Below the pieces are notes generated by a model. The model saw only the letters and a list, made by a program, of their open reading frames with translations, made no database searches and was not told the DNA's origin. DNA of 64,000 nucleotides from Candidatus Bathyarchaeota archaeon (GTDB taxonomy: Archaea > Thermoproteota > Bathyarchaeia > Bathyarchaeales > Bathycorpusculaceae), in the NCBI GenBank assembly GCA_026014745.1, contig JAOZHS010000003.1, positions 104,137-168,136 of the forward strand. The letters are read 5' to 3'. The position numbers and the translations under genes were made by a program. Of the stretch, positions 1 to 64,000 are shown piece after piece; within the stretch, counting starts at the first letter, position 1, and every line of letters starts with the position of its first letter.

Positions 1-1313
1 ACTCATATCTTTCTGTCACTTTAACTGAAGTGCCTTCAGGCTACAGCGTTCTCGATGGTGCTATATATGCCGGTTGGTGCGGAGATGTTGATCTCGACCA
101 AGCTACGGATATATACGTAAATTTGTATTCAACCTTGAGTGCATCTTTACCTGCTTCTTTAGATTCAATTGACTGGAATGCGGTTAACTATATAATCAAC
201 CATCCTGGTGACTTCAATAGAGTGCAAATTCAAGAAGCCATATGGTACATTACCGACGACACTGGACCCAGCGATGCAATTAAAGCCTTTGCGCAGACTG
301 CTCTTGATGCAAGTGCTGCCGGTTATCAACCCGGTCCAGGCGACAAATTAGGCGTATTCTGTATTCCAAGCGATTCGAATTCGGCTCAGCCAATTATAAT
401 TGAGCTCCAACCACCAGCAACCCCAACCATCCGAACGGAACTATCCCAAACAACCATTACCATAGATACTGGCTGCTCACACAATTACGGCTGCCATTTC
501 CACTACTCTTACTGTCACCACTCTTACTCTAATTGCTACTCTGGCTATTCTAACTGTTACTCTGGATACAGTAGATGCTCCACTGGTAGCTACAACTGCC
601 CATCAACAACCGATTCAGTAGTCGATACAGCTTTCGTAACTGGCGTTAGCGGTTTACCAACACCAACAGGCACAATCACATTCCAAGTCTCCAAAGACAA
701 CGGCGTCACCTGGAGTAACTATGGTAGCGTCAAAACGCTCGTTGATGGTGTCGCAACTTCCGATAGCTATGCAATCACTGCGGTGGGAACCTACTATTTC
801 CGTGCCATCTATTCAGGCGACTCTATCTACGTCGGCGTACAAAGCGGTAACTTTGAAGAACCTCTAGTAGTTACATACGAACTGAAAACAACCACTACAA
901 CCACCTGCCTTTCTGATGACTCAATAACCCTCGGCAAATCCGTCTATGACGTCGCATACGTAACTAGCGGTGCAACGGGAAAAGTCCGATTTGAAGTTTC
1001 AACCGACGGCGTCAACTTCGTGCAATATGGCGAGCTAAAAACACTTTCATATAGTTGCTACAAAAACTCTGCAACATCCGATTCCTACACTCCAGCAGCA
1101 ACCGGCACCTACTACTTCCGAGCAGTTTACCTTGGCGACTCAACTCACAGTGGGTCTCAAAGCGGCAACACCGACGAAGTCTTAAAAGTCACAAGTTGCA
1201 ACTGGGGCTGCGGCTCTTGGGGCTGGGGATATAACCCATGCGGATACTATAACGGCGGCTGCGGCAGCTACGGCTGGTACGGCGGCTGGTCAGGTTATAG
1301 TTGGTGTCGCTAA
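1..1313 (+). CDS. Partial secreted surface protein: thioester-like domain, Ig-like repeats, Cys/Tyr-rich segments
   Basis: The frame is open to the first base, so the true start and any signal peptide lie outside the window. The visible ~436 residues begin with a domain containing AGWCGDV and, about 50 residues on, VQIQEAIWY. That Cys...Gln-Glu-Ala-Ile-Trp layout recalls thioester (TED) adhesin domains, where Cys and Gln form an internal bond; this is inference. A Cys/His/Tyr/Ser-rich stretch (bases ~470-610) follows, then two similar Ig-like beta-sandwich repeats (~605-870 and ~920-1190) sharing GTYYFRA and SGDS/LGDS motifs. The C-terminus is Gly/Trp/Tyr/Cys-rich with no membrane anchor. Probably an extracellular adhesin or cell-surface component; partner unknown. 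Confidence 0.75.
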   Translation, partial: SYLSVTLTEVPSGYSVLDGAIYAGWCGDVDLDQATDIYVNLYSTLSASLPASLDSIDWNAVNYIINHPGDFNRVQIQEAIWYITDDTGPSDAIKAFAQTALDASAAGYQPGPGDKLGVFCIPSDSNSAQPIIIELQPPATPTIRTELSQTTITIDTGCSHNYGCHFHYSYCHHSYSNCYSGYSNCYSGYSRCSTGSYNCPSTTDSVVDTAFVTGVSGLPTPTGTITFQVSKDNGVTWSNYGSVKTLVDGVATSDSYAITAVGTYYFRAIYSGDSIYVGVQSGNFEEPLVVTYELKTTTTTTCLSDDSITLGKSVYDVAYVTSGATGKVRFEVSTDGVNFVQYGELKTLSYSCYKNSATSDSYTPAATGTYYFRAVYLGDSTHSGSQSGNTDEVLKVTSCNWGCGSWGWGYNPCGYYNGGCGSYGWYGGWSGYSWCR

Positions 1314-1328
1314 GATAGTTGACAAATA

Positions 1329-1379
1329 ACTCAATGGCATATTGAGTCACCCTTTTTTCTTTTTCAATTATTTTTTTTA
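1329..1379 (+). terminator. Hairpin plus T-run terminator after the surface protein
   Basis: A perfect 7-bp inverted repeat (ACTCAAT at 1329-1335, ATTGAGT at 1341-1347) is followed by T-runs at 1352-1357 and 1371-1378. It sits 15 bp after the stop codon. Confidence 0.6.
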
Positions 1380-1570
1380 CATCTGTAAAAACCAAATTTC
1401 TTTCTTGTCCGGGTATCAGAGGAATCCCTCAAAAGTTAAAAAGCGCTCACTTGTTTGAGGGAATTGCATCACACCCTTGAAATGCCCAGTTCAAAATCGT
1501 ATCAATTTGCAATAAAATAAGGTTTGCTTTTTTGTTCTACAAATAATATTTCGGCGCGATTTTCTCAAGT

Positions 1571-1578
1571 CTTAAATA
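1571..1578 (+). promoter_or_regulatory. TATA box for the four-gene cassette
   Basis: CTTAAATA lies about 49 bp before the ATG at 1620. A transcript starting ~25 bp downstream would have a short leader containing the ribosome binding site GAGG at 1609-1612. Confidence 0.55.
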
Positions 1579-1619
1579 GTAATATGAATAATATTACCCA
1601 TTCAAATTGAGGAAACAAC

Positions 1620-2144
1620 ATGTCAGCCCTTTCAATTGGAACCGAACTAGCAAATGTCCCCTTCGATCAGATGATAAGAAACTTGCTATTAGCAATGGTT
1701 TCAGCGCAAAACGACGCAAATACCTCCTTCATCGCAGGTGTACAAGAATTAGTTGACACACCAATTAATCTCAGCTACACAAAAGCAGGCGACTCCTCCA
1801 GCACCAAGACCACCATTAGCGGCAACGCCTTAGCCTTCGGAATACTCCCCACACTACTACAGATACAAACCGGAACCATACAAATCAAAATGGTCATCAC
1901 AATGCAGAAGACAACTGAGGCAGAAGTCAAGATGCATGCCAAAGGCGGATGGCTATTCTTCTCAGCCACAGTTGACGCAAAATACTCCAGCAAATACTCC
2001 TACTCGGTTGAAGCATCAAGTTTCATTGAAATTAAAGTTGCCCCAGCACCCCCACCAGCGCCACTGATGAAAGCTATCGAGAAAATCACAGAAGACACAA
2101 CTCCAAAAGCCGCTGCCTCCTCTTCGTCATCCACACCGGCGTAA
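1620..2144 (+). CDS. DUF2589-like protein (first of two paralogues)
   Basis: 174 residues with no signal peptide. An N-terminal helical stretch (VPFDQMIRNLLLAMVSAQNDA) leads into a beta-rich middle. A KGGWLFFSATVDAKYSSKYSYSV-type segment near residues 110-135 and the following IKVAPAPP strand resemble the DUF2589 family; that assignment is by eye. The tail is Ser/Ala-rich and probably disordered. It is clearly paralogous to the gene at 3163, sharing the LLxxMVSxQNxAN..F..G..EL.DT helix, SYTK and VDAKY. First gene of a cassette with 6-16 bp spacing. Function unknown. Confidence 0.75.
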   Translation: MSALSIGTELANVPFDQMIRNLLLAMVSAQNDANTSFIAGVQELVDTPINLSYTKAGDSSSTKTTISGNALAFGILPTLLQIQTGTIQIKMVITMQKTTEAEVKMHAKGGWLFFSATVDAKYSSKYSYSVEASSFIEIKVAPAPPPAPLMKAIEKITEDTTPKAAASSSSSTPA

Positions 2145-2150
2145 AATAAA

Positions 2151-2405
2151 ATGGCAAGTTTTCTTTCTTTTTTTTCTTTAATATCGGGATTAATTAGCGA
2201 AGCAAATAATGGGCTGAACCAAGCATTGGAAGCAAGCGCTGACCAGCCATCCCAATTTATAATTCCAAAAATTGAATTAGACCTCAAAGGCGTTGTTATT
2301 AACGATCAGGGTTTAAAACTTCTCTCTTCCGATGCTCAAACACTTAATTATTATGGTAATAAAGGAGAAAGCACAATTAAACTAACGTTTAGGCTTAAGC
2401 CTTAA
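2151..2405 (+). CDS. Small unrecognised protein of the DUF2589-like cassette
   Basis: 84 residues, starting 6 bp after the previous stop. The N-terminus is hydrophobic/helical (LSFFSLISGLISEANNGL). The C-terminal ~45 residues (PKIELDLKGVV...STIKLTFRLKP) look like a beta-rich domain also present in the N-terminal half of the next protein (FTMQLKAVV...STVNITLRPIP). No catalytic motif is visible. Probably a structural or binding partner in the same assembly; function unknown. Confidence 0.65.
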   Translation: MASFLSFFSLISGLISEANNGLNQALEASADQPSQFIIPKIELDLKGVVINDQGLKLLSSDAQTLNYYGNKGESTIKLTFRLKP

Positions 2406-2414
2406 CATACATTA

Positions 2415-3146
2415 ATGGGTGATCAAATGTCAAGTAACGAGAAAAAAGTTGAAACTAAGGTATTGTTTCCTTCCAAAATAGACTCCGCGACTCTAATAAC
2501 TAATATCCAGAGAGATTTGATTCGCGTTCACGATTATGCCATGGCTCAAGACACTTCAACAACCTTTGTGCTCGCCGACTTCACAATGCAGCTAAAGGCG
2601 GTTGTAACCCAAGAGGGCGAAAAAACATTATTCGCACTACCCACAAAGGACAAAGAACTTGACCCCAACCTGATGAGCACGGTAAACATAACGCTTCGAC
2701 CCATACCGCTAGAAATTAAACCATCCAGTAGCAGAAAACCAGTTGAAGCAATCGAAGGCATAGGAACCGTTATTGGTGAAAGGTTACGCGGTGTCGGAAT
2801 TGAAACAGTTGCTGATTTGGCAATTGCATCTAAAGAAGACTTGGTCAAAGTAGGTGTAACTCCCAAGAAAGCAGTTGAATTCATAAGCATGGCAAAATTG
2901 ATGACCAAAAGCAACGTAGCAGGCGTTGAAGGGGTTGACGAACAAGTCGCGGAGTTGCTTGTCGCCAGCAAAATTGATTCAAAAGAGAAACTTGCTGAGC
3001 TATCCCCCGAAGGACTAGTAAATGTGATAAATGAAACGATAAATTCGGGAAAAGTAAAAGTGCCCAAATCCTTCAAACTAACCGTTGACGACACTACCCG
3101 GATGGTTACCTCAGCTAAAACAATCCTGAGCAGAATACGCGCATAA
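2415..3146 (+). CDS. Beta-domain plus helix-hairpin-helix (DUF4332-like) protein
   Basis: 243 residues; the start may instead be the internal ATG at 2427. Residues ~10-100 hold the beta-domain shared with the preceding 84-residue protein. Residues ~108-243 contain helix-hairpin-helix-like repeats: AIEGIGTVIGERLRGVGIETVADLAIA is the typical DNA- or protein-binding HhH pattern, followed by a weaker second unit (VEGVDEQVAELLVASKI). The co-directional genes on both sides are DUF2589-like paralogues. The HhH half suggests nucleic-acid or ring-type protein contacts, but no enzyme motif is present. Confidence 0.7.
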   Translation: MGDQMSSNEKKVETKVLFPSKIDSATLITNIQRDLIRVHDYAMAQDTSTTFVLADFTMQLKAVVTQEGEKTLFALPTKDKELDPNLMSTVNITLRPIPLEIKPSSSRKPVEAIEGIGTVIGERLRGVGIETVADLAIASKEDLVKVGVTPKKAVEFISMAKLMTKSNVAGVEGVDEQVAELLVASKIDSKEKLAELSPEGLVNVINETINSGKVKVPKSFKLTVDDTTRMVTSAKTILSRIRA

Positions 3147-3162
3147 CAAGGGAAAACCGCCA

Positions 3163-3654
3163 ATGTCTGATGTCCCCGAAAACGCGACTCTATGCGATAT
3201 AATTCGAGATTTACTGCTCTCGTTGGTTTCTTCTCAAAATGAAGCAAACAAAGCCTTCATAGAAGGCATCGAAGAGTTAGCCGACACAGACGTAACGATA
3301 AGCTACACAAAAAATGTCCAAGGAAAAAAAGAAAAACAAGAAATCAAAGCCAACGCCCTATCTTTGGGCCTTCTACCAACTTGGCTAAACATTCAAAGCA
3401 GCACCATTGAAATACGCACCGCTCTCTCAACAGCAAGCAATCCTTCATCTTCGGGAATAAACGCAAAAAGCCTACGTGACCGCTCAAACACTCTATTCAA
3501 AATAAACCCCGTGGACGCAAAATACCAAAACGCTTACTCATATCGTGCAGCAAATTCAAGCGTAATTAAATTAACTATTGTGCCTCTTCCTCCCGACCAA
3601 TTGTTAGAGGCTGCAAAATCGCAGAACCCAAAAATCGACACTACAAAAAAATAA
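3163..3654 (+). CDS. DUF2589-like protein (second paralogue)
   Basis: 163 residues, paralogous to the gene at 1620 along most of its length: N-terminal helix IIRDLLLSLVSSQNEANKAF, SYTK, ALSLGLLPTWLNIQ and VDAKYQNAYSYRA. It lacks the Gly-Trp segment and Ser-rich tail of its paralogue. Last gene of the cassette, ending only 4 bp from the convergent regulator gene at 3659. Function unknown. Confidence 0.72.
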   Translation: MSDVPENATLCDIIRDLLLSLVSSQNEANKAFIEGIEELADTDVTISYTKNVQGKKEKQEIKANALSLGLLPTWLNIQSSTIEIRTALSTASNPSSSGINAKSLRDRSNTLFKINPVDAKYQNAYSYRAANSSVIKLTIVPLPPDQLLEAAKSQNPKIDTTKK

Positions 3655-3658
3655 AGGA

Positions 3659-4651
3659 TTACTTGTTCCAGAAGAAGTCGACTAATTCGCTGTTTATGAA
3701 TTTAATCGGTTCCAAAATAAGTCGCATGCCTATTGCCCGAAGATGTGGCGGCATCGAATCAATTTTTGATAATCCCGAACCTGGAACTGTGAATGTAACT
3801 TCGAGGTTGCCGTCTTGCTTTTTGATTTGTTGATCTTGGGTTTTTTTGAATTTTTCGAGTTTTTGCCGCAGTTTTTCGTTTTCAGGTAATAGATTTAGGA
3901 ACGCGATTCGTGCGGGGTCAAAATAGAATTCGGCTATTTCGTTGAAGAATTCTATTAGCCAATTGTAATCTTCGGCCGTAGGCTTAACAGCGATAAGTAG
4001 CATTTGGAAGAATTCCTGAAAACCTGTGGTTGTGAATTCCTTAAAGACGCTCAAGTAGCTGGGGGGAACTGGGCTTGTGGCACGTAGTAGTTGCCGGTAA
4101 GAATACAGCAAAGACTCCGCCGCCATAGCGGGGGCGGTGTTTTCTAATCTTGCTCCCTGAGATGCATATCTGCAAAGCGCCTCATAGACGGTTTCGGGTT
4201 TATTTGATGAGAAACCAACCACGAGTAACGCATAGGCTAAGGGGTCATTTTTCTTTTCAGGAACAGCCAAAGCCGCCTTAATTTTATTCCAATCCCGAAA
4301 TTCAGCAAAAGCAGTCAAAGCAACATAACCCGCGGTAGTGGCTTTGTAAATGGTTATTTTGCCCTTTTTTTCTCCTTCTACAAGTGATAAAGCCAATAGT
4401 TCTTTTAATGTTCTATTCAATTCGGGCCGGGTAATGCCTGTTTCTTTTAACAAATCTGCCAGTTGGGCATGTCCTTGTTTGCCGATTGCCTTTAAACAAG
4501 CTATGCGTCTGCGGGAAATCGTTTTGCTATCGTTAACGTCTATGGTGTTGAGGAAATTTAGGCTTGGAAATAACTGCAGAATTTTTGGATCTGCTTTTTT
4601 TGCGATTGCTACAAGATTGCTGGCTTTTGGTCTGTTAGTGTTGGTTTTCAT
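3659..4651 (-). CDS. Winged-helix (MarR/ArsR-like) transcriptional regulator
   Basis: 330 residues. Residues ~45-115 form a winged helix (RRIACLKAIGKQGHAQLADLLKETGITRPELNRTLKELLALSLVEGEKKGKITIYKATTAGY). The ~210-residue C-terminal region is mostly helical with no recognised ligand domain. It converges on the DUF2589-like cassette, so it could regulate that cassette or itself; neither is shown. It could equally be a stand-alone archaeal HTH protein. Confidence 0.7.
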   Translation of the reverse strand: MKTNTNRPKASNLVAIAKKADPKILQLFPSLNFLNTIDVNDSKTISRRRIACLKAIGKQGHAQLADLLKETGITRPELNRTLKELLALSLVEGEKKGKITIYKATTAGYVALTAFAEFRDWNKIKAALAVPEKKNDPLAYALLVVGFSSNKPETVYEALCRYASQGARLENTAPAMAAESLLYSYRQLLRATSPVPPSYLSVFKEFTTTGFQEFFQMLLIAVKPTAEDYNWLIEFFNEIAEFYFDPARIAFLNLLPENEKLRQKLEKFKKTQDQQIKKQDGNLEVTFTVPGSGLSKIDSMPPHLRAIGMRLILEPIKFINSELVDFFWNK

Positions 4652-4842
4652 TTTGGATCGCTCTGGCGAAATTCGGTTATGTATGTTATGCGAAACTCTT
4701 CTTTAAGCTCTTCTAACATCCATCCAATCTGTAGGTCGTCTATGTTTAACTTCGTCATAACCGAAAACCCTAAATCAAGCCCGCTTCATTACCTATTCAA
4801 AGATATTTTTTGTGCATAAATAAGGTATAACGGAGGTTTTTT

Positions 4843-6792
4843 GTGGCCGTCTTAAATAGCGACATCGCCGATCACAAAAAAGCAGAGTTACCGATAGCTG
4901 ATTCTGGAGAGGATTTTAAGTCTTATGTTGAGTATTCTCCTGTTGCAGTTTTTGTGGCCAATCTCGATGGAAAATTTGAGTATGTAAATAAAGCTGCTTC
5001 CCACCTCATCGGTTATTCAAGAGAAGAAATATTAGATCTAAAAATTTATCAAATGGTCTTCGAAGAAGATATTCCAGAAGCCTTCAAAAAATTAGCTGAA
5101 GTTAAAGCAAAAGGTCAAATTTTGGACGAATTTATTTTTAAGTCTAAAGACGGCCAGCCAGTGAATATACGGGTGAACGGATTCAGGATGCCCGATGGAA
5201 AACTTGTTGCTTTCTGCGAAAACGTAACAGAACGGAAAAAAACTGAAGTTGCGCTAAGGATGTCAGAAGCAAAATTGCGGAGTATTGTTGAAAATTCAAC
5301 TGACCAGATATTCATGATAGACGAAAATAGCAGATATTTATTTGTAAACAAGAGCTTGGCAGATAGTATAGGAAAGCGTCCTGAAGATATTATTGGCAAG
5401 TCAATATCTGAAGTGTATCCTCCGGAAACTGCCGCCCAATTCAAAGGTAACACAAAAAATGTTTTTGCTACTGGCAAAAGCCTACTTGTTGACGAAAAGA
5501 TGGTCGTTAACAATCAAGAATTGGATATCAGTACCGTCTTGAATCCTGTCTTAGATGCTCAAAGAAATGTGATAGCCGTCACCGGGATTGTTAGAGACGT
5601 AACTGAACGCAAAAAAATAGAAAAAGAGCTGCATGAGAGCGAAGAAAGATTTAGAATAATCTTTGAGGGCGCAACCGACGGCATTCTTGTTGCTGACATT
5701 AAAACACAGCGATTTGTTCTTGCAAATCCCAAAATGTGTCAAATGGCGGGGTACCCACTTGAAGATTTGTTGAAGCTGAGTGTACCTGACATACATCCCA
5801 AAGAATTTCTGTCTACTGTAGACGGTGAGTTTGAAAAAATGGCGACGGGTGCGAAAGTGACTGCCCAAGACGTTCCTCTTCTTAGATCGGATAAACAAAT
5901 ACTCGATTGTGAAGTTAGTTCAGCAATCTTAGAAATCTGGAACCATCAATGTTTGGTAGGATTCTTCAGGGATGTTACGGAACGAAAGAAAGCGGAAAAA
6001 AAATTGGCGGATTCTTACCTTGCGCTTGAGAAACAGTTGCACGAGATCAATATGCTTCAAAAAGAACTGGAAAACTCCAATAAACTCCTTGGACAATCAA
6101 ACGTTGACTTGGAAAACTACACCTATGTAGTTTCCCACGATTTGAAAGCACCTCTACGTGCCATCCGGTCCTTTAGCACATTCATTCTTGAAGACTATAA
6201 AGAAAAACTCGATGATACAGGGAAAGATTACTTCCAAAGAATCATCGACGCATCAACGCGCATGGACGCACTGATCGAAAACTTGCTTCTTCTCTCAAGA
6301 GTCGGACGCAAATTCATGGAGGTCGAGACAGTTGACCTAAACCAACTTTTAGAAGAGATTGTGGCCGACCTTGAACCAACACTTAAGCAAAACAATGGAA
6401 CAATTGTTTTCCACGATCTTCCAAAAGTCACTATTCCGAGAACTTGGATGAAACAGCTTTTCATGAACCTGATAGATAACGGGCTTAAATTCAATAAATC
6501 AAAGGTGCCCAAAGTCGAAGTAACCTGTGAAGATCGAGATACAGAATTTCTGTTTAAGGTATCTGACAATGGCATAGGTATCGAAGAAAAGTATTTTGAC
6601 CGTTTGTTCACTCTTTTCGAAAGGTTGCATACCCAAGAAGAATACCCTGGAACAGGAGCGGGATTAGCCATATGCAAGAAGATAGTTCAACAGTTTGGTG
6701 GCAGAATCTGGGTTGAAAGCCAAGTAGGCAAAGGAACTACCTTCTTTTTCACTCTATTAAAAAATAAAAATCCCCCCTCAGGAGGCAACTAA
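4843..6792 (+). CDS. Multi-PAS sensor histidine kinase
   Basis: 649 residues, GTG start preceded by CGGAGG at 4831-4836. Three PAS/PAC units occupy residues ~25-135, ~140-260 and ~265-385, each ending in a (D/N)VTERKK linker. A coiled coil (~390-425) leads into the HisKA dimerisation domain with phospho-acceptor His432 (VSHDLKAPLRAI), then an ATPase domain with N-box NLIDNGLKF, DNGIGI and GTGAGLAI. No transmembrane helix, so it is probably a cytosolic sensor of redox, light or a ligand. It is co-directional with two receiver proteins (2 bp and ~14 bp gaps), giving a phosphorelay operon. Confidence 0.93.
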   Translation: MAVLNSDIADHKKAELPIADSGEDFKSYVEYSPVAVFVANLDGKFEYVNKAASHLIGYSREEILDLKIYQMVFEEDIPEAFKKLAEVKAKGQILDEFIFKSKDGQPVNIRVNGFRMPDGKLVAFCENVTERKKTEVALRMSEAKLRSIVENSTDQIFMIDENSRYLFVNKSLADSIGKRPEDIIGKSISEVYPPETAAQFKGNTKNVFATGKSLLVDEKMVVNNQELDISTVLNPVLDAQRNVIAVTGIVRDVTERKKIEKELHESEERFRIIFEGATDGILVADIKTQRFVLANPKMCQMAGYPLEDLLKLSVPDIHPKEFLSTVDGEFEKMATGAKVTAQDVPLLRSDKQILDCEVSSAILEIWNHQCLVGFFRDVTERKKAEKKLADSYLALEKQLHEINMLQKELENSNKLLGQSNVDLENYTYVVSHDLKAPLRAIRSFSTFILEDYKEKLDDTGKDYFQRIIDASTRMDALIENLLLLSRVGRKFMEVETVDLNQLLEEIVADLEPTLKQNNGTIVFHDLPKVTIPRTWMKQLFMNLIDNGLKFNKSKVPKVEVTCEDRDTEFLFKVSDNGIGIEEKYFDRLFTLFERLHTQEEYPGTGAGLAICKKIVQQFGGRIWVESQVGKGTTFFFTLLKNKNPPSGGN

Positions 6793-6794
6793 AT

Positions 6795-7253
6795 ATGTTG
6801 ACAAACACGAACTCACAACACGCGCCACCGGAATACCCCATTCTTTTGGTGGAGGACAACTTGGATGACATTTTGATAACCCAGAGAGCCATGGCAAAAG
6901 GCCGAATAAGAAACAAACTCTACATAGTCAACGACGGCGAAGAAGCTCTTGACTTTTTCAACAAACGTGGAAAATACGAAGGCGCGCCTACGCCGACTCT
7001 TGTTCTGTTAGATCTGAAAATGCCGAAACTTGATGGTTTCGAGGTGTTGAAAGCGGTAAAAAATGACGAAAACCTCAAGAGCATACCGATAATAGTTTTA
7101 ACCTCTTCTGAGCGAGACAAAGACATAGACCGTGCCTACAAGCTTGGCGCTAACAGCTACATTATGAAACCTGTGAATTTTGACAACTTTATTGAGACCA
7201 TACTTTCGATTAAGTATTATTGGCTGACAATTTCCAAGGTGCCTGTATTCTAA
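6795..7253 (+). CDS. Single-domain response regulator (Rcp1/CheY-like)
   Basis: 152 residues, one receiver domain. Acidic pocket ED at residues 20-21, phospho-acceptor Asp73 in LVLLDLKMPKLDGFEVL, switch Thr/Ser in VLTSS, and Lys125 in YIMKPV. The extended loop between beta-3 and alpha-3 resembles Rcp1-type regulators that pair with phytochrome-like and PAS histidine kinases. It starts 2 bp after the kinase stop, so it is the likely direct phosphate acceptor. There is no output domain. Confidence 0.93.
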   Translation: MLTNTNSQHAPPEYPILLVEDNLDDILITQRAMAKGRIRNKLYIVNDGEEALDFFNKRGKYEGAPTPTLVLLDLKMPKLDGFEVLKAVKNDENLKSIPIIVLTSSERDKDIDRAYKLGANSYIMKPVNFDNFIETILSIKYYWLTISKVPVF

Positions 7254-7267
7254 AAAAACTCAATTAA

Positions 7268-8176
7268 ATGAAAAATATTAAGAAGAGAAAAAAATTGAAA
7301 CTCCATATACTGTATGTCGAAGATGAACCGAACGATCAGTTAATTATGAAACATGCCCTAAAAAAACTGCCAATAGACTACGACTTGACAACAGTCAGTA
7401 CTGGCCGAGAGGGTTTAAACGAGGTTGAGAAGAAAAAATTTGATTTGTTACTGCTTGACTACATGTTGCCCGCAATGAGCGGTATTGAACTCCTTAACGA
7501 GCTGCAGAAACGTAAAGTTTACACTCCAATAATTTTTGTCACTAGCAAAGGAAGCGAGAAAGTAGCAGTTGAAGCTATAAAACTCGGGGTAATTGATTAT
7601 ATTGTCAAAGATGAGATCGGTACAAATCGTCTGACTGATAGCATAACCGAAATAATAGGCACACGAACTAAGGCGATTAAGTCTTTTAACAAAAGATTCA
7701 TCTTCTACTTGGTGTTCGCTGTCGTTTACGGATTGGTTTTTATAAATTATATAGATGTAATTACGGGGGGTTATGAAGGGTACCACCTTTGGCTTGTTAT
7801 AATGTATTTTTTCCCATTCGCCACCCTAACCATGATATTTCCCCGGAACTTGCAATTAACCCTCGGGTTGGGTCTTTTGGTGTCGCTTATGAACGACGTT
7901 TTCTATGGGGTTATTAGGAGCATGATGGGGTTACCGCTTGATTTAGGCTGGTATTACCATAATTGGCTCGTTCCGACAGATACTCTTCTATTCACGTTAA
8001 ACCTCGGCTTCGCGATTATACCTGTCTATTCATGGATGATGGCGCTCACCATTTACCTTAGAATAATCCTAGTATTCATACTGTTAAGAATGTGGTACAT
8101 CCCAGCAAAAATCAGATACATAAATCAAGCGCAAATAATAAAAAAGGATAAGAAAGCTACAACAGCAAGCGTGTAA
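7268..8176 (+). CDS. Receiver domain fused to an integral membrane domain
   Basis: 302 residues. Residues 11-128 are a complete receiver: ED at 18-19, Asp64 in LLLLDYMLPAMSG, VTSKGS, and Lys114 in DYIVKDE. Residues ~143-275 are strongly hydrophobic and give about four to five membrane helices (YLVFAVVYGLVFINY, LWLVIMYFFPFATLTMIF, LTLGLGLLVSLM, TLLFTLNLGFAIIPVYSW, YLRIILVFILLRMW). The C-terminal tail is Lys-rich. The membrane half is not a family I recognise. It is third in the kinase operon, so phosphorylation may control a membrane function. Confidence 0.85.
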   Translation: MKNIKKRKKLKLHILYVEDEPNDQLIMKHALKKLPIDYDLTTVSTGREGLNEVEKKKFDLLLLDYMLPAMSGIELLNELQKRKVYTPIIFVTSKGSEKVAVEAIKLGVIDYIVKDEIGTNRLTDSITEIIGTRTKAIKSFNKRFIFYLVFAVVYGLVFINYIDVITGGYEGYHLWLVIMYFFPFATLTMIFPRNLQLTLGLGLLVSLMNDVFYGVIRSMMGLPLDLGWYYHNWLVPTDTLLFTLNLGFAIIPVYSWMMALTIYLRIILVFILLRMWYIPAKIRYINQAQIIKKDKKATTASV

Positions 8177-8350
8177 AAATTTCTCAGTAATCTATAGTGT
8201 GGGCGAAGGATGCCACGGACCGTGATATCAAGGTTTCAACCAAAATATTGTTTGGTAACCGCGATTTGAAGCGTGGTAAAGCACTGGTTTTCAACATACT
8301 AATGAGCTGTTTCCGTGCCAATACACACCTCCCCCCTTAGGGTTTTCTGC

Positions 8351-8375
8351 ATAGCTTGGCTATTAGGATTTTTTT
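8351..8375 (+). terminator. Hairpin plus T-run
   Basis: ATAGC-TTG-GCTAT hairpin at 8351-8363 followed by seven T at 8369-8375. It lies ~175 bp beyond the end of the two-component operon. No other feature is seen between 8177 and 8446. Confidence 0.4.
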
Positions 8376-8446
8376 CTCATTCCTAAAAAATAGCTAAATA
8401 AAAATCATCTGTCAGGGTTGATAACATAATACACGAAACATGAGAA

Positions 8447-8779
8447 CTACTGAATCATGTTTTTCCAGATAGTGAGAAGCTGTTCCTTGTTCGCCTCTAA
8501 CCATTTTGCCTGCTCTAAGTTTCCTTCCATGAATAAATCCAGCACCTTTTCAAATGAAATGGCGTAAAACAATGTTGGATGTTGCTGCACTGAAGTAACA
8601 ATGCATTTAGCAATAAGGGTTTTAAGGCAGCGGTTTAATTCAGGCTTGGTTTTTTTTAGTGCAGTGACTAATTTTTCTGCTTCACATGGTCCTTTTTTGG
8701 CTAGAAAGATATAGATTTGGGCTTCGGCTGTAGTAAATCCCAATATTACGAGCTTGTCTAGTATGCGTTTTAATGCCAT
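8447..8779 (-). CDS. Short TrmB-type winged-helix protein
   Basis: 110 residues consisting almost entirely of a TrmB-type DNA-binding domain (LVILGFTTAEAQIYIFLAKKGPCEAEKL...LNRCLKTLIAKCIV) and a short C-terminal helix. It is paralogous along its whole length to the N-terminal 110 residues of the large regulator at 9650; both contain FEKVLDLF and a terminal LLxxW. It lacks any effector domain, so it may be a dominant-negative partner or a remnant. It lies downstream of, and co-directional with, the secreted protein gene at 8845. Confidence 0.75.
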   Translation of the reverse strand: MALKRILDKLVILGFTTAEAQIYIFLAKKGPCEAEKLVTALKKTKPELNRCLKTLIAKCIVTSVQQHPTLFYAISFEKVLDLFMEGNLEQAKWLEANKEQLLTIWKNMIQ

Positions 8780-8844
8780 TAAGCCACTTCCTCAAGCAAG
8801 TAACTAAAAAAAGAAGAGAGGAATGTTGGTTGTTGCTTGCTATG

Positions 8845-9510
8845 TTACGCGTGAGTTGCCACTTGTTTGACGTTAAAGCCCATTGTTGTATCGCCGTCGC
8901 CCACTGGTCCATAATAGTTCCACGTTGGGCATACGAAGGTTGCATGCGCATCAAAAACCATGCTATCCATTGAAAGGGTTACGCCGTTGGGTAGATTCCA
9001 GACCACATTGTTGCTTTCAGCGTTGCCGTATCCTCTAAACATCAGGCCTCCTGGCGGCAGAGTCACCTGAGGAGTAACCACAGATATTCCGACAATTGGG
9101 TCACTCCAGTATGCAAAGACCATTCTGCCGACCCGGCACACTTGTAGGTCGCATGAGTCCACTAATATTATGTTCGTTGCAACAGGTAGTCCTTTGTATA
9201 CGAACTCTCTAAGGAAAGTAGCTGTTACCTCGCTATCAGTTACTATTGCCACTGGTACAAGCATCTTCATGATGGGCGAGTAGGTGTCAACTTCTAGATA
9301 ATCTGCGACTCCGTTGTCCCCTCGGTCATAATGCAGCACGGCAACGGTGATGGCTGGTTGATGTTCTGGAAGGTTAATCGTGGCAAATCCTGACCTAGTT
9401 GCGTGATCGCAATAAGTTACTGCGGCAGAGGCGGGAGCTAGAAAAGTGGCGGATAATATGACGGCAAAGCACAATAGGGAAATAGTTATTGAACGTATCT
9501 TCCTTATCAT
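8845..9510 (-). CDS. Secreted protein with the same domain as the neighbouring regulator
   Basis: 221 residues from the ATG at 9510, chosen over 9531 because AAGGAG lies just upstream. Residues 1-30 are a clear signal peptide (IRKIRSITISLLCFAVILSA...APASA). The mature ~190 residues match the C-terminal ~200 residues of the regulator at 9650: (V/I)PVA(I/V)(V/L)(T/S)D, LPPxxLxxxGYG, and a D/FDAxxTF...GDGDT/GAGTDGF ending. Three to four Cys suggest disulfides outside the cell. There is no membrane anchor. The family is unrecognised; it is probably a beta-sandwich binding or structural protein. Confidence 0.75.
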   Translation of the reverse strand: MIRKIRSITISLLCFAVILSATFLAPASAAVTYCDHATRSGFATINLPEHQPAITVAVLHYDRGDNGVADYLEVDTYSPIMKMLVPVAIVTDSEVTATFLREFVYKGLPVATNIILVDSCDLQVCRVGRMVFAYWSDPIVGISVVTPQVTLPPGGLMFRGYGNAESNNVVWNLPNGVTLSMDSMVFDAHATFVCPTWNYYGPVGDGDTTMGFNVKQVATHA

Positions 9511-9649
9511 CTTTCTTCTCCTTCTTTTCAATAAAAAAACAATACCCTCTACACATACAAATTGTCAAGGTAGTCGAAAAAAATACGACTAACCCTTCCC
9601 GCAATAAACTTAAAGTAAAAAAAGCATAGATACCAATGAGGCGAAAAAA

Positions 9650-11845
9650 TTGAGCGAAGAACAAGTGCTCAATACGCTTACAAACCTTGGATTCGATGCA
9701 GTAGATGCAAAAGTTTACGTTTTCCTTGCAAAGAAGGGCACTAAAAAAGCAAGTGACATTTGCAACGCATTAAAGTTAACCAAGCAACAGCTCTATCCAA
9801 GTCTAAAGCGACTTCAGGGAAAAGGGATTGTAACTTCAACTCTTGAGCATCCTGCTATGTTTGAGGTTTTGTCCTTCGAAAAGGTTTTGGACCTATTTAT
9901 CAAAGCTAAAATCGAGGAAACACACAGTCTGGAGCAAAGTAAAGCTCAAATTCTCTCTGATTGGGCGAGCCTCAAACTTGAAGATAACCTGTCCGCTAAG
10001 TTCACCGTGCTTGAAGGAAGAAACTACATTTACTCAAAAATCCACCAAATAATTCAAAATACAAAAAATCAGCTTCTGGCCATAACTACCGTTCCCGCTT
10101 TGTCCCAAGCCAATCAACGTGGCATTTTCGAAGTCCCCTTCTCCCACGGCAAAAGTAAAGTCCACTTCAGTTTTTTAGTTAAAATAACCGACGAAAACGC
10201 TCGCTTTCTGAACGTTTTTCTTAAAGAAAATGCGAACGGGCTGTTTATTTTTGAGGGAAGGAGCCCAGACTTAGGTCAAACGTTATTCCCACAGATGTTC
10301 GTCAGAGACAATGAAGAAGCATTGTTTTTTGTTAAGCCAAGAACCGAAGCGTCAATCATAGATAAAGAGGACGTTTGCCTTTGGACAGACTGCGGAACGC
10401 TCATACAAGCTCTGACTACGATTTTTGAGACCTTATGGCTCAACTCAACAAGTATTGAAGAAAAAATAAGTGAGCTTGAAACTGGCAAGTTAACTCCAAA
10501 AACATCGATTTTAACAGATCCCGAAGTTGCAAAGAAGAAGTATAGTGAACTGCTGAAATCTGCTAAAGAATCGATATTAATAATGGCTTCCTTGGGCGGT
10601 TTTAGTGAACTCTCAGAAAACGTTTCGCAGTTCAACGAGTTGGTTCAGAAGGGAATTACTGTTAGGGTTATGGCGCCAATAATGAGTGAGAATTTGCAGG
10701 CTGCTCAAGCATTCTCAAAGTTTTGTTTAGTAAAGCATGTTGCACCAAACGACGTTGAAACAATCATAGTTGATGGTAAACACTTATTCCAATTCAAGAC
10801 TGCCTCTGCAGAAGCACAATCAATCGATTCTCAAAATCGATTCAAGAATACCTTCTACACAAACAACGCAGAGTACATCAAGAAAACCGAAAAAATGCTC
10901 AATGAGGTCTGGAATAACTCCAATCCCCCGTCTGCTGATAATCTTGAAACGATATTCGGAACAGGTGCTCGTGTTCAGTCTAGCGCTTATTTTCCCGGAG
11001 CTATCCGCAGCCCCGGTCCACATGGTATGTATTACCCTTTGCCACCTGCCCAAACCACGAAGGGCAATTACCCCCTCATTCGGATTATCGATGATGACCC
11101 CGCTAAAAAGTTAACCGAGCAGGGTGTGTTGAATGAATTTATATCGCTAAAGAAAAATTTGCCAAAAAACCAATTATGGAATGTTTACTCCAGTCAAGCA
11201 ATAGCCATAATCCATACGCCAGACTACTTTAACCTCCCACCGATGCTTATACGCGCCCATCATGTTGAGGAACGCTCTACTCGGGGCGCAGAAAACGTCA
11301 TAATGGTCAATCTCTGGCTTGACTCACCAAGCGGTCACGCGTACATACCCGTTGCAGTCTTAAGCGATAATCTTAAAGGTCAAAGTTGGTGGAAAATACA
11401 TTTTTTAGGTTCACCAGCAGCTGCAAACGTCCAGTTGGCTAAGGAGGGTGAACTGCAGGTACGAGTGCACGCTAATACTCTTTTTGCTGGCTGGACTGTG
11501 CCTATTCAGCTTTATCCTCCACAGTTCGTTCTTCCGCCTGCGTGCATACTTATCGAAGGATACGGCGATGTCAAGACTGCCGCATACACGATAGCTGGAC
11601 CTACAGGCGGGTTCACCGCAAAACAGAACGGCTTTGACGCATTTGTCACTTTTTTGCATTCATCATCCGAATACTGCGGCGCCGGCACAGATGGTTTCTT
11701 TGTAAGAGAATTCGTCGCAAATATTTCTCCTAATATCTTTAATGGCGACCAACCAAGGACTTTAGAAACTCTGTTTACGCAAGAAGCAAAAAAGGACTTT
11801 ACTGATGACTCAATACAAACAAGCAATGTTAAGAAGGAGCCGTAA
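9650..11845 (+). CDS. TrmB-type regulator fused to a secreted-protein-like sensor domain
   Basis: 731 residues, TTG start with GAGG at 9637-9640. Residues 1-75 are a TrmB winged helix, followed by a short coiled coil (~85-105). Residues ~110-430 form the two-lobed TrmB effector region (FTVLEGRNYIYSKIHQII...LLKSAKESILIMASLGG...GITVRVMAPI). After a Pro-rich linker (~435-505), residues ~505-700 are homologous to the secreted protein at 8845 but without a signal peptide. The gene is divergent from that secreted gene. The arrangement suggests a regulator that senses the same ligand or partner as the secreted protein; this is inference. Confidence 0.8.
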   Translation: MSEEQVLNTLTNLGFDAVDAKVYVFLAKKGTKKASDICNALKLTKQQLYPSLKRLQGKGIVTSTLEHPAMFEVLSFEKVLDLFIKAKIEETHSLEQSKAQILSDWASLKLEDNLSAKFTVLEGRNYIYSKIHQIIQNTKNQLLAITTVPALSQANQRGIFEVPFSHGKSKVHFSFLVKITDENARFLNVFLKENANGLFIFEGRSPDLGQTLFPQMFVRDNEEALFFVKPRTEASIIDKEDVCLWTDCGTLIQALTTIFETLWLNSTSIEEKISELETGKLTPKTSILTDPEVAKKKYSELLKSAKESILIMASLGGFSELSENVSQFNELVQKGITVRVMAPIMSENLQAAQAFSKFCLVKHVAPNDVETIIVDGKHLFQFKTASAEAQSIDSQNRFKNTFYTNNAEYIKKTEKMLNEVWNNSNPPSADNLETIFGTGARVQSSAYFPGAIRSPGPHGMYYPLPPAQTTKGNYPLIRIIDDDPAKKLTEQGVLNEFISLKKNLPKNQLWNVYSSQAIAIIHTPDYFNLPPMLIRAHHVEERSTRGAENVIMVNLWLDSPSGHAYIPVAVLSDNLKGQSWWKIHFLGSPAAANVQLAKEGELQVRVHANTLFAGWTVPIQLYPPQFVLPPACILIEGYGDVKTAAYTIAGPTGGFTAKQNGFDAFVTFLHSSSEYCGAGTDGFFVREFVANISPNIFNGDQPRTLETLFTQEAKKDFTDDSIQTSNVKKEP

Positions 11846-13061
11846 TCATCGAGCTTTTAATTGGGTCTTTGACAAAGAAGAAGTTGATTAGGGCTGCCGC
11901 AATTGCGAAGGCTCCAACGGTTAAGCCTAACGCTTGAAATCCCGTAACGGGATTACTGTAGATGTTTAGCACTGTACCCGCTACGAAGACGCCGACGGCT
12001 GTTCCTATGCCACTGAACGCTGATGCCAATGACATCGCAGTTCCACGGGATTGAGGGACCTGTTCAAGCATCAAGTTAGAGGCGGCAGCTAATGTGATGC
12101 CCAAAAAAGCAGAGGCTACCCAGCGCAACGCAAGAAAAGCGCTCAAATCTGGTGTTGAATACGAAATCAAGGTTAACAGACCCGCAAAAAAGATGCTGGT
12201 CATGGTGAGGCGTTTTCGTCCCAAACGGTTAACAGTATAACCGCCAATTATGGCTCCGACAGTAACAAGGGCAGTGCCCGCAAGGGTGCCAATTACTGCA
12301 GCATAACCTGGCTCAATAGAAAATATTTGTCTCAGAAAGGTCACTTCAAAAGCTACGCTGCCAAAGGCAAACGCGTTACCCAAAAAGCCTGTGGCTAAGC
12401 ATGCAACAGCTGATTTGTTGCTAAGTACTTGTTTATAGCCCTTTAGAAATGGCTGTTTTGTGGTGACTAACGGTTTTTGCGTTGGTTTTTGGGAGAAAGT
12501 TAAGAGTACAAGAATCAGGCTTGCGACCGCCGTTGGCAGCATAAACCATAGGAACACCGAGCGCCAACCGCTGGCTCCCGCCATAAAACCAACTATGGGT
12601 GCACCAACTGCATTCGCAAGCGTTCCTGTTGCAGCAACCCAGCCGATGGCCTTTGCTTTTTTGTTTAAGGAGAAATAATTTCCGATTAAGGTTTGTGTTG
12701 TTACAACTATAAGCACTGAGCCTATTCCGTTTAAGGCTACTATTATCTGAGCTGCTTGAAAGGTGGGTGCTAAAAAAAGGCCTACGTCGCAGGCTACAAT
12801 AAAGAGTATGCCTACTACAACGAGCCCTTTATACCTAAACTTGACCCCAAAAGCAGCCAAAAACAGCGCCGTTGCTACCGTCGCAACTGCAATTATTGAA
12901 TTAAGTTGACCAACGCTCCCTGGCAGGACTCCATAAGTATTGGCGATATCAAGAATACTTATCGGAATTGCAACATCGATAATAGCTGCAGCAAAAACCG
13001 CGACAAGTAACACTAGCACCAGCATATTTGGCGGGTTAGGTTCAACAGTCGCCGCTGTCAT
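11829..13061 (-). CDS. MFS transporter
   Basis: 410 residues with twelve predicted membrane helices. It has the MFS loop 2-3 signature variants (FGVKFRYKG; second half GGYTVNRLGRKRL) and a short central loop (SQKPTQKPLVTTKQP). Substrate is not predictable; it resembles the drug/metabolite efflux subgroup. Its 3' end overlaps the convergent regulator gene by 17 bp, and it stands alone on its strand. Confidence 0.88.
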   Translation of the reverse strand: MTAATVEPNPPNMLVLVLLVAVFAAAIIDVAIPISILDIANTYGVLPGSVGQLNSIIAVATVATALFLAAFGVKFRYKGLVVVGILFIVACDVGLFLAPTFQAAQIIVALNGIGSVLIVVTTQTLIGNYFSLNKKAKAIGWVAATGTLANAVGAPIVGFMAGASGWRSVFLWFMLPTAVASLILVLLTFSQKPTQKPLVTTKQPFLKGYKQVLSNKSAVACLATGFLGNAFAFGSVAFEVTFLRQIFSIEPGYAAVIGTLAGTALVTVGAIIGGYTVNRLGRKRLTMTSIFFAGLLTLISYSTPDLSAFLALRWVASAFLGITLAAASNLMLEQVPQSRGTAMSLASAFSGIGTAVGVFVAGTVLNIYSNPVTGFQALGLTVGAFAIAAALINFFFVKDPIKSSMITAPS

Positions 13062-13225
13062 ATTTGCATTATTCGTTATGAGCGATATATAGCACTTGTC
13101 AAGATGTTGAAGATTGTACTCTTTCCTTAGCTATTGGCGTTCTCTGAATCCGAGGTTACTGTATAGCGTGTTGTTCCGCTGACGTATCTTCTTTTAATTC
13201 AGGGTTGTGGTTGAGTGTGTTAAAA

Positions 13226-13262
13226 AGATGATTAAAAATAAAAAAAGAAAAGAAGATTTTTG
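13226..13262 (-). terminator. T-rich terminator for the beta-propeller gene
   Basis: On the minus strand this stretch is nearly pure pyrimidine with several T-runs, immediately after the stop codon at 13265. This is typical of archaeal termination. Confidence 0.45.
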
Positions 13263-13264
13263 GT

Positions 13265-15802
13265 TTATGGGCGTTTTCTGAGCAGTAACACTGTGGCTAC
13301 GGCAACTGCTACTATTATGGCGACTGCGGCAAGTGCGATGTATAATGTCAAGTCTGAGCGGGTGACAAGGTCCGTTTGAATGGCGGCGGTTGGTGCTGTT
13401 GTTGGGGCTTCGTCAACTTTTATGGCGGTTTTCGCGTCGGATGGCCAGTATGAGTTAGTGCCATCGAATGAGGCAATTATGGTGTATTCGCCAGGGACTT
13501 CAGGTTGGAATGATGTTTTATAGAATCCGTCTGCGTCGCTTGTTGTTCTTGCCACTTCATAGTAGTTACCGTTTGGATCTAAGACATTTAACACGACGGT
13601 AACGCCGGTTGTGTTGGTGGGCTTTGGCATTTGCATATATACGTATTCCATGAACTGGGTCATGCTATCGTCAGAAACTGCTGGAACGCCATTTGGAAAG
13701 CGAGGAGCAACGCGGTTGCTTGTTGTGCCCGAAGCTATGTCAGTTACTGAGCCTTCTACTATTACGCTGTTGCCATATAATGAAACCTTTGGTGATGCTT
13801 CTATTGTGGTTGCGCTTGGTCCTTTGCCGATGCAGTAAATCATTTCGTCATCTTCATTGAGGCTAACAGCATAGCCATCTGAGAAAGCGAAGTTTTCCCA
13901 TAATCCGAGGAGATCCCATATACGGTCGCCTGTGGTTGCGTTAAAGCAGTAAATCTTCCAAGTTCTGTACAGTGGGTGGGTGTGCGAGTGTTCTTGAGAG
14001 CGGGCAAAGACCTTTCCGTCAAGAACCTGAACTGTTAATGGTGTTCGTTCATAGGCGCTTTCAAGTCCTTCTGCGTCTACAGCTGATTCCCATACGAGGT
14101 CGCCTGTTTCAACATCATATGCATATACTATTCCGCCGTATCCGCCTGAGTATAGCATACCGTTTTGTATATCGGCGCCGCTGCTGTACATCATCCATTG
14201 GGGCTGTGGTTCAGTTGTCCAGAGTTGTTTGCCCGAGGTAATGTCATAGGCAATAAATTGTCGAGTTTCTTTTGCCCTGAGTACTAGAATTCCCGCATCG
14301 ACGCTTGCAGCGCTCCATTGTAGGGTTACGTTTGCTGCTGGGGGTTTGGGTGCTATCTTCCAGAGTAGTTGTCCGCGGTTTTCGGGTTTGAGGCTAATCG
14401 CCCACACGGTGTATTGCTCGTTAAATTGACTTGTGCCGAATTGTACAAAGCCTGTGCCGCTAATCATCATATCGTCAAACGCATATACTTGGTAGGTTGT
14501 TCCCAAGTTTGCTGGTAACGTGACGTTCCATGTGTAACAGGTGGTTCCGTTGATTGTTTTTCCTACTGGTCTATATTGCCAATAGCTTGTTGTTGCTACA
14601 TGGTCGATGTTGAATTGTTGTATTCCTGAGGTGGATAGTCCGGTTAATTCGAGAGATGCTGATGCGTTCCATAAAGATAACCATGTTCTGTTTGATGCGG
14701 AGCCTCCGAAGACGTATACGAGTCTTTCACCAGTTGGTCCTACAGCTACTGTTCCTGAAGGCACACTGTCGTAGCTAAATAGCTCTGTTCCTTGGAAGGG
14801 GTCCATGATGGTGTTGGTTGGTACCGCTGCACCAGGGCTCAAAGTTAATGCTGACGCGCCTGAGGTCCATAGGTATGGGTGAACGCCATGTTGGTTGGGT
14901 GATTGATATTCATAGATTGTTGAGGCGCCAATTGCACTTTGGTTTACTTTCCATATTAGTTCTCCAGTTCGCAAATCTCTGCAGATGATATTTGCTTTTG
15001 TTGTGGTTGTTGAACTGCCCAAGTTGAGGTTATAGTAGAGTCTTCCTTGAATGATTGTGGCACCGCCAAATTTGCCTTCGTATGCACTGCCTGTGTGGTA
15101 GCTTAGGGATTCGTATTCTCCGCCTGCAATGCCTCCGAAGAAGTAGGGCTCAGTCCACATTACGTGCGCGCTGTTTGGGGAGGTAACGTATTGTAGTCCT
15201 CTGTTTCCGGTAATCCAGTTCCCTGCAATCATTGACCATTCTCGGTTGTAGGAATTTATTGGACGTGTCCAGTACTCGCTGGGTAAGGGTACACCCGGAA
15301 TTATGGTTAATTGGTCTTCAGTTACTCTTAAGGTAGTGATTTCGCTGTCACATGCTCTGTATAGCCTATTGTAGCCTGATGAACCTGTGGTGTTTTTCCA
15401 TTGTGCGGGTAGGTGCGATTGAATTGAATAGTTGCCTGCAATGGTTGGTGTATATGAACAGAATCCGCCTCCTACGGGGTCGCTTGGTGGTAAAGATATG
15501 GTTTCTGTTTTGTTGTTGGGGTCGGTGATTGTGATTGTCCAGCCTGTCCACGCGTTTCTGCTGCCAACTGACCCCAGCGTGTAGTCGAGGGGTGTTGTGG
15601 GCGGCATTTCAGCGGTCCAGACTACGATGGTGACTGGTTGTCCTACGCCGGTGGGGTTGGGTGCAACTGCAACGTATGCAAAGTCGGGATAGTTTAATTG
15701 TAAGGTTTGGCCTTCGGCTGAATATAGACTTGCTATTGGTAGCACCATTATAATTGTTAAAAACATGATAATGGTTTGCTTAGATGTTTTTGTTTTTATC
15801 AT
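13265..15802 (-). CDS. Secreted, membrane-anchored PQQ-like beta-propeller protein
   Basis: 845 residues. Signal peptide at residues 1-32 (TIIMFLTIIMVLPIASLYSAEG). After an N-terminal beta-domain, residues ~180-660 contain PQQ-like propeller blades recognisable by GELIWKV, GQLLWKI, GKQLWTT, GDLVWES and GDRIWDL. Residues ~690-800 form an Ig/CARDB-like domain (DGFYKTSFQPEVPGEYTIIASFDG). A Pro/Thr/Ala-rich stalk precedes a C-terminal helix (LTLYIALAAVAIIVAVAVATVLLL) and RKRP. Displayed on the outer face; the propeller probably binds ligand or polymer, as no dehydrogenase residues were identified. Monocistronic; a TrmB regulator lies upstream on the same strand. Confidence 0.88.
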   Translation of the reverse strand: MIKTKTSKQTIIMFLTIIMVLPIASLYSAEGQTLQLNYPDFAYVAVAPNPTGVGQPVTIVVWTAEMPPTTPLDYTLGSVGSRNAWTGWTITITDPNNKTETISLPPSDPVGGGFCSYTPTIAGNYSIQSHLPAQWKNTTGSSGYNRLYRACDSEITTLRVTEDQLTIIPGVPLPSEYWTRPINSYNREWSMIAGNWITGNRGLQYVTSPNSAHVMWTEPYFFGGIAGGEYESLSYHTGSAYEGKFGGATIIQGRLYYNLNLGSSTTTTKANIICRDLRTGELIWKVNQSAIGASTIYEYQSPNQHGVHPYLWTSGASALTLSPGAAVPTNTIMDPFQGTELFSYDSVPSGTVAVGPTGERLVYVFGGSASNRTWLSLWNASASLELTGLSTSGIQQFNIDHVATTSYWQYRPVGKTINGTTCYTWNVTLPANLGTTYQVYAFDDMMISGTGFVQFGTSQFNEQYTVWAISLKPENRGQLLWKIAPKPPAANVTLQWSAASVDAGILVLRAKETRQFIAYDITSGKQLWTTEPQPQWMMYSSGADIQNGMLYSGGYGGIVYAYDVETGDLVWESAVDAEGLESAYERTPLTVQVLDGKVFARSQEHSHTHPLYRTWKIYCFNATTGDRIWDLLGLWENFAFSDGYAVSLNEDDEMIYCIGKGPSATTIEASPKVSLYGNSVIVEGSVTDIASGTTSNRVAPRFPNGVPAVSDDSMTQFMEYVYMQMPKPTNTTGVTVVLNVLDPNGNYYEVARTTSDADGFYKTSFQPEVPGEYTIIASFDGTNSYWPSDAKTAIKVDEAPTTAPTAAIQTDLVTRSDLTLYIALAAVAIIVAVAVATVLLLRKRP

Positions 15803-15973
15803 TTCTTTCTATCCTAGTTAGCGTGCAATGTAAGTTGCTTGGCTAACTTAGAATTAGAACAATTAAGTCAGAATATAATTCGATTTGGAAAGTGGATACC
15901 TACTAAATTCGCCTGCATGTTAGAGACTAGCCTATTATTTACGAAATTAGTGTTGCATTACCAAAAAAAATTA

Positions 15974-16846
15974 CTATTCGATTAAGGTAACTCTTTTTTG
16001 AAGTGACTGCCCATTTGGCTCTACCCACTCTTCGGGGTCCAAAACAATAGGTTTCCCATTGTCCCATGCGGTCTCAAAATTCTGTTGATATATCTCAATT
16101 ATATTTCTGCTATCTGTTTTTAGCATACACGGAAACAGACCTGTCGTTTTTCTTTGAGTTGTAATGAAAAGTTCCTTATTATCAAAAATCAAATAGGGTT
16201 TCACTCTAATGTTGCCCCCCTGTTTAAGAGTAAAGTCACCTTTTGAGGGGATTATTTGCTTTAACAACTTTTTGTTTGCCTCTAAAATATGTAAATCCTC
16301 AATGAGTATTCTTGTTTTTACTTTATGAGTCGCTAGAGCTTTGCAATGATTACAAAGGTGAGGCGAGCGTCGTCGCATTAGTTCAAAATTAAGGACGCCG
16401 TCAAATTGAATCCGTGCCTTTTCGAATGCCTCATCTAAAGAGTTGTTCACGCTGTTATCAGTAACGATATACGTGGCGTTGTCCGATTGTAGGTCGATTT
16501 CGTTTTCAACAAAATTATTTTCTATCGCTTGGGCTACGGCTCTTACCGTTTTCATGCGGTTAATTTTATCGGTTGCTTTTTGTTGCTCTAAGGTAATTAT
16601 TCTGGTGAGCGCTTTTGCGGAAGGAATATTGGTGATAAATAATGGGCGTTCGGTCGTTTTTGTTATTAAACCCATTTTTTCAAGTTTAGGCAATATTTTA
16701 TAGACATCTTGAGGATGGATATGCGTGTCCTCGGCTATGCTACTTATACTTGACCTTTTCGAACGAAGTATGCATACGTAAGCCTTAGCTTGGTTATTTG
16801 ATAGCCCGAAAGCAGTTAATTCTCTTACTAACTCACTTTCTTTCAA
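15974..16846 (-). CDS. TrmB-family transcriptional regulator
   Basis: 290 residues. The N-terminal winged helix (LTAFGLSNNQAKAYVCILRSKRSSISSIAEDTHIHPQDVYKILPKLEKMGLI) is a textbook TrmB DNA-binding domain. Residues ~75-110 are a coiled-coil linker, and ~125-275 resemble the TrmB effector half with RILIEDL and VKPYLIFDNKELFITT. Two Cys/His groups (HLCNHCKA) could bind metal. It lies upstream of the beta-propeller gene on the same strand, ~170 bp apart, which makes that gene a candidate target. Confidence 0.85.
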   Translation of the reverse strand: MKESELVRELTAFGLSNNQAKAYVCILRSKRSSISSIAEDTHIHPQDVYKILPKLEKMGLITKTTERPLFITNIPSAKALTRIITLEQQKATDKINRMKTVRAVAQAIENNFVENEIDLQSDNATYIVTDNSVNNSLDEAFEKARIQFDGVLNFELMRRRSPHLCNHCKALATHKVKTRILIEDLHILEANKKLLKQIIPSKGDFTLKQGGNIRVKPYLIFDNKELFITTQRKTTGLFPCMLKTDSRNIIEIYQQNFETAWDNGKPIVLDPEEWVEPNGQSLQKRVTLIE

Positions 16847-17134
16847 TTAACCTGCACGTTTATAGTTTTTTGAACGTTTTGATTAATAAAACAATCTGAT
16901 ATTAAGAGGGTTGTCAGCGTCTTTTATGACACCAAAAAAGCTCCTTAAGAACATGAAATTAACCGTGTTTTGTTAATGTCGACATTATATGGGGTTGGCC
17001 AAGCTAACTACCGCGGTAGTTGTGCTAATAATTTGATTTCTCTATCAAAGTAGCGGTTGTAGTCTTCATAAAATTTGTGTAGCAAAATGTAGAGTTTATT
17101 AGGTAGTTTTTAGATTGTTCGTTGCGCTACACGC

Positions 17135-17208
17135 GCGGTAATAGTACAGCTTGGTTAGTACATAGGCTTGCCAAGTCTAGGACCCGGGTTCAAATCCCGG
17201 TTACCGCA
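17135..17208 (+). tRNA. tRNA-Gly (GCC)
   Basis: Acceptor stem GCGGTAA/TTACCGC, D-arm GTAC/GTAC with GG in the loop, anticodon stem TAGGC/GTCTA with loop TTGCCAA (anticodon GCC), T-arm CCGGG/CCCGG with TTCAAAT, discriminator A at 17208. CCA is encoded at 17209-17211. All stems pair, with one G-T in the anticodon stem. The ~290 bp upstream of it show no gene. Confidence 0.95.
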
Positions 17209-17272
17209 CCAAACTTTTCCTGTTTCTTCTCTTAAGGCGTGGCCTTTCTATCTGTTTTTTCAAAAAAAGGGT

Positions 17273-18298
17273 TTATACGATTTTTATGAAGCTGCCAATT
17301 TTATTCTGAAGAGCCTTTTCGTAAGCAATCCTTGCTGTTACGGCGTCTTGAACCGCTAGCCCTGTGGACGTGAAAACTGTGACTTCGTGGTTGTTTTCTC
17401 TGCCGGGTTTTATGCCTGCGGTGATTTCTCCGATTTCAGCCCAGATGTCCTCTTTGGTGACTGTTTTATCTCGAAGCAGTAGCGGCACATTGATTTCGCC
17501 GCATCGTGAGGCTTGTGTCCAATCGTCGATAACCGTTTTTGCTCTTCTCAGTATTGTTGTGTCAAGTTCTTCTTTTCCTATTGCGTCCGCGCCGATGCAG
17601 TTAATATGCATCCCTGGAGAAATCATCTCGTCGAGTACCAACGGAACTTTTGATGGAGTAGTTGTAACCACAATGTCTGCGCCTACGACGGTGTCACTTA
17701 CTTTTTGTTCAAGAACAAAGTTGCACAGATGACCGTACTCTTTTTTTGCTTCTTCAATAAAGGAACTTTCAGTTTGAGGGTGCCTACTCCAGACTCTTAT
17801 TTCCTCAATTTTGTCGTTGTAAACTTCAAGAAGCGCCATCAGTTGAGTTCTTGCTTGGGCGCCTGCTCCGACGAAGCCAATCACTTTGGAGTCTTTTCGG
17901 GCAAGAAATTTGGCGGCGATTCCGCCTGCAGCTCCAGTTCTCATGTCTGTGAGTGTTGTGCCACCCATTATGGCGAGGGGGAAGCCCTTCGAGGGGTCAA
18001 TTAGGACGATGACTGCCATGACTGTGGGCAGTTTGTAGTTTTCTGGGTTATCGGGGTGTACGTTTACAATTTTTACGGCTGATATGTCTAGGTCTTCAAG
18101 GTAACTGGGCATTGTCCGCAAGTCGCCGTTGTATTTGTTGAAGTTTAAGTACACCTTAGCGGGCATCTGAACGCGACCTATACCTTTCTGTTTGAACGCT
18201 AATTCGACTGCGTCTAAGACTTCGGACATTGAAAGGAGCTTTTTGACCTGTTGGTCGGTTAGCAAAAGAGTTTCCAATTTTTTCTCGCCAAAACCCAC
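17273..18298 (-). CDS. Ornithine cyclodeaminase / mu-crystallin family (possible alanine dehydrogenase)
   Basis: 341 residues; the start is probably GTG at 18298, though the TTG at residue 8 or 11 could serve. The fold is shown by the substrate segment MPAKVYLNF, GDLRTMPSYL, LPTVMAVIVL and TLTDMRTGAAGGIAAK, then a Rossmann NAD site (IGFVGAGAQARTQLMAL) with RVWSRHP. The family includes archaeal alanine dehydrogenase, ornithine cyclodeaminase and ketimine reductases; sequence alone does not settle the substrate. It is downstream of tRNA-Gly on the opposite strand and has no operon partners. Confidence 0.88.
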   Translation of the reverse strand: MGFGEKKLETLLLTDQQVKKLLSMSEVLDAVELAFKQKGIGRVQMPAKVYLNFNKYNGDLRTMPSYLEDLDISAVKIVNVHPDNPENYKLPTVMAVIVLIDPSKGFPLAIMGGTTLTDMRTGAAGGIAAKFLARKDSKVIGFVGAGAQARTQLMALLEVYNDKIEEIRVWSRHPQTESSFIEEAKKEYGHLCNFVLEQKVSDTVVGADIVVTTTPSKVPLVLDEMISPGMHINCIGADAIGKEELDTTILRRAKTVIDDWTQASRCGEINVPLLLRDKTVTKEDIWAEIGEITAGIKPGRENNHEVTVFTSTGLAVQDAVTARIAYEKALQNKIGSFIKIV

Positions 18299-18480
18299 TG
18301 TTTAATCGGCGAAACGATTAATATAATTATTGCATTTTTCGGAAACTTTCATCTCTCAACTTGCAAAGTGGTAACCGCGCCTGAAGAAAGTGTGATGCTT
18401 TTGGTCGTATTATTGAATCTCGTAAATTTTATAAGAAATCCCAAACAGCATTCAAGTAACCGTTGGCTTGAAAATCCTAA

Positions 18481-19896
18481 ATGAGCAATATGTTAGACAA
18501 GCAAACTCTTGCAGGATGGTTACGGGAAAATTACCCTTTAATAGCCATATTACTCGGGGCTATGATGCTGTCTTTTTCTGTGGGGCCCTACGAGAACGGC
18601 GACACAATATGGGAATTTAAAGCCGCCAGCGGGGTAATCCAATGGGGTATGCCCTATGTTGAAGTGCAGGGCAGCTTGATGAACCAGCCCCCTTTAGGTT
18701 TTTATCTGCAAGGTTTTTTCCTTAAACTCTTCGGTATGTCCGTGAGCACCGGCGTACTTTTAGTAACTTTACTAGGTATCTCTTCAACGTTTCTAATGTA
18801 TAAAATAGGCAAAGAACTCTACGGAAAACCCGCAGGTTTACTCGCAGCCGCGCTTTTTGGCTTTACCCCTTGGCAACTTGTTCTTTCAAGAAGTTTTCTA
18901 ATAGACGTGCCTTGCCTATTCTTTACATTGGTGTGCTTATTTTTTGCAATTTTAGCCATACATAGATGCTCAATCAAGCTGGCCACTCTATCAGGCTTAT
19001 TTTTTGCGGCTGCACTTTTAACAAAGCTATTCGCAATTTTCATCTTGGTACCCATAGTTCTGCTATATGTTTATTATCACCCAGAAACTCCAAGACGCAT
19101 AATCAGCCAAGTCGGTCTTTTCTGCTTGCCTGTGCTTTCTTTTTCTTATTTGTGGTATCAGGTAATTTTAGGAAAAAACTTATTCTACCTTTTTAGCCAC
19201 AACGACTTTTTTGAAATAAACCTCCAAACCAATCAGCCTACGTACTTTTTTGTTAGCAATTTTCTTCTTAATTATGGGTTAGGCACTATTTTTATTGCCG
19301 CAGCCATTTTTTCGGTGCTTCTTTCGTTAATCTTCAGGCGGCGTCTATCCAGATTCCTAACGATGGATGTCATTTGCTTAGTGACCATTTGTACGATTTG
19401 TGGCGTGAACACTTTTATGGGTGCAAGCCTGAACCTAAATGTGCCGTATACAAGCGCAATCAAATATGACTATCAATCTTTGCCTTTCTTTAGTTTGTTA
19501 GCCGCTTCGTTAGCCGGCAAATGTAGTGTCCTTTTGAGGAAAAATCCGCTAAAAACAAGAGGCGACCAACTGCTATTTGTTAGTGGTTTAGCTGGAGTTT
19601 TCTTGCTTGTTGCCTCAGTTTTTTCTATTCAATTTATTACGCTGGATTCCTCACGGTTGAATTTTTTGAAGTATTCAGTACAATCAGGCTCCATACAAGG
19701 TTATGCCTTAAGTGCTTCAACGCCGTTATTGCAATATAGTTTTTCCATGTTTGTGCAGTATTTGGGTTGTACGATTGTGTTGGCGGCGCTTTTAGTAGCA
19801 AACAAAAGCTACCTAAAATCGATGTTCAAACCTATGCATAGCTGGATCGAGACAAAAAATTCGGCTTTTAAAAATAATAATCGACCCCTAATATAG
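18481..19896 (+). CDS. GT-C family (PMT-like, GT39) membrane glycosyltransferase
   Basis: 471 residues, multi-pass. The first luminal loop holds the acidic motif ENGDTIWEFK and NQPPLGFYLQGFFLKLFG, as in Pmt/ArnT-type enzymes that transfer sugars from dolichyl-phosphate donors. About ten membrane helices follow, including GLLAAALFGFTPWQLVLSR and DVPCLFFTLVCLFFA. Likely role: surface protein or lipid glycosylation. A TATA-like ATTTTATAAG lies ~50 bp upstream, and the ABC exporter genes follow after a 74-bp gap. Confidence 0.85.
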   Translation: MSNMLDKQTLAGWLRENYPLIAILLGAMMLSFSVGPYENGDTIWEFKAASGVIQWGMPYVEVQGSLMNQPPLGFYLQGFFLKLFGMSVSTGVLLVTLLGISSTFLMYKIGKELYGKPAGLLAAALFGFTPWQLVLSRSFLIDVPCLFFTLVCLFFAILAIHRCSIKLATLSGLFFAAALLTKLFAIFILVPIVLLYVYYHPETPRRIISQVGLFCLPVLSFSYLWYQVILGKNLFYLFSHNDFFEINLQTNQPTYFFVSNFLLNYGLGTIFIAAAIFSVLLSLIFRRRLSRFLTMDVICLVTICTICGVNTFMGASLNLNVPYTSAIKYDYQSLPFFSLLAASLAGKCSVLLRKNPLKTRGDQLLFVSGLAGVFLLVASVFSIQFITLDSSRLNFLKYSVQSGSIQGYALSASTPLLQYSFSMFVQYLGCTIVLAALLVANKSYLKSMFKPMHSWIETKNSAFKNNNRPLI

Positions 19897-19970
19897 CTGC
19901 CGTGCTGTTGCTGTGGGGTAACAGTCACATACAATTATTTTGTCAAAAAATACCAGTTCTTTAGGAAGAT

Positions 19971-20975
19971 ATGCCCGAAATTATAGACGTAAAAAATCTT
20001 GTTGAAGTTTATTCTGATGGCACCAAAGCCGTTGACAACATTTCTTTTAGTGTCGGTCAAGGCGAATTTTTTGGGTTTTTGGGTCCAAATGGCGCTGGGA
20101 AAAGCACCACGATAAAAATCCTAACAACCCTGCTTAGGAAAACCTCTGGATCCGTTTATGTGGCGGGTATGGATGTTGATTCAAGCGCTTCTGCAATCCG
20201 TCGGCTTATTGGAGTGCAAAGTCAAGAAACAACAGTAGACGGCGACTTGACTGGTCGCGAAAACCTTACGTTGCAGGGGCATTTTCAGCAAATGAGCGGC
20301 TCTACGTTGAAGAATCGAGTGAATGAGTTGTTGTCTTTGGTTGGCTTGGAGTCAGCGGCGGATAAGCGGGCGCGTAATTATTCGGGCGGCATGAAGAAGC
20401 GTTTGGATTTGGCGACTGCGCTTGTGCATAAGCCGAAGTTGCTTTTTTTGGATGAACCGACAACGGGGTTGGATCCGCAGTCTCGAAATGCGATTTGGTC
20501 TTATCTTGAGCAAATCAACAAGGAGGAGGGCATAACCATTTTCTTAACTACTCAGTACCTCGAAGAAGCTGATCGCCTCTGCAAACGCTTAGCAATTATT
20601 GACTTTGGCAAAATCGTGACTTTAGGGACTCCTGCCGCTTTGAAGCAGGAAATCGGCGCTGACTCAATAAAAATTTCCATCGACAATTGCGAACGTGACA
20701 AACCCCGTGCGAGAGAGATACTCAGCAGTTTAGAGGGAGTGAATCAGGTTTTAGATGCGGGTCCTGAAGAATGCCTAACCGTTTATGCCAAGCATGCTGG
20801 TCCCTTGGTCGCGGATATTGTGCGTGCCTTTGATAGCTGTGACATTAGGTTGTTGTCGGTGACGTTTTCTTCGCCTACTTTGGATGATGTTTTTCTGCAA
20901 CATACGGGACGTCGGATACGCTCTGAAGAACTGGTTAAGACTCCCAGTGCTATGTTTGGAGGCGCCCGACGATGA
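19971..20975 (+). CDS. ABC transporter ATP-binding protein (DrrA-like)
   Basis: 334 residues. Walker A GPNGAGKST, Q-loop region VQSQETTVDGDLT, signature YSGGMKKR, Walker B LLFLDEPT, D-loop GLDPQ, and a switch residue that appears as Gln (FLTTQYLEEAD) in place of the usual His, as in the DrrA subfamily. The C-terminal ~110 residues form the accessory domain typical of ABC-2 exporters. It overlaps the permease gene by 4 bp (ATGA). Probably exports a lipid, glycan or drug-like compound. Confidence 0.95.
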   Translation: MPEIIDVKNLVEVYSDGTKAVDNISFSVGQGEFFGFLGPNGAGKSTTIKILTTLLRKTSGSVYVAGMDVDSSASAIRRLIGVQSQETTVDGDLTGRENLTLQGHFQQMSGSTLKNRVNELLSLVGLESAADKRARNYSGGMKKRLDLATALVHKPKLLFLDEPTTGLDPQSRNAIWSYLEQINKEEGITIFLTTQYLEEADRLCKRLAIIDFGKIVTLGTPAALKQEIGADSIKISIDNCERDKPRAREILSSLEGVNQVLDAGPEECLTVYAKHAGPLVADIVRAFDSCDIRLLSVTFSSPTLDDVFLQHTGRRIRSEELVKTPSAMFGGARR

Positions 20976-21757
20976 CGCTGCTCTCCGACACCCGCTATCT
21001 GTTTGTTAGATACCTAAAGAAGCTGATCCGAAACCCAATTTTGCTGTTTTTTTCACTATTTCAGCCCATCATATTTCTGCTCTTATTCACCCAGCTTCTG
21101 GGCAGTTTTAGCAGTATCCCTGGGTTTGCGGCAGCCACCGGCACCACAAGTTACGCTATATTTGCCACTGCAGGTATTCTTCTTCAGAACGCCTTTGGCA
21201 GCGCCTTGCAATCGGGAAACTCTATTGTAGCAGACATTGATTCGGGATACCTGCAAAAGATGCTGGTTACACCGGTTAATCGTTACGCGATTTTACTGGG
21301 GCGCTTGACCAGCGACGCCTTCCGAGTGGTTATCCAATCCATAATCATTATTGCCTTGTCGTTTTTGCCTATTGTTGGCGTCTCGTATGTCACGGGGTTG
21401 CCTGGGATTTTGCTGATTCTTTTAACTATCGCTTTCTTTGGGTTAGCCTGGTCAGGCATTTCGTTGGCTATCGGCATGAAAACCCGTAGTTCCGAAACTG
21501 TTTTTGCAATCGGCGGTTTTATCACTTTTCCGTTGCTGTTTTTGAGTACTGCTTTGGTGCCGCAGAGTTTTCAGCCACAATGGATACAGACCGTTTCGAT
21601 GTTTAACCCGATTAGTTATGCGGTGAATGCTTGTCGTGTGCTTATGATTACGGGGTATGATTGGAGTACCATTTTGCAGGCGTATGGTGTGATTGCGCTT
21701 GTGGGTGTTGTAACGTTGACGGCTACGGTTTATCAGTTTAGAAAAGTAGTTAGTTAA
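20972..21757 (+). CDS. ABC-2 type permease (DrrB-like)
   Basis: 261 residues with six membrane helices. It begins with the usual amphipathic segment TRYLFVRYLKKLIRNPILLFF and contains the ABC-2 signature region (LFLSTALVPQSFQPQWIQTVSMFNPISYAVNACR). It is translationally coupled to the ATPase gene and forms the membrane half of the exporter. Confidence 0.93.
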   Translation: MTLLSDTRYLFVRYLKKLIRNPILLFFSLFQPIIFLLLFTQLLGSFSSIPGFAAATGTTSYAIFATAGILLQNAFGSALQSGNSIVADIDSGYLQKMLVTPVNRYAILLGRLTSDAFRVVIQSIIIIALSFLPIVGVSYVTGLPGILLILLTIAFFGLAWSGISLAIGMKTRSSETVFAIGGFITFPLLFLSTALVPQSFQPQWIQTVSMFNPISYAVNACRVLMITGYDWSTILQAYGVIALVGVVTLTATVYQFRKVVS

Positions 21758-21770
21758 TTCTTTGTTGTTC

Positions 21771-21811
21771 CTTTTTTTATTAGCTATTTTATTTTTTTAG
21801 GTTTTTTGTCT
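21771..21811 (+). terminator. T-rich terminator after the ABC exporter
   Basis: Three successive T-runs (T8, T7 and T6) lie within 55 bp of the permease stop codon. No hairpin is evident. Confidence 0.4.
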
Positions 21812-22159
21812 CCATCATTGCTGTTTTTTGTTGCCTGTTTAGAACCCCATGAATTTTCAGTTTTTTTGTTCTTAAAATTTAAAAGCAACTAGCGTACTTT
21901 TATGTGAACTAACTCGGGGTAGCATGGGAGAAATTACTGCGATGGCACAGAGCATACTAGGCAACCATGATTGGAATGTGATGTGTTGCCTAAAAAGTGA
22001 CCCTTGGCAAAGAACAGTATCCTCTCTCTATCTGCACAGTTTAGGGTCAGATAAACTTAAATATGTTCATGTAACCGCTTGTTGCTATAACAAGTGTATA
22101 TCTGACTCAGCCTTTGAGGTGGCTCAATTGGTAAAAACCGTTGACGGAGAAATTAACGC
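21812..22159 (+). promoter_or_regulatory. Promoter region and leader of the hydrogenase/complex I operon
   Basis: The gene-free interval holds a TATA box CTTAAATAT at 22056-22064. A transcript starting near 22085-22090 would have a ~70-nt leader. A perfect hairpin CTTGTT-GCTAT-AACAAG spans 22078-22094, right around the expected start site. A ribosome binding site GGAG (22146-22149) lies 10 bp before the first ATG. A 79-codon frame at 21924-22163 runs across this promoter and is unlikely to be real. Confidence 0.5.
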
Positions 22160-22489
22160 ATGATTGTTGAAGCTATTATCGCATTTGTCTTAATCTTTGT
22201 TTCAACTCTCGTTATTTACAGTTTAGGCAGACGCGCTGCCCCAAAAACCGCAATAAGTGAAAACGAACAAGCCGCATATGCTTGCGGAGAAAAAGTCACC
22301 TTCCAAGGACTAAAAATCAACGTGTCCCTTTACCGTTACCTGATTTACTTCGTCGTTTTTGACTCATCAGTTCTCGTTCTCGCATTTGCCGCTTTTGCGC
22401 TGGCTGCAACAAACCCTCTGCTGCTAATTCTCTACTTGGGAATAATTCTTGCGGCAGGTTGGGCGCTTCTTGAAGGAGGCAAAAATTAA
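22160..22489 (+). CDS. nuoA: Complex I subunit A-like membrane protein
   Basis: 109 residues, three membrane helices (2-22, ~57-80, ~82-103). The loop NEQAAYACGEKVTF corresponds to the complex I subunit A loop carrying the ECG motif, here ACG. The second-helix FDxE motif of NuoA is replaced by FDSS, so a normally conserved acid is absent. It connects the peripheral catalytic arm to the membrane arm. First gene of the operon; its stop shares one base with the next ATG. The presence of this subunit alongside hydrogenase-type B and CD subunits is notable. Confidence 0.85.
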   Translation: MIVEAIIAFVLIFVSTLVIYSLGRRAAPKTAISENEQAAYACGEKVTFQGLKINVSLYRYLIYFVVFDSSVLVLAFAAFALAATNPLLLILYLGIILAAGWALLEGGKN

Positions 22490-22995
22490 TGACTGACACA
22501 AAAACTTGGGCACGTGTAAAATCTCCTTGGGTGCTTCACTTTAACTCGGGCGCCTGCAACGGCTGCGACATAGAAATCGTTGCCTTGTTGACCCCCAAAT
22601 ATGATGTTGAACGTTTTGGCGTAAAACTTGAACCATCCCCGCGTCACGCTGATGTTTTACTAGTCACCGGAGCCGTTACCCAGCAATGTGCAGAACGGCT
22701 AAAACGCGTCTACGACCAGATGCCCCAACCTAAATTCGTCGTCGCCATTGGCGCTTGCGCCTGCAGCGGCGGAGTATTTGAAGGCAACTATAACGTGTTG
22801 GGCGGCGTCGACAAAGTTATCCCAGTTACAGCTTACATACCGGGGTGTCCACCGCGACCTGAAGCAATCATTGACGGTGTCGTTAAACTCTTAAACGCTC
22901 TCAATCCCCCTAAGAATCCACCTAAACCCGCTAAAGCCCCCGCTCAAGAGGTTTCCCCAAAAGTAGAAGAGGTAAAAACAGATGGCAAACAATAG
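22489..22995 (+). CDS. nuoB: Hydrogenase small subunit / NuoB-type iron-sulfur subunit
   Basis: 168 residues. The proximal [4Fe-4S] ligands follow the hydrogenase pattern: CNGCDIE (Cys23, Cys26), GACACSGG (Cys90/92) and IPGCPPRP (Cys120). Complex I NuoB and Fpo proteins have adjacent cysteines (CC) at the first position instead. A Pro/Lys-rich C-terminal tail (~135-168) is unusual and probably flexible. It overlaps the next gene by 14 bp. It passes electrons between the [NiFe] site in the CD subunit and the ferredoxin-like I subunit. Confidence 0.9.
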   Translation: MTDTKTWARVKSPWVLHFNSGACNGCDIEIVALLTPKYDVERFGVKLEPSPRHADVLLVTGAVTQQCAERLKRVYDQMPQPKFVVAIGACACSGGVFEGNYNVLGGVDKVIPVTAYIPGCPPRPEAIIDGVVKLLNALNPPKNPPKPAKAPAQEVSPKVEEVKTDGKQ

Positions 22996-24559
22996 TTTAG
23001 ACATTATTGGTTTAGTTGAATCTCAATTTGGAGATAAAATAAAAGTAGAACGTGGCTTGCTTGGAGCAGCCTCCATAACTGCCAACAAAGGCCTACACTA
23101 CGACGTACTCAAAGCTATGATTGCCGCTGACGAAAAAGCCGGCATCACAGCCATTACAGGCTTAGACTTCGGCGCAACAATGGGCGTCTACTATCACGTT
23201 CACACCTCAAAGCCCTTCATAACTATAAAAGCTGAAATCCCCAAAGCAAACCCAAAAATAAAGTCAATCGTTGACATCCATCCTGGCGCGGCTTTCCATG
23301 AACTTGAAGTCACCGATTTATTCGGCATAACCTTTGAAGGAAACGAATTCAACGGTCACTTCGTACTCTCCGAAAACTGGCCCGACGGCGTCTACCCGTT
23401 ACGCAAAGATGTAAACTTAAATGACGTCAAGCTGGTTCCAACACCAGCCCGTGAAGCCAACACGCTTCCTGAGAATCAACGTCTCGTCAAAATTATAATT
23501 GGTCCTCAACATCCAGCACTGCTGGAACCCGAAAAATTCTCAGTTACAGTCAGCGGCGAAACAGTTACCAAAGTTGAACCCCGCATCGGTTACGTGCATC
23601 GCGGCATCGAGAAATCCGCTGAATCCCGAAGCTACCTCCAAGACGTCTACCTAGTAGAGCGGGTCTGTGGCATCTGCAACCCCTGCCATGCATACGGCTT
23701 TGTGGCTGCCGTGGAGAAAATCCTCAAATTCAAAGCTCCACCACGGGCACAATATCTTCGAGTTATCGCTTTAGAACTCAACCGATTACATAGCCACCTC
23801 TTAACTTTAGGGCACGCAGGCCTTGAAATCGGTTACGAAACAGTTTTCCAGTACTTCTGGCGCGACCGGGAGCCCATTATGGACTTAATAGAGTTAACCA
23901 GCGGCAACCGCGTATATGGTTCTTTAATTGTGGTGGGCGGTGTCAGACGTGACATCAACGCGAACGATATCCCCAAAATCAAAACCACCATTGAAGAGCT
24001 TCGCGGAAAGCTTCCCTTCTACCGCAAAATCTACAATGACGAACCCACACTCCGCCTTCGTATGCACGATGTCGGAATTTTAAGCCGCGAAGACGCACTC
24101 AAACTCTCCGTGGTAGGTCCAGTTGCACGTGGTAGTAAAGTTGACATTGACGTTCGGAAAGACTTGCCTTATGAAGCATATGGCGAGATTCCATTCAAAG
24201 AAATCGTCTATGACACCTGTGACACTTGGGCACGAATGAATGTGCGCCTTGATGAAGTTGAAGAAAGCATCGACATCCTCCAATACGCCCTTGACCATCT
24301 ACCTTCAGGACCTATACGCGAAGATGTCCCCCGCGCTGTCCCTGCAGGAGAAGCCGTTTGTAGCTTGGAAGCTCCAAGAGGCGAACTCTTCTACTACGTG
24401 AGAAGCAACGGAACCGACATACCTGACCGCGTAAAAATCCGAACCCCAACATTCGCTAACATTCCATCATTCCTCAAATCTGCAATCGGTGAGAGCATAG
24501 CTGACGTACCTTCAAACTTTGTTAGCTTAGATCCATGCTTCTCATGCACTGACAGGTGA
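22982..24559 (+). CDS. Fused NuoC-NuoD-type [NiFe]-hydrogenase large subunit, group 4
   Basis: 525 residues. Residues ~1-145 are the NuoC-like domain (FHELEVTDLFGITFEG...PLRKD). Residues ~165-525 are the large subunit: GPQHPAL, GYVHRGIEK, then L1 motif RVCGICNPCH (Cys229, Cys232) and C-terminal L2 motif DPCFSCTDR (Cys519, Cys522). These four cysteines bind the Ni-Fe centre in hydrogenases and are lost in true complex I, so the protein should be a group 4 hydrogenase catalytic subunit. It ends exactly at the L2 Arg, so there is no C-terminal extension for a maturation protease to remove. Its stop overlaps the next gene. Confidence 0.92.
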   Translation: MANNSLDIIGLVESQFGDKIKVERGLLGAASITANKGLHYDVLKAMIAADEKAGITAITGLDFGATMGVYYHVHTSKPFITIKAEIPKANPKIKSIVDIHPGAAFHELEVTDLFGITFEGNEFNGHFVLSENWPDGVYPLRKDVNLNDVKLVPTPAREANTLPENQRLVKIIIGPQHPALLEPEKFSVTVSGETVTKVEPRIGYVHRGIEKSAESRSYLQDVYLVERVCGICNPCHAYGFVAAVEKILKFKAPPRAQYLRVIALELNRLHSHLLTLGHAGLEIGYETVFQYFWRDREPIMDLIELTSGNRVYGSLIVVGGVRRDINANDIPKIKTTIEELRGKLPFYRKIYNDEPTLRLRMHDVGILSREDALKLSVVGPVARGSKVDIDVRKDLPYEAYGEIPFKEIVYDTCDTWARMNVRLDEVEESIDILQYALDHLPSGPIREDVPRAVPAGEAVCSLEAPRGELFYYVRSNGTDIPDRVKIRTPTFANIPSFLKSAIGESIADVPSNFVSLDPCFSCTDR

Positions 24560-25557
24560 TATATGCGATGCTTGACATCTGGCTGATCTTCCGTATTCTA
24601 ATCTTCCCAGGCTTCAGTTTCATCCTATTCCTAACGCTCTTCTGCGATTGGATGGAACGAAAACTCGAAGCCCGCATCCAAAACCGCGTTGGTCCCATGG
24701 TTGCAGGCCCCGCAGGCATATTGCAGCCCCTCGCTGACTTTATCAAATTATTAACCAAAGAAGACATTGAACCCCGAGGCACGAAACGTTTCCTCTTCAA
24801 ATTTGCGCCCCTTACCGCCTTTGCAATTATGGTTTTTGCCATGTGCTTCATACCCATTGACGGCGCAAGTGTTCTATCTACAAGCGGCTTCACCGGCGAC
24901 TTGATTATTATCTTGGTGTTCTCAACCATCGCGAACTTTTTGTTGTTCCTCTCAGGCTGGGCATCTAACAACCCTTACGGTTCAATCGGGTCAGCCAGAG
25001 TCTTAACCCAATTCTTAGGCTACGATATTCCCCTATTCCTCTTGGCATTATCCCCTGCATTTATCGCAGGAACCTTAAGCATCGCAGGCATAATTGCAAG
25101 CCAAAACATCTGGTACATCGTTTTAGTGCCCTGGGCATTCGTATTATTCGTAATCACAATTCAGGCAGAACTTGAAAAAGACCCCTTCGATGTCCCCCAC
25201 TCAGAATCTGAACTCGTTGGCGGCTTAGAAACCGAATACACAGGCGCAAAACTCGCTTTCCTCCACTTAACCCGAGACGTCCAAGTCGTTTTTGGCTCAG
25301 CGTTAGTGGTCACGTTATTCCTTGGCGGCTTTAACGGACCAGTATTCTTTGGGCCTCCACAATTCTGGTACACACTTTGGTTCGTCCTCAAACTCTTAGC
25401 TGTCGTCGCCATATCAGAATACATTACTACAGTCTTTGCCCGCTTACGCATAGACCAAGTTTTAACGGCTAACTGGAAAATATTCCTGCCCGCAGCAATC
25501 CTGTGCTTAATGTTAACAGTAGTATTAGTGACATGGGTCTATCCACTGGTGGTGTAA
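24556..25557 (+). CDS. nuoH: Complex I subunit H-like membrane protein
   Basis: 333 residues, eight membrane helices. Typical NuoH/EchB features are WMERKLEARIQNRVGP, GILQPLADFIKLLTKED, and DPFDVPHSESELVGGLETEYTG. It forms the membrane docking site of the catalytic arm. The frame opens with GTG at 24556, but the ATG at 24568 has AGGTGA (24554-24559) at ideal spacing and is the likelier start. Confidence 0.93.
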   Translation: MIYAMLDIWLIFRILIFPGFSFILFLTLFCDWMERKLEARIQNRVGPMVAGPAGILQPLADFIKLLTKEDIEPRGTKRFLFKFAPLTAFAIMVFAMCFIPIDGASVLSTSGFTGDLIIILVFSTIANFLLFLSGWASNNPYGSIGSARVLTQFLGYDIPLFLLALSPAFIAGTLSIAGIIASQNIWYIVLVPWAFVLFVITIQAELEKDPFDVPHSESELVGGLETEYTGAKLAFLHLTRDVQVVFGSALVVTLFLGGFNGPVFFGPPQFWYTLWFVLKLLAVVAISEYITTVFARLRIDQVLTANWKIFLPAAILCLMLTVVLVTWVYPLVV

Positions 25558-25563
25558 CAATAC

Positions 25564-26013
25564 ATGGCTGACAAAGAAAAGAAATCTCGCATATCTCCAA
25601 TATTTAGGCGTGCAGCGTCGCACCTCTTTACTAAACCTGCAACAACCAAGTATCCCTTCGTAAAACCCACATTACCCGATGACGCACGAGGCAAAGTAAT
25701 CTACGAAATCAAAGACTGCAACATCATCGACTTTGGACCCCGCCGCGACTTCACTTTAGACGTGAAAGCCATAGTGGGATCTAACTGTCACGTCTGCCAA
25801 CGCGACTGCCCAACCAACGCAATCGAAATCGTCGAAGTAGAAGGCAAAAAACGCGTCCAAATCGACCTCAACAAATGCATCTTCTGCCACCAATGCGTAG
25901 AAAGCTGCCCCCGAAAAGCCATCACCAGCTCCGAACTATACGAGTTAGCCACAACCGATAAAGGCTCACTAATAATGAAGCCCAGCCTAAAAGCCAAGGA
26001 GGACACACAGTAA
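25564..26013 (+). CDS. nuoI: Complex I subunit I-like ferredoxin protein
   Basis: 149 residues. The second [4Fe-4S] motif is complete: CIFCHQCVESCPRKAI (Cys105, 108, 111, 115). The first reads GSNCHVCQRDCP: Cys75, 78 and 82 are present, but the position of the first ligand is Gly72. An extra Cys52 upstream might substitute. It links the B subunit to the external electron carrier, probably ferredoxin. A Lys/Arg-rich N-terminus may bind the membrane surface. Confidence 0.9.
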   Translation: MADKEKKSRISPIFRRAASHLFTKPATTKYPFVKPTLPDDARGKVIYEIKDCNIIDFGPRRDFTLDVKAIVGSNCHVCQRDCPTNAIEIVEVEGKKRVQIDLNKCIFCHQCVESCPRKAITSSELYELATTDKGSLIMKPSLKAKEDTQ

Positions 26014-26478
26014 TTGATTCCATTTATTCTTGAGATTCTTTCAGTAGGTTTGATCGTTTCAGCCGTTTTAGCGCTGTTCCTTGACGAAGTCGTTTATTCC
26101 GTTGCAGCCTTAAGCGGCACCTTCCTGTTTACATCGCTAATTTACGCCTTAAGCGGCAACATATACGCCGCCATCTTCCAATTTGCCGTCAGCATCGGCA
26201 CCTTAGCCATATTGTTCCTCTCCGGCGAAATGTTAGGTGACAAACCCGCCCGCAAAGCATCTCCCCAACGTACCGCGGGATTATTGGGCGCAGGTGTGCT
26301 TTTGTCTTTACCTGCACTTTTCCTCTCAGTCTCTGGCGAGACAACCATCACCAATGAAGCCTCTTTTGGAGATGCCCTCTGGAATCTTCGAGGCTTAGAT
26401 ACAATTTTGCAGGCAGTTGTTATTTTGACGGTGGCGTTAGGAATCGCCATTGTCCTTTATGAGCGGAGGAAGAAGTAA
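26014..26478 (+). CDS. nuoJ: Complex I subunit J-like membrane protein
   Basis: 154 residues, TTG start directly abutting the previous stop, with AAGGAGG at 25996-26002. Five helices. The region SGNIYAAIFQFAVSIGTLAILFLSGEML corresponds to the NuoJ TM3 pi-bulge helix. Part of the membrane arm's coupling chain. Its stop overlaps the K subunit start. Confidence 0.88.
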   Translation: MIPFILEILSVGLIVSAVLALFLDEVVYSVAALSGTFLFTSLIYALSGNIYAAIFQFAVSIGTLAILFLSGEMLGDKPARKASPQRTAGLLGAGVLLSLPALFLSVSGETTITNEASFGDALWNLRGLDTILQAVVILTVALGIAIVLYERRKK

Positions 26479-26792
26479 TGGACTTCGTTATCCTCTCGCT
26501 GGTTATGTTGGCTATCGGTATCTATGGGTTACTGACTAACCGCCAACTCCTCAAAGTTTTCATATCAGTCGAGTTAATCGCCACGGCGGCAACCCTAAAC
26601 TTCGTGATGCTTGCCATGGGTCAAGGTTTAGGTCAAGCATTCCTAGTTTTAGCCTTTGCAACAGACACCGCAGTCAGCGGCGTAATCTTAGCGTTGCTCG
26701 TCATTGTATCCAAAAAGTATGGTACAAGCGATATCGGAAAAATCGTACAGTTGATGCAGAACAAAGAAGAAGATAGCGAGGTTGAAGCATAA
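26478..26792 (+). CDS. nuoK: Complex I subunit K-like membrane protein (MrpC-like)
   Basis: 104 residues, three helices. Contains GIYGLLTNRQLLKVFISVELIATAATLNFVML with the conserved membrane Glu of NuoK/MrpC, and a second region ATDTAVSGVILALLVIV. Cytosolic tail NKEEDSEVEA. It provides carboxylates for ion transfer between the E-channel and antiporter subunits. One-base overlap with the L gene. Confidence 0.92.
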   Translation: MDFVILSLVMLAIGIYGLLTNRQLLKVFISVELIATAATLNFVMLAMGQGLGQAFLVLAFATDTAVSGVILALLVIVSKKYGTSDIGKIVQLMQNKEEDSEVEA

Positions 26793-28732
26793 TGATACTT
26801 GAAGAATTCTCTGCATGGTTCGTCTGGGTAATCCCACTTATAGCAAGCCTATTCGTCCCAGTAATCGCGAAATACAGCGAAAAAGCACGCAACTACTTCG
26901 TCATGGCAATAGCCGCAGTTGTCTCCGTCTTAGCGCTCACCTTGGTCCCCGGCGTTTGGGGATTAGCACAGCCAAGCCACTACTACACCATAAACTGGCT
27001 ACCTGGCGTTGATGGCAGCAGCATCGCCGCAGGAGTCTACGTTGACCCGCTCAGCGTGCTATTTACCTGTCTAGTAGCATTCTTCGCACTCATAATCGCC
27101 ATTTACTCACAAGGCTACATGAAAGGCGAAGAAGGCCTAACCCGCTACTACTACCTATTGCTCCTCTTCATAGGCTCCATGATCGGCTTAGTTCTCGCCG
27201 ACAACATGCTCCAGATGTTCATCTTCTGGGAAATGGTCGGCTTATGCAGCTACGCCCTGATTTCCTTCTGGTACAAAAAACCCGAATCCATCCGTTCAGG
27301 TGTCAAAGTTTTCATCATGACCCGCATCGGCGACATCATGCTTCTCGCCGCCATCGGCATTCTCTTCTACATGTTTGGCACCTTCAGCTTCCGCGGCATA
27401 ATCAGCGGACTCGAAGCAGGCGGCTTCAACATCGATCTAATGGTGCTTGTTGCCTTCTTGGTTTTAGGCGGTGCAGTCGCAAAATCCGCACAGTTCCCAC
27501 TCTTCACTTGGCTCTATAGCGCAATGGAAGCCCCAACCTCAGTCAGTGCCCTCTTACACGCAGCCACCATGGTCAAAGCAGGCATCTACCTCCTCTCAAG
27601 ATTCATCCTAATATTCTCAGTCGCACCCACCCTAATCGCTGCACTCCAACTATCTTGGTTCCCAACAGTAGCATGGATAGGCGTCATAACCGCCTTCATA
27701 GGCGCCACATTAGGGCTCATGACAACCGACATCAAAGGAGTCCTCGCATACTCCACCGTGAGCCAAATTGGCTTCATGATGGCAGCGTTAGGCACAGCCA
27801 TGGCAACAACCTCTGACGTTTTCATGTCCACTGGATGGTTCGCAAGCCTCTTCCACATGGTCAGCCACGCTTTCTTCGAAGGTCTTGGATTCCTCCTTGC
27901 AGGTGGTATCATCCACGCTTTAGGCACTCGAGATATGCGTCTCATGGGTGGACTTCGAAAAGCCATGCCCATTTCCTTTGCGTTAATGTTCATAATGATA
28001 ATCACCACCAGCGGACTGCCGCCTTTTGCAGCCTTCTTTAGCAAGGGCTTAATCATCACCAGCGTCACCGATGCAGGTAGTCTTATCCAAACGATACTCA
28101 TCTACCTAAGCGCCGGCATTACCTTCGCTTACTGTTTGCGCATGTTCAGCTTAGTCTTTATGGGCAAACCATCAGAGCACATCCAAAAAATCCACGTTCA
28201 CGAAGCACCCAAAGTCATGCTCATTCCAGCCGCAATCTTAGCAGTACTCTGCATCGCTTGGGGTCTTGCACAGCCTTTAGTTGCAAGCTTTATGGATGTA
28301 GAGTTAGAAACCACCCTGCTGGGCGCATTTACCAGCCTTGAAACACCCATATTCCTAACGATGCTTGTCCCAATATTCTTCCTCGCCTACTACACGTACT
28401 ACAAGAACTGGAACGCCTTCCGAAAAGTCGCCGCAGGCAGAAACCCAATAACCATCACCCTAAACCACGCCTACTTCCTTGACGACTTCTACAACGCAAT
28501 CGCTAAAGGCATAAACGGCTTCTCAGCAGCGCTGACAAGAGTCGAAAACGCCTTGTTCTCGCGTTACCCTGACGAAGCAGGAACCAAAGTTGGCGAAGCA
28601 GCGGAGCCCGGACATGCAACGGTGCTCAAGAAAGGGCCCTCTGACTCATTTAGAAACTATGTTGCAGCCGCAGTGCTGGGCTTTGTGCTCATCATTGTGC
28701 TGATAATCTTAACATTAGGAATAGGAGCGTAA
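26792..28732 (+). CDS. nuoL: Complex I subunit L-like antiporter subunit
   Basis: 646 residues, fourteen or more helices. Antiporter-family landmarks: MFIFWEMVGLCSYALISFWYKKPE (TM5 Glu), GGAVAKSAQFPLFTWLYSAMEAPTSVSALLHAATMVKAG (TM7/8 Lys) and TTDIKGVLAYSTVSQIGFM. The C-terminal ~150 residues include a long amphipathic stretch (DDFYNAIAKGINGFSAAL) and a final helix, consistent with the lateral arm seen only in L. The distal proton- or sodium-pumping unit. Confidence 0.95.
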   Translation: MILEEFSAWFVWVIPLIASLFVPVIAKYSEKARNYFVMAIAAVVSVLALTLVPGVWGLAQPSHYYTINWLPGVDGSSIAAGVYVDPLSVLFTCLVAFFALIIAIYSQGYMKGEEGLTRYYYLLLLFIGSMIGLVLADNMLQMFIFWEMVGLCSYALISFWYKKPESIRSGVKVFIMTRIGDIMLLAAIGILFYMFGTFSFRGIISGLEAGGFNIDLMVLVAFLVLGGAVAKSAQFPLFTWLYSAMEAPTSVSALLHAATMVKAGIYLLSRFILIFSVAPTLIAALQLSWFPTVAWIGVITAFIGATLGLMTTDIKGVLAYSTVSQIGFMMAALGTAMATTSDVFMSTGWFASLFHMVSHAFFEGLGFLLAGGIIHALGTRDMRLMGGLRKAMPISFALMFIMIITTSGLPPFAAFFSKGLIITSVTDAGSLIQTILIYLSAGITFAYCLRMFSLVFMGKPSEHIQKIHVHEAPKVMLIPAAILAVLCIAWGLAQPLVASFMDVELETTLLGAFTSLETPIFLTMLVPIFFLAYYTYYKNWNAFRKVAAGRNPITITLNHAYFLDDFYNAIAKGINGFSAALTRVENALFSRYPDEAGTKVGEAAEPGHATVLKKGPSDSFRNYVAAAVLGFVLIIVLIILTLGIGA

Positions 28733-28737
28733 AAGAC

Positions 28738-30363
28738 ATGACACTACCCCTACTACTAGCAGTATTCGCACTCCCAACCGTAAGCATACCCTTCGTATAT
28801 TTAACGGGAAAGAAATCCCCCAAAGCAGCAGCAGTCTTTGTTGCCTTAATCGCCCTCATCAACATGGGGTTGGTCTTCGCAACAGTACCTGACATATTAA
28901 ACACAGGCAGCTACACCGAATCCTACACGTGGATTCCATCAGACCTCGGCGGAAGCACTGCACTTGCCCAATTCTCGCTGTTCGTAGACGGCATAAGCGC
29001 ATCCATTGCCCTCATCAGCTTAGTCCTCATATTCGTAGCATCAATCTACAGCATCAACTACATGTCAGGCAAAAAACACCTCGCAGCCTACTACGCGCTC
29101 CTCTGCATGCTCAGCGTCGGCTTAGTCGGCGTCTTCCTCACCAGCAACCTCATCTTATTCTACTTTTGCTGGGAACTAATGCTCGTACCCGCCTACTTCA
29201 TAGTCGGAGAATGGGGCTACCGCAACAGCTACAAATCCGCCTTCAAACTCTTCATATTCACCCACGCAGGCGCAGTCTTCGTGCTCTTAGGTATCGGAGC
29301 AATCTACTGGCTAACCGGCTACACAGATATGTTCCAAGCCCAAGCAGCTCTTGCAACCGCTGCACCCGATGTCATCAAATGGATACTTATTGCCCTGACC
29401 GCTGGGTTTGCAGTTAAAATGGCTGTATTCCCAGTCCACATGTGGCTACCCGATGCTCACTCTGAAGCACCCGCACCGATGTCTGCGTTACTTAGCGGTG
29501 TTATCATCAGCGCAGGAGCATACGCCATTATCCGCCTATCGTTTGGCGTTGTGTTTCCATCCGTAGGCGAAGCCTTTGGTGTACCCTTCCTACATGCCCT
29601 ATCCATAATCGGCATAATCACCGCATTCTTTGGTTCCCTACTCTCACTGGTAGCCAACGACATAAAACGCGTCATCGCATACTCAAGCATCGCGCACATG
29701 GGCTACATTATGTTTGGTCTCTCACTATTCCCACCAGCACTCGCAAGCGGAAACGTCGTGATGCTTGCCTCAGCAACATCCATAGCAATCGTCGGAACCG
29801 TGCTCCACATAATCACACACGCAGCCAGCAAAGGCCTCTTCTTCCTTACCGCAGGCGGCGTCATGCACCAAACCGAAAAACGCGACATCCGAGAAATGGG
29901 CGGCTTAGCAAGCAAAATGCCCTTCTCAGCAGTCTCTGGAACCATCGCAGCACTCAGCATCGCAGGCGCACCACCCCTAGCCTGCTTTATCAGTGAATTC
30001 TTCATATTCGTCGGCGCCATCCAAATCATCCAAGCAGGCGACAGCTTCTACATCTTCCCCACCGCAATCATGCTGGTTGCAACAGTCTTCTCCTTGGCTT
30101 ACTCGCTGCGATTTATCAGCAAAGTTTTCCTCGGCACAAGCAAAGACGAAGTCGGCGTCATAGATGAATCAGCCCACGGCGGCCACGAAGTAACAAGTTC
30201 AGAAACAGAAACACCTGTTGCAGAGCTTAAACACAAAATCGTCGACATCCCCAACTACATGAAACTGGCCCTCGCAATCCTGGTGGTCTTAGTCGTCGTC
30301 ATCGGCATCTACCCCACCTTCTTCATGAATCTAATACAAACAGTAACCTTCGGAGGGGTCTAA
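28738..30363 (+). CDS. nuoM: Complex I subunit M-like antiporter subunit
   Basis: 541 residues. Landmarks: NLILFYFCWELMLVPAYFIVGEWG (TM5 Glu), AVKMAVFPVHMWLPDAHSEAPAPMSALLSGVIISAGAY and VANDIKRVIAYSSIAHMGY. A hydrophilic loop near residue 470-500 (GVIDESAHGGHEVTSSETET) is longer than usual. Starts 5 bp after the L stop. The middle ion-pumping unit. Confidence 0.95.
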   Translation: MTLPLLLAVFALPTVSIPFVYLTGKKSPKAAAVFVALIALINMGLVFATVPDILNTGSYTESYTWIPSDLGGSTALAQFSLFVDGISASIALISLVLIFVASIYSINYMSGKKHLAAYYALLCMLSVGLVGVFLTSNLILFYFCWELMLVPAYFIVGEWGYRNSYKSAFKLFIFTHAGAVFVLLGIGAIYWLTGYTDMFQAQAALATAAPDVIKWILIALTAGFAVKMAVFPVHMWLPDAHSEAPAPMSALLSGVIISAGAYAIIRLSFGVVFPSVGEAFGVPFLHALSIIGIITAFFGSLLSLVANDIKRVIAYSSIAHMGYIMFGLSLFPPALASGNVVMLASATSIAIVGTVLHIITHAASKGLFFLTAGGVMHQTEKRDIREMGGLASKMPFSAVSGTIAALSIAGAPPLACFISEFFIFVGAIQIIQAGDSFYIFPTAIMLVATVFSLAYSLRFISKVFLGTSKDEVGVIDESAHGGHEVTSSETETPVAELKHKIVDIPNYMKLALAILVVLVVVIGIYPTFFMNLIQTVTFGGV

Positions 30364-30364
30364 G

Positions 30365-31855
30365 ATGGTTGAAATACTTACCGTACTACTACCCATAATC
30401 ACCTTCGTAATCGCAGCGCTACTAACCATACCCATATTCAAAATAATCCGCCGCAGCACTCACAAAACCGGTCTAACCGTAAGCTGGGTAGTTGTGGTCT
30501 TTGTTGTAGCGAGTTTATTTGTAGCAAACTTAGCGATCAACTATTACAGCGACCCAACAAGCATAAACATCGCCTTAGACGGCAGCACAGCCACCCCATT
30601 TGTTAGCAGCTTCCTAGTAGATGCCATATCCGTTTACATGGCCATCATAATGGTAGCCATAGCCGCAGTTGTCATGATTTACACAGTATTCTACATGAAC
30701 AGCAACGAGCGCCCTGCAGACCGTTACTTTGCCATAATGTTCATAACCACTGGCGCACTCATCGGCGCAGTTCTCGCAGGCGACCTGTTAACCTTCTTCA
30801 TATTCTGGGAAGCCGCCACCGCAGGCGCAGCTTTCTTGATGATGTACCGCAAAAACGCGTTCAGCCTCAATGCCACCATGAAATACCTCATCATGGTCAT
30901 CATCGCCTCCGCCTTCGTACTCTTCGGCTTATCCATAGTCTTTGGCATAACTGGCACCCTCAACTACCTCGCACTCAGCGGTGCAATAACCACCGCCGCG
31001 GCCTCAGACCAAGCCCTCCTAATCATTGCCTTCATATTCATTGCCGCAGGCTACGCAATTGAAGCCGCCATTGTACCCTTCCACTTCTGGCTACCCGACG
31101 CATACACTGCCGCACCCGCCCCCTCAGCATCCTTCCTATCCGCACTCGTAGACCAAGGCAGCTACTACATACTCATCCGCATCTTCCTCTACATCATCCT
31201 ACCCGGCGCAATCGACTGGACGCTTATGCTCGCCGTCTTAGCAGCCCTCACCATGATTGTCGGTAACATTTTCGCGCTCATACAAAACGACATCAAACGC
31301 TTAGTCGCATACATCTGTGTCGCAGACGTCGGCTACAACCTCGTCGCCATCTGCAGTGTAACTGCGCTTGGTGTTGCAGGAAACCTCTACTTCTTCCTCA
31401 TCGGCGGCATAACCACTGCACTCGCATTCATGGCAATCGGTATCATGAACAGTCACGGCTTCAAGACACTTGACGACTTCCACGGCTTAGGCAAAAAGAT
31501 GCCTTGGGCAAGCTTAGCGCTCATCATGGCAGGCTTATCCTTCGCAGGTGTTCCACCGCTGGGTGGCTTCATGGGCAAATACCTCGTCTTCACCTCCGCA
31601 ATCAGCGCCAACCTATCTTGGCTCGCCATCATCGGTGTCATCACCAGCGTACTGCAAACCGCTTACATATTCCGCCTCGTCAACATAATGTACGGCAAAC
31701 CAGCCAAAAACGACACCCCCGTCAAAGAAAACAAACGTATACTAATCCCCGTCTTTATACTCGTCGCCGCCATATTCCTGCTTGGTCTGTTCCCCAACGT
31801 CGTCTTAAACCTCATCAACCCAGTCATCAGCCAACTACCCTTCATAGTCCCATAA
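30365..31855 (+). CDS. nuoN: Complex I subunit N-like antiporter subunit
   Basis: 496 residues. Landmarks: TFFIFWEAATAGAAFLMMY (TM5 Glu), AAIVPFHFWLPDAYTAAPAPSASFLSALVDQGSYYIL and IQNDIKRLVAYICVADVGYNL. At the TM8 site where L has an HAAT..K segment this protein has LVDQG, so one expected lysine may be elsewhere. Last gene of the operon; no genes for NuoE, F, G or FpoF/FpoO follow. Confidence 0.93.
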   Translation: MVEILTVLLPIITFVIAALLTIPIFKIIRRSTHKTGLTVSWVVVVFVVASLFVANLAINYYSDPTSINIALDGSTATPFVSSFLVDAISVYMAIIMVAIAAVVMIYTVFYMNSNERPADRYFAIMFITTGALIGAVLAGDLLTFFIFWEAATAGAAFLMMYRKNAFSLNATMKYLIMVIIASAFVLFGLSIVFGITGTLNYLALSGAITTAAASDQALLIIAFIFIAAGYAIEAAIVPFHFWLPDAYTAAPAPSASFLSALVDQGSYYILIRIFLYIILPGAIDWTLMLAVLAALTMIVGNIFALIQNDIKRLVAYICVADVGYNLVAICSVTALGVAGNLYFFLIGGITTALAFMAIGIMNSHGFKTLDDFHGLGKKMPWASLALIMAGLSFAGVPPLGGFMGKYLVFTSAISANLSWLAIIGVITSVLQTAYIFRLVNIMYGKPAKNDTPVKENKRILIPVFILVAAIFLLGLFPNVVLNLINPVISQLPFIVP

Positions 31856-31946
31856 TCCTTGCCTCTTTTTTGGGCAATTCCTTTTCTGTTTTTGCTTTGT
31901 CGTAAACCACATAAACCTCCAGCAGTTTCTATAGCTCGGTGCCTCG

Positions 31947-33533
31947 ATGAAAAGAATGGTCGCTTGCTGTTTGGTCGCGTTTTTGGTTTGCAGTTTAGCC
32001 TTTGCTGCACCTGTGTATGTAGAGTTTGGGGCAGCCTCAACTGAGGTCACAAGCATAATCAGCTCAGACACGACATGGACGCGTGCTGGAAGCCCTTACG
32101 AACTTCACGGTCCAGTTGCAATACTTTACGATGTAACCTTAACGGTTCAGCAGGGCGTAACCATAAACATGCACGGTAACTACTTACAGGTTAACGGCAC
32201 CTTAATAGCTAAAGGTACCCTAACGGACAAGATTCTTTTTAATAATGGTTATATCGCCTTTACCGAATTAAGCCACGGTTGGGATGAACAAACAAAATCG
32301 GGCAGCATAATTGAAAACGCTGATTTTGTCGGATCATACGAGGACCATCCACGTTATTCTGCTCAAATAACCACAGAAGGGGCATCTCCAAAGTTGACTG
32401 GTCTCTCACTTAGTTCGCTTATGATTACTAAAGGCGGCGGTTCACAAACAATAACTAATAATTACGTAGGTTCCATGTGGGTTACGGGGTCGCAGGCAAT
32501 TTCTAATAATACCATTCGAACAGCTCGATTTAGCGGGAGCCAAAACATATTCAACAACTACATTGATATTCTAAAAACCGATGGTTCACAAGTAATTTCT
32601 GGTAACGTAATCAAAGACTTACGAATCGAGGGGACTCCAACAGTTTACAACAATGAAATCGGAAATAATGTGCCCGAACTTATCACCACCACCGCCTCTC
32701 TGACAATGAGTGGCAACGCCACAATCTCCTCCAACATTATCTACGATGGAATAAGCGCCGGTGCTGGTTCTCCGATAATCTGGAACAACACCATAACTTA
32801 TACCCCTTCAGGCTACGACCAACAAAATCAAGCTGCCCTCAACCTATCACCTCAATGTAACGCTATTGTAAGTAACAACCGCATAACAGGTATGTCTGCT
32901 TCGATTCCTGACTATGAATCGCTAGGCATGCGTCCCGACCGTGGACCCTACTACACTTACTATGGCATAACCTGCAACAATAACCAAAACATCATAAACA
33001 ATGAAATTTCAGGTTGTACCAAAGCAAGCATCCTAGTCTATGGAAACGCTACTATACAAAAAAACATCTTCCACGACAAAGGCGTAATCCTTGACGCCTC
33101 AAATGCGCAGATTAACTTTAACAATTTCGAAGATGACTCTGGGCTCTATCTTTGGGAACACGCACAAGGAAACATCGATGCAGCCAACAACTGGTGGGGG
33201 ACAACCGACACCGCCAAAATCGACCAAGTAATCTATGATTTCACCGACGACTTCAATTTGGCCACCGTAAACTATCAACCCATCTTGAATGCGCCCAATT
33301 CACAAGCAGGACTGGACCTAACCACGCCCATGCCAACTCCCGTCCCCACAGCTACTTCAACCCCAACAAATCCGCCCCAGACCCCCACGGTTACAACCGG
33401 GGAATCCAGCAGTCACCTCTTCGGCAGTCTCATCAGCCTCGATTTGGAGCAAACCGCCATAATCGCGTTGGTTGTGGTTGTTGCGGCGTTGGTGGTTGTT
33501 GTTGTGGTGTTGTTGCGGACAAGACGAGTCTAA
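31947..33533 (+). CDS. Secreted, anchored beta-helix protein
   Basis: 528 residues. Signal peptide ~1-21 (MVACCLVAFLVCSLAFAAP). Residues ~60-430 are a right-handed beta-helix with many short Asn-rich turns (TITNNYVG, QAISNNTIRT, QNIFNNYID, ATISSNIIYDG), as in NosD/pectate-lyase-fold proteins. It ends with ANNWWGTTD, a frequent beta-helix cap. A Thr/Pro stalk (TPMPTPVPTATSTPTNPP) precedes a C-terminal helix and RTRRV. Displayed outside the cell; possibly carbohydrate-binding. It starts ~90 bp after the nuoN-like gene but is probably separately transcribed. Confidence 0.85.
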   Translation: MKRMVACCLVAFLVCSLAFAAPVYVEFGAASTEVTSIISSDTTWTRAGSPYELHGPVAILYDVTLTVQQGVTINMHGNYLQVNGTLIAKGTLTDKILFNNGYIAFTELSHGWDEQTKSGSIIENADFVGSYEDHPRYSAQITTEGASPKLTGLSLSSLMITKGGGSQTITNNYVGSMWVTGSQAISNNTIRTARFSGSQNIFNNYIDILKTDGSQVISGNVIKDLRIEGTPTVYNNEIGNNVPELITTTASLTMSGNATISSNIIYDGISAGAGSPIIWNNTITYTPSGYDQQNQAALNLSPQCNAIVSNNRITGMSASIPDYESLGMRPDRGPYYTYYGITCNNNQNIINNEISGCTKASILVYGNATIQKNIFHDKGVILDASNAQINFNNFEDDSGLYLWEHAQGNIDAANNWWGTTDTAKIDQVIYDFTDDFNLATVNYQPILNAPNSQAGLDLTTPMPTPVPTATSTPTNPPQTPTVTTGESSSHLFGSLISLDLEQTAIIALVVVVAALVVVVVVLLRTRRV

Positions 33534-33613
33534 TCGTTGATTAGTCTGTCTTTTAAATCCTCGCTGTGAGGAGTAGGCTGTTGTTTTTTCGCGGTATCAT
33601 AAAGTGTGGTTGG

Positions 33614-33687
33614 TGGGCCGTACCGGATTTGAACCGGTGATCTTCGCCGCGTGAGGGCGACGTCCTAGCCAGCTAGACTAACGGCCC
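33614..33687 (-). tRNA. tRNA-Val (CAC)
   Basis: On the minus strand: acceptor GGGCCGT/ACGGCCC, D-arm GTCT/GGAC, anticodon stem TCGCC/GGCGA with loop CTCACGC (anticodon CAC), T-arm ACCGG/CCGGT with TTCAAAT, discriminator A. CCA is encoded (33613-33611). The D-stem pairing is partly non-canonical; the rest pairs fully. Confidence 0.94.
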
Positions 33688-34077
33688 AAAGCTTGAGAGT
33701 CACAATAAATAGTGTCCCTTCATAAAACCTTTACCACACCAACACATAAACTACACGTCATCGGAGAAAAATGCTTTGACCTATGGAGCCTTTAGTGAAC
33801 ATAAACATGACGGAATATTGCTCTTTGTCTGCTTCTTTGGCAGCTCAATGCTAGGTTATGTGCTGGCTAATTTGATGCATTTTACTATTTAGCACATTAA
33901 CATCAATCCAGGCAGTTTTTATTTCATTTTTAGACAGCGTCAACTGTTACTTCGTTTAGTTAGGCAAAAAAATGTTTAGAAAATTATCAAGTTAATGCTA
34001 ACTTGGTTGCCGTACACACTTCTGATGCACTGCTTTTAATTAATTGTCAACTCTTGATAAACTCCATATATCAGGAT
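33688..34077. other. Gene-free interval, nothing recognised
   Basis: AT-rich sequence between tRNA-Val and the promoter of the gene at 34149. No open frame, repeat or RNA motif was recognised. Confidence 0.5.
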
Positions 34078-34085
34078 TTTAAATA
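34078..34085 (+). promoter_or_regulatory. TATA box
   Basis: TTTAAATA lies ~64 bp before the ATG at 34149. The predicted transcript would begin near 34108 and include the AAAGGAG ribosome binding site at 34134-34140. Confidence 0.5.
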
Positions 34086-34148
34086 CTAGAATGCTAAGAA
34101 TATCCTTTAAATCCAAAAGCAATCGATTGGATGAAAGGAGAAGAAAAA

Positions 34149-34775
34149 ATGAAAAATCGAAAATCAATGCTTACCATATTAACATTGCTAATTGCAGTAG
34201 CATTGGTAGCTGTGCCACTCGTAGCTGCAGCCCCTCCAGAACCAACATACGCAACAGCAAACGTTGACGGCAACACCTCAGAATGGAACCTTACCAACGA
34301 CTTCTTCGCTGACATGCACAGAGCAGGAAAAGCAGACAAAGATGTTCTAGGCAGCGCATACCTTCGTTACGATACCAGCACTAGTACCCTGTATGTGCTT
34401 GTGCTCAACAATGCAGGCATTATCGGTATAGACAGCGCTGATGATGCATTTGTAAAAATCGACGGATCTAAAATGGTTGATGCTGATTACGGCGATGACG
34501 GAAACGCACCAGACTTTGCATGGGTTACTTCAGGCGGCGACATCATCGGTTACGAAGCATCCTTCAGTTTAGCTCCAGGAGAATACACCATTCTCATACA
34601 CCTAAACGTTGATGACGGCGTCCAAACACAGGCTCAAACATCCTCAACACTAAAGACCGGAACCCCCCTATTTGTAGTCCCTGAATACGCTCTGGGCGCA
34701 TTAGCAGCGATGGGTGCATCTGCAGCAGCATTCGTAGTTTTCAAAGCAAAAAACAAGCCTCTTAAACTACTCTAA
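34149..34775 (+). CDS. Secreted protein with VPEYALG C-terminal sorting-like signal
   Basis: 208 residues from the ATG at 34149. This start is preferred to 34131 because AAAGGAG (34134-34140) lies at the correct distance from it and inside the longer frame. Signal peptide ~1-27 (MLTILTLLIAVALVAVPLVAAA). The middle (~28-170) looks like a DOMON/CBM9-like beta-sandwich (DGNTSEWNLTNDFF, LRYDTSTSTLYVLVL, GYEASFSL). The C-terminus is VVPEYALG, a helix, then FKAKNKPLKLL. The same arrangement ends the protein at 40555. Likely surface-attached. Confidence 0.8.
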   Translation: MKNRKSMLTILTLLIAVALVAVPLVAAAPPEPTYATANVDGNTSEWNLTNDFFADMHRAGKADKDVLGSAYLRYDTSTSTLYVLVLNNAGIIGIDSADDAFVKIDGSKMVDADYGDDGNAPDFAWVTSGGDIIGYEASFSLAPGEYTILIHLNVDDGVQTQAQTSSTLKTGTPLFVVPEYALGALAAMGASAAAFVVFKAKNKPLKLL

Positions 34776-34776
34776 A

Positions 34777-34797
34777 CCTTTTCTTTTTTTTATTTTT
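34777..34797 (+). terminator. T-rich terminator
   Basis: A dense T-run region (T8 and T5) directly after the stop at 34775. Confidence 0.45.
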
Positions 34798-34966
34798 CAA
34801 TAACTTTTTAGTTGATTTCTTGAAGCACTTGATTGCGCCATTTCATCGCAGCTTTTTCTTTAATCATCACGCTTTTTATGCAACCTGTTGGGGACGGCGT
34901 GACCTGTGTCAGAAACATTTAAAACACTAAAGTTCATCTCTGGATGTGGTACTCCCAGAATTGTGT

Positions 34967-35040
34967 GCCGAGGTAGCTCAGCCTGGGAGAGCGCTCGGCT
35001 GAAGACCGAGTCGTCGCATGTTCAAACCCTGCCCTCGGCA
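34967..35040 (+). tRNA. tRNA-Phe (GAA), integration target
   Basis: Acceptor GCCGAGG/CCTCGGC, D-arm GCTC/GAGC, anticodon stem CTCGG/CCGAG with loop CTGAAGA (anticodon GAA), T-arm GCATG/CCTGC with TTCAAAC, discriminator A, encoded CCA at 35041-35043. The T-stem has a U-C mismatch at its second pair from the loop. The 3' end (35023-35043) is repeated exactly at 40452-40472, bounding the integrated element. Confidence 0.95.
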
Positions 35041-35043
35041 CCA
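35023..35043 (+). repeat. attL: tRNA-Phe 3' end direct repeat
   Basis: A 21-bp exact direct repeat of 40452-40472, ending in CTCGGCACCA. It covers part of the T-loop, the T-stem 3' side, the acceptor 3' strand and CCA. The next ~28 bp after each copy are also similar but not identical (both contain ATAAACCTGCG). Confidence 0.9.
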
Positions 35044-35086
35044 TCCCATTACTTTGGAATAAACCTGCGGCACCATTAAATAGGGT

Positions 35087-36262
35087 CTAAATGCGTTTTC
35101 GGAAGAACTGTAACCCATTCTTCTCGGTTACAAATTCAAAGCCAAGAGTTACCAAATCACATATTTCCTTGGGTGTCTGAGCAATCTTACAAACGTATTG
35201 ATTGTCCTCTTCAATGTTCAACAGTTGAGTATATAGCAACGTGTTTTTGATGTTCTTGTGTCCAAGGGTCTGCATGACGTGAAGGATGTCTTTTGTCTTG
35301 TGGTATTCAGTCGAACCTTTCCAATGTCGCAGTGTATGGAAGGTTATTTTATTAAGCCGTGGGTTTGCCAGTTTTTTTGCGAGCCTTTTACGTTGTTTTT
35401 CGTATGTTCGTCTAAGATTGTTTAGGTTTTTATAAGTGACGAAAATGCGTAGTTCTGTTTTTTCGATGTTATGAAGCATATCGAGCAGCTTGTTTTGCAT
35501 TCGGAAAACCCGTGGATTGCTGTTTTTTTCGGCTATAATGCTGATTGTGCGTCCTTCAAAGTCAATGTCTGTCCATTCTAAGCGGTAGATTTCGCCAGCC
35601 CTTGCACCCGTATCTTTGCCTATCTGTAGGAAAAGCGCTATTTCCTTGTTTACGCCAGCTATAACGTCATCGATTTCTCTTTCTTGGGGTATGAATGGTA
35701 GCTGTCTTATTGCTTTGTATCGTGGACGTTGCCATTTTAGTCCTACCCATTTTGCGTATAAGTCATATGCGAACACAGCGACTTCTTTCATCGAATCTTT
35801 CCATTTGTCCTGCTTTGCTATCGTTTCCTTGACGCTTTCAGGGTTGTTTAGGTCAGCACCAAGAGCTATGAGTCTGCGTAGCCTTACGCCTCTGCTTATA
35901 ATGGTTGTTTCTTTGTAGCCTTGCTTTTTCATATACCATAGAAATTCCAGTATCCGTGCTTCAGAGCTTGATTTGATAGTGGTTGATTCTCCCGCAACAG
36001 TCTTGTTTTCTGTTGCAGCGTCCAATTTTTTCGCCTCTAATATAGCGCATAATTGGCTGAATCCATTAGTGGCAATGTCTAGATTTAAGGCTTTAGGATT
36101 AATGCTGAAACGAAAACCACATTCTCGACAGATAAAACGTTGAATAGAACCAAGACCTGTCTCCCTTATACCATCTTTCCAATTTTTTGTGCTTTTACAA
36201 TTAGGGCATTCTCTACTTGCCTTTTCACCTCCACTCAGGTCTATTTGAGCAGTCAACTCCAA
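35087..36262 (-). CDS. Tyrosine recombinase / integrase with N-terminal zinc ribbon
   Basis: 391 residues. A zinc ribbon (Cys19, Cys22, Cys45, Cys48) opens the protein; residues ~100-185 are the core-binding domain. The catalytic residues are Arg221 (TGARAGEI), Lys246 (AEKNSNPR), His309 and Arg312 (HTLRH), His335 (LGHKN) and Tyr344 (LLYTQL). All are present, so the enzyme should be active. It would integrate the element at tRNA-Phe by recombining the 21-bp repeats. Unlike SSV-type integrases, the gene is not split by integration. Confidence 0.93.
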   Translation of the reverse strand: MELTAQIDLSGGEKASRECPNCKSTKNWKDGIRETGLGSIQRFICRECGFRFSINPKALNLDIATNGFSQLCAILEAKKLDAATENKTVAGESTTIKSSSEARILEFLWYMKKQGYKETTIISRGVRLRRLIALGADLNNPESVKETIAKQDKWKDSMKEVAVFAYDLYAKWVGLKWQRPRYKAIRQLPFIPQEREIDDVIAGVNKEIALFLQIGKDTGARAGEIYRLEWTDIDFEGRTISIIAEKNSNPRVFRMQNKLLDMLHNIEKTELRIFVTYKNLNNLRRTYEKQRKRLAKKLANPRLNKITFHTLRHWKGSTEYHKTKDILHVMQTLGHKNIKNTLLYTQLLNIEEDNQYVCKIAQTPKEICDLVTLGFEFVTEKNGLQFFRKRI

Positions 36263-36281
36263 GAACCTCGTAAGTCAGCGA

Positions 36282-36509
36282 TCAGCTAAACATTTCTTTG
36301 AATTTTTGCTCCTCATCTGAGTCCAGACGATACCCAAAACTTTCCTCAATTGAAAAACACAGGATTTTTAGAAGCAAGTAGATTTCAATAGGGTCATCGA
36401 TTTTTCTAAATAAGAGCACTTGAACTTTTTTACCTATTCGACAGAGTTTGTCGAAGTCTATGTCAGTTACTTCTATGTCCGTCTGGTTTGGCGTTGATTG
36501 GTTTTTCAT
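36282..36509 (-). CDS. Small unrecognised protein of the element
   Basis: 75 residues, acidic, mostly helical in the second half (PIEIYLLLKILCFSIEESFGYRL). It lies 20 bp upstream of the integrase and co-directional with it, so probably in the same transcript. It could be a recombination directionality or regulatory factor, but no motif supports that. Confidence 0.55.
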   Translation of the reverse strand: MKNQSTPNQTDIEVTDIDFDKLCRIGKKVQVLLFRKIDDPIEIYLLLKILCFSIEESFGYRLDSDEEQKFKEMFS

Positions 36510-36600
36510 TGGTAATTCTCCAGTGAAGTTTTTAGGGATAAAACAGGCATATTAACGGGCAAGGAAAATATCAGAGTAAATTTACACAGGCAGTTTGTTT

Positions 36601-37296
36601 ATGACCTCAAAGGACGAAAAAGATGACGCACTCTTAGAAAAGTATGAACATCTTGATTCTGGTTGTAAGAACATCTTTTTTGCATTACGGATTAAGGGAG
36701 CCCTTCGTCATGATATGTTGTTGGATGCACTCAAATTTCTTGATATTAAGATGTCAAGACCGAATTTGGATATTCATTTAAAACATTTGGTTGATTCAGG
36801 GTTAGTTGAGTGCAAGAAGGGATTTCAATTTTCCGAGTACGCTTTAACTAAGGATATTTATGAATTGGTGCGACCTGCTACACTTGAAGAAGTCAAAAAG
36901 CAATTAGATTTGGATTATAAAAACCAGAAACATTACCCTAAACGCCTTAGGGAACACAGATTAACTGCTCGTCAGAGGCGAGAGCTCTTTGAACATTACT
37001 CAGATGAGCAAATTGATAAAAGGGTCAATGAAGAGGCTGAGTATCTTGTTATTTCAAGCCTTGTTGAGTTGATGGAACTTGTTACTTATGACTTGGGCAA
37101 GAAAAGGTTTGGTGATGATAACGCTTTTTGGAAGTTGATTGGGAACCCGATGTATCGGATGCATGAGAAATCTATTGTTACGAATTGTAGAGATTGTCCT
37201 CGCTATAAGGAGAAGTTATTCAGAAAAATTGAGAAAATGTATGAAGAGTTTAATGAGAAATACAATAAAATCATGCCAAAAGGCGGAATCCCTTAG
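36601..37296 (+). CDS. Winged-helix protein of the element
   Basis: 231 residues from the ATG at 36601 (a TTG two codons earlier is possible). Residues ~20-95 form a winged helix (LRHDMLLDALKFLDIKMSRPNLDIHLKHLVDSGLVECKKGFQFSEYALT). The C-terminal half is basic and helical, ending in a Cys pair (NCRDCPRYKEKLFRKIEK) and a coiled coil. It is divergent from the integrase, so it is a candidate repressor or activator of integration or copy-number genes. Confidence 0.72.
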   Translation: MTSKDEKDDALLEKYEHLDSGCKNIFFALRIKGALRHDMLLDALKFLDIKMSRPNLDIHLKHLVDSGLVECKKGFQFSEYALTKDIYELVRPATLEEVKKQLDLDYKNQKHYPKRLREHRLTARQRRELFEHYSDEQIDKRVNEEAEYLVISSLVELMELVTYDLGKKRFGDDNAFWKLIGNPMYRMHEKSIVTNCRDCPRYKEKLFRKIEKMYEEFNEKYNKIMPKGGIP

Positions 37297-37519
37297 TCTT
37301 TTCTAAGCTCGGCGTGCTTCGCCCGCCTCGAACGTTCCAGACGAATGATGGTTAAGCGCCTCGGTCGTCGTAGCGGATGACCCCACCCTAAAGGGTACCC
37401 CCCCGCACTCCTCCCTCGGCGCAGTTTGGGTGATCGACCCATTTGGGACATTTATTGTTCTTAGGGTCACAAATCTGTTTATGATTGATTCTTCAGAGTT
37501 TTTTCAGCATCTATAGTGT
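37297..37519. other. GC-rich hairpin-bearing non-coding block, possible replication origin
   Basis: The only GC-rich non-coding stretch in an otherwise AT-rich element. It contains short inverted repeats ACCCT-AA-AGGGT (37385-37396) and TGGGT-GATCG-ACCCA (37427-37441) and a C7 run. Its position between convergent genes suits a double-strand origin for the HUH Rep. No nick site is proven. Confidence 0.35.
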
Positions 37520-38398
37520 TTAATTATCATTTTGCTTTGTTGTTGTGGGCGGAACAACTTGTGGTTTTTCTAATGTATTAATTAAATCAGCTACCACAGT
37601 ATTTGCTTTTTTTTGTTTTTCAGTTAAATTCTTCAATTCTTTCAGATGTTGGCGCGGTTCCTTATTTTTTGTCAAAGTACGTGAAAAATCCGACGCCCAG
37701 TCTGGTCTTGAACAAAGGAGTAGAATCTCATTGAATTCTCCAGTATTATCTAAAATATCTTCTTCGTCAAGCGTGACAAAAATTACCCACTTATTTTTAT
37801 TGAATTGAAACTGAAAAGCAGATGATAAATGTTCAACGTCATCAGTATTTTTTATTCCTGCACAAGCATATAATAAAGTCTTAATTGCTTCGAGTGGTTC
37901 AATATTCTCGCAACGCATGCCTCTAAATGGACGTTCTAATGCATTTCTCTTTATTGATAATTCAGCACTAATTGCGCCAAGGAAAACGTCTAACGTGTAT
38001 TCCTTTCCATCCTCGATTGAATGTACTTGATTAGCGACATAACTTTCTATTGTTCCAAGGATTTCATTCTGTAAATTGGATTTTCTATAGGGTAGTGCTC
38101 TAAATTCTTTTTTTGCTAATGTAAAAAACTCTGCGAAAATTAAAGCGTCCTTATTTGTTATTGCTTTTTTACCCTTCTCTTCTAAAAAGGGCCTCAATTT
38201 TAATTGGAAATTATTAATTATTGCCTTAACAGACTTATCAATTAATTGGAACCCCTCTGCTTTTACAGATGACGAAATCATACATTGCGCTGAATTCTCT
38301 TTTAAAAATTCTTGGCATTCTTTATCCCTTGATTCTAAGGGCTGTGGGAGTAGCACACATGAATCAATAAAGAACCCTTCAACTTGCCCGAATGGTAT
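37520..38398 (-). CDS. PIN-domain nuclease-like protein, apparent AUA start
   Basis: About 292 residues if started at the ATA at 38398. All four PIN acidic positions are visible: Asp12 (GFFIDSCVLL), Glu48 (SSSVKAEGFQLI), Asp186/187 (NTDDVEHLSSAF) and Asp211 (IFVTLDEEDIL). The first standard start codon in frame (GTG at 38356) would remove the first strand and catalytic Asp12. The ATA is preceded by GGGGGAT (38410-38404) with a 5-nt gap and overlaps the stop of the upstream gene, suggesting translational coupling. Likely an RNase or DNase acting with the upstream helical protein; longer than VapC toxins. Confidence 0.68.
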   Translation of the reverse strand: MPFGQVEGFFIDSCVLLPQPLESRDKECQEFLKENSAQCMISSSVKAEGFQLIDKSVKAIINNFQLKLRPFLEEKGKKAITNKDALIFAEFFTLAKKEFRALPYRKSNLQNEILGTIESYVANQVHSIEDGKEYTLDVFLGAISAELSIKRNALERPFRGMRCENIEPLEAIKTLLYACAGIKNTDDVEHLSSAFQFQFNKNKWVIFVTLDEEDILDNTGEFNEILLLCSRPDWASDFSRTLTKNKEPRQHLKELKNLTEKQKKANTVVADLINTLEKPQVVPPTTTKQNDN

Positions 38399-39291
38399 TA
38401 GCTATCCCCCATTTCTGAAATGGCTCCTGCAATTTTGCTAATAGTCCTAATGCCATCATCTTCATAAGGAGCAACATGTTCAAAAGGAAGATTGCTATCT
38501 ACCATTGGCTCGAGTTTTTCTAAAACAGCGTATATTGCTGTCACAAAATTATCTAATTCTTTTAGCTGTAAATATTCTGTCTTGATTTTTTTTACTTTTA
38601 AGATTTCATCAACTTTTTCACAATTACAAAAATCAATATACCAAAATAGCTTAATTCGGTTATCTTCAAGCCTATCGATATCGTCGAATTGCTCAACCCA
38701 CTTATTGTGAATATTGCATAAGTGCTCAAATTTCTTTTTGTTATCCCTGTTTATTAATAACTGAACACGTTCTCTTCGAAGATATTTCCCGTAAAGGTGC
38801 AAATAATTTAATTGAAGAAGTATGGCTTTTTCTATTGCTTCAATATAACATAACGGCAAATCAGAATTGTAATAACTTCGCCATAATTCAAAAAGCTCAG
38901 AATTCAGTCGGTTACTGATTAGTTGATTTTGTTCGAAAACTTTGGCAAAATAATTAATTACATATCTGCTAAAATCTTTCGTGTACTTTTTGATAGTAAC
39001 GGTTTTCTCAAATAATTCATCATTTTCTAAATTGCTTTTTACTTTACTTGCCATTTTTTCCTTAATTTCAGCTTTGGTTAAAACCCGTAATGGCGGTAAT
39101 TGATCTACAAGGGCTAAATTAGCGGATAATGTACTTGATAACGCCTCTTGGTAGTTTTTAAAATCTGTAGCAATTTCTTGAGCTTTGTAATCGAATTTTT
39201 CGAAAGCCGATAAGCTCTTTGCACCAATGCTTATATCTTCAGAAATCTGCTCCTTGTTCAATGAAAGCATTGCTTCTACCAAACGACCCAC
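38398..39291 (-). CDS. Helical protein paired with the PIN protein
   Basis: 297 residues, almost wholly helical with coiled-coil potential (KVKSNLENDELFEKTVTIKKY; LRRERVQLLINRDNKKKF). No signal peptide, no membrane helix and no recognised family. AT-rich. The TAA stop overlaps the apparent start of the PIN gene by one base, so the two are made together. It may be an antitoxin or regulatory scaffold for the nuclease; this is inference from context. Confidence 0.65.
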   Translation of the reverse strand: MGRLVEAMLSLNKEQISEDISIGAKSLSAFEKFDYKAQEIATDFKNYQEALSSTLSANLALVDQLPPLRVLTKAEIKEKMASKVKSNLENDELFEKTVTIKKYTKDFSRYVINYFAKVFEQNQLISNRLNSELFELWRSYYNSDLPLCYIEAIEKAILLQLNYLHLYGKYLRRERVQLLINRDNKKKFEHLCNIHNKWVEQFDDIDRLEDNRIKLFWYIDFCNCEKVDEILKVKKIKTEYLQLKELDNFVTAIYAVLEKLEPMVDSNLPFEHVAPYEDDGIRTISKIAGAISEMGDS

Positions 39292-39422
39292 TTCAGCAAG
39301 TTACAAATTAACTTTTGCACTCCTGCTATTTATAGTTTGATGCGTTACTAAATGATGTTTAATATAAACAATATTCTTATCAATTTATTTCATCTTATAA
39401 TTGATATTTGACTTTACAACAA

Positions 39423-40367
39423 TTAGTAAAAAGAGTTTTTCTTTAATATTTCTGATAATAGGGTTAATTGATTACTATTCAAAGCAACAAACCACCGTCC
39501 ATTATCAATTTTTAGATCTAAGCCATTGATAAAACCAAGCAGGTGATACGATTCTTCAGGGATGATTCCTCCTAAAAGTGTTGTTTGTGCTGTTGATTTG
39601 TTTGAATTATGCAAATCCTTTATCAAGTCGGCAAGCGCCTTACGGAAAGTCCCACTAACTGCAAAGGCGCGTTTCCTATAAACCCAGCAAAGAGCTAATG
39701 TTTTTAGTCCTTTAGAATCCGAATTTTCAAAGTCTATACTTTTTAGAAGGTACTTTTTGAGATAGGCGAATCCACCAGCTAAGGAACTCATGGCTTTAAC
39801 GTCAACGTTGCTATGCCAGCCTTGTGCAATAATGTCTTTTTCCTGAACTCTGAATTGACCTTTGTTGTCTCTGAAAACCTTGAAAGAATATTCTTGGAAC
39901 AATAAAATGCAATGGATATGTGGATAACCGTTTTCAAAAGACTCAAACACCCGACAGGTAGAAACCTTTCCAAAGCTGCGTCTAACATACGACATGAAAG
40001 CGTTAAATTCTATACCTATTTGCTCCCATGCTTCCTTGTATGAACAGAGTTTAGTATCATAGGTTAGCGTAGTCCAAAGAGCATAGGTTGTCTTGTCGTT
40101 TCTTCTGTCGTTGGGGTTGAAGAATTCTAATTGCTCTGACTTATGACTAAGACCAACAAACCGTTGCTTAACCCTATGTCGGTAAATATCATTTCCACGT
40201 TTAGAGCATTTAATCGCAAAAACATCATTTTTCCACTTCTCCTTATTCCATTTAGAAAGAATCATGTAGGTGCTTACGGAAACCCATTCTTTGTATTTCT
40301 CAACAATTTCTTCGACAGTGTAGTTTTCTTTTATGTAGTCTTTGAGGAATCCTCGAAGTGATGGCAA
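39423..40367 (-). CDS. HUH rolling-circle replication initiator (Rep)
   Basis: 314 residues. Motif 1 ALWTTLTY (residues ~96-103), the metal-binding HUH motif GYPHIHCILLF (His150, His152), and motif 3 AYLKKYLLKS with Tyr202 and Tyr206, one being the nicking tyrosine. A helical N-terminal region (1-45) precedes the nuclease. It lies beside attR. It would nick the element's origin to start replication of the excised circle. Confidence 0.88.
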   Translation of the reverse strand: MPSLRGFLKDYIKENYTVEEIVEKYKEWVSVSTYMILSKWNKEKWKNDVFAIKCSKRGNDIYRHRVKQRFVGLSHKSEQLEFFNPNDRRNDKTTYALWTTLTYDTKLCSYKEAWEQIGIEFNAFMSYVRRSFGKVSTCRVFESFENGYPHIHCILLFQEYSFKVFRDNKGQFRVQEKDIIAQGWHSNVDVKAMSSLAGGFAYLKKYLLKSIDFENSDSKGLKTLALCWVYRKRAFAVSGTFRKALADLIKDLHNSNKSTAQTTLLGGIIPEESYHLLGFINGLDLKIDNGRWFVALNSNQLTLLSEILKKNSFY

Positions 40368-40451
40368 AGGTTAGGCATAGTAGATGTCCTAATTTGCATT
40401 AGCACGAAAAAAGGGAAGATTTGCGGGAGATATCGCCATCTGTCTTAACTC

Positions 40452-40472
40452 CAAACCCTGCCCTCGGCACCA
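40452..40472 (+). repeat. attR: second copy of the tRNA-Phe 3' end
   Basis: Exact 21-bp match to 35023-35043. There is no complete tRNA here: the sequence upstream does not continue the cloverleaf. It marks the right boundary of the integrated element. Confidence 0.9.
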
Positions 40473-40529
40473 ACCATTAATTTTAGATAAACCTGCGACA
40501 CTTTCTAGAGTTAGCGTAAAAATTTAGGA

Positions 40530-40554
40530 AACAAACAAAAAAGAAAAAAATATT
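40530..40554 (-). terminator. T-rich terminator for the VPEYALG gene
   Basis: Read on the minus strand, this directly follows the stop at 40555 and is a pyrimidine-rich run with several T-stretches. Confidence 0.4.
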
Positions 40555-41118
40555 TTAAAGGAATTTTTTTCCTTCAAGTTTCTTAAAGGTAAGAAAGCCA
40601 GCAAAACAAGCGACTAAAGCAAATAATCCTCCAAGTGCATATTCAGGTACAACTTGTGTTGGAACGATGTATAGCGGGTTATTAACGTAATTTTCAGACC
40701 CTAAATATGGTTCATCGCCTCCAAAGACCGCGTCGAACTCCACTGATTCTCCCTCACCTATACCCCAATCCTCGGGATGGAAGACCCAATCTGTTCTGCC
40801 ATCAGGGCCTATGGGTACATCTTGTGGACCTGGAAGATAGTCTTGGCTAGCCGCTGCATCTGAGCGATAATAGAAATCGATTGTTCGAGCTGGATTACCC
40901 TCATCGGGTCCTACAGTGCCCCATTCTCCTGGTGAAATTGGGTATTCTACCCACACCGTTATGGTTGCTGATTCGGTAACTTTGATGCTTAGAGGGTCAA
41001 GATTAATCGTTAAAGTTGTCTCAATGGATTGTCCGTTTGCTTTTACTTGATTTAGGGCGCATAAAGAAACAAGTAAACACAGTAGCGCTAAAACTACTAT
41101 TGATAGTTTTTTCTTTAT
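40555..41118 (-). CDS. Secreted protein with VPEYALG C-terminal signal, apparent AUA start
   Basis: 187 residues from the ATA at 41118. The longer frame to GTG 41223 would begin upstream of the TATA box and cannot be fully transcribed. GGAGAGGAG (41132-41124) sits 5 nt before the ATA, and no ATG/GTG/TTG lies between the promoter and the signal peptide (KKKLSIVVLALLCLLVSLCAL). The mature part is a beta-rich domain (VTESATITVWVEYP...GWHF-like turns). It ends VVPEYALGG, a helix, then KKLEGKKFL, matching the protein at 34149. An ATG-to-ATA mutation is the alternative. Confidence 0.7.
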   Translation of the reverse strand: MKKKLSIVVLALLCLLVSLCALNQVKANGQSIETTLTINLDPLSIKVTESATITVWVEYPISPGEWGTVGPDEGNPARTIDFYYRSDAAASQDYLPGPQDVPIGPDGRTDWVFHPEDWGIGEGESVEFDAVFGGDEPYLGSENYVNNPLYIVPTQVVPEYALGGLFALVACFAGFLTFKKLEGKKFL

Positions 41119-41158
41119 TTTTTCTCCTCTCCGTAATGTATTCGTGTCGATTGAGGGC

Positions 41159-41170
41159 GTATTTATATTG
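41159..41170 (-). promoter_or_regulatory. TATA box for the VPEYALG gene
   Basis: On the minus strand: CAATATAAATAC. Initiation expected near 41138, giving a ~20-nt leader holding the ribosome binding site. It limits where translation can start. Confidence 0.6.
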
Positions 41171-41347
41171 TGACGAATAAATTTTCTCCATTTTCTATGG
41201 AAATCATTTTTTCCAATTTGCACGTTTAAAAAAAGTAATCAACGAAACAAACTCATTACAGATCATAATAGCAGTTTTAACATATTTTTCGGCGATTTTT
41301 CTAAGAATTTTTTTGTTGTTGTCATTCGTTGCTCAACAAAAAGTATT

Positions 41348-42820
41348 TTAGATTTTTTCTTTGCGCCCCATATGCCGCGGATGCTTGCTTTTTCTAAAGT
41401 GGTCTTCAATCTGCTCAAGAGTCAATCCTTTGGTTTCTGGAACAAGCCGCAGGGTAAACACAAAGGCAATGATGCCTACAGCGGCGAAGAGCCAAAACGT
41501 GCCCGACTGCCCCAATATGTTAACTAACCCTAAGAATAGCAGGGTGATTAAGAAGTTGGAAGCCCAGTTGGCGACTGTGGCAATGCTCATGGCGGTTCCT
41601 CGTGATTGTAACGGAAAAATCTCGGAGATTAGCAGCCAAAATACGGGTCCCAGCCCGATTGCAAAGAAGGATATGTATGCGATTAGGCTTATGGCGGTTA
41701 TTGCTCCAATCGCGGAACCTTGAGGCCCCGTTGCAAACATAAAACCCGAACCGAGAATTATCAGGGAAATCACCATACCCGCGACGCCTACCAAAAGCAG
41801 AGGACGCCGCCCAACTTTATCCACCAAAACCACAGCGATAGCTGTTACGATGAGGTTTGCTGCTCCAACGCCTGTGGTTGCGGCGATGGCTGCGGTGTCA
41901 GAGGATAAGCCTGCAAACTGGAAGATGGTTGGGGCATAATAAATTATGGTGTTTACGCCAGTTATTTGCTGAAAAATGGCTAACCCTACCCCCACTATTA
42001 GAGGGTATTTGAGCATGCCCGATTTGAATTGGCTTAGCCCTTTGGTTTGGGTTTTTACCGTTTCTTCAATTTCAGTCATTTCTTGATCTACGTTGGGGGT
42101 TCCACGGACGCGTTGGAGCACTTTTTTAGCTTTTTCAAGCTTATGTTTAAACACTAACCATCTGGGACTAAACGGCATAAACGACATGCCCACCAGCAGT
42201 ATGGTTCCCGCAACCAATCCACAGGCAAACATCAGCCGCCACGCACCAGTTACGGAAAAGAAACTGTCTACACCATAAGAAACCAAGATTCCCAAGGTCA
42301 CAAAAAGCTGATTTAGAGAGACCAAGCCGCCTCGAAGCCTTTCGGGCGCCAACTCAGAGATATACATGGGTACAATGAAGGATGCGATGCCGATGGCGAT
42401 TCCTATAAGAACGCGACCAACTACAAAAATTTCCAGCCCCGGTGAGGCTATGACAATAAATGTGCCGACGATAAATAAGCCTGAACCGGTGATTATGGAG
42501 CGTTTGCGTCCTAAACGGTCGGCCACTACTCCGCCGAATATTGCGCCTAAAATTGCTCCGACTAAAACGGCGCTGGTTGCTATGGATTCTTGGACTGTGT
42601 TTAAGTTCCAGTCTTTTTGGATGTAGAGGATTGCGCCCGAAATAATTCCTGTATCAAAGCCGAATAGGATGCCGCCTACCGCCGCGATGGCTGTGGCTAC
42701 AATTAAAATCACTGTAATTTTCGTTTTTGGTCTTTGCAAAAAAAGGTGCGCTCCAAAATTACGCCAAAAAGCAGACGAGTACAGGTGTATTTGGGGATTA
42801 AAAAAGGGTTTGCTGAGCAA
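41348..42820 (-). CDS. Sugar-porter family MFS transporter
   Basis: 490 residues in the open frame. The first ~27 are unlike the family, so translation may start at the TTG at 42739 (residue 28). Twelve helices with sugar-porter signatures: GFDTGIISGAILYIQ, ADRLGRKRSI, PMYISELAPERLRGG, GVNTIIYYAPTIF, VDKVGRRPLLL and PETKGLTLEQIEDHF. Probably a proton-linked sugar or polyol importer. No catabolic genes adjoin it. Confidence 0.93.
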   Translation of the reverse strand: MLSKPFFNPQIHLYSSAFWRNFGAHLFLQRPKTKITVILIVATAIAAVGGILFGFDTGIISGAILYIQKDWNLNTVQESIATSAVLVGAILGAIFGGVVADRLGRKRSIITGSGLFIVGTFIVIASPGLEIFVVGRVLIGIAIGIASFIVPMYISELAPERLRGGLVSLNQLFVTLGILVSYGVDSFFSVTGAWRLMFACGLVAGTILLVGMSFMPFSPRWLVFKHKLEKAKKVLQRVRGTPNVDQEMTEIEETVKTQTKGLSQFKSGMLKYPLIVGVGLAIFQQITGVNTIIYYAPTIFQFAGLSSDTAAIAATTGVGAANLIVTAIAVVLVDKVGRRPLLLVGVAGMVISLIILGSGFMFATGPQGSAIGAITAISLIAYISFFAIGLGPVFWLLISEIFPLQSRGTAMSIATVANWASNFLITLLFLGLVNILGQSGTFWLFAAVGIIAFVFTLRLVPETKGLTLEQIEDHFRKSKHPRHMGRKEKI

Positions 42821-42910
42821 GCGATGGCATTGAGGGTTGTAGATTATTGTTTTTTTGGGTGAGTAGCTTTTTTAGTGCGAGAGGTCGCTTTTAGGGGTGA
42901 GGCTGAATTT

Positions 42911-43465
42911 ATGGAGTTAGATACTTGTATTAAAGGTCGAAGAAGCGTTAGGGCTTACACGGCCGAACCAGTTTCTAAAGAGCAGTTAGATATAGTTTTG
43001 GATGCTGGCGTATGGGCGCCAACCGGTATGCTTCGTGAACCTTGGCGGTTTGTAATAATCGAGGACAAGAAACTCATCAAACTAGTCTCTGACGAAACCA
43101 AGCAACTCGTAAAGCAGAACATGCCCCCTCTTGCCGCGCAATTCTCCACCGACAAAGACATCATCTGCTACGATGCACCCATGCTCATTTTGATATGCAC
43201 CCAAAAAGATCCTCAATGGGCACACGTAGACCTACTAGATAGCGTGCTTGCAGCTCAGAACATGTTCTTGAAAGCCTACGAGTTAGGCCTTGGAACCTGC
43301 TACATGGGATTTGTACAATTCTTAAATAACAAACCCGAAGTGCTACGCAAAATTGGCGTACCCGAAAACTATGAAATGCTTGTCCCTTTCATCCTTGGGC
43401 ACCCAAAAACTGCACAAAACGGCAGCAAAAGAAGCGAACCCAAAATTCTAAATTGGCTCAAATAA
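42911..43465 (+). CDS. Nitroreductase-family flavoprotein
   Basis: 184 residues from the ATG at 42911, which has GGTGAGG at 42896-42902; an earlier GTG at 42875 lacks support. FMN-binding motifs RRSVRAY at the N-terminus, GVWAPTGMLREPWRFVIIED, and the C-terminal GLGTCYMGFVQ...LGHPK. The substrate is unknown; members reduce nitro compounds, flavins or quinones. Stand-alone. Confidence 0.9.
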   Translation: MELDTCIKGRRSVRAYTAEPVSKEQLDIVLDAGVWAPTGMLREPWRFVIIEDKKLIKLVSDETKQLVKQNMPPLAAQFSTDKDIICYDAPMLILICTQKDPQWAHVDLLDSVLAAQNMFLKAYELGLGTCYMGFVQFLNNKPEVLRKIGVPENYEMLVPFILGHPKTAQNGSKRSEPKILNWLK

Positions 43466-43564
43466 CGAGCCGCTCATATTTTACACACAACCCACTTCAT
43501 AGTCTGCAGGTTTTATGTCTATTTATTATCTAAATGGCGAGGGGATAAGGCTCCCTGAGAGGTG

Positions 43565-44140
43565 CTATGTTTGGGGCATAACAATTCCCTTTAATGGGTC
43601 CCCATAGGTGACCGTTTTGGCCTCCAAATACAGTTTCCCAACATACGCCGCCGTAACAGCATCCAACTCATGGTCACTCAAACTGTCATCCAGCCCCCTC
43701 ACCCCCAATCGGGCTAAGCCCTCTGCCAATTTTTGAGTGCCCTGCTTTTTACGTGGGATGCCCAATCCATCTTGAGCTCCACCAAGATAAACTTCAATCA
43801 CACATAACCCTGCCGCCTCTAAGGTTTCTCGCAAGTGTATGCCCCGATAAGTGAGTTTACGCATTGGACCCAGAGTAGGCGGGAAAACTTTGATGCCGCG
43901 CTTGAGGAGTTCGCGGTCGCTTTCGCGCAAATGAGGCCCTTTTGGGTCTTCGAGGTTTTTGCGTCCAGGCGGTAGCCAAAGCGGCGCGTCAACTGCAACG
44001 ACTTTGGGTTTTGCGTCAAGGATTTTTTGGATTATTTCTTTGTCAGTGTAGATTAGGCAGGTTTCTGCTTTCAACCCCTTTAATGTTGCGTACCCTGTGG
44101 GTCGCGTTTCGACACCTGCTAAATCTAACCCGACTATCAT
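43565..44140 (-). CDS. DUF429 family protein
   Basis: 191 residues. The N-terminal MIVGLDLAGVETRPTGYATL and VVAVDAPLWLP, plus a C-terminal DHELDAVTAAYVGKLYL, match the DUF429 RNase H-like fold family, with Asp5, Asp51-region and the final Asp pair as likely metal ligands. Function not established; possibly a nuclease. It stands alone. Confidence 0.8.
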   Translation of the reverse strand: MIVGLDLAGVETRPTGYATLKGLKAETCLIYTDKEIIQKILDAKPKVVAVDAPLWLPPGRKNLEDPKGPHLRESDRELLKRGIKVFPPTLGPMRKLTYRGIHLRETLEAAGLCVIEVYLGGAQDGLGIPRKKQGTQKLAEGLARLGVRGLDDSLSDHELDAVTAAYVGKLYLEAKTVTYGDPLKGIVMPQT

Positions 44141-44286
44141 AAAGGGTTTTTAAAGCTGTTTTAGCCTTTAAAGTTGCTGAACTTTTTGCATCAAGACGCA
44201 AAGCGGCAATTTAACAGTAAAACTTTCGGTTTACCGCAAATGTTTTATGTTGAATCATGTGATAACGGTATCGCAGAGGAATAAGC

Positions 44287-44451
44287 ATGGCAAAATGCCC
44301 CATTTGTGGAAAAGAAGTCAAGACCGCAAAGAAAACATGGAAGATGGCTGGGAAACCAGATAAAAAAGGTAAAAGGACACAGCTAACCATAGCGCTCTAT
44401 GACTGCTGTGGTAAGACTTTCCGAGAAGTTCTCGACAAAAAGAAGATTTAA
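44287..44451 (+). CDS. Small Cren7-like chromatin protein with zinc-knuckle N-terminus
   Basis: 54 residues. ATG at 44287 with GAGGA just upstream. N-terminus MAKCPICGKEV is a Cys-x2-Cys knuckle, with CC near residue 40 as possible additional ligands. Residues ~15-54 (KTWKMAGKPDKKGKR...GKTFREVL) match the spacing of Cren7: K-W, a Lys/Gly turn, a beta-strand, and GKxFRxxL. Cren7 binds the DNA minor groove in crenarchaea. Family assignment by eye only. Confidence 0.6.
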   Translation: MAKCPICGKEVKTAKKTWKMAGKPDKKGKRTQLTIALYDCCGKTFREVLDKKKI

Positions 44452-44460
44452 GCCGGAACT

Positions 44461-44490
44461 TCCATTTTCTTTTTCTATTTTTTATTCTTG
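44461..44490 (+). terminator. T-rich terminator
   Basis: Repeated T-runs (T4, T5, T6) begin 10 bp after the stop at 44451. Confidence 0.4.
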
Positions 44491-44569
44491 AATGTTTTAG
44501 TTGTGGTTGTTGTAGGGATGTAACAAACGTTTAATTGATTGGGTTACCGCCTCTTTTTTGGGGAACGGC

Positions 44570-44899
44570 TTGTTTTTTAGTAAGAAACGCGACCGAATTG
44601 AAATTCTCTCAGACATCCTTAATATTTGCAGAAGACCGCAAACGCAAACATACATACGGGGTCAAACCAACCTCTCGTATGCAATACTTCAAAGCTGCGT
44701 CATGCAATTACTTCTTCATAAGTGGGTAAGCATCTCTGAGGGTAAAGATGGACAAAAAAAACTCAAAATAACACAAGACGGCTTAGTTTTTTTAGAAAAA
44801 TCGTTGGAGCTTCAAGGATTGGTAGGTATAAAGAACTCCCGCAAACCGCTGGTGCCTTTGACCGCAACTAAACAGCAACGGCAACTTACTGATAGGTAA
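44570..44899 (+). CDS. Archaeal winged-helix DNA-binding protein
   Basis: 109 residues from the TTG at 44570; a TTG at 44558 is equally possible. KKRDRIEILSDILNICRR, TNLSYAILQSCVMQLLLHKWVSIS and LKITQDGLVFLEKSLEL match the small archaeal winged-helix/Sso10a-like family, in which NLSY precedes the recognition helix. The last ~25 residues are basic and overlap the convergent mfnE-like gene by 14 bp. Local regulator or DNA-binding protein; target unknown. Confidence 0.75.
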   Translation: MFFSKKRDRIEILSDILNICRRPQTQTYIRGQTNLSYAILQSCVMQLLLHKWVSISEGKDGQKKLKITQDGLVFLEKSLELQGLVGIKNSRKPLVPLTATKQQRQLTDR

Positions 44900-45560
44900 T
44901 GCGGGTACAAACAGTATCTTGCCCATCCAAAACACTTACAACCCGCTGAGCAACCAAACCATTGACCACCCAGCAGTCCAGCTTAAACTCACAAAGAAGC
45001 CTCGGCAACACCGAATCTATGCCCGTTGAGGCTTTGAAGGATAATAGTTCCTTGGCGACCACAGTTTGAAGCAGTTTAGCTTTGGGATTTCTTTTTGGGT
45101 CTGCAGTGAATATGCCGTCAACATCTTTAAGCAACAACAGCCTCTGCGCCCCAAAACACACCGCAAGATAAGCCGCGATAGCATCTGAAGTTACCGCCCA
45201 CGAATTCTCCAGCGGATCATCTGTTAACATAAGCTGAGAAGGCAAAAAAATCGGCAACTTACCCTCATCTAAAACGGTTTTTATCTCATCCAGCGTGTTT
45301 ATGGCTGCTGAGTTTGGAGTTAAATCAGCGAGTAACAAACCGTATTGATCCATGCCTAAAATCGCCATCCGATGCGCCGCAGCATTCGACAAACTAAAGC
45401 GCCTGTCCGCTGAGCGTACTGCATCGGCGAATTCTCCTCCTCCCGGCACTACAAGCATTTGATGTTTCTTTGCGGAATCACTCAAAGTTTCACATAACTT
45501 CCGCAGTGCGGGGGGGTTGTGCATGAGGCTGCCGCCGATTTTAATCACGACCAAATTCAA
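44886..45560 (-). CDS. mfnE: MfnE: amino-acid-kinase-fold kinase of methanofuran synthesis
   Basis: 224 residues. KIGGSLMHNPPALRKL at the N-terminus, VVPGGGEFADAVR, and LLLKDVDGIFTADPKRNPKAKL identify an amino acid kinase fold. In the MfnE family it phosphorylates the aminomethylfuran phosphate to its diphosphate. Assigned mainly by its place after mfnF with a 4-bp overlap. Other small kinases of this fold (for example isopentenyl phosphate kinase) are possible but contextually less likely. Confidence 0.82.
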   Translation of the reverse strand: MNLVVIKIGGSLMHNPPALRKLCETLSDSAKKHQMLVVPGGGEFADAVRSADRRFSLSNAAAHRMAILGMDQYGLLLADLTPNSAAINTLDEIKTVLDEGKLPIFLPSQLMLTDDPLENSWAVTSDAIAAYLAVCFGAQRLLLLKDVDGIFTADPKRNPKAKLLQTVVAKELLSFKASTGIDSVLPRLLCEFKLDCWVVNGLVAQRVVSVLDGQDTVCTRITYQ

Positions 45561-46633
45561 AGCGTGTTGTCCCCTTCAAGTTTTTTAGCAACCATCAAAG
45601 CTACGCCATACGCGGGAGTAGCGATAACCGCTTGAGCATCAACTAACTCGTCAAGCGTAATGATTTTGTCTGCACAGATTGATTCAGCGGCTTTTTTTGC
45701 CAAAAAATTCTTGCCTAACCCTGTAACCACCACCGGCAGTTCACCATTAATTTGTCCTTTTAGATTTGCATAAACTTTGCCCAAACCCGCCGCGATTTGT
45801 TCGACCTGTTTTGAGTAGATGTATTGTGCCATTTCTGTGAGTTCATGAGGTGAGAGCATATTTGTGTCGCCGCAGACTACGCGGGCGAGACGCGCCATAG
45901 CCTCGAAAACACTTCGGTCTCGTCCATCCGCCGTCTCAGAGGTGTACTGTTCAGGTGTGATGTTGCCTAAAATGAGGTGCACATCGCCAGAGAGAGCAAA
46001 CAACTCTGATGATACCGCCGCAACCTCCATTTTTAGGGGAATTGAATGCACTATAGCTGCAATGTTTGTTCTCAGACTCCCCGTGTAGACTAGTTCGCCA
46101 CAGATGAGTTTATCTAAATCCGTTTTGCCTTGTGCGGTGACTTGGCCGTTTTTGATGGGGATTATGCTTGTACTTGTGCTCCCCACATCGACCACTACAC
46201 CGTTTTTGAGGCGCTGGGCGACGAGCCAGCCGGTGGCAGCCCAATTCGCCGCAGCAACCCCTAAGGGTTCAGCCAACGCCGTTTCAGTCGAGACCAATCG
46301 GGCATCAGTGTTTAAGACGTAGAGGGGTGCTTCAGGAAAAGCCGCTTTTGCGCAGCCTAAAACGTGATGGATTCCTTCGCGTTTGGTTTGGTACGCGTCA
46401 GAGAGTTCCGCGGTTATGGTTACGCCTATGGCATCAAACTTGTCCACTTTGAGGCGATGTTTCAACGACAAAAGCACACTTGGAAGCTCCTGGGGAGCCT
46501 TCCATATTGGGAAAAACTCCATGGCAACCCGCGTGGTCCTTAGGGTACCCTCTTGGGAGGTGATGTACGCGGCCTTGGTGTTGGCGCCGCCGATGTCAAA
46601 CGCTAAAACGTCAACCAAACCTTCATGCCTCAA
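45557..46633 (-). CDS. mfnF: MfnF: methanofuran synthase step (ASKHA-like)
   Basis: 358 residues. VLAFDIGGANTKAAYIT at the N-terminus and VVDVGSTSTSIIPI in the middle are the two ASKHA phosphate loops. It belongs to the hydantoinase/oxoprolinase-like family once labelled H4MPT-linked C1 transfer protein. MfnF joins the furan diphosphate to gamma-glutamyltyramine. Overlaps both neighbours by 4 bp. Confidence 0.88.
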   Translation of the reverse strand: MRHEGLVDVLAFDIGGANTKAAYITSQEGTLRTTRVAMEFFPIWKAPQELPSVLLSLKHRLKVDKFDAIGVTITAELSDAYQTKREGIHHVLGCAKAAFPEAPLYVLNTDARLVSTETALAEPLGVAAANWAATGWLVAQRLKNGVVVDVGSTSTSIIPIKNGQVTAQGKTDLDKLICGELVYTGSLRTNIAAIVHSIPLKMEVAAVSSELFALSGDVHLILGNITPEQYTSETADGRDRSVFEAMARLARVVCGDTNMLSPHELTEMAQYIYSKQVEQIAAGLGKVYANLKGQINGELPVVVTGLGKNFLAKKAAESICADKIITLDELVDAQAVIATPAYGVALMVAKKLEGDNTL

Positions 46634-47844
46634 CTTGTTATGTTGCGAAGGTGCTTTTTAGCTTCTTCCAAAGCTGCAGCCGCTTCCTCAGCGGTTTTGC
46701 CTTCGCCCATTACTAATCCGCAGGTTTCCGAATCATCTAATGGAAAAGGAGGAGTGACTACCATGGTTTCTTGGGTGGTTGCCTCAAAAGCGGACATTGA
46801 CGGTTTAGGCACATTTATCTTCATGAAGGCTGCAAAGCCGCATGTTTCGCTTTTCTCTGGTAACTTGCCATGTAAAACTGCCGCCATCAACGCGTCAGCA
46901 ACATTGAACGCAGCAACTTTTCGCAAGCCAACATATGATGTAGTTAACCTCGCGTTAACATCCACCACAAAAACGCCCCCTTTAGCCAGAATTAAGTCGA
47001 CCCCCACATAACCCCGCAGACCCGCCAAATCCTCACACACTCGACTAGCAGTACAAATCGCTGCAGCTTTTTGGGGATGTTCAAAAGGTACCACCCCACC
47101 CATATAGCTTGAAGCGCCATCGGGTCCTTCTAAGGCAAGAAATTGTTGGTTTAAGGTCAGCGGCACAGCTGTTTTGCCATTACAAATCAGGCTGACACTT
47201 ACGCTTTCGCCTTCGATGAACTTTTGGAGTATGAATTTTTTGTTTTGGGATTCTGCTTTGATTTTTGCGCGGGCTGCATCGAGCTGTGTTTGGTCTTTGA
47301 CGACGCTAAGGCCACCGCAGCTTACTCCGTCAGATGGCTTAAGCACTACAGGATAACCCAGTTTATGGGCAGCCTTAGCTATTTCTGACAAGGGGGCGTC
47401 TGTTTCTATTACGCTGGTGTCGGGGAGGACGCCTGTTTTTTGTAGTCGCGTGTTGAGGCTGATTTTATCTGCCGTTATGGCGATTATGCTTGATGGGCTG
47501 TTAAGTACAGGTTTGCCTGTGGCTTCAACCAATTTGACTAATGATTCAAGGGTGTGGTTGGTTTCTGGGGCGATGATTAGTGTAGCATCGTTAATTTGGG
47601 CTAAAGATGCAATAAGCGGTTGCACTTCGCCGCTGTTTGAAACAATTTTTTTGTGGGCAACTGTTAGAGTTGGGTCTAGTTTGAAGAGTCGTTTATCAAG
47701 GATTACTGTGACTTCATAACCTGCAGCAGATAAATCCTCGGTGACGCCGCGGAGCATCGCGAAGCCTTCTGCTAAGACACTGCTTGGTACTGGCTGCGTT
47801 GCATAGCCGCCTCCGCAAACATGCTCATAAACGACAATCTTCAA
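46630..47844 (-). CDS. mfnD: MfnD: tyramine-glutamate ligase (ATP-grasp)
   Basis: 404 residues, start ATG. N-terminus MKIVVYEHVCGGGYATQPVPSSVLAEGFAML is typical of MfnD. The ATP-grasp core includes GYPVVLKPSDGVSCGGLSVV, KFILQKFIEGESVSVSLI and VVDVNARLTTSYVGLR. It forms gamma-glutamyltyramine from tyramine and glutamate with ATP. Positioned between mfnA and mfnF. Confidence 0.9.
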   Translation of the reverse strand: MKIVVYEHVCGGGYATQPVPSSVLAEGFAMLRGVTEDLSAAGYEVTVILDKRLFKLDPTLTVAHKKIVSNSGEVQPLIASLAQINDATLIIAPETNHTLESLVKLVEATGKPVLNSPSSIIAITADKISLNTRLQKTGVLPDTSVIETDAPLSEIAKAAHKLGYPVVLKPSDGVSCGGLSVVKDQTQLDAARAKIKAESQNKKFILQKFIEGESVSVSLICNGKTAVPLTLNQQFLALEGPDGASSYMGGVVPFEHPQKAAAICTASRVCEDLAGLRGYVGVDLILAKGGVFVVDVNARLTTSYVGLRKVAAFNVADALMAAVLHGKLPEKSETCGFAAFMKINVPKPSMSAFEATTQETMVVTPPFPLDDSETCGLVMGEGKTAEEAAAALEEAKKHLRNITS

Positions 47845-47902
47845 CCGTCTGCTTCCCCATTCTTTTCAAGCGTTTGTGGCGCAATGACGCCTTAAAGGTT
47901 TT

Positions 47903-49024
47903 CTATCCTTTTAGCGTCTCTAAAAAAGCGGCAATATGCCGACGCTTAACATGTGGCATGACAACTACGCGGATGCAGTCATAACGTGGCACATAACTAA
48001 CATACCACCCGGTATGCCAGAGTTTTTCAGCTAATTCCTTTGAGTTATCAGATCTAAACGTCACAACATTAAGGGCAGGTTCAATCACCAGTTTAAAACC
48101 AGCCTTTTTGAGACCTTCCGTGAGGTAAGAGGTGTTATCCATGCAGTCTGCCACGATTTTTCGATAGCCATCTGTGCCTAAGGCTCTAAAAACCGCCCAC
48201 ACCGACGCAGCAGAAGCGCCTGAACGGGTGCCCACAAACGTATACTGCCCCTTGTTGGATAGGTAGGGCGTTTCAGTTTTGAGTGCCTCCAGTTGGTCTG
48301 GTTTGCGAAAGAGGATGCCACCGGCTGGTATGGCTGCCATACCCATCTTGTGCGGGTCAACAGTCATAGATTGCACAGCTTCTAACAAGAAATCAAAGTG
48401 CTTTGGGTGATCCATGAAGGGGAGAACCAAACCGCCAAAAGCAGCATCCACATGCAACCAAATCTCGCGTTCAGCCGCTATTTTTGATAGCGCTTCAATT
48501 GGGTCTACGACGCCCAACTCTGAGGTGCCTACGGTTCCAACAATAGCCACTGTTTGCTTAGTTACGAGTTGCTCAACCGAGTCGGGGTCTACTGTGAAGT
48601 CTTCGCGCAGTTCAGCATAGATGGGTCTAAGCGATAGTATTTTGCAGATTTTTGTGAAAGAGAAATGGGCAGATTCGGGAAGAACAACTTCTGGCTCCGA
48701 GGTTTGATGCGTATTTTTTGCTGCTAAAAGTGCCATTAAATTGGCTTCTGTGCCTCCTGAAACAATAAACCCCGCTGTGCTGGGGGAATGTAGCAGTTTG
48801 GAGAGGTCTGCTATGGCTTCTTTTTCGATTTGCGCGGAGCCAGCAAAGAGAGCGATGTCTCCAAGGTTTGAGTCCAGAAACATTTGGTAAGCTTTTTTTG
48901 CGATAGGGTGTGGTTGGGTGCACATGGCGCATAATATTCTGCCGCTACGGTACGCTTGGTCCTTATTGTGAAATCTTTTCAGAGCCGCCAGAACGTTTCT
49001 TGCGTTGGAACCCTTCTGCTGCAA
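47903..49024 (-). CDS. mfnA: MfnA: tyrosine decarboxylase (PLP-dependent)
   Basis: 373 residues. Group II decarboxylase features: AGFIVSGGTEANLMALLAAKN, WLHVDAAFGGLVLPF and the PLP lysine in SMTVDPHKMGMAAIPAGGILF. Makes tyramine for methanofuran; some archaeal homologues decarboxylate aspartate instead, but the linked mfn genes favour tyrosine. The gene starts 2 bp after mfnB. Confidence 0.92.
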   Translation of the reverse strand: MQQKGSNARNVLAALKRFHNKDQAYRSGRILCAMCTQPHPIAKKAYQMFLDSNLGDIALFAGSAQIEKEAIADLSKLLHSPSTAGFIVSGGTEANLMALLAAKNTHQTSEPEVVLPESAHFSFTKICKILSLRPIYAELREDFTVDPDSVEQLVTKQTVAIVGTVGTSELGVVDPIEALSKIAAEREIWLHVDAAFGGLVLPFMDHPKHFDFLLEAVQSMTVDPHKMGMAAIPAGGILFRKPDQLEALKTETPYLSNKGQYTFVGTRSGASAASVWAVFRALGTDGYRKIVADCMDNTSYLTEGLKKAGFKLVIEPALNVVTFRSDNSKELAEKLWHTGWYVSYVPRYDCIRVVVMPHVKRRHIAAFLETLKG

Positions 49025-49026
49025 AG

Positions 49027-49764
49027 TTAAGACCTCACTGTTTTAGCCTGCGTCTCTGCATTCTTTACCATTTCAACCAAGTTTTTGACCAGTGTGGCTG
49101 AGATTTCACCGTCTACTCGATCGTTGTTTGTGCATGCCGCTCCACGTAGCCCCGCGATGTCTGCACCTAACTTGTAGATTAAAGGTAATTGCTCCTTACG
49201 CAGTGAACCTGCCAACGCCACCTGTAAGCCGTATCCGTGCGCGGAAGCCACGAATTTTTGAATTTCCTCGATTGTTAGGTTATCAAAAAGCGTTGTTCCG
49301 TCTTTAACCGAAGTATCTATCATGGCTACTTCTACTTTGGCGAGGTGAGCAATTTCAGGGATAAGTAGCGGGTGGAGGGCGCCGATTTTTTGTGCATCTC
49401 CATACCCTGCAGCGACAACCTTCACCTGAGGGTTTGCCTCTTTTGCTGCCCTACGTATCTGCTCCAAAAAAGCCACAGCTTCATCAACGTTTTTTGCCTC
49501 TTTAAGCCCTACTTTTACGTAATCCACCCCTAAAGAGGCGGCTCCAAACGCGGCAAGTGCCATAGAACCCGTCAAGGGGGCTTCACCGATGGTGCAGCTT
49601 ACTTCCAAATTTCTCGGAGTCATAGCCTTAATCTCTCGTATAACCCATGGAAAATTCGCTCCTAAGGCGCCTTCTTTGGGGTTTTTAACGTCAATTATGT
49701 CTGCTCCGCCTTGGATAGCTGCTTGGGCTTCAACTGCATTGATAGGGCTTATGAGTAGCTTCAA
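49027..49764 (-). CDS. mfnB: MfnB: (5-formylfuran-3-yl)methyl phosphate synthase
   Basis: 245 residues, TTG start. MKLLISPINAVEAQAAIQGGADIIDVKNPKEGALGANFPWVI is the MfnB (DUF556) signature, including the Schiff-base Lys of DVKNPKEG. VDYVKVGLKEA, KVVAAGYGD and LAGSLRKEQL continue the TIM barrel. It makes the furan ring from two glyceraldehyde-3-phosphates. First gene of the operon. The aminotransferase mfnC is not in the cluster. Confidence 0.93.
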   Translation of the reverse strand: MKLLISPINAVEAQAAIQGGADIIDVKNPKEGALGANFPWVIREIKAMTPRNLEVSCTIGEAPLTGSMALAAFGAASLGVDYVKVGLKEAKNVDEAVAFLEQIRRAAKEANPQVKVVAAGYGDAQKIGALHPLLIPEIAHLAKVEVAMIDTSVKDGTTLFDNLTIEEIQKFVASAHGYGLQVALAGSLRKEQLPLIYKLGADIAGLRGAACTNNDRVDGEISATLVKNLVEMVKNAETQAKTVRS

Positions 49765-49796
49765 TAGACATCACAAAGATGCGCCCCTCTGATGCC

Positions 49797-49804
49797 TTTA
49801 AAGT
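49797..49804 (-). promoter_or_regulatory. TATA-like element upstream of mfnB
   Basis: CTTTAAAG, 33 bp before the mfnB start on the minus strand. With no ribosome binding site seen, the transcript may be nearly leaderless. Confidence 0.4.
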
Positions 49805-50008
49805 TTTCCTGTCTATATGGTGCGGTTCTTTGGGCGGAGGCTTTCTTAGATAAAGGCATCTATCCTCCCTTATTTAAAATATCAATAGGCAAGAAAGTTT
49901 GCTTACTTTTGTTGACGCTGAATTTGGTTTTTGTAAATGGTGGGTTAGCGTTTTGTGGGCGGCTTTATCTTTATTACAATGGACAAGGAATAGGTTCTAG
50001 GGGTTTTA

Positions 50009-50305
50009 ATGCATCATAAATTGATTTTTGCCCTCGGTGCCGTCTTTTTGGTAGTAGCTATGGTTATTCCTCCAATAATTCTGGTTTATCAGCAAGAAGC
50101 AGACATTAACAACTACGTGATTGTCCAAGACCCAACAGGTAAACAAACCAACGGAAACATCTCCGTGCAGCTTCCCCCCGAATTCCAACAAGCCCACCGA
50201 ACAAACCTAATATTACTCGCAGCCGTCGAACTCGTTTTTGTTACGTTATTTGTGATAACAATGTATTTTGGAATACGTCACACGCATCCCTCACATGAAC
50301 CCTAA
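50009..50305 (+). CDS. Small two-helix membrane protein
   Basis: 98 residues. Helix 1 ~4-26 (LIFALGAVFLVVAMVIPPIILVY), an outer loop of ~40 residues (EADINNYVIVQDPTGKQTNG...), helix 2 ~68-89 (NLILLAAVELVFVTLFVITMYFG). Ends IRHTHPSHEP. No family recognised. Isolated between the mfn operon and convergent FAD oxidoreductase gene. Confidence 0.65.
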   Translation: MHHKLIFALGAVFLVVAMVIPPIILVYQQEADINNYVIVQDPTGKQTNGNISVQLPPEFQQAHRTNLILLAAVELVFVTLFVITMYFGIRHTHPSHEP

Positions 50306-50317
50306 ACTAACTTGAGT

Positions 50318-51751
50318 TTACTTCTTGGACTGTGCCTCATTGATTTCTAAGATGGCTCCCTGTCGCAAAAGTTCTTCCTGAACCGCTTTCGACTTGACCT
50401 CTCGTGGAGTTTGATTATTCTTAGCGGCTAATGCAGCACAGACGCCAGCAGCCTGCCCAGTAGCCATACAAATCGGCATCGTCCGATAAGACGCGTTGGC
50501 AACGTGTGTTCCGCTGATGCATCTGCCCGCAACCAATAGGTTCTCGACTTTTTTCGGGATTAAACAACGTAAGGGAATTTGGTAGGCGGCACTCGGTTTG
50601 ATTTTGTTGAGTATTGTGCCTTTGCCTTTGGGGTTATGGAGATCGATTGGGTAGGTGCCTAATGCGATAACGTCTTTGAATTTTCTGGCGTACAGCACGT
50701 CTATGGCGTTTAGTTTGTATTCTCCGATTATACGTCTGGATTCCCTCACGGCCGTGGCAACTCCGCTTTGCTGCACGTATGCCTTTTCAAATCCCGGTAT
50801 GTATTTGCGGAGAAAGTGTTCCAGCTCCAAAACTTGGCGTCGTGCCTCAAATTCTGCGCGGGTTAAATCCCAAACGTCAATTCCTAACGTGTTCAAGACA
50901 CGGGTACTGTTTACGAGCACCTGATTATCGTGGACACTGCCAAACATCAAGATTTCTTCACGGGGGACATTTATTTCGCCTTTCTTGGCGGCCTGCTCCA
51001 TAAGCATCTTTAATCCGCGAACACCACGCCATTTCTCAGGATTTGCCTTTGCGAAGCCTCTAAACCGTTCAAGCATTAAACCATCGAGCAGAAAGAGCAG
51101 CGTCATAGGCTGTGCGGTTTTGTCTCTTTTTCTTCCAACTTCAAAGGGTGCTCCGGCAAATGCAGCTACGTCGGCGTCACCTGTGCAATCAATAATCACT
51201 TTAGCTCCGGCAACAACTGGTCCAGATTTGCTTTCAAACACAACTCCTTGTAGGTTGCAGCCGTCGGCTATGGTGCCGCTGGCAAAGGCATGAAACAACA
51301 ACTCGACGTCCGCTTGGTCGAGCATGTTGAGGGCTTCAAGTTTTAGAGTTTCTGGGTCAAAAGGAACCATATAACCCGTTTTAGGGGAAGGCGGATACGC
51401 TGCGTTGGCGGCTTCTAAGCGGGTTATGAGTTGTTTGAGGACTCCGCCGATTGCAGGTTTGCCTTCTCCGTGGTCATTTGGGAACAAAAAATTCTCTTTG
51501 GATTCCACATGGGGATTTTTGGTGGAGGTGTAATATGACGCCCAAACCAGCACCAGCCCTGCGGTTGCGTTGCCCCCCAGAAATCCATAACGCTCCACCA
51601 ACCTGACGTTGGCTCCCGCTTCTGCTGCGCCCATGGCGGCTCCGATGCCGGCGGGTCCACCCCCAACCACCAATACATCTGTTGGAGGCAGAAGTTTCGC
51701 GATTCTTTCGGGTAGCTTAATCTCGCCTATCGGTCTTTCTGCAACAGGCAT
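50318..51751 (-). CDS. FAD-dependent oxidoreductase
   Basis: 477 residues. Rossmann FAD motif DVLVVGGGPAGIGAAMGAAEAGANVRLVERYGFLGGNAT near residue 25, a second site KVIIDCTGDADVAAFAG, and a C-terminal LVAGRCISGTHVANASYRTMPICMATGQAAGVCAAL. This is the FAD_oxidored family, several members of which act on unidentified substrates. Two bp separate it from the pyruvyl transferase gene upstream, indicating one operon. Confidence 0.88.
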   Translation of the reverse strand: MPVAERPIGEIKLPERIAKLLPPTDVLVVGGGPAGIGAAMGAAEAGANVRLVERYGFLGGNATAGLVLVWASYYTSTKNPHVESKENFLFPNDHGEGKPAIGGVLKQLITRLEAANAAYPPSPKTGYMVPFDPETLKLEALNMLDQADVELLFHAFASGTIADGCNLQGVVFESKSGPVVAGAKVIIDCTGDADVAAFAGAPFEVGRKRDKTAQPMTLLFLLDGLMLERFRGFAKANPEKWRGVRGLKMLMEQAAKKGEINVPREEILMFGSVHDNQVLVNSTRVLNTLGIDVWDLTRAEFEARRQVLELEHFLRKYIPGFEKAYVQQSGVATAVRESRRIIGEYKLNAIDVLYARKFKDVIALGTYPIDLHNPKGKGTILNKIKPSAAYQIPLRCLIPKKVENLLVAGRCISGTHVANASYRTMPICMATGQAAGVCAALAAKNNQTPREVKSKAVQEELLRQGAILEINEAQSKK

Positions 51752-51753
51752 CT

Positions 51754-52917
51754 TTAGCCTTCCCTACCTTCAACGGGAACCTCAGGAACCCGAAATGTCA
51801 AATCCGCGGTTTTATGCGTAAGCAGTTCCACGGCAAAGCGGTTATTTTCAGCTGCAAGACGTTTAAAATTGGGCAATAATTGGTGAATTCGCTGTTTTGT
51901 CCGGTCGCGTTCGTCCCATGCTTTATCAATGAAAGCGTTTAGGAGTCCCGAATCTACCTCGTTTAGCGGCGGCATCGGCATCTGCATGTTATCCAGAAAC
52001 CCCGTCACTTTACTCGCGTATGGCAACGGGACAAAGGGCACTCCCTGCAGAGCTGAGAAAATCAAAAAATGCAGCCGCATCCCAATGGTGAAACAAAAAT
52101 TCTCAATCAGCGTCAGCAACTGCCCTGGAGTATACTCCCCCTTTAGCACCCATGCATGTTGAGGTCTTAGCATCTTGGCAATTACCGCATGTGAATGCTG
52201 AACATCAAAAACCTGCCGCTCCATTGGAACAAAAATTACGTCTGCATCGAGACGGCTTATTACGAAGTCGGCGGCATTAGCTAAGAGGACATGATAAAAG
52301 TTAGGGTTTATGTCTGGCGCGGCTGGACCCGGTTCACGCACTGATATGCCTACGAGGGGTCTTTTTCCATGCACTTGCTCAAGCTTTAAGGTATTCTTCG
52401 ACAGACTTTCAGGTTCCAAGAGAAATGCGGGGTCGGCTGTAACTAAAATTTCATGTTGAACGCCAACTTCCTCGAGGACCTTCTTTGCTTCTTTCTCGCG
52501 AACCGTGATTACATCGACGTTGCTTAGAACTTCGCGAACTCGCCTTCGCGAGTTTTCATTGTTAAGGGGGCCTGCACCCACAGCGTAAACCATTGTTGGG
52601 ACGTTATTTTGCTGGGCAAGTTCTAAATCCCGCAAAAAAATGTCAATTTCCTTGTCAAAAAAGATTCCTCCACCTCCCAAAATGAAGAGGTCTAACTGCT
52701 TGATGTCAGGAGTGACTTCGAGTCGAGTTAGTTTGCGATGATCCACGACCTTTTCAACTTGATGACGACTCACTGTATCGGGAGGGTTACGGCTAAAAAC
52801 CGTAATCTCAACGTCCACGGAGGCTCGAAGCTGAGAGACGATACTTTGTAGTATGGCTTCGTCGCCGAGGTTTAATCCGCCATAAGAACCCGAAATGCCC
52901 ACATGAAACTTTTCCAA
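51754..52917 (-). CDS. Polysaccharide pyruvyl transferase (CsaB-like)
   Basis: 387 residues. N-terminus HVGISGSYGGLNLGDEAILQSIVSQL, FILGGGGIFFDKEI, YAVGAGPLNNENSRRRVREVLSNVDVITVREKEA and ISVREPGPAA are typical of CsaB. Members transfer pyruvate ketals onto surface sugars. Co-transcribed with the FAD oxidoreductase gene; a joint role in envelope glycan modification is inference. Confidence 0.88.
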   Translation of the reverse strand: MEKFHVGISGSYGGLNLGDEAILQSIVSQLRASVDVEITVFSRNPPDTVSRHQVEKVVDHRKLTRLEVTPDIKQLDLFILGGGGIFFDKEIDIFLRDLELAQQNNVPTMVYAVGAGPLNNENSRRRVREVLSNVDVITVREKEAKKVLEEVGVQHEILVTADPAFLLEPESLSKNTLKLEQVHGKRPLVGISVREPGPAAPDINPNFYHVLLANAADFVISRLDADVIFVPMERQVFDVQHSHAVIAKMLRPQHAWVLKGEYTPGQLLTLIENFCFTIGMRLHFLIFSALQGVPFVPLPYASKVTGFLDNMQMPMPPLNEVDSGLLNAFIDKAWDERDRTKQRIHQLLPNFKRLAAENNRFAVELLTHKTADLTFRVPEVPVEGREG

Positions 52918-53130
52918 AAAATAACTCCAAAATGATTATGATTTAACTCAAATATAAGTGCTCTATCCACCGCTTAAACCATAGAAACCACCTTTTTGCT
53001 GCTTTGGCGGCGTCTGGGTGCTTTGGATAACAGCCTGCTTTGCTGTTGTGGCAGTACAGTCACATATTTTTATTATCAGTTAACCGTCACATGCTGTGTC
53101 GTCGTTAAGTCGTTTTATGGAGGTGCACTT

Positions 53131-53328
53131 ATGCCTGAACCTGTAAACATAACTGAGAAACTTCAACAGATTGGCCAAACAGCCCAAGATTACCGAGATG
53201 CTCTTGTGAATCAGTTTAAGGATGTGGAAGTGGAAGTCAAAGACTGGAACTTTTCCGTGGGCAAAATGGAAAAAGAATACACAGTGGAAGTCACCCTTAA
53301 GCTGGGTATACGCTCAAAGAAAGCCTAA
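53131..53328 (+). CDS. Small acidic conserved-looking protein
   Basis: 65 residues from the ATG at 53131, chosen for GGAGGTG at 53119-53125; the frame is open further upstream (52996). MPEPVNITEKLQQIGQTAQDYRDALVNQFKD suggests a helix, then two beta-strands (VEVEVKDWNFSVGK, EYTVEVTLKLGIR). No family recognised. Confidence 0.65.
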   Translation: MPEPVNITEKLQQIGQTAQDYRDALVNQFKDVEVEVKDWNFSVGKMEKEYTVEVTLKLGIRSKKA

Positions 53329-53355
53329 CCGCACCTTTTTTTCTTTTGCGGCCTT

Positions 53356-54588
53356 TTAGATGGTTTGATTCCAATAATACACTGCACCGTAATTTCCCCG
53401 AGACAGGGGATACGCAGGGTCATCATAAACTATGTCTAAGCCTGACCCATACATATCTAGTAGGGTATGCATGTTACTCCATATCTGCGGAGACTTTGAA
53501 TCAGCGCCCCAGAAACCCCAAATCCTGTCATAGACGTGTCGCATGCCCCACCCATAATCCTTCGGCAACACAAACACCGCCTCCGCATGAGGATTGGCTG
53601 GCGGAGTCTTAGTCACAACATTATTCCAAAAGGCATCTAACGCCTCAAAATGCTCCTCTGTCAATGCACCGCCATAATCGTCTATTTTGGTGCCGTTGGA
53701 ATAGTTGAATATGACAATGTATTTTGCACCGGCATTATAAGCGGTGACCATTTGGTCGTAGATGTTTTGAGGTGAATCCAGATAGGGTGCCTGCATGTAT
53801 TTCCACGTCAAGATTACACCCCACATTTTATCCTGTACCGCCGCGGCGCCTCGAACCAACCCTATCTGCTGGTTGACGCTGTTGTTCCAGCCGAACTGCG
53901 CCAGAAGCGTCGGATAGCCCCCAAGATAGTCAAACCAGTAGAGTCCATAATCTGAAGTCAAATAGGGAATTTGATATTGGTTTAGGCTGGTGGTTCCCCG
54001 GTTTTGCTTCAAGAGTCTTACGTACCATTCTGCTTCTAGGGTGTAGTTGTCGGGGTGGGTGCCTTTACCGCAGGCATCCTTGAGGCCCGTGTAGATGTCG
54101 CCAAGAGACCAACTAGAGTTTCCATAGAGGTATGAGCTGTTTTCTCGGAATACTGCTGGCCAGTCGTAGTCAAGTTCCGTCCCGCCCGGTTCATCATCAT
54201 AGTAAGCACCAAGAAACTTGTCTCCGTAGAGTGTTCGGGAATCGTTGTAGAACTGGATTTTTCCGGGCCAATCATGCATTTGCCATGTGCCTAAGTTAAC
54301 CACCAAGTATAAGCCGGCATCGTAGGCATAGTCGCAGACTTGTCGCGCGGCGGTTAGGTTATTGCTTAAAGCGCTTATCCCCGAATCTAATATGAAGAGG
54401 TTAGTGTAGTCCTTTACCTTGTCTATCAACACTTCAGCTTGGACAGTTGTGGTACCGCAGAAGGCTATTCCCACGTAGGGCGGATCCTCTGGAGGGGCTC
54501 TGCTTTGGCTGTTAGACACCAATATCAACACGAACGCAGCGAGCACAATCAACATCAGTACCACTGCAAGGATATGGAAACGATTCAT
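53356..54588 (-). CDS. Membrane-anchored extracellular protein, glycoside-hydrolase-like
   Basis: 410 residues from the ATG at 54588 (the longer frame begins at 54615). N-terminal signal anchor NRFHILAVVLMLIVLAAFVLILV. The exported part has alternating strand-helix pattern suggestive of a TIM barrel: YVGIAFCGTTT, LFILDSGISAL, YLVVNLGTW, FLGAYYDDEPGG (possible acid residues), IPYLTSDYGLYWFDYLGGYP, WGVILTWKYMQAP, YIVIFNYSNG. No hydrolase family could be named. Stand-alone. Confidence 0.7.
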   Translation of the reverse strand: MNRFHILAVVLMLIVLAAFVLILVSNSQSRAPPEDPPYVGIAFCGTTTVQAEVLIDKVKDYTNLFILDSGISALSNNLTAARQVCDYAYDAGLYLVVNLGTWQMHDWPGKIQFYNDSRTLYGDKFLGAYYDDEPGGTELDYDWPAVFRENSSYLYGNSSWSLGDIYTGLKDACGKGTHPDNYTLEAEWYVRLLKQNRGTTSLNQYQIPYLTSDYGLYWFDYLGGYPTLLAQFGWNNSVNQQIGLVRGAAAVQDKMWGVILTWKYMQAPYLDSPQNIYDQMVTAYNAGAKYIVIFNYSNGTKIDDYGGALTEEHFEALDAFWNNVVTKTPPANPHAEAVFVLPKDYGWGMRHVYDRIWGFWGADSKSPQIWSNMHTLLDMYGSGLDIVYDDPAYPLSRGNYGAVYYWNQTI

Positions 54589-54743
54589 GAGTTTCGCCGT
54601 AGCCTCTAAGAGCACCTAATTTATGGTAATGATTAGATATAAGAGTTGCAAAGATAACAATTTTTCTTTAGGTTTTTGATGTGTCACCAAAACAGATAAA
54701 AACTCGGTTCGCATCCATGACAGCCACAAGAGAGGAACACTAA

Positions 54744-54947
54744 ATGCCATCCGAAATCACTGATGTTGATAAATTCGTGGCTATGAGCGCAAAAGCCAAA
54801 CAATGCCAAGTTAAAAGAGCCAAAGAAGTCGTGAAGCTAAAACTTCGCACTCCAGGCCAACTCTACACCTTAAAGATTGAGCCGCTCCGCGCCGACGAAA
54901 TCATAAAACGTCTTCAATGCGAAATTAAAGAAGAAGAAAAAGATTAA
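54744..54947 (+). CDS. rpl38e: Ribosomal protein eL38
   Basis: 67 residues. MPSEITDVDKFVAMSAKAKQ...VKRAKEVVKLKLRTPGQLYTLKIEPLRADEIIKRL follows the eL38 pattern (PxEI.D...F, K-rich strand, LYTL). The acidic C-terminal tail CEIKEEEKD is typical of archaeal forms. A large-subunit ribosomal protein shared with eukaryotes and some TACK archaea. AGAGGA lies at 54730-54735. Confidence 0.85.
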   Translation: MPSEITDVDKFVAMSAKAKQCQVKRAKEVVKLKLRTPGQLYTLKIEPLRADEIIKRLQCEIKEEEKD

Positions 54948-55077
54948 ACCCTTTTTCTTAACGATTTTTTGTTTTCCAAAAACCCCTAGCGTAAGCGAGC
55001 AATGTTCTCTTAAAATGCCTATGTTCTGAGTATCGCCCCGGCTCAAGGGCTCCAAGGAGAACTCTGCATATGGAGCT

Positions 55078-55108
55078 GTATACAAAAGCATCACCCAAAC
55101 ACATTTTT
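55078..55108 (+). repeat. GTATAC/AAGCATCACC repeat, copy A
   Basis: Palindromic GTATAC, then AAAAGCATCACCCAAACAC, then a short T-run. One of five copies between 55 and 63 kb. Confidence 0.75.
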
Positions 55109-55836
55109 CCTTCAACTCATCACCGCTCAGCCGCGCCCTAAACTCAAAAAATGCCCAAGAAACCGAAAAAACCCGAAGCTTATATAATCGTGGTCACCTG
55201 CCAAAGACAAAAATTCAGCAACCCACCCTCAAACGCAACCAAGAAGAAGCCAACGCCATAATTGCGGACTCAACAGTAAAAAATACAGTTGATATTGAGT
55301 TGAAAACTGGTTGGCCCTTTAGAAAGCGCCTTCAAAGAACCCAAATTTTGTCTCTCAGCCACCAAAAGTTGTCAATGTCTTCTGTTTTTTTTGACTCTCT
55401 GGTTAGCAATGTGAGCTGCCGGTTCGTTAATTGACAGAAATTGCGCGAGTTAGGCTGTCAAAAATGTTTGCAGTTGCGCTGATCCGCGTTTTGTGGTTGT
55501 TTCGATGCGCGTCTGGTTGTGGTTTTTGTGGCTGTTCTGTCAAAGTTTGCCTTAACCAATTTTTGGGTGTGCGAAAAAAAATCGAACTGTCGCTTTTTAC
55601 ATTAAATAGTTAAAAAACAGTCAACACATTATACAAAAATTAGTTCAACAAGGCATATTTCCATGGCACTTCGCAATTTTGGAGACTCCGAGCCCCGAAA
55701 ACCCGACAAAAATCTGCAAGGACAGACGCCGTGGAAAAACGTTGGATTCTAAGCGAAAGGTTATTTCCGCGGACTCCCTAAAAATCGATGGAGCAAGCAA
55801 GTTGAATACGGCAGCCAGTATCCGGAGATTTGCGGG

Positions 55837-55867
55837 AAAAGTGTGTTTTGGTGATGCTTTTGTATAC
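55837..55867 (-). repeat. GTATAC/AAGCATCACC repeat, copy B
   Basis: Same motif on the minus strand, CACC followed by AAAACAC instead of CAAACAC. Confidence 0.75.
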
Positions 55868-55958
55868 CAAAGCCCCTTATGCCGCTCAGGACCAACTAAA
55901 AAAAGCGTAGTCAACCCATTTTTTGCTACAATAGCGTTAATTTTTTGGAGGGGCGGCC

Positions 55959-56657
55959 ATGAGTGTTGAGCGCAATCTTGCAATTTCTCTGTTAAAATTG
56001 ACTCAAAACGGACCGGCTTTAATCGAAGCTGTCAAAATCGACGCGCATCTCCCCCTAACAGTTGTTGAGTTGTTGCTTCAAAAAATGCAAAAAGAAGAAC
56101 TTATTAATCTCCGAGGCAACAGCGTCGAAGCAGATAGCGGCATGCGGCTAAGATTGGCGGTTCGGGCAGTCTCTTTAGGCGCCGACGTCGAGGCATTGAG
56201 TCGACTGCTAAGGTGGCAGGAATTTGAAGAAATCGCCGCCATTGCCTTCCAAACCCACGGCTACACCGTACAAAACAACGTGCGCTTTAAGGGCGCCACG
56301 CGTCGCTGGGAAATAGATGTCGTTGCCTGCAAAAAACCGCTGGTGGTTTGCATTGACTGCAAACATTGGCAACACGCCATCAAACCAGCCCAGCTACGCC
56401 AAATCGTCGATTTACAGGTGCAACGCACCGAGGACTTAGCAGATGCCCTGCCTAACCCCAAGCTAAAATTGTCGTGCATTGATTGGGAAAAAGCCAAGTT
56501 TGTCCCCGCTGTGCTCGCATTGTTTCCAAGCGTCGCCAAACTCCAAAACCGTGTCCCCGTCGTGCCTGTTTTACAGCTTCAAGATTTCCTTTCGCAGCTC
56601 CCAGGCTACCTCGACAGTCTCCATGTGCACGCCAAAGCCTTTAGGAAGTTAGCTTAG
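55959..56657 (+). CDS. Mrr-like restriction-endonuclease-fold protein
   Basis: 232 residues, ATG at 55959 with GGAGGG at 55947-55952. Residues ~1-70 form a winged helix (LAISLLKLTQNGPALIEAVKIDAHLPLTVVELLLQKMQKEELI). Residues ~85-170 are a PD-(D/E)xK nuclease core: FEEIAAIAFQTHGYTV, WEIDVVACKKPLVVCIDCKHW (catalytic Asp and Asp-x-Lys), QIVDLQVQRTEDL. It probably cleaves DNA, perhaps as a repair or defence factor. It converges with the ABC permease gene by 9 bp. Confidence 0.82.
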   Translation: MSVERNLAISLLKLTQNGPALIEAVKIDAHLPLTVVELLLQKMQKEELINLRGNSVEADSGMRLRLAVRAVSLGADVEALSRLLRWQEFEEIAAIAFQTHGYTVQNNVRFKGATRRWEIDVVACKKPLVVCIDCKHWQHAIKPAQLRQIVDLQVQRTEDLADALPNPKLKLSCIDWEKAKFVPAVLALFPSVAKLQNRVPVVPVLQLQDFLSQLPGYLDSLHVHAKAFRKLA

Positions 56658-58520
56658 AGTTTCAAGTATGGATGTTTTTGTTTGCTGATAGGCTGGAAGC
56701 AGGCTTAAAATATACATGGCGATTAAGGCGGCGGCAAGCCAGCCCCCAATAACAAAGATAGTCGTAGCTGTGACTAGGGGGTTTGCCATCAAAAAGATAA
56801 GCGTAATAACCACGCCGATGGATAAGCCTATGGCAAAGCTTGCAACCAGCATAATCACGCTCTGAATCGCGGAAATACTCAAAACAATGCGTGGCTTTGC
56901 ACCGACTGCGCGTAGGGTGCCGAATTCTTGACGCTGCTCATTAACTACTAGCATCATGTAACCAACCATGCAGAGAGCCGCGGATGAGAGGCTAAAAATG
57001 GGCAGAAGCATAAGGCTCTGCCAGGTGGTAGATAAGAAATTCATGTTTTGTTGAGTTACGTCTTTGAGGTCAAAGACAGCTAACTCGGGGTCAACTGCGT
57101 GTAGGGCGTCGCGTATTCCAGTGATGGACGTGACTCGGTCCACTGCGGAGTCAAGTTCCACTATCAACAGGTTAGCGTCTGTGCCCGTAATGTTTTGGAG
57201 GGTTTCAAGCGGCACATATACGACTTGACCATTATTTAAGGGCTCAACACAGATTCCAACAATATCAAACGTATGGTTTTCAAAGCGTAGCCCTTCAAGC
57301 AAGGGATCTGACATGTACACATATCGTTTGGGATGAGCGTAAAACATGCTTTGGGTTAGTGAGTCGCCAACAACTGCTTCTAAATCAGAGGGGCTATCGA
57401 AGAATTTGCCTTTAAGTGACCAATTGCCTGAAAGCGTTTGAGGATTAACGCCTACTACAAGAGAATCAGCCTCCCTATCGTCGCCCACGGGATAGGTCAC
57501 GTTGTCTATTATCGTAAAGTTGGAAACCTCCTGCAAATGTTCAGTAACAACTAGTCGAGGTTCTACCACGGTTACTCCTGATAAAGCAGCAATTTTTGCA
57601 GTGCCCTCTGATGGAATACCGAGGTTTGGTTCTAAATAGTTGAAATCAGTGTTGACTTGGGTGCCATGAAATGCGGAAAGTAGGTCAAGGTACTGGTTGC
57701 CCATGCTTGGGTAGGCTACCAACACGGTGTCCGTTCCGCTGGTATTTTCGATCCAGGCGGTGGTGGTGTCGCTTGCGATTACGCTGCCGCCTACAGTTAC
57801 GGTTAACAAAATAAACACTACCGAAAGCAAGAAAACCATTCGAATACCTACGGATTGTCGGCGACCCATGCTTCTAGACGCCAGATGCCACGTTATAGCG
57901 CGGCGTGAGAGAGGTTTGTGGCGTTTTTCAGTAAATGACCCATAGTATGAAACAGGGGATAGAGCGTCCATAGGGGACATGCGGGAGGCTTTAAGGATGG
58001 GTCTTAACCCAAAAAATATCGCCAAGAGGAAAAACGCAACAAAAACGATGGGCGCAAACCAAAACATCGGCAACAAATAACCCCCAAAAACCAGAAAAGC
58101 CACAACAAAATCTGCCACAAAACCCATGGCAACGCCCAAAGTGCAACCGATTAAGGTGATTGTTAGGAGCTCAGTCATGAAGTATCCGGCGACGAGGCTG
58201 TTGGGGCATCCTGCTGCTTTGATTAATCCGAAGTCTCGGGTTCGTTGAGCCATCATCAGCGAGATTATAAAGGAGGTTAGGATGGCGCCGACGGCAAATA
58301 TTAGGACGCCTAAGAAGAGGATAAACTGGCTAAAAATCGAGGTTAAGCCTAAAGTTAGGGTGCCGGTAGCTTTTGCTGCAATTCCAACGCCTAGGCGGTT
58401 GCTGAATAGGAGCAGAAACAGCGTGGACGCCACACTCAACGTCAGGGTCGCTACTGTCAAACCTGTTTGGAGGCGGCGACGTTTCAAGTCGTTTGTTGGG
58501 AAGTGGGCGCTATCGGTCAT
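56649..58520 (-). CDS. FtsX-like ABC permease (MacB type)
   Basis: 623 residues containing two FtsX units. The N-terminal helices (~20-180) include GAILTSFIISLMMAQRTRDFGLIKAAGCPNSLVAGYFMTELLTI. After another helix at ~228-250 comes a ~250-residue exterior domain, then the C-terminal FtsX helices with YMMLVVNEQRQEFGTLRAVGAKPRIVL. Works with the ATPase at 58510 (11-bp overlap) in export or mechanotransmission across the membrane. Confidence 0.9.
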   Translation of the reverse strand: MTDSAHFPTNDLKRRRLQTGLTVATLTLSVASTLFLLLFSNRLGVGIAAKATGTLTLGLTSIFSQFILFLGVLIFAVGAILTSFIISLMMAQRTRDFGLIKAAGCPNSLVAGYFMTELLTITLIGCTLGVAMGFVADFVVAFLVFGGYLLPMFWFAPIVFVAFFLLAIFFGLRPILKASRMSPMDALSPVSYYGSFTEKRHKPLSRRAITWHLASRSMGRRQSVGIRMVFLLSVVFILLTVTVGGSVIASDTTTAWIENTSGTDTVLVAYPSMGNQYLDLLSAFHGTQVNTDFNYLEPNLGIPSEGTAKIAALSGVTVVEPRLVVTEHLQEVSNFTIIDNVTYPVGDDREADSLVVGVNPQTLSGNWSLKGKFFDSPSDLEAVVGDSLTQSMFYAHPKRYVYMSDPLLEGLRFENHTFDIVGICVEPLNNGQVVYVPLETLQNITGTDANLLIVELDSAVDRVTSITGIRDALHAVDPELAVFDLKDVTQQNMNFLSTTWQSLMLLPIFSLSSAALCMVGYMMLVVNEQRQEFGTLRAVGAKPRIVLSISAIQSVIMLVASFAIGLSIGVVITLIFLMANPLVTATTIFVIGGWLAAALIAMYILSLLPAYQQTKTSILETLS

Positions 58521-59268
58521 GGACGCTCGCTACTCTTCCATCTTCTAATCGAATAACCAAATCAGCCAGTTTCTGTATGTCTTGGTCATGTGTCGAAACC
58601 ACAACAGTTTTGCCCTTTTGCTTGAGCAACTGCAGAACCTGAAGAATTTTTTGCGCGTTTACGACATCAAGATTTCCAGTCGGTTCATCGGCTAAAATAA
58701 GCTCAGGGTCATTAGCCAAAGCACGAGCAAAACCGACACGTTGCTGTTCGCCGCCGCTAAGTTGCGCAGGAAAATGATTCTCACGATGCGACAACCCCAC
58801 CATCTCCACTAACTCTGTCACCCGTGCCTCAATTTCATCGGGTGGCTTTCGTGTCCATTCCATGGGGAAAGCGACGTTTTCTGCAACGGTAAGCGTAGAT
58901 ACAAGGTTGTAGGCTTGGAAAACGAAACCTATGTGGTTGCAGCGGAAATCAGAGAGTTCGTCCTCGTTTTGTTCGGTTAGGTCTTGACCGGCTACCGTGA
59001 GGGTACCGTTTGTGGGTCGGTCGATTCCGCTTAGAATGTTTAGCAGGGTTGTTTTGCCTGAGCCTGAGGGACCTGTTAAGACGGTGAAGGTGGCTTGGGG
59101 GATTTGGATGTTTATGTCGTGTAGGACTTCGATTTTTCGGGTACCTAACAGGTAGGTTTTGTCTAAGTTATGGGTGGCTACTATGGGTTGTGGGTCTTTG
59201 GGCATGGCTAAGCCTTCGGTGTTGTTATGTTTTGTTGAGGCTAAGCGCTTATGAAGCTTGAGGTACAC
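58510..59268 (-). CDS. MacB/LolD-type ABC ATP-binding protein
   Basis: 252 residues in the open frame; the ATG at codon 22 may be the real start. Walker [31 protein letters not shown], signature [15 protein letters not shown], Walker [13 protein letters not shown], switch VVSTHD. Pairs with the FtsX-like permease. Downstream of, and co-directional with, the Hjc gene. Confidence 0.92.
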
Positions 59269-59272
59269 TTGT

Positions 59273-59716
59273 TTACTCGTTGCTTAGATAGCAGGTGTCT
59301 ATGTTTAGGTTGCCGCGGTCTCGTTTTAGAATGCGGACTTTGTCGGGTAGCTTGTCTTTTTCCCAATCGCTCCAGCTGATTTCTCTAAACAACCAACGTT
59401 TGCCCAGATGAGCTGCTACCACGGCATGTTTGTATTCGTTGGTTGTGGGGATGAGTTCGTTTAGGAATCGAAAGAGTTTGTCTATTTGGGGTTTGGGGAA
59501 GTAGGCGTAGTAGGTGGCGTTTTTGACTTCAAACGCGTACATGTGGGGTCCTCTTCGGGCCATGAGGTCGGGGAGGGGGTTAAGGCTGGGGTTGCTAACG
59601 GGGATGCGAACGGCGTTGTAGCCCTTTTTTTGTAGGAGTTTAACAAGTACGGATTCACTGTAGAAGCCGCGTTTGCGCCATCGACGGAGTCGGACGCGAT
59701 CGATTTCGGTAGTCAC
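59273..59716 (-). CDS. hjc: Holliday junction resolvase Hjc
   Basis: 147 residues from the GTG at 59716, preceded by GAGG; the frame is open to 59872 but the extra N-terminus is unlike the family. Nuclease motifs: Glu in YSESVLVKLLQKKGYNAVRIP, PLPDLMARR (Asp), and FEVKNATYYAYF (Glu-x-Lys), the archaeal Hjc pattern. It cuts four-way DNA junctions in recombination. The longer C-terminal region holds a Trp/Lys-rich stretch (WSDWEKDKLPDK). Confidence 0.85.
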   Translation of the reverse strand: MTTEIDRVRLRRWRKRGFYSESVLVKLLQKKGYNAVRIPVSNPSLNPLPDLMARRGPHMYAFEVKNATYYAYFPKPQIDKLFRFLNELIPTTNEYKHAVVAAHLGKRWLFREISWSDWEKDKLPDKVRILKRDRGNLNIDTCYLSNE

Positions 59717-60030
59717 AGTTGAGCCTCGGGTTATCTTTGTGGGGTTAGGGCATAAAAATTGTTCCCTTAGGCATCCGATTACTGTGTTTGGGGGATGCTT
59801 CTGTATACTGCAAGAGCAGGTCGGTGTGGCTGGAAGCACATGGTGATGGGCAATGTTGATGAAAATACTCACACCACCAACATAACGGGGGATGTATTTT
59901 CCTACATCGACACATGCAAAATATGGGCTATGTGGGCTACACTAACCGCCCGAAAAGTGACGACTTAGCCCCAAGACAAAAACCATCCAAACCTTTACAA
60001 CAAACAAAAAAGCCACTGGTGAAGTCGCCA

Positions 60031-60059
60031 AATACAAAAGCATCACCAAAACACAGCCA
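60031..60059 (+). repeat. GTATAC/AAGCATCACC repeat, copy C
   Basis: Weaker copy: the palindrome is reduced to AATAC and the T-run is absent, but AAAAGCATCACCAAAACAC is intact. Confidence 0.65.
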
Positions 60060-60683
60060 CACAAAGCACCTGGCCCTCACAAAATTTGCGAAAACTCAAA
60101 CACGATTCACAGACCCACGTCTGAGCACAAAAAAGGCAAAACACAATCTTAGACCAAAATTCTGCAAAGTTTACTCTCCAACCCAAAAATGTTCTCAAAG
60201 TGCAGAATTGTGTCGAAGGCTAGCCGAAAAAATAGGGATTTGCTTCGCATGGAGATTTTCGTAGGTACTTATATGAGGCTCCGATATTCCCCATGCCAAC
60301 CTTTAAGGTCAGAGGCAATTAAGCTCGAACTAAGCCGATTTACATGATTAAGGCTGTTTTTGAGGTTTTAATTTTTTAGTTTAGAGAAAAAAGTCATCGG
60401 CTTTTTTTGGTTGTTGGCTTTCGCAGGCGAACAAACCCAATTTACAGCCCAAATGCGAAAAAAACTATTTTTAGGCTGTTTTGTCTAAAAACAGTTCTTT
60501 CGTTGCCACGTTTTTTTTAAACATCTTAAAACGGGCTTTCAAGAGTGAAAAAAAGCTAGTGGATACCTCACAGCCTCAAAATGAAAGTTTACGCAAAGAG
60601 AACCCATTTACCTAAAGCTGCTGCGAGAGCTGTCAAACGCGAATACCGGTGGATAGTACTTCAAGAGTTGCAAGGACACTCAA

Positions 60684-60751
60684 AGGGGTCTGCCACGCTT
60701 AGAGGCTGCTTTTGGCGGGCAGAACTTTTGATTTATGCCCGTGAGACCTCT
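60684..60751 (+). ncRNA. Nested hairpin, candidate structured RNA
   Basis: Outer stem AGGGGTCT (60684-60691) pairs with AGACCTCT (60744-60751), one G-U. Inner stem CGGGCA (60716-60721) pairs perfectly with TGCCCG (60736-60741). A further CTGGT-AGACCTC-ACCAG hairpin lies ~35 bp downstream. No RNA family recognised. Confidence 0.3.
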
Positions 60752-60901
60752 TAGGCGATGCAGTAGCTAAAAAGTGCTCGGTGACTGGTAGACCTCACCA
60801 GCCCAGAAAACTTTGCATCTGCAGGCCCAGTAACTGCTCGACGTTCAAGATAGGTGTTTGTAGAGCCTATAGAGCGCAGGTCAAACGCGCGAATCTAAAG
60901 G

Positions 60902-60933
60902 CGTATACGAAAGCATCGCCCAAACACACTTCC
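60902..60933 (+). repeat. GTATAC/AAGCATCACC repeat, copy D
   Basis: Two differences (ACGAAAGCATCGCC) from the consensus; followed by CAAACACACTTCCT. Confidence 0.7.
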
Positions 60934-61162
60934 TTAGATAGTTCTTGAGGCTTAACTAAGAAGCGTACACCTTAGGTACCCTGGAAGTTCAGAGGTTGCC
61001 TTTAGAAACCAATCAACGTAATTATTTGTATATTGTATAAGCTGCAGTTCATCAACCGCTTCGAGAAGACAGGCAATTCATTAGTAGCATACCCTGAAAG
61101 AAACCGCAGGACATACTCTGGCGAGTAGGAAATTTCATTGGCGGTTAACAACAATTGTGCCG

Positions 61163-62434
61163 TTAGCTACCAAAGAAGTAAGAGATCTGCTTTCTTTTGA
61201 TAATCACTAAAGAGAGGAGGACAACCAATACGATTGCAGCTACAGCAACAGGAATTAGGAAAACAAAATCGACGGGGCTTGCAGGGGGTCTTGAATCAAA
61301 ACTGGTTTGTTGGGTAAGCGGATAGTGGTCCACATTGTTTTGGTCAATGACATATGTTCCGTTTCCGTCGTAATCACTCCAATAGTTGCCTACAGCGCCA
61401 TTGTCCCATGAGATGATGTCCGTTCCGTTGCCTATATAGCGGCTGACATTGTAGAAGGGCGCATTCTCTATTCGAACATTTTGAAGATTATCAACAATGT
61501 TATTGTGGTATAGTCTGTTTCCGGATGCAATATGTGTAATTGAACTGTAATTAGGGTCGTAACCATAGTTGAAAAGTAGAATCCCGGCGCCATTCCGCAT
61601 TATGTAATTGTCGCTGATTGTTGAGTTGTTGCTTCCTTCAAACTCTAATCCAAAATAGAAATTATCTGTTATGGTATTCTCATAAACATAGTAAGGACCA
61701 TACCAGCGGAGAAATAAACCGCCCGAATAAGACAACTCACCAATGTTTGCGTTGATTGGGGCATTTCCATTGCCTATAATGTTGTTTTGTCTTACTGTCA
61801 CATTGGACGCTTCATCGATAACTATCCCATTTTTGTTTCCGATGATATTATTCTCGGAAATTAAACTGTTTGTCCATCCTGAAAAGTTAACGCCGGCATC
61901 ATTGTTTGTTATGTTATTCTTTGATATAGTGACATCTGAGCCACTTCCATATCCACATATCGGATAAGAATTATTTTCAATAATGTTACCTATAACGCTA
62001 ATTCCGTGAACGGGCGCATGCAAGGTGGATTGCTCTAATGATAGTGCGATGTTGCCGCGTTTTATCGTAAACCCTGAAACGGTCACATTAGACGAACAAA
62101 TGCTAATCACAGCCCAAAAATTCGCATATCGACCCCAATATCGGGGAGATTTGTCGATGCCGTCAATGACAGTTTTTTCTGCGTCTTCTCCGATTAGTGA
62201 AAGGGGTTTATCAATTGTTAAATAGCTATCTGCAGTAACAAAGTATGTTCCTGCTCTTACAAATACGGTATCACCTGAACTAGCGTTGCCTACGGCTGAT
62301 TGGATTGTTGGGTAGTCTTCTGGCACAAAGATGGTTGTATTTTGGGCTTTTATTGCGTTAGGTTGAAACGAGACTAAAGAAGATAGAAAAACAAAAGCAA
62401 TCAGTAAGGTCAAAGTCTTAGTCAAGTTTCGCAT
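61163..62434 (-). CDS. Secreted, anchored NosD-type beta-helix protein
   Basis: 423 residues. Signal peptide 1-29 (LTKTLTLLIAFVFLSSLVSFQP). TIFVPEDYPTIQSAVGNASSGDTVFVRAGTYF is the usual start of a right-handed beta-helix, followed by NVTVSGFTIKRGNIAL, IIENNSYPICGYG, ISKNNITNNDAGVNFSG and similar Asn-rich coils, and ends with GNYWSDYDGNG. C-terminal helix (FVFLIPVAVAAIVLVVLLSLVII) and a Lys-rich tail anchor it. Probably a cell-surface protein binding polysaccharide; similar in plan to the protein at 31947 but a separate sequence. Confidence 0.88.
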   Translation of the reverse strand: MRNLTKTLTLLIAFVFLSSLVSFQPNAIKAQNTTIFVPEDYPTIQSAVGNASSGDTVFVRAGTYFVTADSYLTIDKPLSLIGEDAEKTVIDGIDKSPRYWGRYANFWAVISICSSNVTVSGFTIKRGNIALSLEQSTLHAPVHGISVIGNIIENNSYPICGYGSGSDVTISKNNITNNDAGVNFSGWTNSLISENNIIGNKNGIVIDEASNVTVRQNNIIGNGNAPINANIGELSYSGGLFLRWYGPYYVYENTITDNFYFGLEFEGSNNSTISDNYIMRNGAGILLFNYGYDPNYSSITHIASGNRLYHNNIVDNLQNVRIENAPFYNVSRYIGNGTDIISWDNGAVGNYWSDYDGNGTYVIDQNNVDHYPLTQQTSFDSRPPASPVDFVFLIPVAVAAIVLVVLLSLVIIKRKQISYFFGS

Positions 62435-62534
62435 AATTTTCTATTCTAGAACTCGTTTGCGTTAAAAGGCTTGTTGTAAGTTTTTTTTGACCAAGACAAC
62501 TGGATTTTAAAAAGTTTTTGACTATGATTTCCCG

Positions 62535-62765
62535 TTACATTGGCATGCCCACAAGAGGAACCGCTTTTTCTTGGCGGTGTTCATCGCGGCAGTGTCGGTC
62601 GTGCTCCTCCAAGGTATCAAAGAGTTTTCCGCAGTCTCGACAGCGATACTTACCTGTGGCGTCAGGGTTGGCTGCATCTTCATAGTCAAGGAAGGCGTTT
62701 TCTGTGTCGGCTGCAATTATTTTGACGTAGCCGTCAGGGGACTCTTGACTGCTATTTGGATTCAC
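62535..62765 (-). CDS. Small C2H2 zinc-finger protein
   Basis: 76 residues. YRCRDCGKLFDTLEEHDRHCRDEH fits Cys-x2-Cys-x12-His-x4-His, a classical zinc finger. The N-terminal half is acidic and probably disordered. An AGGTGA lies just upstream of the start on this strand. May bind nucleic acid or protein; isolated. Confidence 0.72.
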   Translation of the reverse strand: MNPNSSQESPDGYVKIIAADTENAFLDYEDAANPDATGKYRCRDCGKLFDTLEEHDRHCRDEHRQEKAVPLVGMPM

Positions 62766-62870
62766 TTAGTTCACCTCCAAATCCAGAAGCGGAGAAGCAC
62801 CCCCTTTTACCTAACTAGAAGGTTTAAGGATGTGTGAGTGGCACAACACAACCACAACCCCCAAAAAGTC

Positions 62871-62903
62871 GTATACAAAAGCATCACCCAAACACACTTT
62901 TTT
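62871..62903 (+). repeat. GTATAC/AAGCATCACC repeat, copy E
   Basis: The best-preserved copy, with the complete palindrome, core and T6 run. It is ~55 bp upstream of the YjbQ-family gene. Confidence 0.75.
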
Positions 62904-62958
62904 ACGGGTCTAGAAAGCTTTTTGAGCTAACCGCGCCAAATAAAAAACGGTTATAGTC

Positions 62959-63372
62959 ATGTCAAACTTTAGAGTTCACAACGCCAGGATACATTTTTCA
63001 ACACACGGCGAAATCGACTTCATTGACCTCTCAGAACGCGTCCAAACCGAGGTCGAGCGGTCCCAAATTCGCAACGGCATTGTTCATGTCTTTGCGCCTC
63101 ATGCAACGGGCATTTTGATTTTAACCGAAAACGACCCCGCCCTGCTGAGCGACATCAAAGCGTTCCTTGAAGAAATCGTGCCACGGATTGGCTCCTATCG
63201 GCATCCTTCAAACGCCCATGCACATTTGCGTTCGATGTTGCTTCAGCCGGATAAGACCTTGCCTGTAATTAATGGCAGCGTTGAGTTTGGGACTTGGCAG
63301 GCGTTACTTTTTGTGGAAACAGACGTGTACCCAAGGGAACGCACGGTAATCATCCAAGTTCTTGGCGAATAG
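62959..63372 (+). CDS. UPF0047 / YjbQ family protein
   Basis: 137 residues. GEIDFIDLSERVQTEVERSQIRNGIVHVFAPHATGILILTENDPALLSDI, HPSNAHAHLRSMLL and LPVINGSVEFGTWQALLFVETDVYPRERTVIIQVLGE cover the family's conserved blocks, including the His/Glu metal-like cluster. Some members have weak thiamine phosphate synthase activity; the true role is unknown. Stand-alone. Confidence 0.92.
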   Translation: MSNFRVHNARIHFSTHGEIDFIDLSERVQTEVERSQIRNGIVHVFAPHATGILILTENDPALLSDIKAFLEEIVPRIGSYRHPSNAHAHLRSMLLQPDKTLPVINGSVEFGTWQALLFVETDVYPRERTVIIQVLGE

Positions 63373-63760
63373 CGTCTCTAAGTTATTTTCGCGTTTCTGA
63401 CGTATTAATTTCGAGTGGCAACATGAAAATTAAATCTAATAATGATATTCGGCTCTACAAGAAGGCATTTTTTTACTGTTTGTTGTAAAATGTGATCATT
63501 CGAAAAAAATTCGCACATCTACAGAGCAACATAAACAGTTTTTGGAAGAGATTAAGCACAAGACGTGCCAGAAAGCCTCCCACTACCGCTTTAAACAACA
63601 GCCAAACTGCTTCTTAACAAAAAATAAGCTAAAAACAGGCCACATCAACCCGCAATATTAGCCAAAAGCACAGCTAAACGCATCAACCCAGATGATTAAA
63701 AGAAAAAACAACCAAGCGGCTCTGATGAGTATATAAGGTTCGCAATAATTCGGGCGCATC
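63373..63760. other. Gene-free interval, nothing recognised
   Basis: A 41-codon frame from GTG near 63491 has no family resemblance. No repeats, tRNA or clear promoter found. Confidence 0.4.
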
Positions 63761-64000
63761 TTAGCGTTCTGAGCGTATCCGCTTATTGGCACCTTTGGGA
63801 CGCATTCGCGCTTTCTTCTTGGCGTCAGCTTGCTGAGTAGGCCCACTGGACAGGGCATCAGGAGCTTCCTCTTCAGTCGGCAAGACATCGGCAACATCCG
63901 GGAAATCTGCTGCAGTTGCGAGTTTAGCGCCGGCTTTTTGCATCGCTTCTACTGCGCGGTCAACATCGCCAGGCTGGACGTTTATGCCTAAGGTGGCATC
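63761..64000 (-). CDS. Partial gene at window edge, unrecognised
   Basis: The frame is open through the last base of the window, so only the C-terminal ~79 residues are visible. The segment VDRAVEAMQKAGAKLATAADFPD is helical. An acidic stretch (PTEEEAPD) follows, then a strongly basic tail (KKKARMRPKGANKRIRSER). No family recognised; the basic tail suggests nucleic-acid contact. An internal ATG at 63943 is not evidence of a start. Confidence 0.55.
   Translation of the reverse strand, partial: DATLGINVQPGDVDRAVEAMQKAGAKLATAADFPDVADVLPTEEEAPDALSSGPTQQADAKKKARMRPKGANKRIRSER

Follow-up and report, generated by a model that had tools for sequence, protein, structure and literature searches.

Our analysis of the window, a 64,000-nucleotide stretch of a contig (JAOZHS010000003.1) from a Candidatus Bathyarchaeota archaeon, indicated that a 5.4-kb unit lying inside a tRNA gene is very probably a rolling-circle plasmid integrated in tRNA-Phe. 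Together with its relatives, it is best read as belonging to a new bathyarchaeal family of integrative rolling-circle plasmids, although the general kind is already known. The integrase adjoins attL and the replication initiator (Rep) adjoins attR, with the regulator and a cargo slot in the middle, as follows.

34967..35043, + strand: tRNA-Phe (GAA), the integration target, left whole after insertion (ARAGORN; Rfam tRNA, 56 bits)
35023..35043: attL core, 21-bp direct repeat
35046..35073: element-borne arm adjoining the core, putative integrase arm site (TTTGGAATAAACCTGCG)
35087..36262, - strand: tyrosine integrase, 391 aa, N-terminal zinc ribbon (C19xxC22...C45xxC48), catalytic motifs intact
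36282..36509, - strand: 75-aa ORF, no match among the related loci compared
36595..37296, + strand: winged-helix-like regulator, 233 aa (91% identical copy in a second element of this genome; 50% in the G091 element)
37300..37450: GC-rich non-coding segment 3' of the regulator gene, two conserved modules
37520..38398, - strand: PIN-like nuclease (cargo), 292 codons
38398..39291, - strand: partner of the PIN-like protein (cargo), 297 aa, all-helical by low-confidence prediction
39423..40367, - strand: HUH Rep, 314 aa, PHIHC and YLKKYLLK motifs
40406..40434, - strand: conserved motif in the leader separating attP from Rep (TATCTCCCGCA..TTCCCTTTTTT, read on the Rep strand)
40452..40472: attR core, identical over all 21 bp to the tRNA 3' end
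40474..40501: second arm copy, chromosomal side of attR (3 mismatches/16)

The exact 21-bp direct repeats of the tRNA-Phe 3' end claimed by the initial annotation, which was made from the sequence without database searches, were confirmed: ARAGORN placed the tRNA gene at 34967-35043, and its last 21 nt (CAAACCCTGCCCTCGGCACCA) recur identically at 40452-40472. Searching the whole genome with window positions 34900-35043 found the tRNA end just once more (G000:C3:144588-144608, 100%), and a 21-mer match within 16 kb is expected by chance at about 1e-8. The tRNA-Phe is intact and tRNA 3'-end repeats stand at both boundaries, as expected of a tRNA-targeting element. The GC content of the unit is 36.9%, compared with 47.0% in its flanks. 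The integrase, described at the outset as intact and bearing a zinc ribbon, matched PF00589 (E=9e-18) and has the full R-K-HxxR-H-Y set at residues 219-345, along with CxxC pairs at 19 and 45. Similarly, the proposed HUH Rep scored above the Pfam cut-off for PF23343 REP_ORF2-G2P (30.7 vs 27.8 bits) and has TLTYD (motif 1), the HUH motif PHIHC at 149-153, and YLKKYLLK at 202-209, which is of the YxxKY type; the L029 Rep has PDIHC in place of PHIHC. The archaeal relatives of Rep are without exception Ca. Bathyarchaeota MAGs, in line with the suggested bathyarchaeal origin. The winged-helix assignment comes from profile matches that are weak alone (HTH_5, E=0.0055; Csa3 wHTH, E=0.0018), though conserved counterparts of the protein occur in two other elements.

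A provirus remnant or virus satellite, in which the integrase and Rep came from a virus whose capsid genes were lost or are borrowed, is very unlikely. The Rep Pfam family takes its name from the ORF2/G2P phage replication proteins, two weak Rep matches lie in Microviridae (E=0.07), and the compact size and possible defence cargo are reminiscent of satellites generally. However, profile searches found no structural virus genes in the element, as had been claimed; structural, portal, terminase, and coat genes were likewise unrecognised in the second element, the G091 element, and contig L158 (described below). IMG/VR, searched by Rep alone and by alignment, held no relative, and the closest named archaeal replicon match is a plasmid, pTP2.

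The integrated-plasmid reading can be placed among known systems. Archaeal integrative plasmids of the pNOB8 type are large and conjugative, and their integrase gene stays whole on integration, the att site lying outside it; our element shares the intact integrase beside att but is only 5.4 kb with no recognisable transfer genes. The 2,038-bp Thermococcus prieurii mini-plasmid pTP2, whose origin has been described as rolling-circle (PMC5988781), encodes the best plasmid match to the window Rep, a marginal similarity of 26.7% over 55% (E=3e-3). Like pTP2, our element would be a small archaeal rolling-circle replicon; pTP2 is a free plasmid, one third the size, without an annotated integrase. 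Among thaumarchaeal cryptic integrated elements such as NitAQ6f-E2, tyrosine integrases target tRNA genes and the direct repeats are short (median, 17 bp); one such integrated element has a rolling-circle Rep, and the Rep of NitAQ6f-E2 belongs to the SNJ1/euryarchaeal plasmid family (PMC6563490). Compared by description, these elements resemble ours in targeting tRNA genes, in integrase type, and in having short repeats, and differ in the Rep family given for NitAQ6f-E2 and in belonging to another archaeal group. Our search of the literature on Bathyarchaeia found viruses but not small or integrated plasmids. Among uncultured archaea, Bathyarchaeia rank with the most abundant groups; we know of no genetic tool for them. 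A natural place to begin building a vector is this 5.4-kb replicon, which encodes an integrase and a Rep and has a defined attB within a tRNA gene.

The initial annotation had staked its reading on the same genes not being fixed at this locus in all relatives, and in several of them tRNA-Phe is indeed followed directly by chromosomal neighbours. The site is unoccupied in G049 (nitroreductase at +632) and G061 (DUF429 at +726), and no match to the element genes was found there in G049, G061, G068, or G050. Other relatives have decayed remains at the site, with Rep relics in G047, G057, and G060 and a relic also in G059; G060 additionally carries a 78% identical integrase at the same tRNA-Phe. 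Such remains in these four genomes would be expected of an old immobile insertion that entered the genus ancestor and was inherited vertically with decay, less advanced here, and the similar divergence of the integrase and the neighbouring chromosomal genes, together with a PIN-like gene lacking its ATG, points the same way. For the G060 pair, old insertion with later decay is viable because the 78% integrase identity is close to that of the neighbours (nitroreductase, 75%; DUF429, 61%). As an account of the window element, however, it is unlikely: the 21-bp repeats are still exact, the integrase and Rep frames are intact, the GC content is 10 points under the flanks, and the four relatives named above lack matches at the site. 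Moreover, with the core flanked by an arm on either side, two successive insertions are a better fit than a single one.

This arm reflects an imperfect similarity (82%) that continues for 28 bp beyond both 21-bp repeats and that the initial annotation missed. A match of 3 mismatches/16, as in the chromosomal copy, is equalled by about 0.05% of random sequences, and the arm occurs in tandem at other integrase-bearing tRNA-Phe sites. At sites without an integrase or relics, the arm shows 5-8 mismatches/16, against 0-3 at most sites with an integrase or integrase relics; the exceptions are G058, G040, and G043 (integrase present) and G057 (Rep relic only). A native tRNA trailer was considered as the source of the similarity and dropped, as sites without an integrase or relics lack the arm. 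The copy at 40474..40501 is probably the scar of an earlier related element, which would once have occupied the same tRNA-Phe; this scar beside the element had also gone unnoticed.

For an integrated plasmid of this layout, we infer excision, replication, and cargo function from sequence as follows. The integrase would recombine the two 21-bp cores, restoring an intact tRNA-Phe and releasing a circle in which the integrase, attP, and Rep stand in a row; this is the order predicted when the two ends are joined through the repeat, with 148 bp from integrase to Rep. A public contig of 5,642 bp (L158), from the same enrichment as Bathyarchaeum M17C, has the integrase, 138 bp, and then Rep, with a 32-bp tRNA-Ser(TGA) 3' end (30/32) in between. 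L158 therefore represents a related element assembled in the excised arrangement, and a free relative seems to be present in the cultured M17C enrichment. Its circularity is something we infer, since the contig ends without terminal overlap, and its coverage of 4.7 is low, with no pointer to a high copy number. Rep would then nick an origin, perhaps inside the conserved leader beside attP, to start rolling-circle replication; the circle could re-enter the chromosome through attP x attB recombination, and control of excision and copy number probably falls to the winged-helix protein.

The leader motif at 40406..40434 is a candidate double-strand origin or promoter. Its TCTCCCG motif was found again upstream of Reps sharing just 33-68% identity, which speaks against a promoter-only role. 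Across the Rep-proximal leader, the second and window elements are identical at 65/83 positions (78%; score 109, against at most 47 in 1000 shuffles), and the leader may be a promoter rather than an origin because it is common to an element whose Rep lacks detectable similarity to that of the window. We give a little under an even chance to the leader (40368-40451) being a promoter only, with the true origin at another place such as the GC-rich segment at 37300-37450, an alternative concerning this one step of the mechanism and not the whole element. Four elements have this segment at the same position, 3' of the regulator, and hairpins can form in it, but its modules occur in host genomes away from Rep too. 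The two modules recur in related elements and relics. In an Rfam search, the tRNA was the sole match, and thus the GC-rich segment corresponds to no known RNA.

The cargo is a conserved pair of a helical protein and a PIN-like nuclease. The ORF at 37520-38398 has the acidic active-site residues and TxD motif of a PIN-domain nuclease: D12, D187, and T209xD211 are invariant across seven homologues, and E48 is present in most. No PIN-family profile matched the window protein itself, while its homologue L178 matched weakly (PIN_12, E=0.02; TIGR00305, E=0.017); a PF01850 search of the genome found no PIN protein for comparison, and IMG/VR held no relative. AlphaFold modelled both cargo proteins poorly (mean pLDDT 54), and PDB profile searches with them returned nothing convincing; a match of the partner to the amylase 3n8t (E=0.0019), over a short helical stretch, was judged to be chance. 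Defence or addiction is the likeliest role for the pair. At the conserved start of the PIN-like gene, relatives have ATG and the window has ATA (TAATA), and the next start, GTG at 38356, would drop the motif-I Asp. Of the original description as a compact, apparently functional integrative plasmid, the integrative plasmid stands, but with this ATG lost, "apparently functional" goes beyond the evidence.

The same genome carries a second element (L144:4646-10773) in tRNA-Leu(CAG), flanked by exact 23-bp repeats, in which the regulator is the 91% identical copy and Rep and cargo are different. The best match to the protein in its Rep position is the Rep of Thermotoga petrophila pRKU1 (23.8%, E=9e-3); pRKU1 and the plasmid of Thermotoga sp. 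RQ7, both 846 bp, are bacterial, single-gene, and without an integrase, and are not similar to the window Rep. An OLD-like ATPase (L144:2812-4452) was dropped as cargo of this element, being outside the 23-bp repeats. In the G091 element, around which no direct repeat was found, the cargo slot holds a short Argonaute, a MID-PIWI protein with a nuclease-bearing partner as is characteristic of short pAgo systems (PADLOC pAgo_I and Aga_REase-PNTD1-PNTD2; E=8e-147 and 2e-34); the likeness to such systems is that of this cargo and not of the window element. A distinct minimal class (about 5.4-6.2 kb) of integrative rolling-circle elements in Bathyarchaeia, with a fixed position between regulator and Rep into which defence modules of two or three genes can be swapped (short Argonaute and nuclease; the PIN/helical pair; a SLATT-like 2TM protein and TPR; TIGR04255 and nuclease), with the PIN/helical pair being an undescribed defence or addiction system, is a tentative proposal that we regard as possible but rather doubtful; with such modules in a fixed slot, the elements would work as small defence shuttles. 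The integrase tree tracks the target tRNA, with a Phe clade (100/99) that includes the window integrase and a Leu clade (100/100), and the target requires 7 changes for 8 groups, compared with 15.6 in shuffles. The family trades its target tRNA, via the integrase clade, its Rep type, and its cargo on a shared plan, and it illustrates the exchange of integrase specificity, replication protein, and cargo on one small backbone. Membership in a modular family had escaped the initial annotation.

The element at 35023-40472 is, as the initial annotation proposed, an integrative rolling-circle plasmid. Elements of this kind are known; what is new here is a modular family in which Rep, target and cargo are interchangeable. 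The last 21 nt of tRNA-Phe(GAA) recur exactly at 40452-40472, a search of the whole 2.7-Mb genome gave no further copy of this 3′ end, and GC content is 36.9% between the repeats compared with 47.0% in the flanks. The repeats enclose a compact gene set, laid out as follows.

Features of the integrated element and its target
34967-35043, tRNA-Phe(GAA)
35087-36262, minus strand, integrase
between the integrase and winged-helix genes, 75-aa ORF
36595-37296, plus strand, winged-helix-like protein
37300-37450, GC-rich non-coding segment
37520-38398, minus strand, PIN-like gene
38398-39291, minus strand, partner of the PIN-like gene
39423-40367, minus strand, HUH Rep

The integrase carries a complete set of catalytic motifs and two CxxC pairs, and the Rep exceeds the Pfam cut-off for PF23343 with its TLTYD, PHIHC and YLKKYLLK motifs present. 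Excision of the element, nicking by Rep and regulation by the winged-helix protein are predicted. Profile searches of the element found no virus structural genes. The best plasmid match of Rep was Thermococcus prieurii pTP2 (E=3e-3), the origin of which has been described as rolling-circle (PMC5988781), and among thaumarchaeal cryptic elements NitAQ6f-E2 has already been described with a rolling-circle Rep (PMC6563490). Of 163 genomes of the order, 19 contained relatives of Rep, for the most part fragments; all archaeal relatives were labelled Ca. Bathyarchaeota, and none was found in IMG/VR. No description of integrative rolling-circle plasmids in Bathyarchaeia was found in the literature searched, most subscription journals lying outside the search.

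Recombination of the two cores would yield a circle with the consecutive order integrase, attP, Rep, in which 148 bp are predicted from the integrase stop to the Rep start. The same layout was observed in a 5,642-bp public contig (L158, JANKMU010000038.1), where a zinc-ribbon integrase (705-1874) and a Rep 54% identical to ours (2013-2957) are separated by 138 bp, followed by three cargo ORFs, a small nuclease and a regulator. Within this gap, a 32-bp stretch matches the 3′ end and trailer of tRNA-Ser(TGA) from Bathyarchaeum M17C-01 (30/32). No overlap was found between the contig ends, and a tandem array would look the same as an excised circle; the gene order expected on excision is present in this relative. 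The contig is publicly binned as 'Tenericutes M17C-02', probably a misbinning of a bathyarchaeal plasmid-like contig, since its integrase, its Rep and its attP are all of bathyarchaeal type and the M17C label is common to both bins.

The genome holds a second element (L144:4646-10773; 6,128 bp), bounded on each side by an identical 23-bp copy of the tRNA-Leu(CAG) 3′ end. Its integrase is related to that of the tRNA-Phe element (53-54% identity), its winged-helix protein is 91% identical, and a leader adjoining the far repeat matches ours at 65/83 positions, far above shuffles. The Rep position is occupied by a 384-aa protein without a Pfam match, the best plasmid match of which was the Thermotoga pRKU1 Rep (E=9e-3), and the cargo comprises a TPR protein, a protein of 163 aa and a third with two TM segments that gave weak SLATT-like scores. 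The two elements thus have regulator and leader in common and differ in Rep, target and cargo. Directly past the far repeat lies an OLD/AriA-like ATPase gene (L144:2812-4452, G000:C1), perhaps a leftover of an earlier insertion. A third element, in genome G091 (L030), encodes an integrase, a winged-helix protein (50%) and a Rep (33%) related to ours, and its cargo slot holds a short Argonaute (PADLOC pAgo_I, E=8e-147) with a nuclease-domain partner (E=2e-34); no att repeat was found around it. Modules have been exchanged among these family members.

A leader that lies between attP and the Rep gene (TATCTCCCGCA..TTCCCTTTTTT) is conserved with several Reps that are 33-68% identical, yet is also common to the second element, whose Rep differs; an origin and a promoter are therefore about equally likely. 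Two separable modules make up the GC-rich segment: the first (GCTCGGCG..CGCCTCGAACGTTCCAGACGA) is also found in G091, G060, G061, G094 and G038, and the other (TAGCGGATGACCCC..CCCCCCGCA) in G057, G060, G047, G046 and G049, often bordered there by an inverted repeat (GCAACTGACA..TGTCAGTTGC). In G057 (L036/L107), which has lost most of the element, 51 nt of the segment persist at 98% identity within ~100 bp of tRNA-Phe. Candidate explanations for the segment are a hairpin mobile unit, an ncRNA and a single-strand origin.

Both cargo genes occur together in three other genomes (G075, G033 and G067), as fragments in G065 and as more distant forms in G178, G063 and G247; our Rep was found in none of these seven. 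Across seven homologues of the PIN-like protein, D12, D187 and T209xD211 are invariant, the pattern seen in PIN nucleases, and profile matches were weak and obtained with a homologue only (PIN_12, E=0.02; TIGR00305, E=0.017). The partner matched no family, and the structure models of both cargo proteins were too poor for use. Because the pair lies in varied genomic settings and the G091 element holds an Argonaute system in the same slot, we consider it somewhat more likely than not that this cargo is a defence or addiction module. In our element the conserved ATG start of the PIN-like gene is ATA, overlapping the partner's stop (TAATA), and the next start codon would drop the motif-I Asp; the cargo may be silenced, a rare start may be used, or the change may be a sequencing error. 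Distant homologues of the pair in other Bathyarchaeia (L177, L178 and L179) are always two genes in constant order.

At most integrase loci examined, the gene is convergent with the tRNA and 24-73 bp from its 3′ end. In a tree of 24 integrases with known targets, the six tRNA-Phe integrases (100/99) and the four tRNA-Leu integrases (100/100) each formed one clade, and all target groups together required 7 changes, the minimum possible, vs 15.6 in shuffles. Target choice tracks integrase lineage.

In relatives, the tRNA-Phe site has a recognisable order of tRNA-Val, tRNA-Phe, nitroreductase and DUF429. No genes of the element matched there in G049 (nitroreductase 632 bp past the tRNA-Phe start) or G061 (DUF429 at 726 from that start). 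The G060 site retains an open integrase frame, 78% identical to ours, and a Rep relic, and those of G047 and G057 only Rep relics. An integrase relic is likely in G059 and G047, because the sequence 3′ of tRNA-Phe, compared by eye, nearly matches the end of the G060 integrase gene. The site is therefore a hotspot, sometimes empty and sometimes scarred. An arm motif (TTGGAATAAACCTGCG) lies 3′ of tRNA-Phe at most integrase-bearing or scarred sites, in some as two tandem copies, and is absent from clean sites. In the window it stands on both sides of the element; the left copy is part of the element, and the right copy (40474-40501), on the chromosomal side, is best read as a scar of an earlier one. 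In G062, the tRNA-Phe region is matched at the DNA level over a stretch extended to 162 bases in place of 135 (G062:C1:819632-819793; locus L118, from G062:C1:818000 onward), and ARAGORN reports no tRNA-Phe there; this locus possibly holds an intron-containing tRNA-Phe.
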